In this document: positions 1 through 64,000 of the stretch, piece after piece
How the letters are laid out: each line of letters begins with the position of its first letter
Numbering within the stretch: position 1 is the stretch's first letter
DNA from: Gammaproteobacteria bacterium
GTDB taxonomy: Bacteria > Pseudomonadota > Gammaproteobacteria > GRL18
Assembly (NCBI GenBank): GCA_016744375.1
Contig: JADGEM010000003.1
Span: 1-64,000, forward strand
Reading direction: 5' to 3'
DNA: 64,000 nucleotides
Notes under the pieces: model-generated
Databases searched by the model: none
Seen by the model: only the letters and a program-made list of their open reading frames with translations
Told to the model about the DNA's origin: nothing
Program-made: the position numbers and the translations under genes

Positions 1-10
1 GTCTAATGCC

Positions 11-877
11 ATGCTTGATGAACAACTACGTGATGTCGCAGCTGGCGGTACTGAAAAGCAACTTGTTACTTTGATCAATAAAGGAGCCAATGTTAACGCG
101 CCAGGAAAATATGGAAAACGACCACTGATGTACGCCGCTGAAGCAGGTAATGTTGGCATCGTCATTAGCTTATTGTCCTATGGTGCAGAAGTGAATGCCA
201 AAACAAAAAAAGGTGACACTGCATTGACCCTGGCCACTCAAAATACCCATCCTGCTATTACTGCCCTGTTAATTGAATTTGGTGCTAATGTCCATGACCG
301 AACCAGAGTTGGATTAGATTCACTTATGATTGCTGCAAAGAATGGCAACGCTGATATTGTTAAGCAATTACTACAATTTAATGCAGATGTCCGTTCTTCT
401 GATAGCCTGGGAAACTCTGCCCTGATGTATGCAATTAAGGGTGGCTATCTCAATGTTGTTAATGCTTTATTTAATAACAGCAAACAGATTGCACCCTGTG
501 TACCCAATAATATTGGCATCACACCCTTGATGGCTGCAATCAATAAGAATGATCCAGAAATTATTGAGAAAATTTTACCCAGAATTAAATATGTTGATTT
601 CCAGGATAATTTTGGCTCAGCTGTACTCCACTATGCTGCCGATAAAGGTAATTTGCATGTGGTTCAATATCTGGTTAAATTTGGAGCTGATATTAATATA
701 GAAGATTCTGATAAGGAAACACCTTTGTTCTATGCTGTTAGAGCCGGGTATGCTGATATTGTTAAATATCTGCTAGAGAACAAAGCCGATAAACTTCACA
801 AAAATGCTTCTGGTATCACAGCCTATCAAGTAGCAGTTGAAGAAAAGAAGCAGGATATGATGGACTTATTAAAATAA
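11..877 (+). CDS. Ankyrin-repeat protein (5' end possibly outside the window)
   Basis: The 288 residues are almost entirely ankyrin repeats of about 33 residues, roughly seven or eight copies, recognisable by repeated G-x-T/S-x-L-x-x-A and I-V-x-x-L-L-x-x-G-A-x-V units (GANVNAPGKYGKRPLMYAAE, then GAEVNAK, GANVHDR). Ankyrin repeats are protein-interaction scaffolds, so no enzymatic role follows. The reading frame stays open from the ATG at 11 back to the window edge, so the true start, and perhaps a signal peptide, may lie upstream. A hairpin follows the stop. The partner protein cannot be inferred from the context. Confidence 0.85.
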   Translation: MLDEQLRDVAAGGTEKQLVTLINKGANVNAPGKYGKRPLMYAAEAGNVGIVISLLSYGAEVNAKTKKGDTALTLATQNTHPAITALLIEFGANVHDRTRVGLDSLMIAAKNGNADIVKQLLQFNADVRSSDSLGNSALMYAIKGGYLNVVNALFNNSKQIAPCVPNNIGITPLMAAINKNDPEIIEKILPRIKYVDFQDNFGSAVLHYAADKGNLHVVQYLVKFGADINIEDSDKETPLFYAVRAGYADIVKYLLENKADKLHKNASGITAYQVAVEEKKQDMMDLLK

Positions 878-900
878 TATCAGCAGAAATAATGTTTTAA

Positions 901-924
901 GCTGGGTTACTGCAGCAACCCAGC
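901..924 (+). terminator. Hairpin after the ankyrin gene, probable terminator
   Basis: An 8-bp perfect stem, GCTGGGTT pairing with AACCCAGC, has an 8-nt loop and begins 24 nt after the ankyrin stop codon. The tail (CTGCTTTACC) has only a short T run, so intrinsic termination may be weak. Confidence 0.5.
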
Positions 925-1054
925 CTGCTTTACCCCCATCTGATTTTTTGTGTCTCTAGATCCCTCTTCTATTTGCATCCTGTATCGATAAAGCCGTATT
1001 ACCTTCTTGGGTGCACTTAATTTGCCCCCCTCAGTCAAGACAACTTAATCGGCA

Positions 1055-1577
1055 ATGTTCATGGTTCTGCCACCTAAAGCCATTTACCGAGCGGATGAAG
1101 CCCAACTACCAGAGAAAACGGCTTTATTTGAGGCCGTTGAAATCAAGATTTGCGGTGGAAAATTACAGATTGAATGGGATCAGGATGCAAGGCTTACTTG
1201 ATTTATATAAATCACAGCAGAAAGTAGAACGAGGCTTTCATTTTCTCAAAAGTCCTGAGTTTTTAACCTCCTCTTTTTATTTAAAAAAACCTGAAAGGAT
1301 AGAAGCATTATTAATGGTAATGACCTGTTGTTTGATGGTTTATGCGGGTCTTGAGCATAAAATAAGGACTCAACTTAAAGTTAAGGCGCTTCACTTTCCC
1401 AATCAAAAGAAAAAGCCGATTCAAAACCCAACTGCACGCTGGGTATTTTTTAGTTTTATAGGAATTTATTTGTTGAGTATTACTCAAGAGCAACAACTCG
1501 TCGTGGTTAATCTTAAAGAAAGGCATGAGGTTATTCTTCAAGCTTTGGTCTCTCCTTATAATTTCTTTTATTCATGA
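1055..1577 (+). pseudogene. Decayed IS1634/IS4-type transposase remnant
   Basis: The last ~125 codons, in the frame ending at 1577, match the C-terminal end of IS1634-family DDE transposases, including YKSQQKVERGFHFLKSPEF and a KKPERIEALLMVM segment. This region holds the final catalytic Glu context. Just upstream, a different frame (about 1055-1204) carries a second transposase-like stretch, VLPPKAIYRADEAQLPEK, that ends in a stop. The gene therefore has an internal deletion or frameshift and has lost most of its N-terminal catalytic region. No terminal inverted repeats or target duplication could be identified. It should be inactive. Confidence 0.7.
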
Positions 1578-1798
1578 AATTTGATGCGGAATGACGGATA
1601 TTTTTTTATCTTGCTTAACAAGTAAAGCATTTGCTAAATAATATTTTAAGTGACTATTGTTACCATAACAGCTCATCAATCTCCATTTCTAAATCAAAGA
1701 AGGGACATATTTAATACCTTCTCTCTTAATACAGTTGATTATTATCATACTTTGCCTATGCTTAGAGAGTTTACTCATGAATTTAAGGCAGCATATCC

Positions 1799-4700
1799 TT
1801 GGAAAAAAGAACTCATAAACGATCACCTGTCAGACTTGATGCTATTGTACATGACAAAATGTATCGTTCATGGGACTTTGCTATAGAGGACTTTGGCTTT
1901 GACGGTTTGCGCCTTCGTTGGCAAAACAAGGAACCAATGCCTGATAGCATTGGCATTGATGACCGGCTCAATATTAAATTTTCTATTGCTGAAAACGGAC
2001 AAATTGATAAAAATGATAATGTAACTGACTATCATCTTGAAGTTAAAGTTGTTCGTATTCTTGAGCACGGACTCGAAGTTTCTTTATTTAACCCTGCCCT
2101 TGATGCTGTTGCCAGCCTGAGTAAAACACAGCTGCAGGAAGGAATGCATAACAATGCCATTTTTTCTCATAGCCTTGACAAAAGATCACATAATATACTT
2201 GAAGCTGTGAGACAGAGTTTTATGAAAAATCTGTCTCATACTATGGAAATATTTTTACCAAGCGTTCATGATGCTCTATTTCAACAGGCTGAAAACTCAT
2301 CTAATAATACGGATCAAGCTCTTTATTTTGATGCCATCAATACACTCAATAAATCAAAACAAAATTTAAAAAATCAGTTTCTTAAATTAACAATGAAACA
2401 TCTGACTTCATGCTGTCAAATTAATAATAAAGACAAAGAGAGTCAGGTCTTTGATGAACTGGAACTGATTGACCAAAATGAATTTGAAAACTGGTTAACC
2501 CTTAACCAGCTTATTGTTCATATTTCCCCTAATTATGAGCAGGAACTGATTGAAATAGAACTGCGTTTATCAAAACTATTTGGCATTGATGTTAAAGATA
2601 TTCAAAAGAATCCTTTTTCCCCTGAAATTATTTTTAATAGTTTCAGTGAGGCCATTCATCTCTATTTTTTAAATAATGACATTCTCCTAATACTTTATCA
2701 CCAATTTGAAAAAGTAATCGAAAATCACTTATTTGATGTCTATAAAGAAATTAATCAAATATTCATCAAACAGAATATAGTCCCAATAATTGAAAAGAAT
2801 AAATTATCAATTGTTAAAGAGTCTTCAACGAGTAATCAGTCTTCAACTGCCAGTGAGCCATCAGCCAATAAAGAGCCTTTAGCTAGTAAGGAGCCTTTAG
2901 CTAACATAAATTTATCAGCCAAAAATTCTTCTCAACCTGATATTCCTTCTCAATCACAGCAGCACACATTAGGTCATACAGTTTCATCCAATGCCCACTT
3001 GAGTGAAATTAATACGATTCAAAACAATGTCAATCTTGTACCCACTTATCAAACGCTTAAAGAGTTATTATCATTTCAAGATGGACAAGAATTAAAAAAA
3101 CCTGACAAAGATTTTTTTACATCAGATGAATATAAGCAACAACTTAATGTTTTGATTGATGACTTAACGCAGATGCAATATAAACAAGCTGAAGACGTTA
3201 AAAAAAATGGCATTATGCCATTTGATCTAGTATCCCATGTTGAAAGCTACATTAATAAAGATGCTTTTTCAATTGAAATAAAAAATGAATTTGAATATAC
3301 ACTGGATATTATTAATCGCTTATTTTGTTCTATTCAAGATGATACCTGGCTTGGCGAACCCGTTAAAAAACTTTTATCATTATTACAAATTCCACTATTG
3401 AAAGTTTCTTTATTACATAAAGATTTTTTCGAGTCATGGTCTAATCCAGCAAGAACATTAATCAATAAATTAGCAATAGTTGACTTTGATGATGAAAAGA
3501 ATAAATATTATCTCAAAGCCCATACCTTTATCCTTTTTATCTTAAAGAACTACGATACAGACTTAAACGTATTTAAAAAAGTTCAACAATCTTTAACTGA
3601 ATTATTAGATATTCAATCAAAGCACTATAAGATAAAAGTTAACAAGGTTGTGAATTATTGGGATGCTCATCAGATTGTCACCAATGAACTTGCAACTCGT
3701 CTCGCAGATAAATTAACGCCCATAGTAATTGCAGATTTTATAAGTTATCAATGGCTCCCTATACTAGTTAATACTTTGCTGAAACAAGGCAAAAACAGCA
3801 ATCTGTGGCACCAGTATTTACAAGCAATGGATATGCTGTTCCTTAGTATGGAAGGGGATGTGAGTGAAGAGTTTATTGATAAAGATGCTGTTCTCTTTAT
3901 TATTAAACAGGGGCTTGAAGAAAATGCTCAATATAACAAAAAAATCATTGATGATATTGAAAGGTTTCTGGCTAAAGGGGAACCGTCACATGGAATCCAG
4001 CTAAGTTATGATAGTATTATCAAGCTGCTGATCAATGGTTATGCACTTTCAGATAAACAAGCTATAAGTAAAATTAGTCAAGGGGCAACAGATGCAATGG
4101 CCCTTGCTAATAAAGCAATTGCAAAACGCCTAAAGATTAATGACTATCTGCTGTTCAAACGAAAAGTTAAGGCAAATTCAAAAGTTACCAGAAGTACAAT
4201 ACGCTTACAACTCATCTGGAGTAGTGATGCTAAACATGTATTTGTTTTTGTTGGAAGAACAGGTCAGCAAAAGGCTGTTTTTAATCTATCAGAAGTGGTT
4301 TCCATGCTGGATAATGGACAATTAATCCAGACAAAGGATTACGATCTGCCTTTATTAGAGAGAAGCTTGTATGCAATCCTTGGAGATGTTCATGATGATA
4401 TTGCAAAAGTTAATGCCTTAGATAAACTCACAGGGCTTATTAAGCAGAAAGAATTTTGCCGACTCTTTAACAATAAACTCAGTAAAAAACAGGAGAATAA
4501 GTTTGATTATACGCTATGTCTTATTGATATTGATCAATTTAGTCTGATTAATGATATCTGTGGTTATGATGCAGGAGATAAATATATTTCAGAAATTGCT
4601 CAGGCAATTAATCATAATCTTAAGCCAGAAATAATTTGTGCCCGATACAGTACTGATAGTTTTATTCTATTACTCACTGGATATTCTGAACAAGAAGCTT

Positions 4701-5710
4701 CTATTTTTTCAGAGTCTCAGCGAAAATTAATAAACAATTATAATTTTAAGTGGGATGATAAAGAATTCAAAATGACGGCCAGTATTGGTCAGATTTCTAT
4801 CACTGAAAATAATGAGATTGGTGTTTATATCAAGGCTGTTGTTACTGCAACGACTATCGCCAAGGAGACAGGGCGTAATAGAGTACATCTGATTGAATAT
4901 GATGCACTGGAATTAAACCACCGTCAGGAATTGCAAGTCTGGGCAACAAAAGTTGATCAGATGGTAAAAAATAATAAACTCGATATTCGTTGTCAGCGTA
5001 TACAGCCAATATCCAGTAAGGTTACTTTACAGCATTATGAAATGTTATTATTGGTTAAAGATGAAAATAATAGTCATATGCCTCCTGCTGAATTTATTGA
5101 AGCTGCAGAATTATATAATAAAATGATTGATGTTGATCGCTGGGTGATAAGCTATGTATTTGACTGGTTCAGTAAGCACCTTGAACAACTTGAAACTATG
5201 GGTGGTATTGCTATCAATCTATCTGGACAAAGCTTAAATAATGTTGATTTTTACACATTCATTCTTGATGTTTTTGAACAATATCCAACAATACCCCATA
5301 ATAAGATTTGTTTTGAAATCACAGAAACAATGGCTATTACAAATTTAACTCATGCCAATAATGTTATTCATTCTATCAAAGAATTGGGCTGTGAGTTTTC
5401 TTTGGATGATTTTGGAACGGGGCAGTCCTCTTATGCTTATTTAAAAAACCTTCCTGTCGACTATCTCAAAATTGATGGTGTCTTTATTAAGGATATTGTC
5501 AGCAATTCTGCAGACAGAGCAATGGTTAAATCCATCAACGAAATCGGACACTTTCTCGGGATGAAAACCATTGCAGAATATGTCGAAAATGATGACATTG
5601 TATCCGTTCTCAATGAAATTGGTGTGGATTACGCACAGGGATTTGGTATTGAAAAACCAATTTTGATCACTGAATATATGAATCATATTGAAGACAGGGT
5701 GACTGGCTGA
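1799..5710 (+). CDS. PilZ-DUF1631-GGDEF-EAL cyclic-di-GMP signalling protein
   Basis: The 1303-aa cytoplasmic protein opens with a PilZ-like domain (about residues 1-110). Its RTHKR matches the RxxxR c-di-GMP-binding motif, and EDFGFDG corresponds to D/NxSxxG. A long DUF1631-type helical region follows, with a low-complexity Ser/Ala-rich linker near 345-400. A GGDEF-fold domain spans about 870-1035 but has RYSTDS in place of the GGDEF signature, so it is probably not a cyclase. A C-terminal EAL domain spans about 1060-1300. The EAL domain keeps E in YEMLLLV, the INLSGQ Asn, FEITET, DDFGTG, KID and AEYVE, so phosphodiesterase activity is plausible although the Arg after the EAL motif is Leu. 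The start is TTG: it is the only common start codon after the in-frame stop at 1784, and an AAGG lies 11 nt upstream. Monocistronic. Confidence 0.85.
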   Translation: MEKRTHKRSPVRLDAIVHDKMYRSWDFAIEDFGFDGLRLRWQNKEPMPDSIGIDDRLNIKFSIAENGQIDKNDNVTDYHLEVKVVRILEHGLEVSLFNPALDAVASLSKTQLQEGMHNNAIFSHSLDKRSHNILEAVRQSFMKNLSHTMEIFLPSVHDALFQQAENSSNNTDQALYFDAINTLNKSKQNLKNQFLKLTMKHLTSCCQINNKDKESQVFDELELIDQNEFENWLTLNQLIVHISPNYEQELIEIELRLSKLFGIDVKDIQKNPFSPEIIFNSFSEAIHLYFLNNDILLILYHQFEKVIENHLFDVYKEINQIFIKQNIVPIIEKNKLSIVKESSTSNQSSTASEPSANKEPLASKEPLANINLSAKNSSQPDIPSQSQQHTLGHTVSSNAHLSEINTIQNNVNLVPTYQTLKELLSFQDGQELKKPDKDFFTSDEYKQQLNVLIDDLTQMQYKQAEDVKKNGIMPFDLVSHVESYINKDAFSIEIKNEFEYTLDIINRLFCSIQDDTWLGEPVKKLLSLLQIPLLKVSLLHKDFFESWSNPARTLINKLAIVDFDDEKNKYYLKAHTFILFILKNYDTDLNVFKKVQQSLTELLDIQSKHYKIKVNKVVNYWDAHQIVTNELATRLADKLTPIVIADFISYQWLPILVNTLLKQGKNSNLWHQYLQAMDMLFLSMEGDVSEEFIDKDAVLFIIKQGLEENAQYNKKIIDDIERFLAKGEPSHGIQLSYDSIIKLLINGYALSDKQAISKISQGATDAMALANKAIAKRLKINDYLLFKRKVKANSKVTRSTIRLQLIWSSDAKHVFVFVGRTGQQKAVFNLSEVVSMLDNGQLIQTKDYDLPLLERSLYAILGDVHDDIAKVNALDKLTGLIKQKEFCRLFNNKLSKKQENKFDYTLCLIDIDQFSLINDICGYDAGDKYISEIAQAINHNLKPEIICARYSTDSFILLLTGYSEQEASIFSESQRKLINNYNFKWDDKEFKMTASIGQISITENNEIGVYIKAVVTATTIAKETGRNRVHLIEYDALELNHRQELQVWATKVDQMVKNNKLDIRCQRIQPISSKVTLQHYEMLLLVKDENNSHMPPAEFIEAAELYNKMIDVDRWVISYVFDWFSKHLEQLETMGGIAINLSGQSLNNVDFYTFILDVFEQYPTIPHNKICFEITETMAITNLTHANNVIHSIKELGCEFSLDDFGTGQSSYAYLKNLPVDYLKIDGVFIKDIVSNSADRAMVKSINEIGHFLGMKTIAEYVENDDIVSVLNEIGVDYAQGFGIEKPILITEYMNHIEDRVTG

Positions 5711-5766
5711 TATTCAATTACAGCCACTAAAAAATTCTATTATAAACCTGACAATATTTTACTATA

Positions 5767-6243
5767 TTACTCTTTCACTTGTACTGCATTGTATACCACC
5801 GAGCGATCAACAGGTTTTTGCCCTAATATAGGATTAGTACTATTATCAACAATATAGGGATCGAATTCATTGGATTCAAACTTAATAGGGCAGTTTTTAT
5901 CTGAGCTGACAATTTCAATCAATTTCATATCACCTTTAACTTCTGATAAATATCTATTTTCAGGTGTTGTTTGATCCGTATTTATCGCTGGAAGAGAAAG
6001 GAGCCCCAGAGAGCTAATCAGAACCATATCATTCGTTCGTTCTCTGTCCACAGACTTTGATAGCTCTGTTCCAAAAACGGCTAAATATCCAGCCTCGACA
6101 CCTAATTCATAACAGCCAAGGGCATTATATTTTGTGCTGTCTGATATCACTGCCTGAGTATTTCTTGCTGAAGTTGTACATCCAGATACCACAACAACTA
6201 AAAAGACAGTGGTTGCTTTTTTAAATATTTCCAAGCTTATCAT
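5767..6243 (-). CDS. Putative lipoprotein of unknown function
   Basis: The 158-aa protein has a short hydrophobic N-terminus (TTVFLVVVVSGC) ending in a lipobox-like VSGC, so it is probably lipidated and exported. The remainder has a few Cys residues and no motif I recognise. Its ATG overlaps the stop of the upstream glyoxalase gene by 1 bp, indicating co-transcription and probably translational coupling. A role linked to methylglyoxal detoxification is not implied by sequence. Confidence 0.65.
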   Translation of the reverse strand: MISLEIFKKATTVFLVVVVSGCTTSARNTQAVISDSTKYNALGCYELGVEAGYLAVFGTELSKSVDRERTNDMVLISSLGLLSLPAINTDQTTPENRYLSEVKGDMKLIEIVSSDKNCPIKFESNEFDPYIVDNSTNPILGQKPVDRSVVYNAVQVKE

Positions 6244-6632
6244 TATGGTTTCTTGCCTATAAGTTCTATCTGATAATTATCTGGATCAGTCACAAAAGCA
6301 ATAATGGTCGCACCCGCATTCATGGGACCAGCCTCACGAAGTATGTTACCACCATTCTTACGTATTTTTTCTGTGGCTTGATAAACATCATCAACTTCCA
6401 ATGCAATATGACCATAGCCCGATCCAAGATCATAGGTATCAGTATCCCAGTTGTGAGTCAATTCAATCACTGAATGGTCAGCCTCATCACCATAACCGAC
6501 AAAAGCCAGGGTGAAGCGGCCATCAGGATAATCCTTTTGGCGTATCAATGTCATACCCAGTATTTGGGTATAAAAATCAATGGAACGCTGTAAATGGCCC
6601 ACACGGATCATGGTATGAAGTAATCGCATCAC
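6243..6632 (-). CDS. gloA: Lactoylglutathione lyase (glyoxalase I)
   Basis: The enzyme converts the methylglyoxal-glutathione hemithioacetal to S-lactoylglutathione in the cytosol. At 129 aa it is the usual length for the bacterial Ni/Zn type. Two vicinal-oxygen-chelate halves are visible. The metal ligands sit in LLHTM (His), VIELTHN (Glu), GYGHIAL (His) and YQIELIG (Glu). The gene begins with two consecutive ATG codons; GGGAG upstream fits either. It leads a two-gene operon with the lipoprotein and is divergent from the TetR gene, so the TetR protein could regulate both. Confidence 0.95.
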
Positions 6633-6801
6633 AACTCCCTTATTAAGGAAAAATTTTTTCTATTTTTTATTTTAGCACAGTAAATTCACTTTATAGCTTA
6701 TGCTGACTTAAGGCATGAGCACGATGCCCATACTCTCAGCACCACCTGCAATAAAAATTTAGAATTATAAAAAATATTCAATATGTGATTATGCTTATTG
6801 A

Positions 6802-6841
6802 TTGACAATAGACTTAAACCAAGTAACAATTAATCATTGTT
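6802..6841 (+). promoter_or_regulatory. Promoter and putative TetR-family operator
   Basis: TTGACA (6802-6807) is a perfect -35 box. It is followed after 16-17 bp by a weak -10 (TAACAA or AACAAT). Overlapping that -10 is a perfect inverted repeat, AACAAT-TAATC-ATTGTT, at 6825-6841. The position fits an autoregulatory operator for the TetR-type gene that begins at 6863. Binding is inferred, not shown. Confidence 0.5.
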
Positions 6842-6862
6842 GAATTATTAATAGGATAGCGA

Positions 6863-7462
6863 ATGGCACGACGTAGTGATCACACTCGGGAAGAGTTAAA
6901 AGAGTTGGCTTTAAAATCTGCTGAGGAGCTGCTCAATGACAAATCCGCCAATGAACTTAGTACCCGTCAGATTGCCACAAAGATGGGTTATACAGTGGGC
7001 ACGCTTTATCAGATTTTCAAAAATCTGCCGGATCTACTTTTACATGTGAATGCCCGCACCTTAAAAATTCTCTATGATGATTGCCAGGAACTGAGCATCA
7101 GCCAAACAGACCACCCGAAGAATATACTGGCCTATGCCAATGTCTATCTTAAATTTGCTCACAGTCATCCCAAACTTTGGGAACTTATTTTTGACAGTAG
7201 TATTTTAAATAATGATGACTTACCTGACTGGTATTTAGCCCAGGTCAATGCTTTATTTTCATTAATCGAGATTCAACTTGAAGCCATTCAGCCTGAATTA
7301 TCTGGGCAAGATATTACTAAAGCCAGTCGGGTTTTATGGAGTAGTGTACATGGTATCTGCACACTTTCCATTAACAATAACTTGTTTGCTGAATCAGCCT
7401 GCAGCTCTGAAGAATTAATTCAATCTCTGATCACTCACTTCCTTTCCGGCTGGACAGCTTGA
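6863..7462 (+). CDS. TetR/AcrR-family transcriptional regulator
   Basis: The N-terminal helix-turn-helix (about residues 10-60) has the family signature: LSTRQIATKMGYTVGTLYQI followed by FKNLPDLLLHV. The C-terminal half, with WSSVHGICTLS near residue 155, resembles the WHG-type ligand-binding domain of TetR proteins. Length (199 aa) is typical. The gene overlaps or abuts the radical SAM gene downstream and is divergent from gloA. The ligand is unknown. A palindrome in its own promoter suggests autorepression. Confidence 0.85.
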   Translation: MARRSDHTREELKELALKSAEELLNDKSANELSTRQIATKMGYTVGTLYQIFKNLPDLLLHVNARTLKILYDDCQELSISQTDHPKNILAYANVYLKFAHSHPKLWELIFDSSILNNDDLPDWYLAQVNALFSLIEIQLEAIQPELSGQDITKASRVLWSSVHGICTLSINNNLFAESACSSEELIQSLITHFLSGWTA

Positions 7463-7473
7463 AGCATTGCAAA

Positions 7474-8427
7474 ATGAATGACAATTTTAACCATTGGGGC
7501 CAGCATCACTATTTTCCCATCAGTCAGTTTTATAAAAACCGATTTGGCGAAAAAGTGTATAAAGTCTCCGTAAGCGTTGCAGAAACTTGCCCCAACCGAC
7601 AGCCCAATAGCCGAATGCCGCTATGCATTTTTTGCGATGAATGGGGTTCTGCCGCTTATCACCTTGAACGTGACAAGTCGTTAAGAGAGCAGATTGTTAT
7701 CAATCGTAACAGGATTTCAAAACGTTACCGTGCACATAAATTTCTTATTTACTTTCAGTCATATACCAACACATTTGATCGTGTTTCCGATCTGGAGCAG
7801 CGTTTTAATATTGCTTTATCAGAAGATAACGTCGAAGGTATTGTTTTAGGCACCCGTCCGGATTGTCTGCCCGAAAGGATTTTACCATTACTTAAAAGTA
7901 CTCATGAAAGTTATTACGTTATGGTAGAACTGGGGCTGCAGAGTTTTTTTGACCACCATCTGAATTTTCTTCAACGTGGTCATGATGTTCAAAGAGGTTA
8001 TGATGCAATAAACAAATTGCACGAAAAGACGGGTGTGGATATTGGTATTCACCTTATGTTCGGCTTACCCAATGAAACTGATGATGAAATTATTCAGACC
8101 GCAAAAATATTAAATAAGCTTCCTATAACTAATGTAAAACTGCATAATCTTCACGTTCTAAGTAATACACCGCTCGCAGAACTGTATCAACAGGGAAAAT
8201 TTCAACCGGTTGAATTACAGGAATACATTGACAAAGTCATCTTATTTCTACAATACCTGTCACCGGACATTGCGGTCCAGCGTCTTGCTGCCGTTGCCAG
8301 TCGATGGGATGAATTAATTGCACCTCAATGGACCCGAGAAAAAATGCGGCCCGCGCAGATGATTGAAGATCAGTTAAAAGAAAGAGGGCTTTTTCAGGGC
8401 TGTTTACTTCTAAATAACAGGAATTGA
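7474..8427 (+). CDS. TIGR01212/YhcC-type radical SAM protein
   Basis: This is a predicted [4Fe-4S]/S-adenosylmethionine enzyme of the YhcC family, whose reaction is not established. The cluster-binding cysteines are in ETCPNRQP...MPLCIFCDE near residues 39-54 (C-x11-C-x2-C, the spaced pattern of this family). The GLQS and GIHLMFGLPNE strands of the TIM barrel follow. I prefer the ATG at 7474; a TTG at 7459, overlapping the tetR stop, would add five residues. It is probably co-transcribed with the TetR gene. Confidence 0.85.
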   Translation: MNDNFNHWGQHHYFPISQFYKNRFGEKVYKVSVSVAETCPNRQPNSRMPLCIFCDEWGSAAYHLERDKSLREQIVINRNRISKRYRAHKFLIYFQSYTNTFDRVSDLEQRFNIALSEDNVEGIVLGTRPDCLPERILPLLKSTHESYYVMVELGLQSFFDHHLNFLQRGHDVQRGYDAINKLHEKTGVDIGIHLMFGLPNETDDEIIQTAKILNKLPITNVKLHNLHVLSNTPLAELYQQGKFQPVELQEYIDKVILFLQYLSPDIAVQRLAAVASRWDELIAPQWTREKMRPAQMIEDQLKERGLFQGCLLLNNRN

Positions 8428-8546
8428 ATAGTATCCCCTGGAGTATATGAATAGGTGGTGTATTTTTTCATGATTTGACCCAGTCCTAACAAAATAAGGC
8501 TTCACCTGTTCATGTTACAGACTTAATAATTTGGTAACACAATTAT

Positions 8547-10010
8547 TTAGAGCCCTAATTCATCCCACATATCATCGACTTTTTTAACCACATCCTTATC
8601 TTTGATAATTGCACGACCCCACTCTCGAACCGTTTCACCCGGCCATTTATTAGTGGCATCCATGCCCATCTTTGAACCCAAACCGGATACCGGTGAGGCA
8701 AAATCCAGATAGTCAATGGGGGTGTTCTCAACCAGTAAGGTGTCTCTAGCGGGATCCATACGTGTAGTCATTGCCCAGATAACATCATTCCAGTCTCTGA
8801 CATTGACATCATCATCACAGATAATGACAAACTTGGTGTACATAAACTGCCGTAGAAATGACCAGACACCAAACATAACTCGTTTGGCATGCCCAGGATA
8901 TTGTTTTTTTATGCTGACAACAGCCATTCGATATGAGCAGCCTTCCGGTGGCAAATAAAAGTCCACAATTTCAGGGTATTGTTTTTGTAAAATGGGCACA
9001 AACACTTCATTCAGAGCCACACCTAAAATGGCAGGCTCATCCGGCGGCCTTCCAGTATAGGTGCTGTGATAAATGGGTTCCTGACGCATGGTAATGCGTT
9101 CAATAGTAAACACGGGGAAGCTGTCCACTTCATTATAATAACCCGTATGATCACCAAAGGGGCCTTCAGATGCTTCATCACCCGGCTCAAGATAACCTTC
9201 AAGTACAATTTCACTGCTTGCAGGAACATGCAAGTCATTGCCCTTCGATTTAACCAGTTCAGTTTTAGAGCCACGCAATAAACCGGCAAAAGCGTATTCT
9301 GATAATGAGTCAGGAACCGGTGTGACAGCCGCTAATATGGTGGCAGGATCGGTGCCCAACGCCACAGAAATCGGAAAACGTTCACCTGGGTGCTGCTCCT
9401 GCCAGTCCATATAGTCTAGAGCACCACCTCGATGCGCCAGCCATCGCATAATAACTCGATTTTTAGCAATAACCTGTTGACGATAGATACCCAGATTCTG
9501 TCGATCTTTATTGGGCCCCCTGGTGACCACCAGACCCCAGGTGATTAATGGCCCGGCATCTTCCGGCCAGCATGTCTGCACGGGTAGACGACCCAGGTCG
9601 ACATCATCACCTTCCCAGATAATTTTTTGGCAAGGTGCCCGTTTCAAAATTTTAGGTGCCATATCGAGAACTTTTCGATAAATAGGCAAAGTCTTTAATG
9701 CAGCTTTAAACCCCTTTGGAGGCTCTGGTTCTTTTAAAAAAGCCAGCAGTTTACCTATTTCACGCAACTGAGAGACATCTTCTTCTCCCATACCCAGAGC
9801 AACCCGCCTGGGTGTGCCAAATAAATTGGCTAAAACCGGTATCGTATGCCCAACTGGATTTTCAAATAACAGCGCAGGACCACCATCCCGCAGGACCCGA
9901 TCAGCAATTTCTGTCATCTCCAGATTGGGATCGACAGGGTGCTTTATACGCTTAAGTTCACCAATCTCTTCTAGTTTATTAAGAAACTCTCGCAAGTCAT
10001 TGTATTTCAT
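8547..10010 (-). CDS. ubiD: 4-hydroxy-3-polyprenylbenzoate decarboxylase
   Basis: UbiD decarboxylates 4-hydroxy-3-polyprenylbenzoate in ubiquinone synthesis, using prenylated FMN made by UbiX (not in this window). At 487 aa it is full length. Family blocks are clear throughout: [20 protein letters not shown] at the start, the PALLFENP region, [27 protein letters not shown] and a [21 protein letters not shown]-terminus. It stands alone on the minus strand; the 250 bp upstream holds a candidate small RNA on the opposite strand. Confidence 0.96.
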
Positions 10011-10073
10011 AAAAACCTTTAAAAATAACTACTTATGCTAATAAAAAAACTCAAAATCATTTTAATTTGATGC

Positions 10074-10101
10074 TTGCTTTGAACTAATTAACAGCTACAC
10101 T
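10074..10101 (+). promoter_or_regulatory. Sigma70-type promoter for a putative short transcript
   Basis: TTGCTT (10074-10079) and TACACT (10096-10101) are separated by 16 bp. This pair predicts a start near 10108 and is followed 110 nt later by an intrinsic terminator, so together they define a short transcription unit. Confidence 0.45.
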
Positions 10102-10107
10102 GTCTAT

Positions 10108-10247
10108 ATGAATAAGCAACTTAATGCCTACAGCAGCAGCGAGTTGTTTATAGGAAACCTTGTGGAAGAAAGAGGTTCTCCTAATCATTACATTTCCTTT
10201 GATTATTTAATCAGCCAGGGTTCATCCCACCCTGGCACTTTTATTTC
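10108..10247 (+). ncRNA. Candidate small RNA (alternatively a 48-aa ORF)
   Basis: Between divergently placed ubiD and the SH3-protein terminus, a promoter-like pair is followed by ~110 nt and a strong hairpin: GCCAGGGT (10214-10221) pairs with ACCCTGGC (10229-10236), with tail ACTTTTATTT. GGA motifs occur at TATAGGAAAC and GTGGAAG, the kind bound by CsrA/RsmA, but they are too few to call an RsmY/Z-type RNA. The same stretch also contains an open frame from ATG 10108 to TAA 10254 (48 codons, starting MNKQLNAYSSSE). It has no Shine-Dalgarno sequence and runs through the terminator hairpin, so I favour RNA over protein. Confidence 0.4.
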
Positions 10248-10259
10248 CTACTAAGAAAT

Positions 10260-11093
10260 TTAGATCCGATAGCCGCCATGACGCTTGCGGTTAACCAGAT
10301 CCACAATAAAGATTCCCAGAAAAAAACTTAGGCCTGAGACCATCAGCAATAGTAGATAATTCTCTTTGATTGTAGTAATAATACCCTGCTTCAACTGCCT
10401 TTTCAGTTCAGGCAATTCACCTTGTATTTCCAGATTCAGGTCACTGGTATCCACATCCTCACCAATGGCTACGGAAGCTATCATAGCCAGTTTTTCTTTG
10501 AGTCTCCGGTTGGCTTGTTCAGCTTGTTCTTTTAATGCCAGTTTATCCTGACGATCCAGTTGTTCCCAAGCATTGAGCTCTTCTTCAAGCTTAGTAATAG
10601 TTTCTTCATAGGCTTTTTTTTCATTATCAGTCAGTTGACTATCAGAACCCGTCTCTTCACCTAATTGAGACGGGCTTTTATTCTCTGCTGAATCTTCCTG
10701 GAGACGAGCAAGCATTGCTTGTTTGGCTTTTTCTAAAGCAGACTGCATTTTTTCTATCTTGAGTACGGCAGGTTCCTCTGCAGTAATAAATTTGCTTTTT
10801 ATCCAGCCTTCTGCACCTTCTGAGGTCCTGATCTGACTGTATTCTTTGTCTGTTTTAACAAGCTCAATAGCAGTACCGCTACTAATGAGTTCTTTTATCG
10901 GACTTTCCATACTCGCTTTGGTATGCAGACCTAATTGCAGTCTTGGGCTGATGTAGTGCTGCTCGTTATTCTTACTGTCTGTTTCAGAGCCTGTTGACTC
11001 AGCCTGAGCCTGTGTAAGAGCCCCACTTAACAAAATAAAGCAGAGTAATAGGGTACTGAGTTTTAATCCTCTGAATCTAATTTCCTTTTTCAT
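10260..11093 (-). CDS. TIGR04211-type SH3 and membrane-anchor protein
   Basis: A signal sequence (LSTLLLCFILLSGALTQAQA) leads to a bacterial SH3-type domain at about residues 45-105, containing YISPRLQLGLHTKAS and EGWIKSKFI. A long charged coiled coil (about 110-240) follows, then a single C-terminal membrane helix (LLLMVSGLSFFLGIFIVDLV) with a short basic tail. This architecture is that of the gammaproteobacterial YgiM/TIGR04211 family, periplasmic and inner-membrane anchored. The function is uncertain, possibly envelope related. It lies downstream of prlC on the same strand with a ~50-bp gap. Confidence 0.85.
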   Translation of the reverse strand: MKKEIRFRGLKLSTLLLCFILLSGALTQAQAESTGSETDSKNNEQHYISPRLQLGLHTKASMESPIKELISSGTAIELVKTDKEYSQIRTSEGAEGWIKSKFITAEEPAVLKIEKMQSALEKAKQAMLARLQEDSAENKSPSQLGEETGSDSQLTDNEKKAYEETITKLEEELNAWEQLDRQDKLALKEQAEQANRRLKEKLAMIASVAIGEDVDTSDLNLEIQGELPELKRQLKQGIITTIKENYLLLLMVSGLSFFLGIFIVDLVNRKRHGGYRI

Positions 11094-11144
11094 TTACAGA
11101 TACCTTCTAATTATTCTATTTTTATTTATACCCAGGCAACAAAA

Positions 11145-13205
11145 CTAGGCCTCTAAAGCAATACCACTATGCCTCAACAAGGCATCAATTTCTGGTTTAC
11201 GACCTCGAAAACGAACAAACAGGTCCATGGGCTCTTCAACACCACCCATTTCCAGAATATTGAGTAGGAATTGTTCGCCAGTCTGTTGATCAAAGATACC
11301 ATTTTCTTCAAACAATGAGAAAGCATCAGCGGATAATACTTCTGCCCATTTATAGCTATAGTACCCCGCAGCATACCCTCCTGCAAAAATATGTGAAAAA
11401 GCATGTTGAAAACGGTTGAATTCTGGAGGCATCATAACCGAAACTTGGCGACGTGTTTCATCCAGTATTTGCTGAACCTGCGGTTGGCCATTTCTTAGCA
11501 CTTTTCGCTGATAGTGAAGATGCAGATTAAAATCAAACAGGGCAAATTCAATTTGTCTGAGCATCTGCAAACCTGACTGAAAGTTTTTAGCCGCATTCAT
11601 TTTATTAAAAAGTTCATCCGGCAACACTTCTCCTGTCTGATAATGCCGTGCGATTAAGGCCAGTGATTCTTTTTCCCAGCACCAGTTTTCCATAAACTGA
11701 CTGGGTAATTCAACAGCATCCCAGGGGACACCATTAATACCTGAAACACCGGAATAATCAACCTGGGTTAGCATATGATGCAGGCCATGACCAAACTCAT
11801 GAAACAGGGTATTCACTTCATCATGGGTAAACAAAGCCTGCTCATCGCCAATAGGTGGTGTTAAGTTGCACGTCAGATAGGCCACTGGAATCTGTACCAT
11901 GCCCTTGTGGGCATAACGAACGATACACTCATCCATCCAGGCGCCACCTCGTTTATGAGGTCGTGCATACAGATCTAAATAAAACTGACCTCTGAGCGTC
12001 CCCTGTCGATCTTTGATTTCATAAAAACGCACATCCGGGTGCCATATTTCAACCCCGGCAATAGCTTCAATTTCAACCTGGTAGAGTCGTTTAACTATCA
12101 TAAACAATCCTTCAAGTACTTGACTCTCAGGAAAGTAAGGTTTTAGTAATTCCTGTGACAGATTATATCGATACTGTCTCAATTTTTCTGCAGCGTAGTT
12201 TAGATCCCATGTTTGCAAATCATCAATATCAAGATGCTCACGGGCAAACTGCCTGAGTTCAGTGATATCTTGTTCAGCAACAGATTTTGATTTTTCACAA
12301 AGCTGCTGTAAAAAATCAATAACTTCATCGGTTGAATCAGCCATTTTAGTAGCCAATGAATATTCGGCATAATTATTAAAACCTAAAAGCTGGGCAAGTT
12401 CCTGACGTAAATCCAGTATTTGCTCCATGTTATCCGTATTATCCCACTGACCCGCATTGGGCCCCTGGTCCGATGCTCTGGTGCTATAAGCGGTATAAAA
12501 TTTTTCTCTTAAACCACGCTGATCAGCGTGAGTCATGATGGCAAAGTAACTGGGAAACTGCAGGTTGAATACCCAGCCTTCAATAGATTCCTGTTCTGCA
12601 GTTTGCTTTGCCATAGCCCGGGCAGAATCCGGCAAGCCCGCCAGTTGAGGTTCATCGCTGATAGTTTCACTCCAGCCATTGGTCGCATCCAGCACGTTAT
12701 TTTCATAACTGGATTTTAACTTTGAAAGCTGCTGTTTTATGTCCTTATAACGCCTTTTTTCATCCTCAGGTAAATCAATTCCTGACAGATGGAAATCTCT
12801 TAGTTGATTTTGTATTACTTTTTTTTGTGCCGGAGTCAGAAACTCATAGTCATCACTCTCTGCAATGGATTTAATGGCCTCATAAAGTACACTATTTTGA
12901 CCTAATTCAGTATGATATTCACTCAATAAAGGCAGACAGTGTTCATGCGCTGCACGCAATTCTTCTGAATTTTTTACTGAATTCAGGTGACTCACAGGGG
13001 ACCAGGCACGGCTCAAACGATCACCCATTTCCTGCATTGGGTGAAGCAGGTTGTCCCAATTATAGACTGTCGCATCCTGAGCCAGTAAATCCATCAGTTT
13101 GTTTCGGTTTTCAGCCAACAACTGTTCAATTGCTGGAATAACATGCTCTGCTTCAATCTGCCCAAAACGCGGTAAACCACTAAAGTCCAGGAGAGGATTA
13201 GTCAT
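11145..13205 (-). CDS. prlC: Oligopeptidase A (M3 zinc metallopeptidase)
   Basis: PrlC degrades cytosolic peptides, including cleaved signal peptides. The zinc motif HEFGH is in FHEFGHGLHHML near residue 470, with the downstream Glu in ELPSQFMENW. The length (686 aa) matches E. coli PrlC (680 aa), and the C-terminal GYYSYKWAEVLSADAFSLF block is characteristic of M3 peptidases. No signal peptide. Divergent from the Sel1 gene, sharing a ~110-bp intergenic region. Confidence 0.96.
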   Translation of the reverse strand: MTNPLLDFSGLPRFGQIEAEHVIPAIEQLLAENRNKLMDLLAQDATVYNWDNLLHPMQEMGDRLSRAWSPVSHLNSVKNSEELRAAHEHCLPLLSEYHTELGQNSVLYEAIKSIAESDDYEFLTPAQKKVIQNQLRDFHLSGIDLPEDEKRRYKDIKQQLSKLKSSYENNVLDATNGWSETISDEPQLAGLPDSARAMAKQTAEQESIEGWVFNLQFPSYFAIMTHADQRGLREKFYTAYSTRASDQGPNAGQWDNTDNMEQILDLRQELAQLLGFNNYAEYSLATKMADSTDEVIDFLQQLCEKSKSVAEQDITELRQFAREHLDIDDLQTWDLNYAAEKLRQYRYNLSQELLKPYFPESQVLEGLFMIVKRLYQVEIEAIAGVEIWHPDVRFYEIKDRQGTLRGQFYLDLYARPHKRGGAWMDECIVRYAHKGMVQIPVAYLTCNLTPPIGDEQALFTHDEVNTLFHEFGHGLHHMLTQVDYSGVSGINGVPWDAVELPSQFMENWCWEKESLALIARHYQTGEVLPDELFNKMNAAKNFQSGLQMLRQIEFALFDFNLHLHYQRKVLRNGQPQVQQILDETRRQVSVMMPPEFNRFQHAFSHIFAGGYAAGYYSYKWAEVLSADAFSLFEENGIFDQQTGEQFLLNILEMGGVEEPMDLFVRFRGRKPEIDALLRHSGIALEA

Positions 13206-13315
13206 ATATTTTCCAATAAAAAGCTTCTATCTGACACCAGATAGGTTAAAGTATAAAAAAGATTAACTATACTGAATCTCTAACGATATATACAGTTTTT
13301 TATACGAGGGTTATT

Positions 13316-14530
13316 GTGCGTTTAATTAACCGTTTGTCACTTTGTCTTCTATTCTTTGCTTCCTTCTTCCTCCCTGTAATAGCAATGGCAATGAGTAAAT
13401 ATGATCAGGGAGCTTATTATTTTGCTCAGGGTGATTATATTTCTGCTCTAAGCCTCTGGACGCCACTGGCTTCCGAAGGCAATGCAGCCGCACAATATTC
13501 TATCGGTCTGCTCTATGATCAGGGCAAAGGGGTAAAAAAAGACTCTAAGCGTGCAATTCAATATTTTCAATCTGCCTCCGATCAAAACCTTGCAGTCGCT
13601 CAATATTATCTGGGCATGAAATATTTTGCCGGCTTAGGTGTCACAAAAGATACCACTCAAGCACGTCATTTACTCAACAAGGCTGCTAAAAATGACTATA
13701 TCAAAGCTCAATTCCAGTTAGCCAATATGTACGATCAGGGGAAGGCAAACCAGCAAAATCACATGCTGGCAACTCATTGGTTCACCAAAGCCGCTGAAAA
13801 TGGCTATGGACCTGCTCAACACAGCCTTGCTACTCGCTTTCTAACAGGCAAGGGGACCACACTCAATTTAAAACAAGGCATTTTCTGGCTAGAAAAAGCA
13901 ACAGAACAACATGACTCTGATGCCATGCGTGATCTGGGGTTTATGTATTTTAAAGGCATGGGAGTGAAGAAAGATTTTAAGCAGGCTCATGATTTATTAA
14001 TCCCGCCTGCAGAAGAGGGCAGCGGACTTGCCTTATTCTTGCTGGGTGAAATTTATGCCCAGGGCGGACATGGGGTAAACAAAGATCGGCAACAGGCAAA
14101 AAAGTGGTTTCAACTTTCTAATAATGCCGGTTATAAAGCTGCTCAACAAAGGTTATCACAATTAAATAAATACTCAACTCCCTCAACAAATCCAGTGCAG
14201 GAAACAAACAAAAAGAAAGTTAGTACTCACTTACACTTGAAGAAGGATGCCTCCCGATTCAAACAACTGGATAATCAACATTATATTTTACAACTATTAA
14301 TCGCCAGACAGTATGACAGTATTAGTCAGTTAACAGATCATTACACAGATGAAAAAACTTATTTTTTTAAAATAGAAAAAGATAATAATGAATTATATAT
14401 CCTCATTTACGGCCACTTCAAAAGCTATGATGAGGCCAAAAAAGCCACTTCCCAACTGCCCAAAATATTTCAGTTAAAATCAAAACCCTGGATCCGTCAG
14501 GTTAAACATCTCAAAGCAAGTGTTCTTTGA
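13316..14530 (+). CDS. Exported Sel1-repeat protein with C-terminal SPOR-like domain
   Basis: The start is GTG, preceded by GAGGG. A signal peptide (LSLCLLFFASFFLPVIAMAM) is followed by about six to seven Sel1/TPR-like repeats of ~36 residues, with recurrent A-x-Y-x-L-G-x-x-Y-x-x-G-x-G-V units. The last ~85 residues, from YILQLLIARQYD to KPWIRQVKHLK, look like a SPOR domain, which binds denuded peptidoglycan at division sites. The protein is therefore probably periplasmic and septum- or wall-associated. The DamX/SPOR parallel is inference from architecture. Confidence 0.8.
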   Translation: MRLINRLSLCLLFFASFFLPVIAMAMSKYDQGAYYFAQGDYISALSLWTPLASEGNAAAQYSIGLLYDQGKGVKKDSKRAIQYFQSASDQNLAVAQYYLGMKYFAGLGVTKDTTQARHLLNKAAKNDYIKAQFQLANMYDQGKANQQNHMLATHWFTKAAENGYGPAQHSLATRFLTGKGTTLNLKQGIFWLEKATEQHDSDAMRDLGFMYFKGMGVKKDFKQAHDLLIPPAEEGSGLALFLLGEIYAQGGHGVNKDRQQAKKWFQLSNNAGYKAAQQRLSQLNKYSTPSTNPVQETNKKKVSTHLHLKKDASRFKQLDNQHYILQLLIARQYDSISQLTDHYTDEKTYFFKIEKDNNELYILIYGHFKSYDEAKKATSQLPKIFQLKSKPWIRQVKHLKASVL

Positions 14531-14552
14531 ATTTGGGAAATTACCCTGGCAG

Positions 14553-15080
14553 CTAAAGTGGACGGATTTTTTTAGCAGGATTACCTGCATACAAGCAGTT
14601 AGCCTGTACATCTTTATTGACAATACTGCCGGCACCTATGACTGCACCTTCACGGATATTAACCCCGGGTAAAATAATTGTACCTGCACCAATCCAGACG
14701 TTATTGCCAATGAAAACATCTTCTGCAAAACTATTTTTACTGATTCGTTCCTGTGGTGACAGGGCATGATTGATTGTCAAAATTTGTACATTAGGCCCAA
14801 GCAGACAATCATCACCGATAGTAATCCGTCCGCCATCTAACAGGGTACAGTTCATATTAAGATAGACACGGTTTCCCAGAAAGATTTTGTCACCATAATC
14901 ACAGTAGAATCCTTGCTCAATAAAAACAGCTTCACCATAACGGCCAAACAATGCCTTTAAACGTAATAGATTACCTTTGGATGGACTGCGACTGAATTGT
15001 CGGCACATGTCATGCACCTGGTATCTGCGCTGGATAAGCTCTGGCGTTAAACTATTGAATATCACAGGACTGGTTTCCAT
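14553..15080 (-). CDS. Maltose/galactoside O-acetyltransferase-type hexapeptide transferase
   Basis: The 175-aa protein belongs to the Maa/LacA/NodL left-handed beta-helix acetyltransferases, which move acetyl from acetyl-CoA to sugars. The helical cap is followed by hexapeptide repeats. Active-site His is in ILTINHALSP, and the CoA-end block reads VWIGAGTIILPGVNIREGAV and GNPAKKIRPL. Its start overlaps the 3' end of the upstream HD gene by 19 bp, so the two form a coupled pair. The acceptor sugar is unknown. Confidence 0.85.
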   Translation of the reverse strand: METSPVIFNSLTPELIQRRYQVHDMCRQFSRSPSKGNLLRLKALFGRYGEAVFIEQGFYCDYGDKIFLGNRVYLNMNCTLLDGGRITIGDDCLLGPNVQILTINHALSPQERISKNSFAEDVFIGNNVWIGAGTIILPGVNIREGAVIGAGSIVNKDVQANCLYAGNPAKKIRPL

Positions 15081-15583
15081 TTCTGAACAGTTGCAATATT
15101 CCGTTGCTTACGATGCTGATAAATTGCCCGCAGATAAGCCTGTTCATAAAATCCAGGCTGTTTGGCAATCTCAGTACATAGTTTTCTGGTATCAGGACGC
15201 TGTCCACCACGTCCTAGATCCAGACGATCAGCATCCCAGCAGGTCCCAATCGTCAAATCAGCTTCAACAAAACCCTTACTATGATCATGGCAGGCCTGCA
15301 TTAATATTTGTTTGTCTTTATAATCAATTCCCAACAGGTCATCCGGCAAAGTTGCGATAAATCGAGCGGCCCGCTCACCATGGAGGGGATCATTAAAATC
15401 AGCCTCTCGCTTAATATCATGCAAAAAAGCAAACAACTCCACCACCCGTTGATTAGCCCCATTTTTTTGCGCCATGAGCAAGCCATTAATGCGAACTCTT
15501 GCCCAATGAGAAACCCCATGCACACCTTTCCAATTAAGCTGAAATGTTTCCCGGATAAGTAATATTAATTCTTGACTGATCAT
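15062..15583 (-). CDS. HD-domain metal-dependent phosphohydrolase
   Basis: A small (173 aa) HD-superfamily protein. Metal-binding residues are visible as GVSHW (His near 25), FLHDIKRE (His-Asp near 55), a further His in LMQACHDHSKG, and DADRLDLGR (Asp near 118). The substrate is unknown. It is cytosolic, the first gene of a two-gene unit with the acetyltransferase, and divergent from gor. Confidence 0.8.
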   Translation of the reverse strand: MISQELILLIRETFQLNWKGVHGVSHWARVRINGLLMAQKNGANQRVVELFAFLHDIKREADFNDPLHGERAARFIATLPDDLLGIDYKDKQILMQACHDHSKGFVEADLTIGTCWDADRLDLGRGGQRPDTRKLCTEIAKQPGFYEQAYLRAIYQHRKQRNIATVQKWKPVL

Positions 15584-15667
15584 AAGCCTTTAGGATTGAT
15601 ATAATTCAAAAAGATCCCCATTATAAAGAGGATATTGATTTTTTTCACAGACTTTTTGGGTAATCTT

Positions 15668-17020
15668 ATGTCAAAACACTATGATCTAATCTCCATCGGC
15701 GCAGGCAGCGGCGGTCTTTCAGCCGCGGAAAGGGGTGCTCAATATGGTAAGAAATGTGCCATTATTGAAAGCAAAACAGTCGGTGGGACCTGTGTCAATA
15801 TTGGTTGTGTCCCTAAAAAAGTCATGTGGAATGCCGCCAATCTCGCTCATGGTCTTGTTGATGCGCGAGATTATGGCTTTGATGTGACGAATAATGGCCT
15901 AAATTGGGCAAAGCTTATCGAGCAGAGAGAGGGCTATATTTCAGGGATCACCGGTTGGTATGGTAATTACCTCAATGACTCAAATATTGACTACATCAGC
16001 GGCCATGCTCGTTTTGTTGATGCCAACACCCTTGAGGTCAATGGTGAACAGTATACTGCCGATCACATCGTAGTCGCTCCCGGCGGTTATCCACTGGTTC
16101 CTGAACTCCCAGGTGCAGAACTTGGGTTAACATCTGATGGCTTCTTTGCACTGAAAGAACAACCTGAACATATTGCAATTGTCGGGTCCGGCTATATTGC
16201 TGTTGAGCTGGCAGGTCTTATGAGCAGCCTTGGCAGCCAGGTGACCTTATTAATCCGAAAAGGCCATGTACTGGGAGATTTTGATTGCATACTATCAGAC
16301 ACACTGGCAAAGGTACTTCAGGATGATCCAAACATTGTTTTGCTGAGTACGACTGAAGTTGAGTCCGTAGAAAAAAATGAACAGGATAAGCTGACTCTAC
16401 ACTGTACTAAAAATCAGCAGGTTAATAATGTTGATAAGCTTATCTGGGCCATTGGCCGAGTCCCTAATACTGCCGATCTTAATCTGGAAGCGGCAGGGGT
16501 TGAAATGGATGCTCGGGGCTTTATACCCAGTGATGAATTTGAACAGACTAATGTGAAAGGTATTTATTCATTAGGTGATGTCAACGGTAAAGCCGCATTA
16601 ACACCTGTTGCTATTGCTGCAGCCAGACGCTTGTCTGATCGTTTATTTAATAACATGCCTGACAGAAAACTGGACTATAATCTTATCCCAAGTGTCGTGT
16701 TCAGTCATCCACCCATTGCAACTATTGGCCTGACCGAAATTGAAGCCAAAAAAACTCATGGGGAATCCGTTAAAGTTTATAGCACTCGATTTAATCCCAT
16801 GACCCATGCATTTACGGAGCATACTGCCCCAACAGCAATGAAACTTGTCTGTATCGGTGCCCAGGAAAAAATTATTGGCTGCCATATCATTGGGCCGGGA
16901 GTCGATGAAATGATGCAGGGTTTTGCTGTAGCCATAAAAATGGGCGCAACAAAGGCTGACTTTGATAATACTATTGCTATTCATCCCAGCAGTGCAGAAG
17001 AACTGGTTACAATGCGATGA
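15668..17020 (+). CDS. gor: Glutathione-disulfide reductase
   Basis: Gor reduces glutathione disulfide with NADPH. The FAD Rossmann motif [15 protein letters not shown] is at the N-terminus and the redox disulfide sits in [13 protein letters not shown]. The NADPH-binding segment is [14 protein letters not shown] and the second FAD block is [16 protein letters not shown]. The C-terminal catalytic HPSSAEE motif is intact. I place the start at ATG 15668 (MSKHYDLIS); an in-frame codon at 15635 would add 11 residues with no counterpart in the family. The stop overlaps the next gene (ATGA), so gor and the carbonic anhydrase-like gene are coupled. Confidence 0.95.
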
Positions 17021-17544
17021 GTATTCGAAGCTTTAAAGAATTTACACCCACTATTGCTGATGGTGTTTTTATTGACGAATCAGCTCAGGTCATTGGTCAG
17101 GTTGAAATTGGTGCTGATAGTTCTATCTGGCCAAATACCACAATCCGGGGTGATGTTAACTGGATTAAAATTGGCGCGAACACCAGTATCCAGGACGGCA
17201 GTACCTTACACGTGACCCATGATCATAGTGACAAACAACCGGGAGGATTCCCTCTGACCATTGGCAGTCAGGTGACCATTGGTCACAATGTGGTATTACA
17301 TGGCTGCACCATTGATAATAACTGTCTGGTGGGCATGGGGGCTATCATTTTAGATGGCGCACATTTGGAAAAAAATGTCTTTCTTGCTGCAGGCGCTTTA
17401 GTCTCTCCCAATAAGCGACTTGAAAGCGGTTATCTTTATGTCGGCAGCCCGGCTAAACGATTACGAGAACTAACAGATGAGGAAATTGAAGGATTGCAAT
17501 ATTCAGCAGATCATTATGTCCAGTTAAAAAATGAATATCTCTAA
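17017..17544 (+). CDS. Gamma-class carbonic anhydrase-like protein (YrdA family)
   Basis: A 175-aa left-handed beta-helix protein. Zinc-ligand histidines appear in [11 protein letters not shown] and [11 protein letters not shown], the spacing seen in Cam/YrdA proteins. Early helix turns read [18 protein letters not shown]. YrdA-type proteins bind zinc, but many lack strong carbonic anhydrase activity, so hydration of CO2 is possible rather than certain. The 4-bp overlap with gor indicates co-expression. Confidence 0.88.
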
Positions 17545-17554
17545 TTGATAAAGT

Positions 17555-19915
17555 TTATTTAGAAATATCCTGCAAGATCTGACTCATATGAGCAACATTG
17601 ATGGGCTTTGTTAAAAATTTATCCATGCCAGCGGCATAACATTTATCTTTTTCACCGTCCATAGCATTGGCAGTTAAAGCTATAATTGGAATGTGCTGTT
17701 CACGTTCTAATTCACGAATTTTTCTGGTTGACTGATAACCATCCATGACGGGCATCTGACAGTCCATGAAGATGGCATCATAAGTTCCTTTTTGCCAGGC
17801 GCTGACAGCCAACTCTCCATTTTCAACCACATCTACGGTACATCCCGCTTTTGTTAACATAGACTTAGCCACCATCTGGTTCACCAGGTTATCTTCCGCC
17901 AGCAAGATATGCAACTGCACTGGATTATCCTGAATCATAGTCTTAGCATCCGGTCTGCAACGCCCGATGGTAAATTTGTCTGTCTCTAATACATCAAAGA
18001 TAAACTGTTTAAACAATCTTGGACTAAAAGGCTTTTTAATATAACCGTTAAGTCCCAGACTTTTATATCTCTGCTCCAGATTTGTTTCACTTTCGTTATT
18101 AATAACCATCGCTTTGATTCGATCATGCTGCTGAAAGTCTGAAGAATCTATAATATGTTTTATACCAGTGTCACTGATGTTACCGCAAAAAAGAACAATA
18201 ATTGGTTGAGATAATAAATTATTACAATCGCTCAGATAGGACTGCAATTGTTTAACCTGTTCAAAATGTACAACTTTAACCTGCCATGTGCTGATTAACT
18301 CAGTTAGTATTTTTTGACCAACAGGTAAACCGCCAACAAGCAAAAAAATTAAATTTTCTGGTAATTTATTATTTTTATTTTCAATGTGAAGCTGCTGTTC
18401 TCCAATTGGAAAATTAAATCGTGACCAGAAAATAGAACCTTTATCAAGTTCACTTTCCAGACCAATCTGTCCTCCCATAAGTTCAGTCAACTCTTTACTG
18501 ATTGCTAAACCAAGTCCCGTCCCTCCAAATTTTCGAGTAGTTGAAATATCTGCTTGATTAAACTTACCAAATACATAATCAATTTTGTCACTGCTGATAC
18601 CAATTCCACAGTCTTCAACTTTCAAACTAAAATCAACTGACTCTGTAGAACGATCATGACAAATGATATCAATTAAAACATAACCTTTAGCCGTAAATTT
18701 AACAGCATTGGTAATAAAATTAATTAAAATTTGCCTGATGCGAATTTCATCTGCAACAATATATTCAGGCATTTGAGGATCAAGGCGGTATTCCAGTTCA
18801 ATCTGTTTTTCTTTTGCTTTAATATCGACGGTATCAATGGCTTCAATAATCAGTTTATGAAGGTTAAACTGTGTTGGATCAATGTCAAGTTTGCCCGATT
18901 CAATTTTTGAGATATCTAAAATATCATTGATGATATGTAATAAAGAACTGGCTGATGATTGTATTTTATAAACAAAATCCTCCTGCTCCAAATTTAAGTC
19001 AGTATCCAACAATAAAGCGCTCATCCCTATCACGCCACTCATCGGTGTTCTTAGTTCATGGCTCATATTGGCAACAAAGTTACTTTTCTGTTCATTATGA
19101 GCTTCAGCAAGCTCCTTAAGCTGTTTAAGGTTTTGTTCATATTTTTTGCGCTCGCTGATATCCAGACCGTAGGCCTGAACCAGTTTGAGACCATGCTGTT
19201 CAACAGGATGAAAGTTCCATAAATACCAATTTGTTTCAAACTGGCTTTCAATGCCTTCAATACTTTTATCAGTATTAATGCATTGTTTGATATGTGTTTC
19301 GATAGCATCAGGAAAAATGACTGGTCTTCCTGAATCATCAAAACCATACTCTACCATCAGCTCTGTCATTGCAGGGTTGGCATAATGAATCATAGCTGCA
19401 TCATCTAACTGCAAAATGGGAGCAGGACTTAGTTCCGGGAACAAAGACAAACGTTTAATTTCACCTTCACTGTATCCTGACTCTGAACAGTCACGAAATA
19501 AAATAATGGTATTATTCTCCAGATCTTTTCCATCAATTTCCGTAGCATCTGAACCAGGCAGAATTATTTTGGCATCAATCTGAAGATAAGAACCCTCTTT
19601 ATCAACCCAGACAAACTCAAAAATACTCTCTGCCGACAGTTTCTGATTTTTATTTTGAGTGAGTCGAAGGTTGAAGCAGCAATTATCATAATCATGACGG
19701 TAACGTCCTTCAATCGCACAAATAATATCATGAACATTATGCCCAATGATGTCAGTTTGCTTCCATTTTAGTATTTTTTCTGCGGCGGGATTAATTGCAA
19801 TGATATTATTTTGTGCATTAAGGTGCATAACACCATCTGACAGGTGCTGATAGAGGCTAATGGCAGTAGATATCGAACTATCAGTTATAGACGTATTAAT
19901 TGTTGTTTTTTGCAT
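17555..19915 (-). CDS. Hybrid sensor histidine kinase (PAS-PAS-HisKA-HATPase-REC-REC)
   Basis: The 786-aa protein has no clear membrane helix, so it is probably cytosolic. Two PAS domains (about 15-130 and 160-265) precede the HisKA box, with the phospho-His in [12 protein letters not shown] near residue 287. The HATPase domain follows, including [15 protein letters not shown] and [13 protein letters not shown] first receiver-like domain (about 525-645) lacks the acidic pocket and looks degenerate. The last domain (about 665-786) is a proper receiver, with LAEDN, the phospho-Asp in [12 protein letters not shown] near 717, and the LTANAM and FLTKPI elements. It is the second gene after an HD-GYP-like gene, which may be its output partner. 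Confidence 0.92.
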
Positions 19916-19945
19916 AATTATTATTGGCCATGCCTTGTCACATGG

Positions 19946-21220
19946 TTAAACAGAATCAACACGTAACAATCCTAGCGGGTCATGTTTATCATCAAGAGGA
20001 TCAATGACTTTAATTACTCTAATATTTTCACCCTCTTCCTGATTGGCCAAATCTCGAAATACCTCTGTCTGGCACGGCTGGCCATCGGCCTCATATATTA
20101 TTTTTACTCTGGGAAGGAGCGGCATTTTTTTATCAATTTCAACCACTAGTGCTTTCTCACCATTATCCAGTTCAATGGCACTGGTTAACGGAAAAATCCC
20201 CATAACATGTATCATTTCACTGACAATGGTTTCACTATACAGGCCACTTCTTGCAGCCTGATAAATCTTCTTTAAGGCATTAGCCGGCAGCATTCCTTGC
20301 TGATCAGTAAGGCCATGAATATATTCATCATAGCTATCAGCGACCTGTAATATCTCAACTAATTTATGAATTTTACCTTTTTTCAGCTGTTCAGGAAAAC
20401 CACTGCCATCATTGAATTCATGATGTTGTTTGATCAGAGTTTTGACTGTCTCTGGAAAATCCTTGCTCTTATTAAGTACACTGACAACGATATTTGGGTG
20501 TTGTTTTACGAGCTGTTTTTCAGAGGCAGTGTAGGTTTTTTTCTTACCGAAAAGATTCATGGGCAGCCGTGTCCATCCCATATCATGCAATAGTGCAGCC
20601 ATACCCAATTCATTGACCTCTTCATCAGTGCATCCAAGTTGCAAAGCCAGAGGCAGAATTACAGCAAAAACACCAAAGCCATGATCGCTTAATTTCAAAT
20701 CCTGTCGCTGAATATGCAGCAGTGTTAACAAAGCTTGATCGTTTCGGCTGATGCTTTCCAGTGCTTCTTTAATGATTGGGCTGATAGTTTCTGCAGAAAT
20801 GGGCCGGCTATCTTTAATTAACGAGCCCAGCTGAGAGACCAGCTTACTAATTTTACCCTGTAAAACTTTAGCCACTTTAAGCTCTTTATTCAGCTCTGCC
20901 TGTTTCTCAGGTTTTTCATCCAGACGTTTATGTAGTTCAGGGCTATCATCGGGCTCGGGGCTATCAGATTTTTCTTCTTGAGATACGTTGTTTTGTTCAT
21001 TTTTACCTGTACTGCTCTCAACAGTTTGTTGAACATCATCCCCTCGAGATAAATCAATATGTAATTCTCTTACACCGGCTTTTTTGAGCAGAAGAATATC
21101 ATTCGTGGTTTTAATTTGACGTCGGTGCCTTAGAAAGGGGCTTTTCATCCATGAAATATCAAGCTCGTGGATAAACATTCCTTGACGCAGCTGGGAAACT
21201 AAAATTTTCTTTGTCGACAT
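19946..21220 (-). CDS. HD-GYP-like protein with DUF3391 N-terminus
   Basis: The 424-aa protein has the DUF3391-type N-terminal region (QLRQGMFIHELDISWMKSPF) found in bacterial c-di-GMP phosphodiesterases, a charged linker, and an HD-GYP-type domain at about 165-345. The metal-binding elements LLHDMGWTRLP, KQHPNIV, IKQHHEFNDGSGFP and VADSYDEYIHG are present. Two signature departures are visible: HDxGK has Trp in place of Lys, and GYP reads GFP. It probably hydrolyses c-di-GMP or related nucleotides, but the changes make this uncertain. It lies 30 bp before the hybrid kinase gene, suggesting one signalling unit. Confidence 0.85.
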   Translation of the reverse strand: MSTKKILVSQLRQGMFIHELDISWMKSPFLRHRRQIKTTNDILLLKKAGVRELHIDLSRGDDVQQTVESSTGKNEQNNVSQEEKSDSPEPDDSPELHKRLDEKPEKQAELNKELKVAKVLQGKISKLVSQLGSLIKDSRPISAETISPIIKEALESISRNDQALLTLLHIQRQDLKLSDHGFGVFAVILPLALQLGCTDEEVNELGMAALLHDMGWTRLPMNLFGKKKTYTASEKQLVKQHPNIVVSVLNKSKDFPETVKTLIKQHHEFNDGSGFPEQLKKGKIHKLVEILQVADSYDEYIHGLTDQQGMLPANALKKIYQAARSGLYSETIVSEMIHVMGIFPLTSAIELDNGEKALVVEIDKKMPLLPRVKIIYEADGQPCQTEVFRDLANQEEGENIRVIKVIDPLDDKHDPLGLLRVDSV

Positions 21221-21269
21221 GCGATTAAGTATAGCTGTATTTTATAAAAAATGTAATGTAGGAAATAAC

Positions 21270-22121
21270 CTATAAGCCCTTGATACTTCGTATAACCGGA
21301 CTGACTGAAGGTCTAACACCCCGCCAGATGCGAAAAGACTCTGCCGCCTGACCAACCAGCATACCTAAGCCATCACTGAACTGTGTGGCGCCATGTTTTT
21401 TAGCCCACAGCATAAAAGCAGTCGGTTCCGCGGCATACATCATGTCATAACAACAGCCTTCTGCTCTCAGTAAGTCATCAGGAAGGGGAGGAACCTCACC
21501 TTTCAGGCTTGCCGCAGTAGCGTTAATCACTAAATCAAATTGCTGTCCAGCCAGAGTCTCATAACCGCCGCCTTTAATTGATCCTATGTCTTTAACATCA
21601 CGGAATAACTCAGCCAGTTCAACTGCTTTTGAGGCCGTGCGATTTGCAATATAGAGTGCCCTGGGCTTTTTATCTAAAATGGGTCCAATGACACCTCTTG
21701 AAGCCCCTCCAGCACCCAGGATCAGGATTTTCTTCTGTGCGATTGTCCAGCCCAGGTGATCAACAATATCATTTACCAGTCCAATACCATCTGTGTTATC
21801 ACCAGTTATTTCACCTTCGTCACCAAGGATCAATGTGTTCACTGCTCCCGCTCTTTTAGCCCGGTCAGTCAGCGAGTCTGCCAACTTCCAGGCATCCAGT
21901 TTGAAGGGCACCGTGACGTTAAGACCTTTGCCGCCATGTGCCTGGAAATGACTGACAGCCTGAGCAAAACCACCCACATCCACGTGAATGGCTGTATATT
22001 CAATTTTCTGATCTGTTTCCAGGGCGAAAGCAGTGTGTATTTGAGGTGATTTGCTGTGATTAATCGGATTACCCATCACGGCATAACGTTCCGGTTTGTC
22101 AAAATTAAAAATATCACTCAT
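21270..22121 (-). CDS. aroE: Shikimate dehydrogenase
   Basis: AroE reduces 3-dehydroshikimate to shikimate with NADPH in chorismate synthesis. The substrate-binding N-terminus reads NPINHSKSPQIHTAFA, with the catalytic Lys in LNVTVPFKLDAWKLAD and GAVNTL. The NADP Rossmann loop is ILGAGGASRGV, with the following NRTASKAVEL segment. The length (283 aa) is standard. It is followed by a small membrane-protein gene and sits in a run of same-strand housekeeping genes. Confidence 0.95.
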   Translation of the reverse strand: MSDIFNFDKPERYAVMGNPINHSKSPQIHTAFALETDQKIEYTAIHVDVGGFAQAVSHFQAHGGKGLNVTVPFKLDAWKLADSLTDRAKRAGAVNTLILGDEGEITGDNTDGIGLVNDIVDHLGWTIAQKKILILGAGGASRGVIGPILDKKPRALYIANRTASKAVELAELFRDVKDIGSIKGGGYETLAGQQFDLVINATAASLKGEVPPLPDDLLRAEGCCYDMMYAAEPTAFMLWAKKHGATQFSDGLGMLVGQAAESFRIWRGVRPSVSPVIRSIKGL

Positions 22122-22152
22122 TTATATGTCCTATTCAATTAAATTTCTGAAT

Positions 22153-22419
22153 TTATGACTCAGCCTTTTCTGTCTCAGCATCTAGTTGCAGTTTACGGTT
22201 ATGCTTTATTATTTTTTTATTATGCCGCCTCAGAATGACAACAAGCAGCCAGAGCAAGCTCAACACCGCAATGGCTTTGATCAGGTTCGCTTCAAGATCA
22301 CCCGGCTCAACCATTAAATAAAATGTTCCTGCTACACCTGAGACACCACCCAGAAACATCGCAACAAAGGCCAATACAATAAAGAAAAGAAAATAAACGA
22401 GATTAAATAGGATCCGCAC
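22153..22419 (-). CDS. Small two-helix membrane protein of unknown function
   Basis: The 88-aa product has two hydrophobic segments (about residues 4-34 and 46-63) and a basic, charged C-terminal tail (RRHNKKIIKHNRK). It is therefore probably an inner-membrane hairpin with a cytosolic tail. The start is GTG with no strong ribosome-binding site. It lies between aroE and hemB on the same strand with ~30-bp gaps. I do not recognise the family. Confidence 0.6.
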   Translation of the reverse strand: MRILFNLVYFLFFIVLAFVAMFLGGVSGVAGTFYLMVEPGDLEANLIKAIAVLSLLWLLVVILRRHNKKIIKHNRKLQLDAETEKAES

Positions 22420-22456
22420 AATAATTTACTCTGTATTAATAGTTGTTGTAGCCAGA

Positions 22457-23488
<1,032 letters not shown>

Positions 23489-23510
23489 CTATTTATAGTA
23501 AGCTGACGGG

Positions 23511-24890
23511 TTAAAAATTTCTCGCAATGAGACTAAAATTACCGGCCCTGCAGGGTAATGGTATTGTCACGATATGACCACTGCCAGGCGCAACATCCAT
23601 CATCTCACCTTTTTTGCTGGTAATAGAATCAAGTGTAAAGGGCTTGTTACCCTCCGGCAAAATTAACTCCAGAGTATCACCCACTGAAAAACGGTTTTTG
23701 ACATCAACAAGTGCAGTTTGATCCGCTTCATTGTATTCCAGAATTTCACCGACAAATTGCTGGCTTTTGCTGGTCGAATGATTATCCATATAATTCTGAT
23801 ACTCATGGGTATGATGACGCTGGTAAAAACCATCCGTATAGCCACGATTTGCCAAACTATTCAAATCAGCATAAAGTTCCATATCAAAGGCTTCACCCCT
23901 GGCAAGCGAATCAATAGCCTGTCGGTAGACCTGAGCCGTACGTGCTGCATAGTAATGAGATTTAGTCCGACCTTCAATCTTAAGTGAGTCGACACCAATT
24001 TGCATCAGTCGCTCCACGTGCTCCAGCGCACGCAGATCTTTAGAATTCATAATATAGGTGCCGTTCTCATCCTCAATAATAGGCATGTATTCACCAGGGC
24101 GCTCACTTTCTTCAATAAGATAGACTTTATCAGCATCCGGATGGCGTTTCATTTTACTGTCATCAGGAAAAGCTTCAGGAGAATTCATCGCGGCAAAGGG
24201 ATCAAAATCAATTTTTTTGGCAGCAGCAATACTAACATCACCGGTTATATCTTCCTGAGCATCATGTACTTTGTATTCCCATCGACAGGCATTGGTGCAG
24301 GTACCCTGATTCGGATCCCGATGATTAAAGTAACCTGACAACAGACAACGCCCGGAATAAGCAATGCACAACGCCCCATGCACAAAAACTTCCAGTTCCA
24401 TTTCAGGACACTGCTGACGAATTTCTTCAATTTCATCAAGTCCAAGCTCACGTGACAAAATCACCCGCTCCACACCAACAGAGCGCCAGAATTTTACCGC
24501 AGCATAATTAACTGTATTTGCCTGAACTGAAAGGTGCACAGTCATGTCAGGCCAACGCTCTCTCACCATCATAATGAGACCGGGATCAGCCATAATCAGT
24601 GCATCGGGCTTCAGTGCTATAATGGGTGCAATATCATCCATATAGGTTTTGATCTTTGAATTATGGGGGATCACATTGGATGCCAGAAAAAACTTCCTGC
24701 CATTTTCATGGGCTTCGTTGATACCCGTCTTAATATTTTCATAGGTAAAATCATTGTTTCTTGCCCGCAGGCTATAGCGGGGCTGACCAGCATAAACAGC
24801 ATCTGCGCCGTAGGCATAAGCATAACGCATATTTTTTAAGGTGCCCGCAGGCAATAGTAATTCAGGTTTTTTTATCACGTTCTCAACCAA
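23511..24890 (-). CDS. trhP: tRNA 5-hydroxyuridine synthesis protein, U32 peptidase family (YegQ/TrhP)
   Basis: In Escherichia coli TrhP (YegQ) is needed for prephenate-dependent hydroxylation of U34 in tRNA. This 459-aa protein starts with the U32 signature (ELLLPAGTLKNMRYAYAYGA) and contains VHGALCIAYSGRCLLSGYF followed by CTNACRWEY, cysteines thought to hold an iron-sulfur cluster. A C-terminal beta-barrel region (about 370-459) is present, as in full-length YegQ. Confidence 0.93.
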   Translation of the reverse strand: MVENVIKKPELLLPAGTLKNMRYAYAYGADAVYAGQPRYSLRARNNDFTYENIKTGINEAHENGRKFFLASNVIPHNSKIKTYMDDIAPIIALKPDALIMADPGLIMMVRERWPDMTVHLSVQANTVNYAAVKFWRSVGVERVILSRELGLDEIEEIRQQCPEMELEVFVHGALCIAYSGRCLLSGYFNHRDPNQGTCTNACRWEYKVHDAQEDITGDVSIAAAKKIDFDPFAAMNSPEAFPDDSKMKRHPDADKVYLIEESERPGEYMPIIEDENGTYIMNSKDLRALEHVERLMQIGVDSLKIEGRTKSHYYAARTAQVYRQAIDSLARGEAFDMELYADLNSLANRGYTDGFYQRHHTHEYQNYMDNHSTSKSQQFVGEILEYNEADQTALVDVKNRFSVGDTLELILPEGNKPFTLDSITSKKGEMMDVAPGSGHIVTIPLPCRAGNFSLIARNF

Positions 24891-25134
24891 AAAATAATTT
24901 AAAATTTGCCATTAAAACAGTAAGTATAAGCAAAAAAATTTGAAACAACTCACAATTATACTCTTTTTTTCTTGTTTATGTGCTTCCTTTATTAGAAAAT
25001 ATGATGTTGGAATAATTGGGTTCATTTTCGGTTCATCAGAACTCAGTTAATGTAAATGGAAATTACTTTCAGGTTTTTGAATTAATACACAACCCTTAAA
25101 TCTGAATAATAACGCGGTCAATCCGGGAGAGCAC

Positions 25135-25845
25135 ATGTTTAACTTTTATAATCGTACCAGGCTGGTGATCATGCACTCAATTTTGCTTGCCGTCACACTA
25201 CTGTCAAACACTTATGCTGATTCAGCTCCCGAGCCTCAACAGTTAATGGAAGAGACTTCCAGGCAGATGATCCGCGCATTTAAAGAAAGCACTGAGGCCA
25301 TTCGTTCAGATCCTCAGGTCGCGTATACTCTAGTCAGTGATAATCTGGTACCCAAAATTAATTTTCCGCTCATGTCTCGCTGGGTGCTGGGAAAAAATTG
25401 GAAAAAAGCAACTTCAAAACAACAACAGACATTTATCGCTGAATTCCGGAACCTGGTTGTTAAATTTTACTCCAAAGCCCTGATAGATTATTTACTAAAG
25501 AATGACTTAAGCGATGATATCATCTCATTCAAGCCGTTTCGAGGCAAAATCAAGGGTAAATATGCCACAGTCCGATCACAGATTAATCCTCCCAGCGGCA
25601 GTGAACCGATCAAAGTCAATTATGATTTATACCATAGTAAAAAAACGGGACAGTGGCAGGTTTATGATGTTTCAGTCGAGGGCATCAGTCTGGTTACAAC
25701 TTATCGCTCCAGTTTTAAGCAAATTATTTCAAAAAAGGGGATGGATGGCCTGTTGACAGAATTACAGGATAAAAATTCTATTCTCAATAAAGATGCTGAT
25801 AGCAGCAAGTCAAAATCCTTAGCCATCAATAAGAAAAACAGCTAA
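25135..25845 (+). CDS. MlaC-like periplasmic phospholipid-binding protein
   Basis: The 236-aa protein has an N-terminal signal segment (LVIMHSILLAVTLLSNTYA) and an MlaC/Ttg2D (toluene-tolerance) domain at about 35-215. Recognisable parts are NLVPKINFPLMSRWVLGKNW near residue 70, FYSKALIDYL, and the WQVYDVSVEGISLVTTYRS motif. MlaC shuttles phospholipid between the outer membrane and the MlaFEDB transporter. No other mla gene is nearby, so this is an orphan copy. Its partner transporter would be elsewhere. The start follows a good GGGAG site. Confidence 0.88.
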   Translation: MFNFYNRTRLVIMHSILLAVTLLSNTYADSAPEPQQLMEETSRQMIRAFKESTEAIRSDPQVAYTLVSDNLVPKINFPLMSRWVLGKNWKKATSKQQQTFIAEFRNLVVKFYSKALIDYLLKNDLSDDIISFKPFRGKIKGKYATVRSQINPPSGSEPIKVNYDLYHSKKTGQWQVYDVSVEGISLVTTYRSSFKQIISKKGMDGLLTELQDKNSILNKDADSSKSKSLAINKKNS

Positions 25846-25932
25846 TTGTAAACTGCCGGGAAGATGGTCATCCCAGCCATTGTCTTTGAATAATTTACGC
25901 GGGCAAGGTATCCATACTCCTTGCAGTGCCGT

Positions 25933-27336
25933 TTACTCAATCCCTAGTTCTTTTATCTTTCGAGTCAGGGTATTTCTTCCCCAGCCTAATAAGCGAGCAG
26001 CATCTTGCTTCCGACCGCCCGTATGTTTCAGTGCAACATCAATCATAATGCGTTCCATATTGGGCATGAGTGTATCCAGCACATTTTCAGCACCCGATGA
26101 CAGTTGTGAGTTCAACCAAAGCTTCAGAGCATCTTCCCAGTTACTATTAACCGCATCAGCCTCAACACCATTGTGCAATTCTGGCGGCATGTCTTCAATG
26201 TGGACTATCTGAGCAGGGGACATAACGGTTAACCAGCGACACACATTTTCCAGTTGTCGGACATTACCCGGCCATGGCTGTTTACTTAAAAAGGCTTCAC
26301 TCTCTGCATCCAGAGTTTTCTTTTCAACATTCAGTTCCATTGCCGCTCGTTTCAGAAAATAGCTGGCAAGCAAAGCAATATCTTCTTGCCTCTCATTTAA
26401 GGTCGGCATATGAATACGGATCACATTAAGGCGGTGGAACAAATCTTCTCGAAATAAACCTTCCTGTACCCTTTTTTCCAGATCCTGATGGGTTGCAGCA
26501 ATGATTCGAACATCAACATTTATCGGTAAGCGACCTCCCACACGATAAAATTCACCATCTGAAAGCACTCGGAGCAAGCGAGTTTGCAATTCTGCCGGCA
26601 TGTCCCCGATTTCATCAAGAAAAAGAGTCCCGCCATCAGCCTGTTCAAAGCGCCCAACACGTTGTGCCTGCGCACCAGTAAAAGAACCGCGCTCATGGCC
26701 AAATAATTCTGACTCCAATAAATCTTTAGGAATTGCCGCTGTATTTAAAGCAATAAAAGGTTTTTCTGAGCGAGGGCTGTGGCGATGAAGTGCCTGAGCA
26801 ACCAGCTCTTTACCCGTACCAGAAGCACCATTGATCATGACGGTAATATTAGATCGGGACAAACGTCCAATGGCACGAAAAACTTCCTGCATAGAAGCAG
26901 CTTCACCAATAATCTCTTGGGTCGAATTGATTGTTTCACCATCAATATGCCTCGCTTTTTCTGATTTTCGTAAGCTCAGCGCCCGCTGTACCAGTTCCAC
27001 TGCTTCATCAACATCAAATGGTTTGGGCAGATATTCAAAAGCCCCTCCTTCATAAGCCGATACTGCACTATCCAGATCGGAATGAGCTGTCATAATAATC
27101 ACTGGAATTTCTTTATAGTTATGCTGTAATTTTTCAAGCAAATCAAAGCCATCCATTCCCGGCATACGAATATCAGTGACAATTGTGTCAGGCTGCACCT
27201 TTTTCAAAGCACTTAAAACACTTTCAGCATTATCAAAGCTTTCGACCTGAAGATCAGCCTGTTTAAATGCTTTTTCTAAAACCCATCGAATGGAACGGTC
27301 ATCATCGATAACCCAAACAATATTTTGCGTGCTCAA
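25933..27336 (-). CDS. ntrC: Nitrogen regulation response regulator NtrC
   Basis: NtrC, phosphorylated by NtrB under nitrogen limitation, activates sigma54 promoters. The receiver domain has the phospho-Asp in IVTDIRMPGMDG near residue 54. The AAA+ domain has Walker A GASGTGKE, Walker B TLFLDEIGDMP and the R-finger region. The sigma54-contacting loop reads GSFTGA instead of the common GAFTGA. The C-terminal helix-turn-helix is KHTGGRKQDAARLLGWGRNT. Length (467 aa) matches E. coli NtrC. It lies ~80 bp downstream of ntrB. Confidence 0.96.
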   Translation of the reverse strand: MSTQNIVWVIDDDRSIRWVLEKAFKQADLQVESFDNAESVLSALKKVQPDTIVTDIRMPGMDGFDLLEKLQHNYKEIPVIIMTAHSDLDSAVSAYEGGAFEYLPKPFDVDEAVELVQRALSLRKSEKARHIDGETINSTQEIIGEAASMQEVFRAIGRLSRSNITVMINGASGTGKELVAQALHRHSPRSEKPFIALNTAAIPKDLLESELFGHERGSFTGAQAQRVGRFEQADGGTLFLDEIGDMPAELQTRLLRVLSDGEFYRVGGRLPINVDVRIIAATHQDLEKRVQEGLFREDLFHRLNVIRIHMPTLNERQEDIALLASYFLKRAAMELNVEKKTLDAESEAFLSKQPWPGNVRQLENVCRWLTVMSPAQIVHIEDMPPELHNGVEADAVNSNWEDALKLWLNSQLSSGAENVLDTLMPNMERIMIDVALKHTGGRKQDAARLLGWGRNTLTRKIKELGIE

Positions 27337-27414
27337 ATTGCACTCCGAAATTATTTATAGTGAGGTGTCTGCAAAATTCATGCGCTCTTTGCAAAGACCT
27401 GAGTTAATAAAAAT

Positions 27415-28554
27415 TTATGAATCAGTGATTGGTAACAAAAGGCTAAAAACCGTTTCCCCTGGTTTACTATGGCATTCAATCAAACCGCCATTCTGGCTGA
27501 TCAGTGATTGTGCAATCGATAAGCCCAGCCCGGTACCTTCAGCTCGCCCAGTTATCAGGGGCATAAAAATTCTTTCCTGCATTTCTTCTGATATGCCGGG
27601 ACCATTATCAACAATATCCATCTTGGCCACGAGTTTGTAGCGCTTATGTCCGATATTAAAATGCCTCATGATTCGTGTTTTGATAGTGATTATCTTATCT
27701 TTTTCCTCATCAGTATTTGTATCATACTCCTGTTCTGACAGTGCCTGAGCAGCATTGCGAACAATATTTAATACCGCCTGTATCAAGTGCTCAGGATCGA
27801 AGGTCACATCAGGGATACTGGGATCGTAATCAAAAAATATTTTTACATCTCTGTTTTTATCTGCCTTCAATAAGCTGCGAACACGTTCTGAGACTGAATG
27901 TATATTCACTTGAATTTTATTAGGGCGTGAATTGGGGCCAAGCATTCGGTTGACCAGTTTTTTAAGTCGATCAACTTCATCAATAATAACTTGTGTATAC
28001 TCAGTTAAGTCAGGATTGCTTAGCTCCCGTTCCAATAGCTGTGCCGCACCACGTATTCCACCCAGAGGGTTTTTTACTTCATGCGCCATACTGCGCAACA
28101 ACGCCCGAATGGTTTCATGTTGAGCCAGAAGGTTTTCTTCTCTGGAAATCCTCAAATGCCGGTCCAGTGGGCTAAATTCAATTAGCAAGCGTGCATTATT
28201 TTTTTCTGATGGATTTTTTGATGAAGTAGAGGATGGAATCGGTTGAACACTAATATCAACGGTCACTTTACTTTCCATTAACTGGACAACTCTTTCTCTT
28301 TGCATAAAAGGATGATTACTTTTTAATGTCTCATCAATCGCATCAATCAGTTCATCATCAATTAACAATTGAGCAATGGCTTTTGAAGTAATTTTATTGG
28401 AACTTACTCCCAGAAGCATTTCTGCTGCGGGATTGATACACAGAACTCTTAAGTCATCATCCAGTAAAACAACGGCGGTATTTAAATTATCCAGCACATT
28501 TTCAGCTATTTCACATTGTGATTTATTTTGAATATTCATTGTTAATCCATCCAT
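27415..28554 (-). CDS. ntrB: Nitrogen regulation sensor kinase NtrB
   Basis: NtrB phosphorylates or dephosphorylates NtrC according to PII status. An N-terminal PAS domain (about 18-110) is followed by the H-box MAHEVKNPLGGIRG, with the phospho-His near 155. The ATPase motifs VRNAAQAL, DNGPGI and GTGLGLSIAQ follow. Length (379 aa) is normal and there are no membrane helices. An NtrC-like site lies ~95 bp upstream of the start. Confidence 0.95.
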   Translation of the reverse strand: MDGLTMNIQNKSQCEIAENVLDNLNTAVVLLDDDLRVLCINPAAEMLLGVSSNKITSKAIAQLLIDDELIDAIDETLKSNHPFMQRERVVQLMESKVTVDISVQPIPSSTSSKNPSEKNNARLLIEFSPLDRHLRISREENLLAQHETIRALLRSMAHEVKNPLGGIRGAAQLLERELSNPDLTEYTQVIIDEVDRLKKLVNRMLGPNSRPNKIQVNIHSVSERVRSLLKADKNRDVKIFFDYDPSIPDVTFDPEHLIQAVLNIVRNAAQALSEQEYDTNTDEEKDKIITIKTRIMRHFNIGHKRYKLVAKMDIVDNGPGISEEMQERIFMPLITGRAEGTGLGLSIAQSLISQNGGLIECHSKPGETVFSLLLPITDS

Positions 28555-28646
28555 TATTCATAATTAGCAATATTCAAACCAGATAACACTAACATAATAA
28601 TATTTATGATAATTTATAGATTCGACTGGATTTAGAGCTATAGTTG

Positions 28647-28663
28647 TGCACTTTTTTTGTGCA
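28647..28663. promoter_or_regulatory. NtrC-like binding site upstream of ntrB
   Basis: TGCACTTTTTTTGTGCA is a 17-bp inverted repeat with half-sites TGCAC and GTGCA, the spacing and ends of the classical NtrC site (TGCACTATATTGGTGCA in E. coli glnA). It sits between glnA and ntrB, so it may tune ntrBC expression. No clear -24/-12 sigma54 promoter was seen beside it. Confidence 0.55.
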
Positions 28664-28764
28664 AAAAAATGCCTTATTTTGAATGGTGGTATTAAATCAA
28701 AAGAGGGGGCATTCGGACAAAATACTGAGTCTGCCGACTGCACCCGAGACTGGTTGAACTAACT

Positions 28765-28815
28765 GAGGACGCTGCGAGCTCCACCCATGGGGTGCTTGTT
28801 GGCCATAGCATCCTC
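28765..28815 (-). terminator. Strong hairpin immediately after glnA (terminator or attenuator)
   Basis: GAGGACGCT (28765-28773) pairs with AGCATCCTC (28807-28815) with one mismatch, and an inner stem CACCC/GGGTG (28782-28786, 28790-28794) closes on a 3-nt loop. It begins 4 nt after the glnA stop in the direction of transcription. There is no T tract, so it may be an attenuator or an mRNA-stabilising structure between glnA and ntrBC, not a simple terminator. Confidence 0.5.
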
Positions 28816-28819
28816 AATT

Positions 28820-30223
28820 CTAGCAGCTATAATACATATCAAATTCAACAGGGTGCGTAGTCATTCTTAAACGCGTCACTTCTTCCATTTTAAGATGAAT
28901 AAAAGCCTGAATCATATCTTCAGGAAAAACACCGCCAGCCATCAAAAAATCCATATCATTTTCCAATGCTTCTAAAGCCTGATCCAGTGAACTGGCCACA
29001 GTGGGTATCTCAGATGCTTCTTCAGGGGGCAAATCATATAAATCTTTATCCATCGGATCGCCCGGATGAATTTTATTCTGGATACCATCAATACCTGCTA
29101 GTAACATCGCAGAAAAGGCCAGATATGGATTAGCGGTCGGATCTGGGAAACGGATCTCAACTCGACGTCCCTTAGGATTTGATTCATAAGGAATACGAAT
29201 CGATGCTGAGCGGTTACGGGCAGAATAAGCCAGCATCACAGGCGCTTCGAATCCTGGAACCAGTCGCTTATAACTATTAGTCGAAGCATTTGTAAAAGCA
29301 TTCAATGCCCGTGCATGCTTAATAATGCCGCCAATGTAGTACAAAGCGGTTTCGGACAAACCCGCATAACCATCCCCGGAAAACAGATTTTCACCATCTT
29401 TAAAAATAGATTGGTGCACATGCATACCCGAGCCATTATCTCCCACAATGGGTTTAGGCATAAACGTCGCTGTTTTTCCATAGGCATGTGAGACATTATG
29501 GATCACATACTTTAATTGCTGAACTTCATCTGCCTTACGGATGAGGGTGTTAAATTTCACACCAATTTCACATTGGCCTGCTGTCGCTACCTCATGGTGA
29601 TGAACCTCAACTTCCTGACCCATTTCTTCCAGTGTCAGACACATTTGAGCACGAATATCATGCAGTGAATCCACTGGAGGTACCGGGAAATAACCGCCTT
29701 TTACCCCGGGACGGTGCCCCATATTACCATCATGATATACTTTTTCAGAGTTCCACTCAGATTCTTCAGAATCTACTTTAACGAAAGTGCCACTCATATC
29801 AGAGCCCCAGCGAACATCATCCAGTATAAAAAACTCCGGTTCAGGACCAAAAAAAGCCTCATCACCAATACCTGTTGACTTTAAATAGTCTATGGCACGT
29901 TTAGCCACCGAACGCGGATCACGCTCATAACCCTGCATGGTTAATGGTTCTACAATATCACAGGTAATGATAATGGTGGGTTCATCAGTAAATGGATCCA
30001 TTACAGCTGTATCTGCATCAGGCATCAAAATCATATCCGAATCATTGATTCCTTTCCAACCTGAAATTGAAGAGCCATCAAACATTTTGCCATCTTCAAA
30101 CGTGCTGGAATCGACTGTTTTAGCAGGAACACTCACATGCTGCTCTTTACCGTGCGTATCAGTGAAGCGAAAATCAACAAACTTCACACCGTTTTCTTCG
30201 ATCATTTTTAAAACATCAGACAT
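28820..30223 (-). CDS. glnA: Glutamine synthetase, type I
   Basis: GlnA makes glutamine from glutamate, ammonia and ATP as a cytosolic dodecamer. The beta-grasp segment reads [17 protein letters not shown] and the metal-binding motifs EPEFFILDD and [10 protein letters not shown] are present. The adenylylated Tyr lies in [11 protein letters not shown] near residue 396, so the enzyme is of the adenylylation-controlled GSI-beta class. Length is 467 aa. Two NtrC-like sites lie 115-160 bp upstream of the start. The position before ntrBC repeats the glnA-ntrB-ntrC order of enterobacteria. Confidence 0.97.
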
Positions 30224-30336
30224 TCTTTATCTCCAATTTTGTCAGGCTAATAAAAAAATATAATTTCAATTCTTTAGATTAACTGAAGGTTTTAGATTTA
30301 TCAAATAATCATTAGAGAAGTCGTCACTTACTGTGA

Positions 30337-30353
30337 TGCACCAAATTAGCGCA
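30337..30353. promoter_or_regulatory. NtrC-like site 1 upstream of glnA
   Basis: TGCACCAAATTAGCGCA is 17 bp, with a perfect left half (TGCACCA) and two mismatches in the right half relative to the palindromic consensus. Its centre lies 31 bp, about three helical turns, from the second site. Confidence 0.55.
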
Positions 30354-30367
30354 TAAAATATGCATAA

Positions 30368-30384
30368 CGCACCATATTGATGCT
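30368..30384. promoter_or_regulatory. NtrC-like site 2 upstream of glnA
   Basis: CGCACCATATTGATGCT contains GCACCATATTGATGC, one mismatch from the palindromic GCACCATATTGGTGC. Paired sites ~31 bp apart upstream of glnA match the enhancer arrangement of E. coli glnA (32 bp). Confidence 0.65.
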
Positions 30385-30393
30385 TAGCAGTTT

Positions 30394-31542
30394 TTATCGG
30401 TATAAAATTTCAACACTGATGATATATTTTAAATTTTTCACAACGGCGTTAAATGCTCCAGCCAGCTCATCCGGACTATCAATATTTGATAAAGCAGATA
30501 ATGGTAGAATCACCTGCACACTGACTTTGCCACTAAGATAGTGCAAAACAACCTCTTCAAGTAGTTTAGCTTGCTCAATATGCCGCCAATGGTGTTCTAG
30601 ATCTTCTAAAATTTCTTTCCTCAGTGGTAAATGAGAGCACGTGGAATCTTCTTCATCATCTTCAGGATCAATATGGACCAGGACCTGAGCAATATCTGGA
30701 AACTCTCTGGTTATACCCTTACTCACTTCATCACTGATGCGATGTCCTTCTGACACACTTAACTGCGGTGCCACTTCAATATGCACATCCAGTAATGCTT
30801 CCGCTCCCATTTGTCGAGTCCGCAGCATGTGCATATGGTTCACACCGGGGATCTCAGTGATATGAGAACTAATGAATTGAACCTTTTTTGGATCAAGCCC
30901 TTTATCAACAAGTTGCTCAATACTTTCTTTTGCAATTTCCCAGCCTATCTTTGCAATCATCATAGAAACAATTACTGCCGCCGCCGCATCCAGATAAGGT
31001 ATACCCGACATACTGCCTACAATACCAACCAGCACCACAATGGACGAAATGGCATCACTGCGATGATGCCATGCATTGGCTTTGAGTATGGGTGAATTCA
31101 AGCGATTAGCATAGATAAGGGTATAACGATAAAGCGCTTCTTTTGATAAAACAGACAATAATGCCACCCAGACCGTCATGCTTTCAGGCGTCACAATATC
31201 TCCGGATGTCAATCGCTCCAGGGCATCAATAACAATTCCAATACCAACCGCTATCAGGATACCACCTAATACAGCAGCAAAGGCAGTTTCTATACGGGCA
31301 TGACCATAGGGATGATCATCATCGGGCGATTGGTTGCCTTTTTTAGCGGCAAAAACAACCAGGCCATCACTGAGCAAATCGGAGAATGAGTGAATACCGT
31401 CTACAATCAGGGCATGTGAGTGACCAATGCTACCAATAATAATCTTAAATATTGCCAGAATAAAATTAACCACAGCACCGATAATAGTGACTCGTGTGGT
31501 GATCTGATAGCGTTCATTTGAAGATTCATTTTTATTCGGCAT
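30394..31542 (-). CDS. Cation diffusion facilitator family metal exporter
   Basis: The 382-aa inner-membrane protein has about six helices. The metal-site motif in helix 2 is DGIHSFSDLLSD, and the helix 5 motif reads HHRSDAISS. The FieF/YiiP-like cytosolic domain (about 210-300) follows. An additional C-terminal stretch (about 300-382) has an acidic DPEDDEEDSTCSH segment and continues beyond the usual ~300-residue FieF length. The substrate (Zn, Fe or other divalent metal) cannot be decided from sequence. It stands between the two glutamine synthetase genes. Confidence 0.9.
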   Translation of the reverse strand: MPNKNESSNERYQITTRVTIIGAVVNFILAIFKIIIGSIGHSHALIVDGIHSFSDLLSDGLVVFAAKKGNQSPDDDHPYGHARIETAFAAVLGGILIAVGIGIVIDALERLTSGDIVTPESMTVWVALLSVLSKEALYRYTLIYANRLNSPILKANAWHHRSDAISSIVVLVGIVGSMSGIPYLDAAAAVIVSMMIAKIGWEIAKESIEQLVDKGLDPKKVQFISSHITEIPGVNHMHMLRTRQMGAEALLDVHIEVAPQLSVSEGHRISDEVSKGITREFPDIAQVLVHIDPEDDEEDSTCSHLPLRKEILEDLEHHWRHIEQAKLLEEVVLHYLSGKVSVQVILPLSALSNIDSPDELAGAFNAVVKNLKYIISVEILYR

Positions 31543-31588
31543 AAGCTACAATTCCAATAGAAATTTATTTATAGAATCATACGTGTTA

Positions 31589-31624
31589 CAAAAAAAAAAG
31601 CCACTATAAATAGTGGCTTTTTTA
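31589..31624 (-). terminator. Bidirectional intrinsic terminator after the type III glutamine synthetase gene
   Basis: GCCACTA-TAAA-TAGTGGC (31600-31617) is a perfect 7-bp stem. It has a 10-nt A run before it and a 7-nt T run after it on the plus strand. On the minus strand this gives a canonical stem plus U tract 26 nt past the gene's stop. Confidence 0.85.
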
Positions 31625-31643
31625 TTGCTGGGAGCAGGAAGTG

Positions 31644-33818
31644 TTATTTAATAAAGAGCATTTCCTGATACTTAGGCAGAGGCCAGAGTTCATCAGCAAC
31701 AACAGTCTCAAGTGTATCAGCATGAGCACGAACTTTATCCATCAGACCACGGATTTCAGTCGCAAAATATTGTGTATGATCATCTGTTGATGCAAAGTCT
31801 TCATTCGTCAGAGCTTCGCTGAGGCTTCTTACTGCTGCCATCATTGAGTTTGCTTCTGTTGCGACAGTCTGTGCCACTGAGTTATCCATTTCAATGCCCA
31901 TTTCACCCAAACCTGAAGCGGTCATTGTCAATTCTGACAAGTAACGGGTAGCAACCGGATAGATTAAAGTTGTGGCCATATCTACAACCAGCTTTGCTTC
32001 CACTTCAATAGACAGGATGTATTGCTCAGTATAGACTTCATAACGACTGGCCAGCTCAACCGGAGTAAGCACACCGGTACTTTCAAAAAGCTTTTTAACC
32101 GCATCATCTTCAAATGCCGGCAGGGCATCAGCCGTGGTTGGAATATTTTTAAGACCTCGTTCTTTAACAGCAGCTTCATGCCAGTCACTAGAGTAACCGT
32201 CACCACCAAAGACCGCATTACCATTATCTTTAATCAGCTCCTGAAGTACATTAATTACTGCTGCAGTTTTATCGCTACCAGATTTTAACTCTGCATCCAG
32301 TTTATCAGCAATCCAATTCAGAGAGTCAGCAAGCATGGTATTCATCACAATCAATGGACCTGAAACAGATTGTGCAGAGCCCACAGCACGGAACTCAAAA
32401 CGATTACCAGTAAATGCGAATGGTGAAGTACGGTTACGATCACCCGGATCACGCTCAAAATTCAGAATCTGAGAAAGACCCAAATCCATTTCACCACCAC
32501 CGTCTACTTTTATCAGTTTACCGTCTTTAATGTCTTCGTACACTTTCTCAAGTTGTGAGCCAAGATAGACTGATAAAATAGCAGGAGGTGCTTCATTAGC
32601 ACCCAGACGATGGTCATTTCCTGCAGAAGCAATAACTGCTCGCAGTAATGGCCCAAATTGATGGACACCACGAATCACCGCACCACAGAACAATAAGAAA
32701 TTCAGGTTGTCATGAGGGGTACGGCCCGGATCCAGCAGATTACCCTGTGTGGCATTACCCACAGACCAGTTAACGTGCTTACCTGAACCATTGATTCCGG
32801 CAAATGGCTTTTCATGTAATAAACAAATGAAACCGTGTTTCTTTGCAGTGACTTTTAAAATAGTCATCAACATTTGCTGATGATCAGCGGCGACATTAGC
32901 GGCTTCAAAATAAGGAGCAATTTCAAACTGACCGGGAGCTACTTCATTGTGGTGAGTTTTAGCAGGGATACCCAAACGATAGAGCTGATCTTCAACATCT
33001 TGCATATAAACCTGAACACGAGCTGGAATCGCACCAAAATAATGGTCATCAAATTCCTGGCCTTTTGCTGATGGCGCACCAAATAATGTACGACCTGCTA
33101 ATAATAAATCAGGACGGCTGTTGGCAAAGTTTAAATCTACCAGGAAGTATTCCTGTTCTGCACCACAACTGGAATTCAGAGGAGCAATTTCTTCTTCACC
33201 CATCAATGAAAGCACTCGGTTACCCGCTTTGTTCATGGCATCATTTGAACGCAATAAAGGTATTTTCTTATCCAGGGCTTCACCAGTCCATGACATAAAG
33301 ACACATGGAATCATCAGTGTTGCGCCATTATCAGTATGCTGAACATAAACCGGGCTGGTGGGATCCCATGCAGTATAACCACGAGCCGCATTGGTCATAC
33401 GGATACTACCATTAGGGAATGAAGAACCGTCCGGTTCGCCTTTGATCAGCAGACTGCCAGTAAATTCTGTAATCGCGCGGCCATCAGAGTTCGTGATAAC
33501 AAAACCATCATGCTTTTCAGCAGTCGCATGAGTCAATGGGTAGAAGATATGAGAGTAAAATTTAACACCTTTAGAAACAGCCCATTCTTTCATCGCTGCA
33601 GCGACAATATCTGCATTGGCTGAATCAAGAGGTTCACCAGTTTGTACAGTTTTCTTAATTGCTTTAAATGCATTTTTTGACAGTGCATCTTCCATTGTTG
33701 CAAGATTAAAAACATCGCATCCCCAGATCTCATTCAGAGGCTCAGTTTTGTCTAAATCTAAAGTTTCACGGTTTGTGATTTGGTAAATTGCTTGAAGGCG
33801 TGACTCATTTCCACTCAT
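31644..33818 (-). CDS. glnN: Glutamine synthetase, type III (GlnN)
   Basis: The 724-aa length and N-terminal block (EIWGCDVFNLATMEDALSKN, then KEWAVSKGVKFYSHIFYPLT) are specific to GSIII. This is a large hexameric glutamine synthetase found in Bacteroides, cyanobacteria and scattered proteobacteria. Catalytic motifs NSSCGAEQEYFLVD, HHNEVAPGQFEIAP, NGSGKHVNWS and GNDHRLGANEAPPA are intact. It lacks the GSI adenylylation tyrosine. Its strong ribosome site (GAGGA) and a 31-bp perfect palindrome lie upstream, and an intrinsic terminator follows. Confidence 0.95.
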   Translation of the reverse strand: MSGNESRLQAIYQITNRETLDLDKTEPLNEIWGCDVFNLATMEDALSKNAFKAIKKTVQTGEPLDSANADIVAAAMKEWAVSKGVKFYSHIFYPLTHATAEKHDGFVITNSDGRAITEFTGSLLIKGEPDGSSFPNGSIRMTNAARGYTAWDPTSPVYVQHTDNGATLMIPCVFMSWTGEALDKKIPLLRSNDAMNKAGNRVLSLMGEEEIAPLNSSCGAEQEYFLVDLNFANSRPDLLLAGRTLFGAPSAKGQEFDDHYFGAIPARVQVYMQDVEDQLYRLGIPAKTHHNEVAPGQFEIAPYFEAANVAADHQQMLMTILKVTAKKHGFICLLHEKPFAGINGSGKHVNWSVGNATQGNLLDPGRTPHDNLNFLLFCGAVIRGVHQFGPLLRAVIASAGNDHRLGANEAPPAILSVYLGSQLEKVYEDIKDGKLIKVDGGGEMDLGLSQILNFERDPGDRNRTSPFAFTGNRFEFRAVGSAQSVSGPLIVMNTMLADSLNWIADKLDAELKSGSDKTAAVINVLQELIKDNGNAVFGGDGYSSDWHEAAVKERGLKNIPTTADALPAFEDDAVKKLFESTGVLTPVELASRYEVYTEQYILSIEVEAKLVVDMATTLIYPVATRYLSELTMTASGLGEMGIEMDNSVAQTVATEANSMMAAVRSLSEALTNEDFASTDDHTQYFATEIRGLMDKVRAHADTLETVVADELWPLPKYQEMLFIK

Positions 33819-33855
33819 TCTGTGTTCCTCTGCTTTAAATGACTAAATATTGTTT

Positions 33856-33886
33856 GCAATGCTGAGGAATCATTCCTCAGCATTGC
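33856..33886. repeat. 31-bp perfect palindrome upstream of the type III glutamine synthetase gene
   Basis: Arms GCAATGCTGAGGAAT (33856-33870) and its exact complement (33872-33886) flank a single central base. The palindrome lies ~40 bp upstream of the GSIII start codon, in the likely 5' untranslated region or promoter. No T tract follows on either strand, so it is not a standard terminator. It could be an operator or a leader hairpin. Confidence 0.8.
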
Positions 33887-33939
33887 AAGGATGCGTATTT
33901 TGGGAGCAATTATTGTACCACCATTTATCAGGAGTAGTA

Positions 33940-34035
33940 ATGGCAAGGTTTAAGGCTGGACGTATTCGATATAAAGTTAAAAAACTCCTATTTGTCCCTG
34001 AAAAAAGAGTTCTTACGCCCAAAAACAGTGCATAG
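33940..34035 (+). CDS. Possible small basic peptide, 31 aa
   Basis: ATG 33940 is preceded at the right spacing by CAGGAG (33929-33934), a strong ribosome site. The reading frame starts MARFKAGRIRYKVKK and about a third of its residues are Lys or Arg. An intrinsic terminator follows 35 nt downstream. No family is recognised. The ribosome site and terminator argue for a real short gene or for a small RNA; length alone gives no support. Confidence 0.35.
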   Translation: MARFKAGRIRYKVKKLLFVPEKRVLTPKNSA

Positions 34036-34069
34036 GATACTCTAATTTATTATCAATTGGCAAAAAAAA

Positions 34070-34118
34070 GCCCGTTTCACTGTCATTTAGCAATAAAATG
34101 AGTGAAACGGGCTTTTTT
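34070..34118. terminator. Bidirectional intrinsic terminator
   Basis: GCCCGTTTCACT (34070-34081) pairs perfectly with AGTGAAACGGGC (34101-34112). It is flanked by an A8 tract on the left and T6 on the right, so it can terminate transcripts from both strands: the Asn/Gly-rich gene on the minus strand and whatever is transcribed through 33890-34040 on the plus strand. Confidence 0.88.
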
Positions 34119-34188
34119 CAGAACTTTTAATAACTCAACTATCTGCGCCTGAGCAAAGTCAGTCAAGATAATTGAGTGAATGGCAAAT

Positions 34189-34620
34189 TTACTTAGCCGC
34201 TGGTTTTGCTGCAGGAGCAGGTGCTGCAGCAACTGGAGCCTGAGCTGGACGTGGGTAGTAACCACGAGCATTACCATCAGTGTTCTGGTAGTTATTGTCG
34301 CCATTAAAACGGCTGTTCATGTTATTATAACCATTGTAATTACTGTTACCGTTTCCATAAGCTGAACCACGAGTGTTTCCTTTACCACGACCACGGCCAC
34401 GAGCTTTAATAGTAATTTCAATGTCACCGTCCATGTCGCTGTCCATGCTGCCATCACCCCAACCATTACCATAACCATTACCATAGGCATTGTTGTTCAT
34501 GTTGTTAAAACCATTATTATTCCAGTTGGTATTAGAATTGCTATTATCACCCCAAAAGGCATTAGCTGACATAGAAACAACAGAAGTGATGATTGCAGAT
34601 GCAATAATTAATTTTTTCAT
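34189..34620 (-). CDS. Exported Asn/Gly-rich protein resembling sulfur globule proteins
   Basis: The 143-aa product has a signal peptide ending SANA-FWGD, then a low-complexity Asn/Gly/Tyr-rich body (NNNGFNNMNNNAYGNGYGNG), a central DIEITIKARGRGRGKG block and an Ala/Pro tail. Sulfur globule envelope proteins (SgpA/B, CV1-type) of sulfur-oxidising gammaproteobacteria are small, exported, Gly/Asn/Tyr-rich and have a similar mature start, which is the basis for the call. Composition alone can mislead, so other structural roles remain open. GGAG precedes the ATG and a strong terminator follows. Monocistronic. Confidence 0.5.
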   Translation of the reverse strand: MKKLIIASAIITSVVSMSANAFWGDNSNSNTNWNNNGFNNMNNNAYGNGYGNGWGDGSMDSDMDGDIEITIKARGRGRGKGNTRGSAYGNGNSNYNGYNNMNSRFNGDNNYQNTDGNARGYYPRPAQAPVAAAPAPAAKPAAK

Positions 34621-34756
34621 TTTATACTCTCCAGTATTTATTTTTTGTGTGTTTTATAAACTTTTTATATTCGTTGATTAATTTTTGTATTGTGTTTCAA
34701 CGTAGGATAAGTATATTAGGTTTTATTAATATAAGCAAGATTTAATATTGGTTTTT

Positions 34757-35038
34757 TTATTCTTCTTCCAGCATAATCCGGATAGTAATAATAATTTCAT
34801 GATCCTGTTCTACAATTTCTACAACTTCATGACCATTAATTCGACACCAGCTGGGGATATCCATTTTGGCCCCCGGATCGGTACTGGTGACCGTTAACAG
34901 CTCTCCCGCTTGCAGTTTAGCAATTGCATCCTGAGTACGAATCACTGGCAAAGGACACAACAGACGACGTGCATCCAGCTGATGGCTGTTTTCTGGTCCT
35001 GGCTGATGGCTCTTATCTATCGGACTCATACAATCCAC
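34757..35038 (-). CDS. TusA-family sulfur carrier protein
   Basis: The 93-aa protein has the TusA/SirA fold, with the active persulfide cysteine in RRLLCPLPVIRTQDAI (CPxP motif, near residue 28) and an IPSWCRINGHEVV second part. TusA proteins pass sulfane sulfur to tRNA thiolation enzymes, molybdenum cofactor synthesis or the reverse Dsr oxidation pathway. It overlaps the upstream PP-loop gene by 13 bp, so both are translated from one message. This suggests it hands sulfur to that enzyme. Confidence 0.9.
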   Translation of the reverse strand: MDCMSPIDKSHQPGPENSHQLDARRLLCPLPVIRTQDAIAKLQAGELLTVTSTDPGAKMDIPSWCRINGHEVVEIVEQDHEIIITIRIMLEEE

Positions 35039-36087
35039 TCACTTTTAATATCAGCAGCAGCCATTGGTGTGATACTGTACTCTTGCTCTGTGCCGTCCAT
35101 CTGGCGAACATTCAGCGTCACTTCTGGTGCATTTTTCCCCTGGCTATAGCGAGCCACGAGTGCTAACGCCTGCTGCAATTCAGCATCAGACTTAAATTCA
35201 CCATCAACCAGACACAAAGCACCGGGGTGACTGGTGGGGAAAATTGAGACAAACAGGCGTTTATAGCCCTGCATAAAGTTATTTTCACCTTCTTCACGAC
35301 CGATAATAAGTTTTAAATGGGGTGCCAGACGAAAGTGTCGTCCCATCTTCAGCATAATAATATCATCCAGTTCATATTCACGGCTTGGACGATTGTCCCA
35401 CATATCTCTTAATTTAACGGCATAGTTCTCATCAGTCAGCATACAACAGCCACCCGCAGGCTGAGCGTAATCATCAAAGCCATATTGTTCAGCCAAAGCC
35501 ATCTGCGGCTTTCGAGTACGGCCGCTAAAGTCATACATTTTGTTTCGATCCAGCCAGCCCTCACGTTCCGGTAGAGTTGCAGGTAACTGTTGGGCGCAGA
35601 GCGGTCTGACCAGTAAATCATCACTGCCAGAATCTTTGGCCACAATCGGCATGGTTTCTTTTCGCTGAGACATGGGCCTTTGACCAACCACTTCACCAGT
35701 AATAATGAAATCAAAATTATTCTCTTTGATCCATTCTACCGCTTTTTTGACCATAAACGTTTTACAGTCCAGGCAGGGATTAATATTTTTGCCATAACCA
35801 TGCACGGGATTTAACAAGATATCTTTATATTCTTCCACCACATCAATGATGTGCAGTTTAATGCCCAATTGCTCTGCAACCCAGAGTGCATTATTACGTT
35901 TTTGCTTATCTTTATGCTTTTTTCGAACAGCATGAGTGTGGCCTTCAACACAAAAGCCGGTAAAAAAATTAATGCCCTCAACGTGAATGCCCTGCTCCTG
36001 AATGACTTTGACGGCCAACATGGAATCCAGTCCACCAGAAATTAAAGCAACTGCCTTACGTTGTTTTTCCACTGCTTGCGGTTTCAT
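35026..36087 (-). CDS. PP-loop ATPase related to tRNA thiouridylases
   Basis: The 353-aa cytosolic protein has an N-terminal PP-loop (ALISGGLDSMLAVKVIQ) that adenylates substrates, like MnmA and ThiI. A conserved NPCLDCKTFMVKKA (CxxC) follows, with TGEVVGQRPMSQ, and GGCCMLTDENYA with adjacent cysteines. The C-terminal third (from RHFRLAPHLKLIIGREEGEN) resembles the NFACT-R/DUF814 RNA-binding domain. Such proteins are often annotated as thiouridylate methyltransferases, but no methyltransferase motif is visible. A sulfur-inserting RNA modification role with the overlapping TusA is inference. Confidence 0.8.
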   Translation of the reverse strand: MKPQAVEKQRKAVALISGGLDSMLAVKVIQEQGIHVEGINFFTGFCVEGHTHAVRKKHKDKQKRNNALWVAEQLGIKLHIIDVVEEYKDILLNPVHGYGKNINPCLDCKTFMVKKAVEWIKENNFDFIITGEVVGQRPMSQRKETMPIVAKDSGSDDLLVRPLCAQQLPATLPEREGWLDRNKMYDFSGRTRKPQMALAEQYGFDDYAQPAGGCCMLTDENYAVKLRDMWDNRPSREYELDDIIMLKMGRHFRLAPHLKLIIGREEGENNFMQGYKRLFVSIFPTSHPGALCLVDGEFKSDAELQQALALVARYSQGKNAPEVTLNVRQMDGTEQEYSITPMAAADIKSEWIV

Positions 36088-36179
36088 TACCTAACTGCTC
36101 TCATCGTATAAAAAATAAAGAGGTGATTATAGCAAAAAGTGAACAAAAAGTGGCAGTCAGGGATAAAGATGTGCAGAGG

Positions 36180-36464
36180 CTATTTAAACATGCTCCTGTT
36201 TAATACGACTGATGACAGGGGTGAAGTATCACGATGAATACGGCTGTTATTATGAAAGTTCAAAATTTCATCTTTTGTCAGATACATTTCATAGGCCAAT
36301 TGGCGATGCTCAATACACAGGCCAGCTTTACGAATGGCAATGGTAATCTGAGTGGGTGTATATTGTTTGCACTCACCATAGAGTGCATGTAACTGGTAAG
36401 GCAACTTGCTTTGGTATGCACGACGTGCAAAATATTTCTTCGTATTGCTAATCAACTTAAGCAT
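36180..36464 (-). CDS. Small conserved-looking protein of unknown function (94 aa)
   Basis: The start is well supported by CAGGAGGGGG, a near-perfect ribosome site ~10 nt before the ATG. The protein is basic and hydrophilic, with a LISNTKKYFARRAYQSKLPY N-terminus and a segment QLAYEMYLTKDEILNFHN. No membrane helix. Its 5' end overlaps the upstream 61-aa ORF by 13 bp. I cannot assign a family. Confidence 0.65.
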   Translation of the reverse strand: MLKLISNTKKYFARRAYQSKLPYQLHALYGECKQYTPTQITIAIRKAGLCIEHRQLAYEMYLTKDEILNFHNNSRIHRDTSPLSSVVLNRSMFK

Positions 36465-36637
36465 GAGAAGTCCCCCTCCTGAAAAGAACGGGCTTTTCTA
36501 TGCTTCATGATCGCATTATATTCCCTGGATAATTTTCTATCCCAGAGCCAAAATGAAATTTGACGAATGATAGTACTTTTTATGCTTTGCGCTTCAAGCT
36601 GTGTTTGAGAGGCTGATAAGTAATGTTCCATATACAT
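36452..36637 (-). CDS. Small protein of unknown function (61 aa)
   Basis: ATG follows AAGGAATT, a good ribosome site. The 61 residues (MYMEHYLSASQTQLEAQ at the start) are rich in Ser, Lys and Arg, with an aromatic FWLWDRKLSREYNAI stretch of possible DUF1127-like flavour, though the match is too weak to name. It overlaps the next gene by 13 bp, forming a coupled pair. Confidence 0.5.
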   Translation of the reverse strand: MYMEHYLSASQTQLEAQSIKSTIIRQISFWLWDRKLSREYNAIMKHRKARSFQEGDFSCLS

Positions 36638-36823
36638 AACAATTCCTTTTTATGTCAACGTATGTTTCGCTGATGGCTCTAGTATTGCTGATGGGCTCTA
36701 TTCAAAAGTTTTTAGTCTATAACAATCCTTTAGCTAAAATAAAATAGAAAACTCAGTTTAGTTGAGCTTTCTTTTTCTGATGATTGGGGATTACCCCTCG
36801 ACACCCAATATTGTGATGAAGTT

Positions 36824-36855
36824 CACAGCCCCTTATAAGCTCATAAAGGGCTGTG
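36824..36855. terminator. Hairpin after the DUF302 gene
   Basis: CACAGCCC (36824-36831) pairs with GGGCTGTG (36848-36855), and the stem is extended inward by TTAT/ATAA. It lies ~18 nt past the DUF302 stop, but no T tract follows on the minus strand. It may be a 3'-end stabilising structure. Confidence 0.5.
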
Positions 36856-36872
36856 CGTATTACAACTTTTAC

Positions 36873-37331
36873 TTATTTTGCTTTAGTTGCATAGTTAGAA
36901 AATTTATTTAATGCACCGGTCATTTTTTTGATAACAGCCTGTTTATCACTAATACCATGACGACTGGCAATATAATCTGGTGCATTATAAGCCAGCCAGA
37001 CTTTGCCTTCTTTATCTTTCCAGACAATGGCTTTGAGTGGTAAATCAATTGCTGCAGTGCGCTGACTCAGCATCAGTGGTGAGCCCAGTTTAGGATTACC
37101 AAAAATAATAACTTCAGTAGGCATCATATCCAGATCAACTTTTTTTGCGCCTTCTGCATGATTGATGCGTGCAAACACAGTAATGCCTTTCTTTTTTATT
37201 ATCGTTTCAAAACGATCCAGTGTCTCAGCCACACTATATGCAGAAGGTTTTACTATCAATCCATCCACAGCAAATGCAACTGTATTTAACATCAATAAAA
37301 ATAATACTAATCCGATTTTTATAAGTTTCAA
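36873..37331 (-). CDS. Exported DUF302-domain protein
   Basis: The 152-aa protein has a signal peptide (IGLVLFLLMLNTVAFA) followed by a DUF302 domain: SVAETLDRFETIIKKKGITV, then a long middle containing EVIIFGNPKLGSPLM and ALDLP-like TAAIDLPLKAIVW. DUF302 proteins are small soluble proteins of unknown biochemistry, often found near sulfur or envelope genes. Periplasmic location is predicted. Monocistronic, with ~240 bp to glyQ on the opposite strand. Confidence 0.85.
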   Translation of the reverse strand: MKLIKIGLVLFLLMLNTVAFAVDGLIVKPSAYSVAETLDRFETIIKKKGITVFARINHAEGAKKVDLDMMPTEVIIFGNPKLGSPLMLSQRTAAIDLPLKAIVWKDKEGKVWLAYNAPDYIASRHGISDKQAVIKKMTGALNKFSNYATKAK

Positions 37332-37505
37332 TGTTCTATTCCTTTTTTTGATAGATGTATAAAAAAGTTCTAACCGATAAATAACAGACCTGACGATAAC
37401 CTATAACCTTTCAAAGAAACAGCATAAAAAAAGAGTATTTATGCATCAAGATTGAATTTTTTTACAATAATGGACTAATTCTGCACGTCATTGCTGGATT
37501 TAAGG

Positions 37506-37511
37506 TATAAT
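37506..37511 (+). promoter_or_regulatory. Candidate -10 box for glyQS
   Basis: A perfect TATAAT lies 59 bp before the glyQ start. No good -35 is found at 16-18 bp, so the promoter assignment is tentative. Confidence 0.35.
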
Positions 37512-37569
37512 TGTAAGCTTTTTATACAGTCAACCACTTAATAAACTCAACAGAAATCAGATAAAGAAC

Positions 37570-38505
37570 ATGTCTATTACAGCACCAGACAAAACCACAC
37601 CTAACCCATTAGATGTTTCTACTTTTCAGGGACTCATCCTGTCACTGCAATCTTATTGGGCCGAAAAGGGCTGTGTTTTGCAGCAACCCTACGATATGGA
37701 AATGGGAGCAGGCACCTTTCATCCTGCAACCTTTCTGCGTGCCATTGGCCCCGAGCCCTGGAGCGCCGCCTATGTGCAACCCTGCAGACGTCCGACTGAC
37801 GGGCGTTATGGTGAAAATCCAAATCGCCTCCAGCATTATTATCAGTTTCAGGTGGTTATTAAACCCTCACCTCTAGAAATCCAGGAACTCTACCTGGGCT
37901 CTTTAAAGATGCTGGGGCTTGATCCTCTGGTACACGATATTCGTTTTGTTGAAGATAACTGGGAATCACCTACCCTGGGTGCGTGGGGTTTAGGCTGGGA
38001 AGTCTGGCTTAATGGCATGGAAGTCACTCAATTCACCTATTTTCAGCAGGTCGGTGGTATTGAGTGCAAACCGGTCACAGGCGAAATCACCTATGGCCTG
38101 GAGCGTATCGCCATGTATTTACAGGGTGTTGAAAGTATCTATGATCTGGTCTGGACCGATGGCCCTTTAGGGAAAGTTACCTATGGCGATGTCTTTCATC
38201 AAAATGAAGTGGAAATGTCTGCCTATAACTTTGAGCAGGCACCGGTTGATGCTCTATTTACACAATTTGATCACCTTGAATCAGAAAGTAAGCGTCTGAT
38301 TGAAGAGAGTCTACCGCTGCCTGCTTATGAAATGATGGTTAAAGCTTCCCATGTCTTTAACTTGCTGGATGCCCGCCACGCCATTTCTGTTACCGAAAGA
38401 GCCCGATTTATTGGTCGTGTTCGAGCTTTATCCAGAGCCATTGCTCAAGCCTATTACGATCGAAGGGAGGCACTTGGCTTTCCTATGGTTAAAAGTAATA
38501 GTTAA
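37570..38505 (+). CDS. glyQ: Glycyl-tRNA synthetase, alpha subunit
   Basis: GlyQ is the catalytic subunit of the bacterial alpha2-beta2 glycyl-tRNA synthetase. Class II signatures are seen in [18 protein letters not shown], the [19 protein letters not shown] block and [19 protein letters not shown]. Length (311 aa) is normal. It is the first gene of the glyQ-glyS-gmhB-plsC run, an arrangement near the origin in Pseudomonas. Confidence 0.97.
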
Positions 38506-38595
38506 AAGTAAGGCATAAAATAACTTAACAAAGTTAATGCCTAGAGAGTAAGTAAATACTTACCAATAAAATAGAATTTAAGAAGAGTTGAAACC

Positions 38596-40674
38596 GTGTC
38601 AGATAAAAAAGATTTATTAATAGAGCTGGGAACTGAAGAGTTGCCACCTACCGCCTTAAAAGGCTTACTTCAGGCTTTTAAAAATGGTATCACAAAGGGA
38701 CTGAATGATGCAGGCTTAAGTTATGATGCAATCAAATCTTATGCAACACCACGTCGACTTGCTCTGGTAATCAGTCAATTAAGCACCACATCACCAGACA
38801 AATCCGTTGAACGACGAGGCCCGGCTTTACAGGCCGCCTTTGACGAAGAAGGCTGTCCCACCAAAGCAGCCCATGGTTTTGCAAAATCATGCAATGTTGA
38901 AGTTGAACAATTGAGTAAACTGGAAACCGACAAAGGTGCATGGCTGGCTTATACAGTTAAAGAAAAAGGCAAACAGGCTAATACTCTTATCCCGGCAATT
39001 TTTCAAACTGCTCTGGATAAACTGCCAATACCGAAACGGATGCATTGGGGTGATCTGGATGCCATGTTTGTCAGACCAGTCCACTGGGCTGTTCTCTTAT
39101 TTGGTGATGAAGTGATTGAGACAAACATCCTCAGTGTCTCTACAACCAATAAAACACGTGGTCACCGTTTTCATAGACCACAGCAACTGACAATATCTGC
39201 ACCTTCTGAATATGAAGCCTTATTAGAAGAGCAGGGCATGGTTATCGCAGATTTTGAAAAACGTCAGAGTCTGATTCGCCAACAGATTAACGAAGCTGCA
39301 GTCAAAACAGGTGGTCAGGCAGTCATCGACCCTGATTTGCTTGATGAAGTCACCAGTATGATTGAATGGCCAAAAGCCATTATCGGCGAATTTGAAAAAC
39401 ACTTTCTTGAAGTCCCCTCTGAAGCATTAATTTCGGCAATGAAAAAGCACCAGAAATATTTTCATATTGTGGATAAGAATGATCAGTTAATGCCCTATTT
39501 TATTACTATCAGCAATATTGACAGCACTGACCCGGAACAAATTAAAAAAGGCAATGAAAGAGTCATTCGCCCTCGTTTATCCGATGCTAGTTTTTTCTGG
39601 TCTCAGGATAAAAAAACACCACTTGAGAATAAACTCGAACGTCTTAAGAGTGTTATTTTTCAAAACAAGCTAGGGACAGTTTATGATAAAACTCAGCGCG
39701 TCACAGAGTTAGCCGCCATTATAGCGGATGAAATGAATGAAGACAGCACGCTTGCAAAACGTACTGCACAATTAGCCAAGTGTGATCTCATGACTGAGAT
39801 GGTTAATGAGTTCCCAGATCTACAGGGTATTATGGGCCGCTATTATGCATACAATGATGGCGAAGATGATGCCGTTGCTGTGGCACTTGATGAGCAATAT
39901 ATGCCGCGTTTTTCCGGCGATCAAACCGCTTCGTCAGCGACAGGGCAGATTGTTTCTATTGCAGAGCGCATTGACACACTCATGGGTATTTTTGCTTTAG
40001 GACAAATTCCCAGCGGCGATAAAGACCCCTTTGCTTTAAGACGTGCAGCACTTGGGCTATTACGTACCATTATCGAAAACAAACTAGTTCTGAATATCCC
40101 ACAACTGCTGCAAAAATCAGCCGCATTATTTGCTGCAGAAATTGAAGCAGAAAAAGCCTGTCAGCCTGTCTATAAATTTATGCTGGATCGTTTAAAAGGT
40201 TATTTTTCTGAGCAGGGCATCACAACTGATGTCTTTGATTCTGTCATTGCCTTAACACCACCTCAGCCTTATGATCTTGCCTGTCGAATTGCAGCAGTAA
40301 ACCAGTTTAAACAACTGGAAGCCGCAGAATCACTGGCAGCAGCCAATAAGCGTATTGCCAATATACTCAAGAAATTAAAAGCTGATAGACCGACTGAAGT
40401 TGACAGTGGTTTATTTGTTGAAACAGCTGAAAAAAATCTTGCCGAACAACTCGATACTATCACCCAGCAGGTTAAACCTTTATTAGCGCAATCTCTTTAT
40501 ACCCAGGCACTGACTGAACTGTCTGAATTAAGAGAGGTGGTCGATACTTTTTTTGATGATGTCATGGTCATGGCCGATGACGAAGCCTTAAAAAATAATC
40601 GCATCGCATTGCTTGGTCAATTACAGGGACAGTTTATTCAGGTTGCAGATCTATCTTTACTGGAAAAAAAATAG
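38596..40674 (+). CDS. glyS: Glycyl-tRNA synthetase, beta subunit
   Basis: The 692-aa beta subunit binds tRNA-Gly and is needed for aminoacylation. Family blocks include LLIELGTEELPPTALKGL at the N-terminus, TPRRLALVI, ATNKTRGHRFH-type text (TTNKTRGHRFHRP) and the HD-like GRYYAYNDGEDDAVA region. The C-terminal anticodon-binding part carries FFDDVMVMADDEALKNNRI. Start is GTG at 38596, supported by AAGAGTTG upstream and by family length. Confidence 0.97.
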   Translation: MSDKKDLLIELGTEELPPTALKGLLQAFKNGITKGLNDAGLSYDAIKSYATPRRLALVISQLSTTSPDKSVERRGPALQAAFDEEGCPTKAAHGFAKSCNVEVEQLSKLETDKGAWLAYTVKEKGKQANTLIPAIFQTALDKLPIPKRMHWGDLDAMFVRPVHWAVLLFGDEVIETNILSVSTTNKTRGHRFHRPQQLTISAPSEYEALLEEQGMVIADFEKRQSLIRQQINEAAVKTGGQAVIDPDLLDEVTSMIEWPKAIIGEFEKHFLEVPSEALISAMKKHQKYFHIVDKNDQLMPYFITISNIDSTDPEQIKKGNERVIRPRLSDASFFWSQDKKTPLENKLERLKSVIFQNKLGTVYDKTQRVTELAAIIADEMNEDSTLAKRTAQLAKCDLMTEMVNEFPDLQGIMGRYYAYNDGEDDAVAVALDEQYMPRFSGDQTASSATGQIVSIAERIDTLMGIFALGQIPSGDKDPFALRRAALGLLRTIIENKLVLNIPQLLQKSAALFAAEIEAEKACQPVYKFMLDRLKGYFSEQGITTDVFDSVIALTPPQPYDLACRIAAVNQFKQLEAAESLAAANKRIANILKKLKADRPTEVDSGLFVETAEKNLAEQLDTITQQVKPLLAQSLYTQALTELSELREVVDTFFDDVMVMADDEALKNNRIALLGQLQGQFIQVADLSLLEKK

Positions 40675-40689
40675 AACATAGGTTTACAA

Positions 40690-41292
40690 ATGTCACACCT
40701 CATTATTCTTGATCGGGATGGAGTGATCAATCAGGACTCTGATCACTTTATTAAAACGACTGATGAGTTTATTCCACTCCCGGGAAGCCTTGAAGCTATC
40801 GCTCAACTCTGTCAGGCAGGTTATTCTGTCATAGTTGCAACCAATCAGTCTGGGATTGCCCGGAAGTTATTCAGCATTGAAACCCTGGAAGCAATGCATA
40901 ACAAATTACAATTACTGCTGTCTCCTCTGGGTGGCAAAATTGAGCAATTTTATTATTGTCCCCATGGCCCGGATGATCAATGCACCTGTCGCAAGCCAAA
41001 GCCCGGTATGATTCTTCAGATAGCTGAAGATTATATTAAAGTTAAAGACTTTCCTATAGTCGAAGATTTTCCTAGAGTTGAAGACTCTCTTAAAAATGTT
41101 TTTGTTGTCGGAGATTCTCTACGAGATCTGGAGGCAGGCATGGCAGCAGGGGCAAAAGTTGCTTTAGTTAAAACCGGGAAGGGTTTACGCAGTCTCAATA
41201 AAATATCTCAGGATAATTTAACAGAGTATGCACAACTCCCTGTTTTTAATGACCTGGCTGACTTTACACAACAACTATTAACAACTCACTAG
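40690..41292 (+). CDS. gmhB: D,D-heptose 1,7-bisphosphate 7-phosphatase
   Basis: GmhB removes the 7-phosphate in ADP-heptose synthesis for lipopolysaccharide core. HAD motifs are intact: the nucleophile in IILDRDGVINQD, VATNQSG, and FVVGDSLRDLEAG. The zinc ligands sit in YYCPHGPDDQCTCRKPKPG. The sequence between the zinc loop and motif IV carries three near-identical six-residue units (VKDFPI, VEDFPR, VEDSLK) encoded by tandem 18-bp repeats, which lengthen the protein slightly compared with relatives. It lies 15 bp after glyS. Confidence 0.95.
   Translation: MSHLIILDRDGVINQDSDHFIKTTDEFIPLPGSLEAIAQLCQAGYSVIVATNQSGIARKLFSIETLEAMHNKLQLLLSPLGGKIEQFYYCPHGPDDQCTCRKPKPGMILQIAEDYIKVKDFPIVEDFPRVEDSLKNVFVVGDSLRDLEAGMAAGAKVALVKTGKGLRSLNKISQDNLTEYAQLPVFNDLADFTQQLLTTH
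41041..41094 (+). repeat. Three tandem imperfect 18-bp repeats inside gmhB
   Basis: Units begin GTTAAAGACTTTCCTATA (41041), GTCGAAGATTTTCCTAGA (41059) and GTTGAAGACTCTCTTAAA (41077). The unit length keeps the reading frame, so this is an in-frame expansion of a surface loop. Confidence 0.75.
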
Positions 41293-41302
41293 AGATTTTA
41301 AT

Positions 41303-42022
41303 ATGGCTCATATTCGTTCAACATTATATCTGGCATTTATGTGGCTCACCGTTCCCATTGCCACATCAATTTTTTTAATTGCCTATCCAGTTCCTTATAA
41401 GTATCGCTCAAAATTAATTTCAAGCTGGTCAAGAATCACACTCCATGTGCTGAGTTTTATATGCGGTTTAAAATTTGAAATCAGTGGTATGGAAAATATT
41501 CCAGAAAAACCTTGCATAATTTTTTGCAAACATCAGTCAACCTGGGAAACCATGGCACTGCAATTACTCTTCACGCCACAAGTCTGGATATTAAAACGCG
41601 AGTTATTATGGGTTCCTTTTTTTGGCTGGACTCTTGCTTCAATGAAGTCCATCGCCATTGATCGCAGCAGTGGAAAAAAAGCCTTGAATCAAATTATTGA
41701 AAAAGGCACTCAACGTCTGGAAGAAGGGAATTGGGTAGTTATTTTTCCAGAAGGCACACGAAAAAGACCTGGTGATGAGCCTGATTACAAAATTGGCGGC
41801 GCCATGCTGGCCAGTAAATCAAAATTTGATGTTTTACCCATTGCACATAATGCTGGAGAATTTTGGCCAAAGGGGCAGTATGTCAAAAAAGCAGGCACGA
41901 TAAAAATGGTTATTGGTCCGATTATTAAAAGTAATGAGCTCTCGACTAAGCAAATAAAGCAGGTTTCTGAACAATGGATTGAATCAACACTTAAAACAAT
42001 CTATGAAAAAGATTATTCCTAA
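41303..42022 (+). CDS. plsC: 1-acyl-sn-glycerol-3-phosphate acyltransferase
   Basis: PlsC adds the second acyl chain to make phosphatidic acid at the inner membrane. The N-terminus is a hydrophobic anchor (LAFMWLTVPIATSIFLIAYP). The acyltransferase motif I reads FCKHQSTWETM, where the usual HxxxxD has Glu, as in many proteobacterial members. Motif III is VIFPEGTRKRPGDE. Length (239 aa) is standard. It follows gmhB by 10 bp. Confidence 0.93.
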   Translation: MAHIRSTLYLAFMWLTVPIATSIFLIAYPVPYKYRSKLISSWSRITLHVLSFICGLKFEISGMENIPEKPCIIFCKHQSTWETMALQLLFTPQVWILKRELLWVPFFGWTLASMKSIAIDRSSGKKALNQIIEKGTQRLEEGNWVVIFPEGTRKRPGDEPDYKIGGAMLASKSKFDVLPIAHNAGEFWPKGQYVKKAGTIKMVIGPIIKSNELSTKQIKQVSEQWIESTLKTIYEKDYS

Positions 42023-42053
42023 TAATTAGCTTTTTTATTCAAGGAATTCAAAT

Positions 42054-42659
42054 ATGGGTGAGACAATAAAGGGACTTGATGGCCAATTACGCTGTAAATG
42101 GTGCGCTACAATACCAGAATTCCTCAATTATCATGATACCGAGTGGGGCTTCCCCGTCAGTGATGATCTTCATTTATTTGAGAAATTATGTCTGGAGGGT
42201 TTTCAATCCGGGCTGAGTTGGCGTACCATTCTTAACAAGCGTGAAAATTTTCGCTCCGCCTTCCATAATTTTGATTACGATGTCATTGCTAATTTTACTC
42301 AGAGCGATGTTAATCGCCTTCTTAAGAACAAGGGCATTGTTCGTCATCGCGGTAAGATTGAAGCGGTCATCAATAACGCAAAGCGAGCCCAAGAACTCAT
42401 AAAACAGGAAGGCTCACTGGCCGCTTTTTTCTGGCGTTATGAACCCGATTCGAAACACACTGCAATACCACAAATTGTCTCAACATCACCAGAATCGATT
42501 GCATTATCTAAAGATTTAAAAAAAATGGGTTGGAAATTTATTGGCCCCACTACAGCCTATGCTTTTCTACAATCCATGGGCTTAATCAATGATCATGCTG
42601 AAGACTGCATAATCAGAAGCAAAGTAAAACAGGCACGTAAAAATTTCAAGCACCCCTGA
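42054..42659 (+). CDS. tag: DNA-3-methyladenine glycosylase I
   Basis: Tag removes 3-methyladenine from alkylated DNA. The family is recognised by RCKWCATIPEFLNYHDTEWG (zinc Cys and His), the LCLEGFQSGLSWRTIL catalytic region with Glu, GIVRHRGKIEAVINNA, and the C-terminal zinc residues in NDHAEDCIIR. Length is 201 aa. Tag also neighbours glyQ near the origin in Pseudomonas. Confidence 0.95.
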   Translation: MGETIKGLDGQLRCKWCATIPEFLNYHDTEWGFPVSDDLHLFEKLCLEGFQSGLSWRTILNKRENFRSAFHNFDYDVIANFTQSDVNRLLKNKGIVRHRGKIEAVINNAKRAQELIKQEGSLAAFFWRYEPDSKHTAIPQIVSTSPESIALSKDLKKMGWKFIGPTTAYAFLQSMGLINDHAEDCIIRSKVKQARKNFKHP

Positions 42660-42733
42660 TTAAGTATAGTATTTTTATTGCCCTATCCCCATATCAATAG
42701 AATCACATGAATTAATGAAGGATATAACGCAAT

Positions 42734-43333
42734 ATGAACCAGACACTATTCAAACAGGTATGCACACTCATTGATGATGCCAATAGCAAGGATCCTAATC
42801 AGGAAAGTGATGGCAATAAAGACTGGCCAAAGGAGTTACTGTATTCACACCGGATGGCAGACATGTTAGAACGATTTGATCCAGATTCTGATGATGTTAT
42901 AGAATTAGCCATTCGAGCACAACATATTGAACGCTGGAAATCACCAAGAAGTGACTTCCCAATGAATAAAAAAGGGTATTATCAGTGGCGCACACAACTG
43001 TATCAGTTTCATGCGGATACCCTGGGCAAACTAATGCTCGAAGCAGGCTATGACACATCAGACATTGAACGGGCTAAACTCGCAGTAGGAAAGAAAAATC
43101 TAAAAAATAATCTAGATACCCAGCTACTTGAAAATATTAGTGCCATGGTTTTTATTGAGCATTATATGCTGGAATTTGTTGAAAACCATCCTGAATATGA
43201 TGAAGATAAATGGATTACAATCATTCTCAGAACCTGGAATAAGATGTCAGAAAAGGGACAGGAATTTGCTTTATCCGGCGCACTTAAACTACCTGAATCC
43301 CTGATCCCTCTTATAAAAAAATCGATAAGTTAA
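42734..43333 (+). CDS. DUF4202-family protein
   Basis: The 199-aa soluble protein carries the DUF4202 pattern of conserved His and Trp residues: ELLYSHRMADMLERF, ELAIRAQHIERWKSPRSDFP near residue 70, YYQWRTQLYQFHADTLGKLM, and MVFIEHYMLEFV. The spaced histidines suggest a metal-binding hydrolase-like fold of HD type, but the reaction is not known. Single gene with its own ribosome site (GAAGGA). Confidence 0.85.
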   Translation: MNQTLFKQVCTLIDDANSKDPNQESDGNKDWPKELLYSHRMADMLERFDPDSDDVIELAIRAQHIERWKSPRSDFPMNKKGYYQWRTQLYQFHADTLGKLMLEAGYDTSDIERAKLAVGKKNLKNNLDTQLLENISAMVFIEHYMLEFVENHPEYDEDKWITIILRTWNKMSEKGQEFALSGALKLPESLIPLIKKSIS

Positions 43334-43380
43334 CAGGTTAACGTAACGATAGTACCAAGATTCTAAAAAGAGTAATAAGC

Positions 43381-44313
43381 ATGTTTGATATTCCACAACA
43401 CTCATTCAACTTTATGCTGTTTGTCTTTGGCTTATTACTTATTGGTTCTCTCAGCCGAATCATCATCAGTCAAAAGAACCCAGATAAGGACTATACCGAA
43501 CTGCACCAGCGTATTCAGTCATGGTGGTGGATGATAGCCATATTATTTATCTGTTTAAGTCTTGGGACGACTTATGCCATATTATTATTTGCTTTAATCA
43601 GTTTTTTAGCGCTCAAAGAATTTTTATCCATTGTTCCCGGTCGCCAGTCTGATAGAAGAGTTATTTTCTGGGCCTATATAGCCATTCCTGTGCAATATTA
43701 TCTGGTCAGCATTCAGTGGTATGGACTCTTTATTATTTTCATACCAATTTATATCTTTCTTTTTCTGCCCATGAGAATGGTATTAATTGGTGAAACAAAG
43801 GGTTTCATCAAGGCTGCTGGTGTAATGCATTGGGCGGTAATGTTAACCGTATTTTGTTTAAGCCACATTGCCTATTTACTGGTTTTACCAGAAAAAAATG
43901 CAGCAGCAGGTAATATTGGTCTGGTGATATTTTTACTCTTTATGACTCAGTTTAATGATGTCAGTCAATATGTCTGGGGTAAAGCTCTGGGTAAGCACCC
44001 GATCATTCCCAGAGTCAGTCCTAATAAAACCTGGGAAGGTTTCCTGGGAGGAATGGCCACAATCACGCTCACCTCAGCATTTATCGGTCCTTATTTAACG
44101 CCTTTATCTTTGGAGTTAAGTCTGCTGGCCGGCTTAGTGATTAATGTTTTCGGATTTATTGGGGACGTTGTTATTTCATCCGTCAAACGTGATCTGCAAA
44201 TTAAAGATAGCGGGGCACTCATTCCAGGTCATGGCGGTATTTTAGACCGTTTTGACAGTTTGATCTTTACCTCACCACTTTTTTTCCATTATTTATATTA
44301 TGTGGCTTATTAA
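43381..44313 (+). CDS. Phosphatidate cytidylyltransferase-family membrane protein
   Basis: The 310-aa protein has about eight membrane helices and the CdsA signature near its C-terminus: SPNKTWEGFLGGM, FGFIGDVVISSVKRDLQIKD and PGHGGILDRFDSL. CdsA makes CDP-diacylglycerol from phosphatidate and CTP. It is followed by an acyltransferase-like gene whose start overlaps or abuts its stop. This pairing resembles the CdsA-like/PlsC-like modules found in some bacteria beside the main cdsA, so it may not be the essential housekeeping copy. Confidence 0.88.
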   Translation: MFDIPQHSFNFMLFVFGLLLIGSLSRIIISQKNPDKDYTELHQRIQSWWWMIAILFICLSLGTTYAILLFALISFLALKEFLSIVPGRQSDRRVIFWAYIAIPVQYYLVSIQWYGLFIIFIPIYIFLFLPMRMVLIGETKGFIKAAGVMHWAVMLTVFCLSHIAYLLVLPEKNAAAGNIGLVIFLLFMTQFNDVSQYVWGKALGKHPIIPRVSPNKTWEGFLGGMATITLTSAFIGPYLTPLSLELSLLAGLVINVFGFIGDVVISSVKRDLQIKDSGALIPGHGGILDRFDSLIFTSPLFFHYLYYVAY

Positions 44314-44314
44314 T

Positions 44315-44977
44315 ATGAAATGGCTCAATAAAAATAGGGTATTAAAAGTCATTTTTTTTGCTTTAGTCGTTAAGCCTTTAGTTTTTATTATTTTAGGTCT
44401 CAATGTCCGGGGAAAAAATAACCTGCCGACAAAAGGCCCTGCAATAATTGCTGCCAATCATAATAGTCATCTTGATACTCTGGTTTTAATGAGCTTATAC
44501 CCTTTAAGTCTATTGTATAAAATAAGACCTGTAGCTGCCGCAGACTATTTTCTCAGCAATAAATACAGAGCCTGGTTTGCTTTGAACATTATTGGCATTA
44601 TCCCAATTGAACGTCAACGTCGCGTTAGAAAGACTGAGTTATTTTCAGGCTGTCATACAGCACTGGATAATGATGAAATTTTAATAATTTTTCCAGAGGG
44701 TAGTCGTGGCCAACCTGAACAAATCAGTCGTATAAAAAAAGGGCTCTATCATATTGTCCATGATAGAAAAAAAACAGCAATAATACCGGTGCTAATGCAC
44801 GGTTTGGGCAAGGCTTTACCAAAAGGAGAAGCCCTATTGGTTCCTTTTAATTGTGATGTCGTTATTGCCCCAGAAATGGCAGAGTTTCAAACCGCAGATG
44901 ACTTTGTGAAACAACTTGAAAGTTGTTACCAGGAACTTAAAACCTATTGCATTACCACCACCGAACAACACAATTAA
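44315..44977 (+). CDS. Lysophospholipid acyltransferase-family protein (PlsC-like)
   Basis: A second glycerolipid acyltransferase in the window. One N-terminal hydrophobic segment (VLKVIFFALVVKPLVFIILG) is followed by motif I AANHNSHLDTLVLM (canonical HxxxxD), and motif III IIFPEGSRGQPEQ. I take ATG 44315, just after the CdsA-like stop. An in-frame ATG at 44300 would add five residues and overlap that gene. It is coupled with the CdsA-like gene, suggesting consecutive lipid steps. Confidence 0.85.
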   Translation: MKWLNKNRVLKVIFFALVVKPLVFIILGLNVRGKNNLPTKGPAIIAANHNSHLDTLVLMSLYPLSLLYKIRPVAAADYFLSNKYRAWFALNIIGIIPIERQRRVRKTELFSGCHTALDNDEILIIFPEGSRGQPEQISRIKKGLYHIVHDRKKTAIIPVLMHGLGKALPKGEALLVPFNCDVVIAPEMAEFQTADDFVKQLESCYQELKTYCITTTEQHN

Positions 44978-45086
44978 AATGCAATCCTGCTACTTGTGGT
45001 AAAGTAACCGCCTATTAAGTACATGCATCAGAAATCATAAGCTGTTAATATATTAATAATACATAAAATGGATCCAAGCCTTAAAT

Positions 45087-45332
45087 ATGAAACTGCTAAT
45101 ACGAAACCTCGACCGTGATACAACAGAAGCCGATCTTCAGGACTTGTTTGAAGGCTATGGCAGGGTACAATCCTGCAACCTGGTTCTGGATCAGGCTACA
45201 GGAAAATCCAAAGGCTTTGCTTTTGTTGAAATGCCAAAACAGGGTGAAGCTAAAGCTGCAATGAAGAATCTCAATGGCAGTAATCTTGATGGTGCTATTA
45301 TTCGAGTCAAAAAATCCGAACAAAAAGAATAA
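45087..45332 (+). CDS. Single-RRM RNA-binding protein
   Basis: The 81 residues form one RNA-recognition motif. RNP2 is LLIRNL at the start, and RNP1 is KGFAFVEM at about 47-54 with aromatic residues in place for RNA stacking. The rest of the fold reads TEADLQDLFEGYG and AAMKNLNGSNLDGAIIRV. Such small bacterial RRM proteins are often linked to cold or stress responses, but the target RNA is unknown. It precedes the cis/trans isomerase gene by 28 bp. Confidence 0.9.
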   Translation: MKLLIRNLDRDTTEADLQDLFEGYGRVQSCNLVLDQATGKSKGFAFVEMPKQGEAKAAMKNLNGSNLDGAIIRVKKSEQKE

Positions 45333-45359
45333 ATTTTGTTTTTTCCATAAATAACGACA

Positions 45360-47720
45360 ATGAACAAATTCTTCAGTAAAAAAGTATTAAAATTTCTAAT
45401 ACTGACCTTGTTCACCAGTTGTTTATCCTTACCCCAATCAGCCCAGGCAGCTGATCTATTTTCATCATACTATGATCTCAAACAACGAGCCATCTCCTAT
45501 CAGAATGAGGTGAAACCAATATTGGACACACGCTGTGTTGTTTGCCATGCCTGTTATGATTCACCATGTCAATTAAAACTCGGTTCAATTCAAGGCATAG
45601 ATAGAGGGGCTACCAAACAAGTTGTCTATGATGGCGGCAGACTAAGCCCAGTATCACCCACTCGTCTGTTTATTGATGCTGACAGCACAGAAGGGTGGCG
45701 ACAAAAGCAATTTTATCCTGTTATAAATAATACCACTCGCACAAGTCAGCTCAATCTAACACACTCTTTGATGGCACAATTCATCAAGTTGAAACATAAG
45801 CACCCACTTTCTAATACGGGAAAATTATCCAATAGCTTTGATTTCGATCTAAACCGAAAATTAGAATGTCCTGATCAGTCTGAATTTAATCAATTCCAAA
45901 AAAAACATCCTAACTGGGGAATGCCTTATGCAATGCCTGGTCTGACATCTGAAGAAGAAATTATCATTTTATCCTGGCTGCAGCAGGGAGCTAAGTTTGA
46001 GAGATTACCTCCTTTATCACACACAATTAAAGAAACTATTACACAGTGGGAAAATTATTTTAATCGCACATCTTTAAAGCAGAAGCTGGTCTCTCGTTAT
46101 ATCTATGAACATCTGTTTATCGGACACCTCCATTTTAAAGATCATTCTGATAATGAATTTTTTCGCATGGTGCGTTCGACAACACCAAGTGGACAACCTA
46201 TACAAGAAATTGCAACATTGCTTCCTTACAACGAACCTGGTGTTGATCGATTTTATTATCGACTGCGCCGTATTGAAGAAACCATCGTTGAAAAGACTCA
46301 CTTCATTTATGAACTCAGTCAGAAAAAAATGCAGCGTTTCAATGAGCTTTTTTTTAAACCAGCATACAATGTCACTTACCTGCCTTCCTACAAACCTGAA
46401 ATCTCAAGTAATCCATTTTTAGCATTTGATCAAATACCCTATAATTTGCGATATAAATTTCTCCTCGATAATGCCCAGTATTTTGTGTCCGGATTTATTA
46501 AAGGGCCTATTTGCAGAGGTCAAATTGCATTGGGTGTTATTCGTGACAGATTTTGGATTGCTTTTTTCAAACCCGTAGAAAAGACTGATGAGCCAGATAA
46601 GGCTCAGTTATTGACTGATTTTCTGGCCACTCAAACCATGACACCAAGACTTCCAGGAACAGCAGGTGATAAGCTGGGTTTATTGGGCTTTAAAAAATAT
46701 GATGCACTTGCTAAGCAATATCTTGAAAATAAAGAAACTTTTGCCAATCAGTTTATTAGTCAATTTGGTGGTTTAACAATGGCTCATCTTTGGGATGGAG
46801 ATGGAACCAATAAAAATGCTTTATTAACCATTTTTCGTCACTTTGATAGTGCAACAGTTGTTAAAGGTCTGGTAGGAGAAACACCACTGACAGCCCTGGT
46901 TCTAGATTATCCACTTTTTGAAAGAATACACTATTCACTTGTGGCAGGTTTTGATGTTTATAGCTCAGTTGAACATCAGCTTGCCTCACGTAAGTATATG
47001 GATTTTTTACGCATGGATGGAGAAAATAATTTTCTTCGCTTTATACCAAAAGCCCATCGAAAAAAAATGCATAAGAGCTGGTATAAGGGTTTAAGTGGAA
47101 AACTGGCTAATTATCTTTCTACACCCTATTATAGTGCTGACTATGAAACGGGAGTAACTTATAAAACTCAGTACTACAAAAAAGAATTCTTTAAACAACT
47201 CAAAGAAAAACTAGGCAAGGCTGCTATTAATAAACAATCAATATCAGTCGAAAATGCAAGACCCCATATTACTGAAACAATAAAAAAACTATCTGCGCTT
47301 AAGGGAGAAAAACTGGATGTATTTCCTGAAATGTCTTTAATCAGAATACGTACTAGCCAGAAAGATAATGATCGGGTCTATACTATATTATTAAATAAAG
47401 CACTAAAAAATGTCGCCTTTATGGTTGGAGAGAATCTTCGCAGGGAACGAAAGCATGATACACTCACCATTGTTCCCGGATTTCTGGGTAGCTACCCCAA
47501 TTTTTTCTTTAATGTACCAGAAGAGCAACTGTCTGATTTTATTAGCAGCATTGAAAACATTAAAAATAAAAAAGATAAAGATGACTTTTATATAAAATTT
47601 GGTATACGACGTACAAACCCTGATATCTGGCAGTATGTTGACTGGTTTAATTCACAGCATAAAAAATATCGAGGAGTACGCGCTGGTTTGTTCGATTTAA
47701 ATCGCTATCACAATCTTTGA
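45360..47720 (+). CDS. cti: Fatty acid cis/trans isomerase (heme c, periplasmic)
   Basis: Cti converts cis unsaturated acyl chains of membrane phospholipids to trans, stiffening the membrane on exposure to solvents or heat. The signal peptide ends near LPQSAQA-ADLF, and one CxxCH heme c site follows in DTRCVVCHACYDSPCQ near residue 58. Length (786 aa) fits Pseudomonas and Vibrio Cti (~760-790). The GTAGDKLGLLGFKKYD and MAHLWDGDGTNKNALLT segments belong to the family core. It is downstream of the lipid genes and may share transcription with the RRM gene. Confidence 0.92.
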   Translation: MNKFFSKKVLKFLILTLFTSCLSLPQSAQAADLFSSYYDLKQRAISYQNEVKPILDTRCVVCHACYDSPCQLKLGSIQGIDRGATKQVVYDGGRLSPVSPTRLFIDADSTEGWRQKQFYPVINNTTRTSQLNLTHSLMAQFIKLKHKHPLSNTGKLSNSFDFDLNRKLECPDQSEFNQFQKKHPNWGMPYAMPGLTSEEEIIILSWLQQGAKFERLPPLSHTIKETITQWENYFNRTSLKQKLVSRYIYEHLFIGHLHFKDHSDNEFFRMVRSTTPSGQPIQEIATLLPYNEPGVDRFYYRLRRIEETIVEKTHFIYELSQKKMQRFNELFFKPAYNVTYLPSYKPEISSNPFLAFDQIPYNLRYKFLLDNAQYFVSGFIKGPICRGQIALGVIRDRFWIAFFKPVEKTDEPDKAQLLTDFLATQTMTPRLPGTAGDKLGLLGFKKYDALAKQYLENKETFANQFISQFGGLTMAHLWDGDGTNKNALLTIFRHFDSATVVKGLVGETPLTALVLDYPLFERIHYSLVAGFDVYSSVEHQLASRKYMDFLRMDGENNFLRFIPKAHRKKMHKSWYKGLSGKLANYLSTPYYSADYETGVTYKTQYYKKEFFKQLKEKLGKAAINKQSISVENARPHITETIKKLSALKGEKLDVFPEMSLIRIRTSQKDNDRVYTILLNKALKNVAFMVGENLRRERKHDTLTIVPGFLGSYPNFFFNVPEEQLSDFISSIENIKNKKDKDDFYIKFGIRRTNPDIWQYVDWFNSQHKKYRGVRAGLFDLNRYHNL

Positions 47721-47749
47721 GCACTGACCAAAATTTTGTAGTAATTAAC

Positions 47750-48301
47750 TTAACGACCATAATATGCAATCAATGAAGCTTTAGCCAGTTGCTTACTATT
47801 CAGATAAAAACCAACCATTGCTGGTGTAGCATTTGAGTCCAGCCCTAGTTTCTCCACTTTTAATGCAAAAACAGTAAATATATATTGATGCGGTGCATCT
47901 CCTACAGGAGGACAGGCTCCACCAAAGCCTGTTGGACCAAAACTGGTATTACTCTGGATACTGCCTTCAGGCGCAATTGAACTTTTAACCTGGCCAGCAT
48001 TACTCTCTAGAGTATGGATATCCTTTGAAATATCAAAAATTACCCAATGCCACCAGCCACTCCCAGTAGGTGCATCCGGATCATAGACAGTAACGGCAAA
48101 ACTTTTTGTTCCCTGAGGGGCATTACTCCAATCAAGTTTTGGTGAAATATTATTTCCATCACAGCCAAAGCTATTAAAAACCTGACTCTTAGACAATTGA
48201 CCATTAATATCCGGGCTGGACAAAGTAAATCCATCTGCATATATTGAACTTGATATCAATTGGGTTAATAAAAATAGTATTGCTATGATTAATTTATTCA
48301 T
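47750..48301 (-). CDS. YbhB/YbcL-family PEBP-like protein, exported
   Basis: The 183-aa protein has a signal peptide (LIIAILFLLTQLISSSIYA) and the phosphatidylethanolamine-binding-protein fold. Recognised blocks are FGCDGNNISPKLDWSNAPQG, VYDPDAPTGSGWWHWVIFDI and FGGACPPVGDAPHQYIFTVF. Bacterial members bind small ligands, but their function is unsettled. Periplasmic. ~17 bp upstream lies the DUF1456 gene on the same strand. Confidence 0.93.
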   Translation of the reverse strand: MNKLIIAILFLLTQLISSSIYADGFTLSSPDINGQLSKSQVFNSFGCDGNNISPKLDWSNAPQGTKSFAVTVYDPDAPTGSGWWHWVIFDISKDIHTLESNAGQVKSSIAPEGSIQSNTSFGPTGFGGACPPVGDAPHQYIFTVFALKVEKLGLDSNATPAMVGFYLNSKQLAKASLIAYYGR

Positions 48302-48318
48302 ACTGTTTCCTCTATTTT

Positions 48319-48780
48319 CTATTTCTTACGGTATTTTAACTGCATGCCATTTAGGAAATTGCGTAAAATTTGATCTTTGCATTCTCGATAATGCTTATGA
48401 CTAGGTTTTCGAAAAAAAGCACTGAGCTCATGGTTACTCATCTGAAAACCAGCCATGCTCAATAGATTTAAAACATCTTCTGCCTGTAGATTTAGGGCAA
48501 TTTTTAATTTCATAAAAATAATATTATTGGTCAATTTTTTTTCAGCTTCATGCTGGGGGCCATCTCTTTTACCACGCTTATCATTTATTAAACCATTGAG
48601 AAAAATAGCCAGTTGGACATCTGCCAACTTTTGGTAGGCTTCATCTTCTTCTTTTTTTAACCAACTGCTAACTTGTTCTCTTGTGACCTTATGTTCAGCA
48701 AGACCAAAAAGAGCAATCATTTTTGAGTCATTAAAATTAAAGGTATAGCGAATTCGACGCAAAATATCATTATTGGTCAT
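48319..48780 (-). CDS. DUF1456 (YehS-like) protein
   Basis: The 153-aa protein has two similar DUF1456 units: NDILRRIRYTFNFNDSKMIA near the start and NNIIFMKLKIALNLQAEDVL at about 85-105, followed by LSAFFRKPSHKHYRECKDQ. This matches YehS of E. coli, a cytosolic protein of unknown function. It lies between the PEBP and PhnA-like genes. Confidence 0.9.
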   Translation of the reverse strand: MTNNDILRRIRYTFNFNDSKMIALFGLAEHKVTREQVSSWLKKEEDEAYQKLADVQLAIFLNGLINDKRGKRDGPQHEAEKKLTNNIIFMKLKIALNLQAEDVLNLLSMAGFQMSNHELSAFFRKPSHKHYRECKDQILRNFLNGMQLKYRKK

Positions 48781-48820
48781 AGCTTAATCCTGATTCAGTG
48801 AAAATTTAATTTATATTATA

Positions 48821-49405
48821 TTATGATTTTTTAACAAATTTAGTCAGTATAACAATTTGTTGATCATTTACTCTTCCTTCTATATGTTCAGGATTATCCA
48901 GCACCAGAGAAATATTTCGCACCGAAGTACCACGTTTAGCTGTGAAGCTGGTACCTTTGACATTTAAATCCTTTATTATGACAACAGTGTCACCAGTCTT
49001 TAGTGTTACACCATTACTATCTTTATGAACAATAATATCTTCATCTGATTGATCTTCAGCCGTTGCTTTGGCCCACTGAAGAATCTCTTCATCCAGATAG
49101 AGCATATCCAACAAGTCCTGAGGCCAGCCTTCACTTCGAAGGCGAGTCAACATTCTCCAGGCCATAACCTGTACAACCGGAATTTGACTCCACATACTAT
49201 CATTTAGACAGCGCCAGTGATTAGTATCCATTTTATCTGGATTATTAATTTGTTCCTGACAAATCTGACAGACTAAAATCATTTCTTCCGCAGTGCTTTG
49301 ATCGACAGAAGGAGCAGGAACTTCATAACAGTGTAAATTTTCCGTTGCTCCACAAAGCTCACATTTTGATTCACTTCGTTCATTCAATATTTTTTCTATC
49401 ATCAT
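48821..49405 (-). CDS. PhnA-type zinc-ribbon protein
   Basis: The 194-aa protein starts with a zinc ribbon: CELCGATENLHCYEV, then ILVCQICQEQI, giving paired CxxC motifs. The C-terminal part (VTLKTGDTVVIIKDLNVKG, then VKGTSFTAKRGTSVRNISL) is the PhnA/YjdM domain. Despite the name, this family is not clearly linked to phosphonate use. The middle section is longer than in the ~110-aa YjdM, as in the extended form of the family. Confidence 0.88.
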   Translation of the reverse strand: MMIEKILNERSESKCELCGATENLHCYEVPAPSVDQSTAEEMILVCQICQEQINNPDKMDTNHWRCLNDSMWSQIPVVQVMAWRMLTRLRSEGWPQDLLDMLYLDEEILQWAKATAEDQSDEDIIVHKDSNGVTLKTGDTVVIIKDLNVKGTSFTAKRGTSVRNISLVLDNPEHIEGRVNDQQIVILTKFVKKS

Positions 49406-49529
49406 TCTTTATGCTCTGTTTCTAATACTTTGCTTTTCTAATACTTTGGCTTGCAAAAATCAATTATAAAATAAAGTGAAAAATAGCTTGTGTAAAAATT
49501 TTTCTTTGAACATTTAAAATTTCTGAGTA

Positions 49530-50084
49530 TTATTGCGGGTTTAATTGGGCTAACTCTTCCAATAGACTTTCAACCAGTTTAATGCCTTTTTCATCCATTT
49601 TCCTAGTGAGTATTTTCAGATCACGCTCACCATTCACCATGGCTTGAATTATGCCGCCCAGTTGGCGCATGTCTCCCGTCGCTGATACCATTTGTTCAGC
49701 CATATCAGCAAGCGTAGAAAGTGCTTTGACATCACCTTTTTCAGCCGCATCAATCATCTTTGCAAGCCCGGGAGCAGCAAACTTTGAATCAGCAGGTTCA
49801 TCCATTGTTGGTAATTGTGTGGAGTCCTGTAAACCTACTAAAATTGAAAGAACAATACCAGCGTCTTCATCATCAAGACCCACTAACAACTTACTATTAC
49901 GTGAACCTGCTAATATTTTACGAATCCGGCTAATTAGAGCTACCCAGCCATTTTCTTCAGATGACTTTAATACAGGCTCTAGTTGAGGCAGGATTGCTTT
50001 ATTATGACAAGCCATAACAACACTATTAATTAATTGTGCATGCACTTTGGCAATTTGTTTGGTTTTTTCTGGTAGTTTAGCCAT
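49530..50084 (-). CDS. Soluble alpha-helical protein of unknown function
   Basis: The 184-aa protein has no signal or membrane segment and appears mainly helical: ELAQLNPQ at the C-terminus, LKILTRKMDEKGIKLVESLL, and DEDAGIVLSILVGLQDSTQL in the middle. I do not recognise a family. It lies 43 bp downstream of the lipoprotein that ends the envelope-complex cluster, on the same strand, so it may be its last gene or an independent one. Its less AT-rich composition favours independence. Confidence 0.7.
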   Translation of the reverse strand: MAKLPEKTKQIAKVHAQLINSVVMACHNKAILPQLEPVLKSSEENGWVALISRIRKILAGSRNSKLLVGLDDEDAGIVLSILVGLQDSTQLPTMDEPADSKFAAPGLAKMIDAAEKGDVKALSTLADMAEQMVSATGDMRQLGGIIQAMVNGERDLKILTRKMDEKGIKLVESLLEELAQLNPQ

Positions 50085-50127
50085 TTATATCAACTATTAC
50101 TCAGGGTTATTTTAGTGACAGATAGAA

Positions 50128-50616
50128 TTAATTAAAATGCTTGCTTTCAGACCACAGAATTGAACCACTTCGATTGTTTTTAAGCTGTAATGAAAACACA
50201 CCATAAGTTTGATCACATGAATTTAATTGCAGTCTCACTTCTTTAAATCCACCGCTCAAATGAAAATCACTAGCATCGACATCACTCACAATGATAAATA
50301 AGCCAGAACGTAACATTCTGTTTTTAATGGCAGCATTCAGTGTATTCATATCAATATCGCTGCGATCATAAGTAATAGGAGACAATGATATTCTCATTCT
50401 ATTGTTGATTGTTTCTTGCTTGACATTATTGCTCTGCACCATCGAGTCCACCATTTTATTGGCATAGAGCAGATAATCGATATCCGCCAATTCTATTGAA
50501 TCAAGATTTTCCGGGCATGTCTTCTCCAGTTCGTCAATATTACCTGTAATCGGAAAATGAGTCTGGCATGCGGTTAAAAACAACAGGATCAGTATAGAAA
50601 AAATAAAATATTTCAA
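50128..50616 (-). CDS. LpoB-like lipoprotein, last gene of the envelope cluster
   Basis: The 162-aa protein has a lipoprotein signal (FSILILLFLTAC). The rest resembles LpoB, the outer-membrane lipoprotein that activates PBP1B: DSIELADIDYLLYANKMVDS, NNRMRISLSPITYDRSDIDM, NRMLRSGLFIIVSDV, ending YGVFSLQLKNNRSGSILWSE. LpoB-family proteins span the periplasm to regulate peptidoglycan synthesis, so a cell-wall link for the cluster is suggested, though no PBP gene is nearby. It is ~85 bp after the second VWA gene. Confidence 0.7.
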   Translation of the reverse strand: MKYFIFSILILLFLTACQTHFPITGNIDELEKTCPENLDSIELADIDYLLYANKMVDSMVQSNNVKQETINNRMRISLSPITYDRSDIDMNTLNAAIKNRMLRSGLFIIVSDVDASDFHLSGGFKEVRLQLNSCDQTYGVFSLQLKNNRSGSILWSESKHFN

Positions 50617-50702
50617 ATTTTATACCTCAGATCAATAAAATCTTCTTATCCTTATTTTAAACCATTAAAGGCCAAGTAGCGACCACATGGAAATTATGAT
50701 AT

Positions 50703-51707
50703 CTATTTTAGGCGTGTTAGACCGACAAAACTGCCATTGTTTTCTTCAGTTATTTTTCTCATTAATGCCGAAAAGCGCGCAATATTACTTTCTGTCCCGG
50801 GATGATTGAATAATACCGGGAAACCAACTGCATTAATTCGGACACGTTTCTTACCTGAGTGGCCGTTTTTATTTAATCGATTGACTGTATTGAGTAATGA
50901 CTGGATTGAACCTCTGGAAAAATCATCACCAAATATATATAAGGATATCTGTTTGTCACTGGCATAAAATCGGCGAATTGCCTTAGTAATACCTTCTTCA
51001 GGAGAGGAATTAGAAAAAGGTTCCCAGTATGATAATTGTTTTAAAATCGATCGCCTTCTGGCTGGTGTATCTGGAATCCATTTTCCTGCATATTGGCTGA
51101 ACATATAATCACCCATATCATTCATAACCTGAATGCCTTTGACATTGGGATGTATCTGTAAAATTTCTTTCATTTTTTTACGAACCATAGACCAGGCAAA
51201 ATTTTTCATTGAGCCGGATGTATCAATGATAAAAATAACATATTCACTACTGACACTGATTCCACCAATGGTATTTTCTTTATTGGTCACTGGAGTATTC
51301 TTTTGCAAACGACGCATTTCTTCCGTTAGACTTTGACGAGCCTGGCTTAATTTTTTTTGAATAATTATTTTTGCTTGAAGTTGATTGTTTGAATCTTCAA
51401 AGTCATCTTGAATTTGAGTTAAATTTGATTCGTTACTGCTTAATTGATTATTGGTAGTACTTATTTGTTGTTTTGACTGTTTTATTTCATTATTTATGTC
51501 GATTATATCAGCCTGAATCAAGGCCAGTTGTTGTTTAGACTCTTGTATGTTTTTTTTCAAATCTGCTGTAGTTTCTTCAATTATGATTGGCTGAGATATT
51601 TTACTGATCACCAATAATAAAATAATAGCTCCAAATCCACAGGACACGACATCTAAAAAGGACAGATTGAACACTTCAATACTTTGTCGTTTACTACGTT
51701 TTTTCAT
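50703..51707 (-). CDS. ExbD/TolR-like anchored VWA protein (copy B)
   Basis: The 334-aa protein has a short basic N-terminus, one membrane helix (FNLSFLDVVSCGFGAIILLL), a coiled coil at about 40-140, and a periplasmic von Willebrand A domain at about 155-334. The metal site (MIDAS) is IDTSGSM near residue 162. The helix, with FNLxFLD placing Asp at its start, recalls ExbD (NVTPFIDV) and TolR, where that Asp carries protons. It overlaps the paralogous copy A by 4 bp. Probable role: stator-type partner of the proton channel. The VWA ligand is unknown. Confidence 0.8.
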   Translation of the reverse strand: MKKRSKRQSIEVFNLSFLDVVSCGFGAIILLLVISKISQPIIIEETTADLKKNIQESKQQLALIQADIIDINNEIKQSKQQISTTNNQLSSNESNLTQIQDDFEDSNNQLQAKIIIQKKLSQARQSLTEEMRRLQKNTPVTNKENTIGGISVSSEYVIFIIDTSGSMKNFAWSMVRKKMKEILQIHPNVKGIQVMNDMGDYMFSQYAGKWIPDTPARRRSILKQLSYWEPFSNSSPEEGITKAIRRFYASDKQISLYIFGDDFSRGSIQSLLNTVNRLNKNGHSGKKRVRINAVGFPVLFNHPGTESNIARFSALMRKITEENNGSFVGLTRLK

Positions 51708-52804
51708 GGCCAGTCCCGACTCGGTGTAATAAACGAGCCTTTAGTATCAATGGCCAACTTCCAGAAAAGTGCTGCAGCCATCGGATCCCCTTCCATAGGC
51801 AGTAATATTGTATTCACCGGGATTCTTTTTGGTAAGATTGTAATCGCCTGTGTCAGTAACTTAACTCGTTCGTCTGCTGTGACTTTTGTTTTATTTGTTT
51901 TTTTGTTTCCCAGTGTTGGTAATCCATCTGTAATAAGAATAATATTATCTGGTTTTTGAGTCATTGATTGAACAGTATCAAATGCTTTTATCAGGCTGGT
52001 CCCATTTTCTGGTATCAACTTATTCAGTTGACGAAATATGTAATTTATCTTTGATGATTCATGACTCTTTATCCAATTGTAAGATTGATCACGACTTAAA
52101 GAATTCACCTTTTTATTAAAGTTCAGTAATAAAAATTGACTGTCAGACGGCAAATTTGCAACCATCCATTGAACACTCCTAATGGTCTGTTGCCATTTTC
52201 TTGTATTTCTTTTTACATTATCAGGGAGGTTTCTCTTCACAATTATATTAACAATTGTCTCATCCAACATGGAAGCTGAACTATCAATTAAAAAAAGAAC
52301 CCGCTTACCACCTAATTTCAGGCCCGTTAGATATTGACGATGACCATCACCCTCATAGGGACGAATCTTATCTCCACTAATTTTGATAGCCGTCTCTATT
52401 TTATTATTATTTTGGCTATTATTACTATCAATTTTTTTAATCTCATTTTTCAGGGAACTAATAGTTTTTTCCAGATCCAATGATTTTTTCTGTTTATCAT
52501 TTTTATCTTTCTTTATCGTAGTGATTTTATTCTCAACTATAGAAAGTGTCTGCTTAATTTTTAAGAATTTATCCTGACTTTCCTGTAAACTTTTTTTTAA
52601 TTTATAGTGGTATTTTTTAGAAGTTTTTGATTCTTTTTTAATCTCTTTTAATTCTTCAGACAGTATTTTATTTTTTATTTTGTTGTCACTGACAATTTGT
52701 GAATTAATAATTAATACTAATAAAACAACAGCACCAAAACCACAGAACATGATATCTAGAAAAGCCAGATTAAAAGATGATATATTTGTTTTTTTATTTT
52801 TCAT
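51704..52804 (-). CDS. ExbD/TolR-like anchored VWA protein (copy A)
   Basis: The 366-aa protein is built like copy B: a basic start, helix FNLAFLDIMFCGFGAVVLLV, a Lys/Glu-rich coiled coil at about 40-145, and a VWA domain at about 165-366. The MIDAS reads IDSSASM near residue 175, followed by LLNFNKKVNSL and ILITDGLPTLG. The FNLxFLDxxxCGFGAxxLL pattern shared with copy B is strong evidence of duplication. It is 21 bp after the ExbB-like gene and overlaps copy B by 4 bp, so the three are likely translated together. Confidence 0.8.
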   Translation of the reverse strand: MKNKKTNISSFNLAFLDIMFCGFGAVVLLVLIINSQIVSDNKIKNKILSEELKEIKKESKTSKKYHYKLKKSLQESQDKFLKIKQTLSIVENKITTIKKDKNDKQKKSLDLEKTISSLKNEIKKIDSNNSQNNNKIETAIKISGDKIRPYEGDGHRQYLTGLKLGGKRVLFLIDSSASMLDETIVNIIVKRNLPDNVKRNTRKWQQTIRSVQWMVANLPSDSQFLLLNFNKKVNSLSRDQSYNWIKSHESSKINYIFRQLNKLIPENGTSLIKAFDTVQSMTQKPDNIILITDGLPTLGNKKTNKTKVTADERVKLLTQAITILPKRIPVNTILLPMEGDPMAAALFWKLAIDTKGSFITPSRDWP

Positions 52805-52825
52805 ACATTTTAAACATTGCTATTA

Positions 52826-53641
52826 CTACTTTAGTCCTGCAGCACTTCTTAATCGAGCGACCAAATTTATATCACAATAGCTTTCAGTGTCCAGTACCAG
52901 ACGTTCCTGTAATAATTGTAATTGGTGAATAAAAAACATCAGAAGAATAGAAATAACCAGAGCAATAAATGTTGAATTAAAAGCCACGCCTAGAGATTCT
53001 GTTACTCCAGTAATATCACCTTCCATCGCTCTATTGGCCTGTGATAGGGCGTCACCAATACCCCGAACAGTGCCAATAAAACCAACTGAAGGTATGGCCC
53101 AGGCAATATATCTAATAATCGACAATTCCGTATCCAGTCTTTGTGATTCTGATTCACACACATCTCTCATTGCAGTAGCAGCATCATGTACATTGCGAGT
53201 TGCAGAGAAACGCTGAATGGTCATAGTCAATGCTCTGGGTAATAAATATTTATGCAGTGTCTCTGGCAAATCTTTCAGACGCTCCAATAGCAAGCGAGTA
53301 TCCTCAGGACCCACAGGGAAGTCGATCGGTAACTTTAATAAATCCATATCAAGCAACTGACTCTGCCTCCAGGATAAATAACCTTTAAGCCCTAAAATTG
53401 AAAATGCCCAGAACATTAGAATAAAGCAGGCTTCCTGTTCATAATCTCTTACCACTACATAAAAATTCCTTTTTTGCACATACGTTTTATCAACCAGCAT
53501 TTGTTGATGTTCCTGCTCAATAAAATGATCGGCTTGAGGGCGTATCACAGAAATATAAACTGTATGGACAATAATGAAAGCAATCAGTAGTGAGAAAATC
53601 TGATAAATTAATTCCATTGGAATATCTTTTCTACTATTCAT
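52826..53641 (-). CDS. MotA/TolQ/ExbB-family proton channel protein
   Basis: The 271-aa protein has helices at about 10-30, 70-90, 168-188 and 200-223. The third and fourth match the ExbB/TolQ core: WAIPSVGFIGTVRGIGDALS and SLGVAFNSTFIALVISILLM, including the Pro/Gly-rich turn and the channel Thr. These proteins form pentameric proton channels that power ExbD/TolR/MotB-type partners. The two following genes supply such partners with VWA domains. The long loop between helices 2 and 3 is cytosolic. Confidence 0.88.
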   Translation of the reverse strand: MNSRKDIPMELIYQIFSLLIAFIIVHTVYISVIRPQADHFIEQEHQQMLVDKTYVQKRNFYVVVRDYEQEACFILMFWAFSILGLKGYLSWRQSQLLDMDLLKLPIDFPVGPEDTRLLLERLKDLPETLHKYLLPRALTMTIQRFSATRNVHDAATAMRDVCESESQRLDTELSIIRYIAWAIPSVGFIGTVRGIGDALSQANRAMEGDITGVTESLGVAFNSTFIALVISILLMFFIHQLQLLQERLVLDTESYCDINLVARLRSAAGLK

Positions 53642-53664
53642 TTTATTTAATATTTCCTTGAAAT

Positions 53665-53913
53665 TTATATATCAACTGGAAAAGAAACCGCGCTGTCTGC
53701 ATTTATTTTTTCACTTGGGATAAAGGTAGCAGGCTGATTCCGATGGTTCGTTTTTTTTCTGGATTTAGATATTTTATTTTTTGAATCGGCAGTTTGATCA
53801 GTCTTTAAATTTTTTTTGCTTTCTTCTGTATGAACTATTCCACTATAAACGATAGCAATGAGAAAACATGCTAATATTCTATACTCAAAAAATAGGGTGT
53901 TTAATAATTTCAT
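53665..53913 (-). CDS. Small exported or anchored protein of the envelope cluster
   Basis: The 82-aa protein has an N-terminal hydrophobic segment (YRILACFLIAIVYSGIVHTE) and a Lys/Ser-rich remainder with KSRKKTNHRNQPATFIPSE. It overlaps the upstream SUMF1 gene by 4 bp. Its function is unknown; position suggests a small subunit of the complex. Confidence 0.6.
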   Translation of the reverse strand: MKLLNTLFFEYRILACFLIAIVYSGIVHTEESKKNLKTDQTADSKNKISKSRKKTNHRNQPATFIPSEKINADSAVSFPVDI

Positions 53914-56435
53914 AATGCATACCGTGCAAGTCTGAAACCAATATCGTTAGCTTTCTTTTTACTATAGCTTCTATAACTTAATCTCAGCTCAGTTATTGAA
54001 GCATCTCGCCAACTTGAATCCTTAACAACTTTATGACTTCCTTTGATAGGACCTGTCGGATTAATAATTATCTTTTTTATGTAAGAACGTGCTGGATTTG
54101 GAGAATAATAATCCTGACACCATTCAGACACATTACCACCCATATCATAAAACCCGGAGGAATTCTTTTTATAACTGCCAATCGGTGCAGAAACACCCTG
54201 TTGATCATTGTAGCCCTGTATCACATTAGCAACATAAGGTTTTGCCATTTCATCTGCAAAATTCCCTCTCACTTTTATTGGTGGAAAATTATCAGCCCAT
54301 GGGTACTTTTTCTGCTTGATGCCTCTTGAGGCTAAAACCCACTCAGCCTCAAAAGGAAGTCGATAACCACTTATTTTTTTTGATATATCAACAGGCTCCA
54401 TTTTACCGGATGCTTCTTTATAATAGGGGGTCAAGCCTTCTTTTCTACTTAACCAGTTGGCAAATTTTGCTGCATCATTCCAGGTAACATTAACAACCGG
54501 TTGCTTTTCACCGGATAGTGAAGCACTGGAAATGACACCCGATTTATGTCCTGACATAAAAGTTTTAAATTGTTGATTACTTACCTCTTTATCAGAGAGA
54601 TAGAAATCATAATCCAGCTCAACTTTATATTGTCTTTCATTAGAACCACGACCCGATTCATTTTTTTTTGAACCCACTATAAAATTTGAAGCTTTCATTA
54701 GGAGCATGTTTTGTTTTATTGTATTGGTATAATTATTTTTAGTTTTTCCAGATTTAGAATCATTCTTTGATTTATTATAGAGTGATTTAGACTGACTTAT
54801 TTTTTTTAAATTAAAACTGATATTTTTGCTGTAGTTGCCTGCTGTCAGATTTTTAGACTGAGTAAGATAACCCGTTTGTTGAGCAATAATTCTATGTTTT
54901 TTCCCTTTTAAATGAAATCTTCCGGAAGATTCTTTTTGCTGTATTCCATCAATGATCAGTTTTGCACTGCTGGGAATCACTGAAATAAATACGCTCCCAT
55001 CAATCATTTTAAGATCAATGATCTGTTCAGATTTTTCACCTGGCTCAAAAATCATTTTTTGTCTATTTTTTTTATAACCAGATAAACTCAATTCTACTTC
55101 ATGCTGAACATTAGGGATTAAGTTAATTTTTTTAGGGGTTTTTCCATTATATTTACCATCAACCCGGATAATACTACCTGATGGTTTTGTATTGATGTAG
55201 ACACTAGCATCTTCTGGTGCAAGAGTTTCAATATTAACCTTTTTGTATTCATTTGCTTCTACTTTAAAATTTATTTTGAATTCTTTAAATTTTTCTTTAT
55301 TTATTGTTGCTATATACTGTCCGGCTATCAATTCAATCTCAACTTCATGAGTCAATTTACCTTCATAGAATTTTTCTAAATAATCATTATTATCTTTCTC
55401 AGTTAAATAAATTTCTAGTAAGGTATTATCTGTCATTGAAGTAAATTCTACATTTCCCCAATTTGCAATGAGTTTGAATTCAAATATTTGCTTTGTATTT
55501 TTTCCTTCTACATTAATTATCTGTTCATAATATTGATAACGTGGATTTTTGATAACAATATTATGCTCTCCACTCATCAATTCATATTGTTTTTTTTCAT
55601 TCTTTTCTAGAAGATTACTACCTTCATAAATTTTATTATTTGTTTCTGGATTAATTTTAAGTGTAATTTTCCCAGACATTTCATCCATTATAAATTGATA
55701 ATCTTTATTAACTGCATCAATATTTATTGACTGTTTTAAAGGAAAATAACCTTTTTTAAACGCGCTTAAATTATACTGCCCCTTTAAAAGCATATAACGA
55801 TTGTTTATTTTTATAGGAGGTATGACACCTGACAGTGTTATCTTATCTGCCTGGGGTTTAATATCTATTGTGACTGTTTCTGCAAATAATATAAATATAG
55901 AAGCTAATAATAATAAAATAGAGACAATTGTAATAATCACTTTCTTTAGTGATAATTTTTTTTCTCCTTTATCAACAACTTTTTTGAATTGCCTTGTATT
56001 AGCCATGTCTGATTGTTGAGAGGAGGGGGGTGGAGGAATTAATTCTGGTGAAGTATTAAATGTTTTTTTATTATGATTTTTTTCTGAGATATTTAGTTGA
56101 ATAATATCACCAGAAACATTATAAGAAATAACTTTACTCCCTATAAGTAGAACATCTCCAGATTTCATCCAGACTGATTTCTCAATTTTTACATCATTAT
56201 GAAAAATATTAATGTCATTTATTACCGATACAGGCTGGAAAAAAATATGGCCCTCAGATTCGGCAATATGAGCACAAACTTGTACATCATTTTTTTTATC
56301 TAAATTTATCTTTGAGATGTTCAAATGAGTAGAGTCCTCATTTTTTTTCTCAAGACTGAATTCAAATGGTAATTCACTACTATTCAGTTGTCTTAACTTA
56401 TTTTGTTCATCTGTAATTTCAATGTATCGATTCAT
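53910..56435 (-). CDS. FHA-like/PEGA/SUMF1 membrane protein
   Basis: The 841-aa protein has a cytosolic FHA-like N-terminal domain (about 1-125, SVWMKSGDVLLIGSKVISYN) and a membrane helix at about 166-184. About five PEGA-type beta-sandwich repeats follow (190-545), the clearest being TKPSGSIIRVDGKYNGKTPK. A C-terminal SUMF1/formylglycine-generating-enzyme fold spans about 575-841 (SNQQFKTFMSG, GYRLPFEAEWVLASRG, GFYDMGGNVSEWCQDYYS, NDIGFRLAR). The catalytic cysteine pair of true FGE enzymes is missing from the end region, so the domain is probably a binding scaffold. The FHA-like part lacks clear phospho-binding residues. It overlaps both neighbours by 4 bp. Confidence 0.85.
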   Translation of the reverse strand: MNRYIEITDEQNKLRQLNSSELPFEFSLEKKNEDSTHLNISKINLDKKNDVQVCAHIAESEGHIFFQPVSVINDINIFHNDVKIEKSVWMKSGDVLLIGSKVISYNVSGDIIQLNISEKNHNKKTFNTSPELIPPPPSSQQSDMANTRQFKKVVDKGEKKLSLKKVIITIVSILLLLASIFILFAETVTIDIKPQADKITLSGVIPPIKINNRYMLLKGQYNLSAFKKGYFPLKQSINIDAVNKDYQFIMDEMSGKITLKINPETNNKIYEGSNLLEKNEKKQYELMSGEHNIVIKNPRYQYYEQIINVEGKNTKQIFEFKLIANWGNVEFTSMTDNTLLEIYLTEKDNNDYLEKFYEGKLTHEVEIELIAGQYIATINKEKFKEFKINFKVEANEYKKVNIETLAPEDASVYINTKPSGSIIRVDGKYNGKTPKKINLIPNVQHEVELSLSGYKKNRQKMIFEPGEKSEQIIDLKMIDGSVFISVIPSSAKLIIDGIQQKESSGRFHLKGKKHRIIAQQTGYLTQSKNLTAGNYSKNISFNLKKISQSKSLYNKSKNDSKSGKTKNNYTNTIKQNMLLMKASNFIVGSKKNESGRGSNERQYKVELDYDFYLSDKEVSNQQFKTFMSGHKSGVISSASLSGEKQPVVNVTWNDAAKFANWLSRKEGLTPYYKEASGKMEPVDISKKISGYRLPFEAEWVLASRGIKQKKYPWADNFPPIKVRGNFADEMAKPYVANVIQGYNDQQGVSAPIGSYKKNSSGFYDMGGNVSEWCQDYYSPNPARSYIKKIIINPTGPIKGSHKVVKDSSWRDASITELRLSYRSYSKKKANDIGFRLARYAL

Positions 56436-57919
56436 ATTTTTTCTTTACACTGGACATTAATTATTACTGATTGATCATTAGCAGTTATTTCTATTGTCTT
56501 CCTAAAATCTCTATAACCTATTCTTGTTCCAACAATGGTGTATTTTCCTGGCCTGAGCTTAATTTGTTTGTTCGTTAATTTCCCAATCTTTGACACTCTA
56601 TAGATCGTTATATCAGTCCTATTATCAGAGTGTATTGTGACATTAATTTGTTTACTGGCATTATTAATCGCTTCTTTTGCTGATGCTATTTTTTGCATTA
56701 ATAATGGCGTTTTCATTATTGTGTAATAGGAGTTACTATTCTGATTCAATTCGTTTCTGACATATTTTAGAGCTCTTTTAGATTTTTCAAAAATCTTATC
56801 ATTTTGTAAACGTTCAGTCTGATTTACAATATTATCAATTAACTGGTTTAATTGAATATAAGCATTAACTCTTTCCTGTTTCACAATAATCTGCCCAATA
56901 TCAGGGGAAATCTTTAATATATTATTATAGATTATTTTGGCCTCCTGCCACTGCTCTTTCTTTTCTTCTTTTTTTGCACTGCTTATCATATGATTAATTT
57001 TTCTACTGATAATACCTTCACTAATTCTTTGCTCTATATCCTGAATAATAGGATCATCCGAACTCAGTGAGTGTGCTTTTTTTATTTCATTTCTAGCAAT
57101 CGTATAATTTTTTTTATCTAACGCAGAAAGTGCCTGACCAATTGCTTTATCAAAGGAAATTGATTTTTCTTTTAACAACAATTGCTGTAGCTTTTTTTCT
57201 ATCTTTGTATATTCGGGCTCAATAACTAACGCATTTTCAAGCATTTTAATTGCATTATTTGTATCTGATTTTTTTTCATAGTTTTTTGATTTTTGATAAA
57301 GTTCTAATACCTTGGGACGATTTGAAATTCTTGCCAGACTCCTGTTTATTATTAGAACTTTATTATCAATAGCAGAAGCTTTAATAAACTCTTTTTTTGA
57401 CTGTGTTAAATTTTCTTCTTCAAGATACTCTAATCCTTTTTTTATTGATTGCTGTAAAATATTTTCTTTTTGTTCTAATATAGATTCAACTTTTTTAATT
57501 GCCTGCTTAAATTTTTCTTCTGATTTAACATATTCTTTATTAGCTTTATATTCTTCAGCCTGTGCTTCTATTTCCATTGTCTTTTGGTACTGTTCTTTAG
57601 CCCATATGGGCATTTTATTCATTTCTGCCTCTGATTTTTTTATCATCCAGTCAATTTCAATATTCTCATTCTGCTTTTCATTAACAGGAGTAATAATGTG
57701 TCTATCTTTTATTTTATTTATTAATGGTTTATTTTTTTCTTGTAATGATTCAACTGGATGACTAGATGATGGCTCTATCAAGAGTGAAAAGATTATAAAC
57801 AAAAGAACTACAATGAAAGCCAGTAAGACATATATAAGTAAAGACGAATGTCTATTGCCATTATCATTTTTTATCGCATGATTGGATTGTGATGGGGCTG
57901 TTAATTTAGGTACTTGCAA
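56432..57919 (-). CDS. Membrane-anchored helical-repeat protein with PEGA-like C-terminus
   Basis: The 495-aa protein starts with a cytosolic tail and a membrane helix at about 28-50 (LLIYVLLAFIVVLLFIIFSL). A long series of TPR-like helical, Lys/Glu-rich repeats follows (about 95-385; AEEYKANKEYVKSEEKFKQA, NNAIKMLENALVIEPEYTK). A PEGA-like beta domain ends it (about 425-493, LRPGKYTIVGTRIGYRDF). The start is TTG: it is the only standard start after the in-frame stop, and AGGTG precedes it. It overlaps the SUMF1 gene by 4 bp. Probably a periplasmic scaffold of the complex. Confidence 0.75.
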   Translation of the reverse strand: MQVPKLTAPSQSNHAIKNDNGNRHSSLLIYVLLAFIVVLLFIIFSLLIEPSSSHPVESLQEKNKPLINKIKDRHIITPVNEKQNENIEIDWMIKKSEAEMNKMPIWAKEQYQKTMEIEAQAEEYKANKEYVKSEEKFKQAIKKVESILEQKENILQQSIKKGLEYLEEENLTQSKKEFIKASAIDNKVLIINRSLARISNRPKVLELYQKSKNYEKKSDTNNAIKMLENALVIEPEYTKIEKKLQQLLLKEKSISFDKAIGQALSALDKKNYTIARNEIKKAHSLSSDDPIIQDIEQRISEGIISRKINHMISSAKKEEKKEQWQEAKIIYNNILKISPDIGQIIVKQERVNAYIQLNQLIDNIVNQTERLQNDKIFEKSKRALKYVRNELNQNSNSYYTIMKTPLLMQKIASAKEAINNASKQINVTIHSDNRTDITIYRVSKIGKLTNKQIKLRPGKYTIVGTRIGYRDFRKTIEITANDQSVIINVQCKEKI

Positions 57920-57949
57920 CGATATGACACCTAAGTTCTTTAAACATTT

Positions 57950-59158
57950 TTAAAACCCTGTTTCTTTATGATAGATTTCTTTTAATAGTGATTTCCATTT
58001 CATATACTGTTGGTCAGCCGAACCCGTTAGTTCCAATGTCTTTCCATCAACATCAATCAGTATAGGTTCAACCTCAGTAGTAAATGACTCTCCCAGCTCT
58101 TCGATTGCTTCTTTATTGATTTCACTTTCTTTACTGGTTTTAAACCCTTCATAGAGTGCATAAGTTCCACCAGCGACCATCACTGTTCTTAATACACCGA
58201 TTCTATCAACAACATCAGACTTACTGGAGGCTCCCAGAGCTATAGCACCTATAATGGCTGCAACTCCTAATACTTTTTGTGTCATTGCCTTATTCTCAAT
58301 TTCACGAATTGTTTCTAATTCTTCACTCCTGAATTTTCTCCAATTATCATAATTATCCCACATTTCAGAATAATAAATATCATAGTAGTTATTTATGCTA
58401 TCAATTAGCATTTCATCTCGTGCTTTGATATTTCGAATTCTTTGCATCATAGGATCATCAGTAGATGGTAATCGTGCTAATTGATATTGACCTTCTTTGT
58501 TATTTACTAAGTAATTCTCATAAACACTTGGTGCCATGTTTTGAGAAAATCTCAATTCAGCTATTTGCTTGATTTTATTAATTTCACTTAGCGTCAACTT
58601 TTGTCTATATTCAATAATGTCATTTGAAATTTTATTATAGAGATCCTGAAAAACATCCTCACGTTCAATCTCTGTTTCTTTTCTGTTTTCAAATTGAACC
58701 GTTTTTTCATATTCTTTTTCAAACCATTTTTTATTGCTTGCATCTAAAACTCTAATATTTAATACCAGGCTTTCTCCATCTGATTTTATTATTTTACCTT
58801 TTACAAGAACTTCATTACCTTCACTTTCAGCAGGGATCACTCGAACACTTCCCCAATAACCCGTACGCTGCATCGCATATTTCAGGTGGATTGGCATAAA
58901 ACGGGCTTCTGCATTTCTGATTTTTTCTGACAATCCTCTTCTATCTTCTTTATCATCAGGCAGGCTTCCAGCTTCAAACACTTTTATTGAAACATCTAAT
59001 AGTTCTTCATTACTCATTTCTTTTTGTGCCATTATAGGCTTCGTATCTTCTACTTCTTCTCCAAACTGATTAGGTATGGAACTACAAGCACTGAGCACAA
59101 GTACTGAAAGTATAGTAACTAGCTTGTTAAAATATTTTTTATATTGCTTATCTATCAT
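57950..59158 (-). CDS. Large lipoprotein of the envelope cluster
   Basis: The 402-aa protein has a clear lipobox (LVTILSVLVLSACSS). A conserved-looking first domain contains IKVFEAGSLPDD, PIHLKYAMQRTGYWGSVRVI and VLNIRVLDASNKKWFEKEYE, an arrangement reminiscent of lipoproteins with a GNA1162/LpoB-like fold. A Gly/Ala segment (GVAAIIGAIALGASS, near 300) could be a membrane-interacting stretch. It lies 4 bp after the first gene of the cluster. Probable outer-membrane lipoprotein. I do not know its function. Confidence 0.7.
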   Translation of the reverse strand: MIDKQYKKYFNKLVTILSVLVLSACSSIPNQFGEEVEDTKPIMAQKEMSNEELLDVSIKVFEAGSLPDDKEDRRGLSEKIRNAEARFMPIHLKYAMQRTGYWGSVRVIPAESEGNEVLVKGKIIKSDGESLVLNIRVLDASNKKWFEKEYEKTVQFENRKETEIEREDVFQDLYNKISNDIIEYRQKLTLSEINKIKQIAELRFSQNMAPSVYENYLVNNKEGQYQLARLPSTDDPMMQRIRNIKARDEMLIDSINNYYDIYYSEMWDNYDNWRKFRSEELETIREIENKAMTQKVLGVAAIIGAIALGASSKSDVVDRIGVLRTVMVAGGTYALYEGFKTSKESEINKEAIEELGESFTTEVEPILIDVDGKTLELTGSADQQYMKWKSLLKEIYHKETGF

Positions 59159-59162
59159 TTTA

Positions 59163-59918
59163 TCAAATCATTGTTTGTTTATATTTATAATATTCTTGCC
59201 AAAGCTTTTCCTTTAATACAGGATCTTTTTCTTTTTCAGCTGCTTCTTTTAACTGTCTTGCAACAATATCATCATTGATTTTATCAAGTTTTTTTCTATT
59301 ATATTTTTTTGTTTGTGTATTTTTAACTTTAGTCGATTTACTTTCATATTGAACTGAACCTTTTGACTTATCAGTATTTTGTGTATCATCTTCACTACGA
59401 TTATTACTACGTTTTTTTATTAACTCATTTTCAGATTGTAATCCTTCTCCAGCCACTGAATTTTTTCTACTGGTTTGGGTTATTTTTTTATCTTCACTAA
59501 GCAGCATTTCATCAAACTCTCCCAATGATGCCATTAATTCATCATCCAAAGATTGAGTTTTTTCCTCTTCAGTTTCATATTGGGTCTTATCAAGTTGCCT
59601 TTTGCTACTTTGAGATTGATAGCAAGGGAGTTCTGCCAGAGCACTCACCCCATAATATTCCTCTATTTTTAAGCAATTTTCTTTGATTCGAAAGCTTAAA
59701 AACTGTATAAAAACTGAATACTCATTAGAGAGAGACTTATTCATTTCATTATTTAAAGCAGATAATTTTTTTTGTGATTTACTTTTTGTAATATCAAGAG
59801 CCAGGATGGTCTCTTTAAGACTTTGATAACTTTGCCTTGAATGGCTTAAAGAAAAAACATTATTAGTAAGTAAAATTAATAATAATAATATACAACAAGT
59901 GATTCGCTTCTTATCCAT
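59163..59918 (-). CDS. Exported charged protein, first gene of the envelope cluster
   Basis: The 251-aa protein has a signal peptide (ITCCILLLLILLTNNVFS) and a helical, highly charged mature part. The segment DDELMASLGEFDEMLLSEDK is acidic, and the C-terminal ~70 residues are Lys/Arg-rich, ending DPVLKEKLWQEYYKYKQTMI. Two Cys (in ENCLKIEE and LPCYQSQ) could form a disulfide. No family recognised. A TATAAT-like -10 on the minus strand lies at 59973-59978, so the cluster probably starts here. Confidence 0.65.
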   Translation of the reverse strand: MDKKRITCCILLLLILLTNNVFSLSHSRQSYQSLKETILALDITKSKSQKKLSALNNEMNKSLSNEYSVFIQFLSFRIKENCLKIEEYYGVSALAELPCYQSQSSKRQLDKTQYETEEEKTQSLDDELMASLGEFDEMLLSEDKKITQTSRKNSVAGEGLQSENELIKKRSNNRSEDDTQNTDKSKGSVQYESKSTKVKNTQTKKYNRKKLDKINDDIVARQLKEAAEKEKDPVLKEKLWQEYYKYKQTMI

Positions 59919-59972
59919 ATTCTACACATCATTTATATAAGATTTATAAAGTAAAGTAGGCTGATTAAAATA

Positions 59973-59978
59973 ATTATA
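59973..59978 (-). promoter_or_regulatory. Candidate -10 box for the envelope cluster
   Basis: The minus strand reads TATAAT 55 bp before the first gene's start. No strong -35 box is visible at the expected spacing, so confidence is low. The 220-bp gap to gyrB holds nothing else I can name. Confidence 0.35.
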
Positions 59979-60140
59979 TCTAAATAATACTTAATGAATA
60001 ATGAATAACAAACAAACTTTCATTTTTTATAAAAAGCTTATAAGTTCAGCTCTCTACTAACCCTCCCTACTAAAATGAAACTGTCCTAAGTATTGCTGAA
60101 CTAAATCAATCATCAGGGAAGGAAGGGGGTAATAATGAAA

Positions 60141-62597
<2,457 letters not shown>

Positions 62598-62685
62598 TTA
62601 TTTTTAATATTATACTCTATCTCCATTCGATCTTCTTGCATTTACAACACATTATACTTCTTTCATGAATATAATTTTCAACAGC

Positions 62686-62694
62686 TTATAAACA
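62686..62694 (+). promoter_or_regulatory. Weak DnaA box
   Basis: TTATAAACA differs by one base from the TTATCAACA form of the DnaA box. It sits 2 bp from a consensus box, so the pair may bind DnaA cooperatively. Confidence 0.4.
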
Positions 62695-62696
62695 AC

Positions 62697-62705
62697 TTAT
62701 CCACA
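62697..62705 (+). promoter_or_regulatory. Consensus DnaA box upstream of gyrB
   Basis: TTATCCACA is an exact R1-type DnaA box. In the recF-gyrB gap, ~140 bp upstream of gyrB, it could couple gyrB expression to replication initiation. Confidence 0.65.
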
Positions 62706-62729
62706 GTTTTCTAATTATTTCTATATGAG

Positions 62730-62745
62730 TGTTTCACGTGAAACA
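62730..62745. promoter_or_regulatory. parS site (ParB/Spo0J binding)
   Basis: TGTTTCACGTGAAACA is a perfect 16-bp palindrome matching the bacterial parS consensus. ParB loads here and spreads to organise origin segregation with ParA and SMC. It supports an origin-proximal location. It is 147 bp downstream of the recF stop. Confidence 0.92.
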
Positions 62746-62892
62746 TTAGTTATAATTAAATTTAGTGCACTAAAACCATGGCATAAAGACACTTTCTAGG
62801 ATATCAATAACAGTTACCCCAGAAAGGGTTTGTGGAAATTATTTAAATTTGCACAATTCACTGAGTAGAAAATTTAGAAGAGAATGAAGTAA

Positions 62893-64000
62893 TTATTCAA
62901 TATGAAACATTAAATGTAATTCTTCATCTAAGAATTCATATTTAGAACTATTAGTAGTAGTGACAAGTATCTGGGCTTTAAATGTTTTAAGAATATCAAA
63001 AAAGATTCTAAGATTATTAGAATCTAGTTCACTATCAATATCATCAAGTAACAATAAATTATGTTCTCTACTTTCATCCAAATCTATCAAAAATCTAAAC
63101 TGAGCCAGAATCAGACAAATAATAACAATTTTTTTTTGTCCTCTTGATAAAATATCACGTGCTAGATTTTTTTTATATTGAATCCTTAACTCACTACGAT
63201 GAGTACCATATCGTGTGAAACCGGATAATAAATCCTCTTTTAATTTTGCGATTAAAAATTCTTCATAAGATAAATCTTTATTCCAGCCCTGATAATATGT
63301 CAAAATAATATCATCTGATAAGCCCTCTGAAAATTTATTTAAATATTCATAAAAAAAGGGCTTTATTAGATCAATTTGTTTTCTTCTATAATCATTTAAT
63401 TTGTTATTTAGAATAACTAATTGAGGTACCCAACAATCAAGATTGTTAGTTTGTTCCTTAGTAATTTTATTCAAATTTCTATAGCTTTTTGAATATTTCG
63501 ACAGTAAAGAATTACGACTGGAAAGAATTTTTTTATAGGAACGCCAGTCAGATAGGAATTTAGGTTCCACGTGAAACACTCCCCAATCAATAAATTTTCT
63601 CCTTACAGCAGGGCCAGCATCAAGTAAGTTAAAACTTTCCGGTGTAATTAAACCAAGAACGACAAGATGAGTAATGGTAGAAAGGGAATTTATTTTTTTT
63701 GAATTTAGATGTAATATGGGCTGAGCAAAATCTTTTGAACGTTTAATTCCAAGGCTGAATGACCCAAAAGAATTACTAACATTATTGCTAGAAAAACGTG
63801 CAAAGACAGTACATGAATTTTCATCTTGATTAATAAAATTTTTATATTTAGAACTTCGAAAAGTTCTGGAGCGCAGCAATAAATAGACAGATTCTAAAAT
63901 GGTGGTCTTCCCAACACCATTATCCCCATAAATAATATTTAATGATGGGTGAGGGTTTAATGTATATTCTTTTAAGTTACGGCCATTAAGGATTTTTAAT
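62893..64000 (-). CDS. recF: RecF recombination mediator (5' end outside the window)
   Basis: RecF is an SMC-like ATPase that helps load RecA at gapped DNA with RecO and RecR. The frame is open to the window edge. Translation of the last 120 bases gives LKILNGRNLKEYTLNP and a Walker A IYGDNGVGKTTILES, so the gene extends beyond 63879 and only about 8 residues should be missing. The signature motif (LSRGQKK) and Walker B (NLLLLDDIDSELD) are present near the C-terminus. Protein sequence is quite divergent and AT-rich. A second parS-like site lies inside it. Confidence 0.93.
   Translation of the reverse strand, partial: LKILNGRNLKEYTLNPHPSLNIIYGDNGVGKTTILESVYLLLRSRTFRSSKYKNFINQDENSCTVFARFSSNNVSNSFGSFSLGIKRSKDFAQPILHLNSKKINSLSTITHLVVLGLITPESFNLLDAGPAVRRKFIDWGVFHVEPKFLSDWRSYKKILSSRNSLLSKYSKSYRNLNKITKEQTNNLDCWVPQLVILNNKLNDYRRKQIDLIKPFFYEYLNKFSEGLSDDIILTYYQGWNKDLSYEEFLIAKLKEDLLSGFTRYGTHRSELRIQYKKNLARDILSRGQKKIVIICLILAQFRFLIDLDESREHNLLLLDDIDSELDSNNLRIFFDILKTFKAQILVTTTNSSKYEFLDEELHLMFHIE
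63563..63578. promoter_or_regulatory. Second parS-like site, inside recF
   Basis: GGTTCCACGTGAAACA matches parS at 14 of 16 positions, including the whole CACGTG core and the right arm. A parS inside a coding gene near the origin is common. Confidence 0.7.

Follow-up and report, generated by a model that had tools for sequence, protein, structure and literature searches.

To our knowledge, few types of trans-envelope motor powered by protons are understood, namely the flagellar, Ton, Tol-Pal, gliding, and Zorya machines. In a related arrangement, a tolQ-like gene is accompanied by transpore-helix vWA genes in heterologous pairs, with no tolR; AlphaFold3 models place the vWA helices inside a TolQ-like pentamer, and the accessible text of the study gives no phenotype (PMC12204202, Mol Biol Evol 2025). 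The same combination, a tolQ-like gene and a heterologous TM-vWA pair with neither tolR nor exbD adjoining, is found in the window (the whole stretch of 64,000 nucleotides analysed here). The locus is a case for asking whether two different subunits can form one axle, which is stated as an open question for AglQ/AglS in the accessible part of an earlier paper (PMC9389320).

An eight-gene module next to gyrB

Nine ORFs are located on the minus strand at positions 50128-59918 of the window, as the sequence-only reading had described. Its view of them as one nine-gene unit has to be revised, because the module is composed of eight genes, g9-g8-g7-g6-g5-g4-g3-g2 (50703-59918, minus strand). The ninth, g1 (50128..50616, minus strand), is an outside neighbour encoding an LpoB-like lipoprotein (LpoB PF13036, E 2.7e-7, above the Pfam cut-off). 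We rejected g1 as a subunit, since it occurs in 6 of 99 loci, all within the genus or family analysed here; in locus L026 it lies ~6 kb away from g2. According to the ORF coordinates, 4-bp overlaps join g7/g6, g6/g5, and g3/g2, and the remaining spacings are 4 bp (g9-g8), 30 bp (g8-g7), 23 bp (g5-g4), 21 bp (g4-g3), and 86 bp (g2-g1). The 222-bp gap between gyrB and g9 (59919..60140, minus strand) is the probable promoter region of the module. Between 49400 and 60300, promoter-like sites (63 found vs 54.4 expected from shuffles) and terminator-like sites (3 vs 4.2) are not above chance. A foreign base composition of the module was rejected, as its GC and GC3 resemble those of the neighbours recF and gyrB.

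The module order is common to many unrelated bacteria. The expectation that the genes travel together holds largely: in 79 of the 80 loci taken from titled records, those that are seen keep their order on a single strand, all eight being visible in 47 of the 80, where many contigs end. Among loci with room on the contig, g9 is present in 44/44, g8 in 47/47, g7 in 56/57, g6 in 65/66, and g5 in 66/74, and the VWA pair is kept beside the channel gene g4 (g3 58/58, g2 48/48). When 18 loci were picked via g8 alone, 17 contained g9-g8-g7-g6-g4-g3 and 16 also g2, the L197 stretch stopping before g2. The expectation fails in 3 of the 80 loci (L063, L064, and L069), in which g3(-g2) is beside g4, the genes that immediately precede g4 are others, and no g6 or g5 tail was found there; the channel-VWA part can thus stand apart. 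In L067, ~2 kb separate g5 from g4. In addition, protein distances are congruent over 52 loci with six proteins complete (r 0.71-0.93; permutations do not exceed 0.21). Loci L042 and L043 are copies of L025 and L038; they are counted in the 99-locus, with-room, and residue tallies, and left out from the Asp-to-MIDAS and g5-tail analyses onward. L033 was left out of the g6 rod analysis and L033-L035 of the tree, and alignments A4-A6 comprise the window and 34 chosen loci.

The module is patchy, occurring in 27 of 369 genomes of the class, which means that it is not essential, and it is spread across phyla. In a 144-genome profile, g8 occurs without g4 in G011 and G014, g4 without g8 in G001, G015, G017, and G110, and weak, distant channel matches without g8 in G055, G058, and G113; the match is at or near a contig end in G001, G014, G015, G017, and G110, and G011 is 64% complete. 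Five genomes of the same genus contain neither g4 nor g8 (G002, G006, G007, G009, and G010). The assemblies of G009 and G010 are also without this gyrB, the gyrB contig of G002 measures 3088 bases, and G006 was left out of this comparison; G007, rated 100% complete, offers the only true empty site among these absentees.

The channel subunit and the VWA pair

The product of g4 (52826..53641, minus strand) is by sequence a channel subunit of the MotA/TolQ/ExbB family, matching MotA_ExbB (PF01618) at 2.3e-15 with 56.9 bits vs a cut-off of 22.9. Three hydrophobic segments were called by script, and a fourth (~178-200) was recognized by our own inspection. Thr191 and Thr224 are invariant in 97/97 proteins, and we read them as the counterparts of the TolQ/ExbB channel threonines. 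On this reading, g4 carries both the MotA_ExbB domain and the channel-helix Thr that characterize the A subunit of 5:2 ion-driven motors (MotAB/TolQR/ExbBD). A PDB sequence search with the g4 profile returned nothing at E<=0.01.

Downstream of g4, g3 (VWA1; 51704..52804, minus strand) and its paralogous partner g2 (VWA2; 50703..51707, minus strand) each encode a TM helix, a heptad stalk, and a VWA domain with a MIDAS. VWA_2 matches g3 at 5.7e-7, above the Pfam cut-off, and g2 at 7.5e-4, below it, whereas PF02472 (ExbD/TolR) gives no match at E<=1 in either. The membrane Asp and the MIDAS DxSxS are retained in 84/84 VWA1 (D17 in g3) and 81/81 VWA2 proteins (D19 in g2), so that both have the TM helix with a conserved proton-binding Asp typical of the B subunit of 5:2 motors. 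These observations agree with the earlier description of an ExbB/TolQ-like channel accompanied by two VWA proteins with an ExbD-like helix.

The stalks of g3 and g2 have a heptad period of 3.50, and out of 1000 shuffles, 0 and 2 reached its power. The Asp-to-MIDAS distance is 151-158 residues in VWA1 and 141-146 in VWA2 in 76 of 78 pairs; both exceptions are shorter (L031, 135/137; L032, 134/134 for VWA1/VWA2). Each stalk is ~100 residues long and of nearly fixed length. Lengths of the two stalks are correlated (Pearson 0.72, Spearman 0.36), driven mainly by two outgroup loci, and the correlation can hardly tell a heterodimer from two homodimers. The two genes overlap in 62 of 80 loci. Together, the invariant Asp, the MIDAS, and the heptad stalks of nearly fixed length suggest a paired axle inside a TolQ/ExbB-type channel, for which g3 and g2 are two different axle-type subunits.

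The partner proteins of the motor candidate

The remaining products are mostly extracytoplasmic, as had been anticipated. Both g6 and g7 are predicted single-TM proteins, containing PEGA/FGE-fold and TPR/PEGA parts, respectively. The g6 protein (53910..56435, minus strand) has an FHA-like cytoplasmic domain of degenerate sequence, a single TM (166-184), a tandem PEGA/Ig-like rod, and a C-terminal FGE(SUMF1)-fold domain. It matches FGE-sulfatase (1.6e-39) and PEGA (2.6e-18), both above the Pfam cut-off, and both domains are found in 35/35 members scanned. The cysteine pair of the FGE active site, which we take to lie near the C-terminus, has no equivalent, as no Cys is conserved in the C-terminal stretch among the 35 members, and g6 was therefore rejected as an active FGE (SUMF1) enzyme. 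The g7 protein (56432..57919, minus strand; TTG start) has a hydrophobic segment at 26-44 and is a predicted inner-membrane anchored periplasmic TPR protein with a C-terminal PEGA-like domain. Its TPR_2 (1.1e-4) and PEGA (0.012) matches are below the Pfam cut-off, and its profile (35 rows) matches TPR chains.

The FHA-like N-domain previously assigned to g6 is degenerate, with a Pfam FHA match at E<=0.01 in 1 of 35 members. By our reading, the domain of the window g6 is devoid of the usual SRxxH signature, which leaves phospho-regulation unsupported; likewise, a phosphothreonine-binding FHA in the window g6 is not supported. The g6 N-domain aligns with the FHA-like C-domain of an Hsp70-NBD-FHA protein (hhalign, 96.4%), which is inserted in 36 of 99 loci (31 of the 36 form alignment A8) and gave weak, mostly FHA matches in a PDB sequence search. 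The idea that each locus has an FHA-like domain in either g6 or the inserted protein was rejected, because the first set has 4 loci (two of them cut or distant) and the second has 6 in which a short g6 occurs without the inserted protein.

The small g5 (53665..53913, minus strand) encodes an 82-aa exported protein; the shortest precursors have 46 residues. Conservation is confined to the extreme C-terminus, [FYL]-P-x-D-I-COOH, found in all 78 profile-found copies. Since the profile is drawn by this tail itself, ORFs missed by it were sought separately, and they have the same position and the same tail. The g6 and g5 genes overlap in 56 of 78 loci. In the window, g5, g8, and g9 have no Pfam match above cut-off.

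The g8 product (57950..59158, minus strand) is a lipoprotein, in which Cys25 is invariant in 35 aligned rows, and its outer-membrane location is inferred. A FlgT/PelC/CsgG/TolB-N-type domain is predicted at ~48-190, followed by a long helical pair; past ~residue 194, fold matches are to helical rows only and are silent on novelty. A PDB sequence search gave nothing at E<=1, and a Pfam scan of 35 of 68 g8 proteins gave no family. The statement that no TolB-like gene is present thus stands for the TolB propeller, as for TolA and Pal, all absent from the Pfam matches, and needs amending for the predicted TolB-N-type domain of g8. The g9 protein (59163..59918, minus strand) is an exported low-complexity protein that carries a conserved motif, DDDIVARQLREAAE..DPELREKLW.EYRKYK, at its C-terminus (32-row alignment) and is lipobox-like in some relatives (25/56 by a crude test).

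Candidate mechanism and comparison with known systems

We consider that the module g9-g2 probably encodes a single machine that spans the envelope and is powered by protons, a variant among the 5:2 motors. In such a machine, a g4 pentamer would surround one g3-g2 heterodimer (5:1:1), and proton flow would turn or shift the VWA axle. The ~15 nm stalks would set the VWA heads beside the peptidoglycan or the outer membrane, where their targets may be g8/g9 or the FGE-fold head of g6, and the g5 tail may be the ligand of the g6 pseudo-FGE head or of a VWA MIDAS. The module would thereby act at the outer membrane or surface. On balance it would do mechanical work on a platform of outer-membrane lipoproteins, comparable to Tol-Pal, Glt-Agl, and GldKLMN, and would serve neither uptake nor defence.

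A machine for surface motility or secretion along the lines of Glt-Agl or the type IX GldKLMN core, whose motor drives an adhesin or a secretion ring at the outer membrane, would share many of these parts: Glt-Agl likewise combines a TolQ-like protein and two axle subunits with FHA-TM, TPR, and outer-membrane components (accessible text of PMC3169522), gliding in Myxococcus makes use of a surface adhesin with a vWA fold (accessible text of PMC12204202), and GldK/PorK is the best NCBIfam match of g6, at 6.4e-29 and far below the cut-off. We regard it as unlikely, as g2 and g3 have no ExbD/TolR-family match and none of the nine proteins matches GldL or GldM. Similarly doubtful is a device for maintaining the outer membrane or wall, namely a Tol-Pal-like accessory that moves or pulls lipoproteins in growth or division, given that the host genome has a TolQ elsewhere (298 bits, above cut-off), that LpoB is not kept with the module, and that the complete-rated G007 has an empty site. 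For the wall-remodelling machine suggested earlier, we found no specific support.

The FHA-like domain of g6, the Hsp70-NBD-FHA protein, and 12 protein-kinase matches in the host genome would fit a proton-gated sensor, in which g4 and the VWA proteins report envelope load to the cytoplasm via the FHA-like domain (and through the inserted protein in loci that contain it) and perform no mechanical work. Such a sensor is quite improbable, because the conserved mass is mostly extracytoplasmic, the rods are of conserved length, the FHA-like domain in the window is degenerate, and Pfam finds neither kinases nor transcription factors in the nine proteins. The patchy presence across phyla and the sole PADLOC match of the channel, a weak one to ZorA2 (4.2e-4), would also be expected of a Zorya-like anti-phage system whose motor complex senses envelope perturbation. 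We judge this highly improbable: Pfam and PADLOC find no nuclease, helicase, other effector, or OmpA-like domain among the module proteins, in agreement with the earlier remark that the cluster has no Zorya effector, the remaining PADLOC matches of g2 and g3 are mostly in the coiled stalk, and the site adjoins gyrB in this genus. A known defence system was rejected as well, the channel match to ZorA2 being weak and g2/g3 giving weak matches to long coiled proteins.

If the module is indeed a proton-driven trans-envelope machine, it adds one more kind of proton-driven motor, with a near-complete parts list. Its presence in cultured genera, such as Microbulbifer, opens its function to testing, and the very short, strictly conserved C-terminal peptide of g5 provides a handle on what the machine grips. 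More tentatively, it may form a class of its own among trans-envelope machines. This would be a 5:1:1 motor in which two VWA proteins, each on a stalk of fixed length, pair as an obligate heterodimer to make the axle. The motor would grip the secreted peptide-like g5 (FPxDI-COOH) and work on a ring built from a FlgT/PelC/TolB-N-type lipoprotein, and one branch would have an Hsp70-NBD-FHA regulator in addition.

Compared with known systems, the module shares a MotA-family channel and a TM-Asp partner with Zorya (ZorAB), but it has no OmpA-like domain or ZorC/D/E match, and the best PADLOC match of the channel is the weak one given above. It resembles Tol-Pal in the TolQ-like channel and the predicted TolB-N-type domain of g8, whereas the nine proteins contain no TolA, Pal, or TolB-propeller match and the TolQ of the host is encoded elsewhere. 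An FGE-fold protein accompanies a 5:2 motor in the GldKLMN/PorKLMN type IX core as well; in contrast, g6 is TM-anchored and scores 101.5 bits vs the GldK equivalog cut-off of 350, and no GldL, GldM, or GldN match is found among the nine proteins. The Glt-Agl machinery of Myxococcus has TolQ-like AglR, the axle subunits AglQ/AglS, the FHA-TM protein GltG, TPR proteins, and outer-membrane parts (accessible text of PMC3169522). However, AglQ/S belong to the ExbD/TolR family (PF02472), whereas the module axle consists of VWA proteins, and GltG combines FHA with TonB, whereas g6 combines PEGA with FGE-fold domains.

In a literature search that left most subscription journals and all preprints outside, so that absence is weak evidence, we came across no description of the complete module, the g5 tail, or the g8 fold, no paper joining a VWA domain, ExbB, and a PEGA domain, and for FPVDI unrelated matches only. 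The sequence-only reading recognized no characterised system of this composition; this applies to the module as a whole, but the combination of channel and VWA pair has been described, without PEGA or SUMF1 in the main text and without a g5, g8, or g9 partner named in the accessible text (PMC12204202). The second vWA family of that study shares with the module a TolQ-like gene beside TM-vWA pairs, the lack of tolR/exbD, and a conserved membrane Asp.

Gene content and order of the module

The cluster contains nine ORFs on the minus strand (50128-59918), as the sequence-only reading had claimed, with gyrB directly upstream. In transcript order, g9 (59163-59918) comes first, followed by g8, g7, g6, g5, g4, g3, g2 and finally g1 (50128-50616). 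Pfam matches above the cut-off comprise MotA_ExbB in the channel gene g4, VWA in g3 (VWA1), PEGA and FGE-sulfatase in g6, and LpoB in g1. Weaker Pfam matches, under the cut-off, link g2 (VWA2) to VWA and g7 to TPR and PEGA. Among the window proteins, g5, g8 and g9 have no Pfam match above the cut-off.

The cluster was compared with 19 stretches from relatives and 80 titled-record loci, the best 80 of at least 551 confirmed channel relatives. Among the names in the titles are Desulfobulbaceae, Desulfuromonadales, Microbulbifer, Woeseiaceae, Lysobacterales and Alphaproteobacteria. In 79 of these best 80, the genes seen follow the order g9-g8-g7-g6-g5-g4-g3-g2 on one strand; the sole exception (L053) is at a contig end and has two overlapping matches. 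All eight genes are visible in 47 of the 80. Where the contig leaves room, by script limits, presence among these best 80 is 44/44 for g9, 47/47 for g8, 56/57 for g7, 65/66 for g6, 66/74 for g5, 58/58 for g3 and 48/48 for g2. The ninth gene proposed earlier, g1, is a neighbour and not a member, being seen in 6 of the 99 loci, every one from the window's genus or family. The module is real, widespread, uncharacterised and composed of eight genes.

In one locus (L030), g4 comes last, behind g2, and g5 adjoins g6. In L063, L064 and L069, genes of other kinds lie directly upstream of g4; g6-g9 are absent directly upstream of the channel/VWA genes, and neither g6 nor the g5 tail was found. Together with L067, where about 2 kb separates g5 from g4, these loci indicate that the channel-VWA part is separable from the rest. 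The three lone channel-VWA loci affect the question of how strictly the partners need one another and leave the motor reading unchanged.

Elsewhere in the window are an exported protein of 786 aa (45360-47720), which we take to resemble a fatty-acid cis/trans isomerase, and two nearby glutamine-synthetase-like genes (28820-30223 and 31644-33818), one presumably of the large type III kind. The same genome has twelve protein-kinase matches, two of them weak, on contigs C130, C52, C116, C2, C129, C101, C103, C39 and C79.

Co-inheritance and distribution

Among 144 relative genomes, g4 is matched in 20 (three weakly, all without g8), g8 in 15 and both in 13. Of six mismatches between strong g4 and g8 matches, five are at or near contig ends (G001, G014, G015, G017, G110), and the sixth genome (G011) is 64% complete. 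Across wider samples, g8 occurs in 27/369 genomes (20/271 genera) of the class and 16/398 of the phylum. Among 18 further loci picked through g8 alone, 17 contain g9-g8-g7-g6-g4-g3, and 16 contain g2 too (the L197 stretch stops short of it). Nothing but broken g8 and g7 was found in the L193 stretch, where the module seems to be decaying. For six proteins from 52 loci and the window, pairwise distances correlate at 0.71-0.93, and permutations (300 each) reach at most 0.21. That the genes largely travel together agrees with the colinearity, the correlated distances and the g8-chosen loci, but does not extend to L063, L064 and L069, where the channel-VWA part is separate.

A genome of the same genus rated 100% complete (G007) has no g4, g8 or VWA1 match. 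At its empty site (L175:15900-16000), a 184-aa gene follows gyrB within a few bases, and a look at 18.5 kb there found no module gene. A tree of g4 places the window's family together with rows titled Desulfobulbaceae, Desulfuromonadales or 'Deltaproteobacteria' in a supported set of 34 (100/99). The nesting of this set within gammaproteobacterial diversity suggests transfer between phyla, such a tree pattern being no proof.

The proposed motor and the g5 tail

Thr191 and Thr224 of g4 are invariant (97/97), as is the membrane Asp of VWA1 (84/84) and VWA2 (81/81), and the MIDAS DxSxS motif is intact in the same 84 and 81 proteins (copies L042 and L043 counted throughout). The VWA1 profile matches approximately the first 180 residues of VWA2, and by sequence the two are paralogues. 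In both stalks hydrophobicity repeats with a period of 3.50, whose power is reached by 0 and 2 of 1000 shuffles, and prolines number on average 0.14 (VWA1) and 0.20 (VWA2). Membrane Asp and MIDAS Asp lie 151-158 residues apart in VWA1 and 141-146 apart in VWA2 in 76/78 pairs; in L031 and L032 the spacing is shorter in both proteins. A stalk of about 100 helical residues would span roughly 15 nm, bringing peptidoglycan or the outer membrane within reach. In g6, the rod from the TM to the FGE-fold motif measures 478-506 residues (5th-95th percentile) in 66 of the 73 proteins with the motif found, with extremes of 320 and 518. Gene overlaps (VWA1/VWA2 in 62/80 loci, g6/g5 in 56/78, g7/g6 in 53/71) suggest VWA1-VWA2 and g7-g6-g5 sub-complexes. 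The sequences partly support a proton-driven mechanism for the module, whose function we infer.

Conservation of g5 is confined to its C-terminal end, which reads [FYL]-P-x-D-I in all 78 profile-found copies; in a set of 6020 complete ORFs with 60 residues or more, just two non-g5 ORFs share the P-x-D-I ending. Since the g5 profile is drawn by the tail itself, ORFs missed by it were sought separately. Such ORFs of 46-97 residues with the same tail lie between g6 and g4 in L031, L050, L081, L089 and L110 and upstream of g4 in L032; six g8-chosen loci also have ORFs with this tail. Among first-set loci with g6 and g4, the tail is present in 83/85 by script; L121 ends in FPVDF, and the tail was not found in the distant locus L033. 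The corresponding count for g8-chosen loci is 16/17, L194 having MPSDI. The shortest g5 forms comprise a signal-like helix, the tail and little else. The tail may be a ligand of the g6 FGE-fold head, beside which g5 is encoded, or of a VWA MIDAS, a site whose usual partner is an acidic residue.

Accompanying genes and known systems

A fusion of an Hsp70 nucleotide-binding-domain fold with an FHA-like domain is inserted in the module at L085:10893-12200 and likewise in 35 other first-set loci; an apparently altered phosphate loop makes it doubtful that this protein is an ATPase. The module is also accompanied by a TPR protein in 20 loci (L086:2466-3851, where it weakly matches TonB_C) and by two lipoprotein-like proteins of no Pfam family, in 21 (L086:14112-14747) and 19 loci (L086:14744-15415). 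Three distant ExbB-like loci (L033, L034, L035) lie near a PP2C-like gene, its Pfam check covering L034; two of them, L033 and L034, also contain a gene of VWA type. They perhaps represent a sister system.

The window's genome has eight MotA/ExbB-family genes, one of which is a TolQ above its cut-off; the module is not a disguised Tol-Pal system. Our literature search found no account of the whole module, the g5 tail, the g8 fold or the Hsp70-FHA insertion. According to PMC12204202, membrane-anchored vWA proteins fall into two families; the second, mostly in heterologous pairs, accompanies tolQ-like genes without tolR and is modelled inside the pentamer. The motor core is therefore already known in silico, and the earlier statement that no characterised system is recognised has to be amended on this point. 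PEGA and SUMF1 appear nowhere in the paper's main text, and it reports no deletion phenotype. The module is best read as a new form of proton-driven 5:2 motor.
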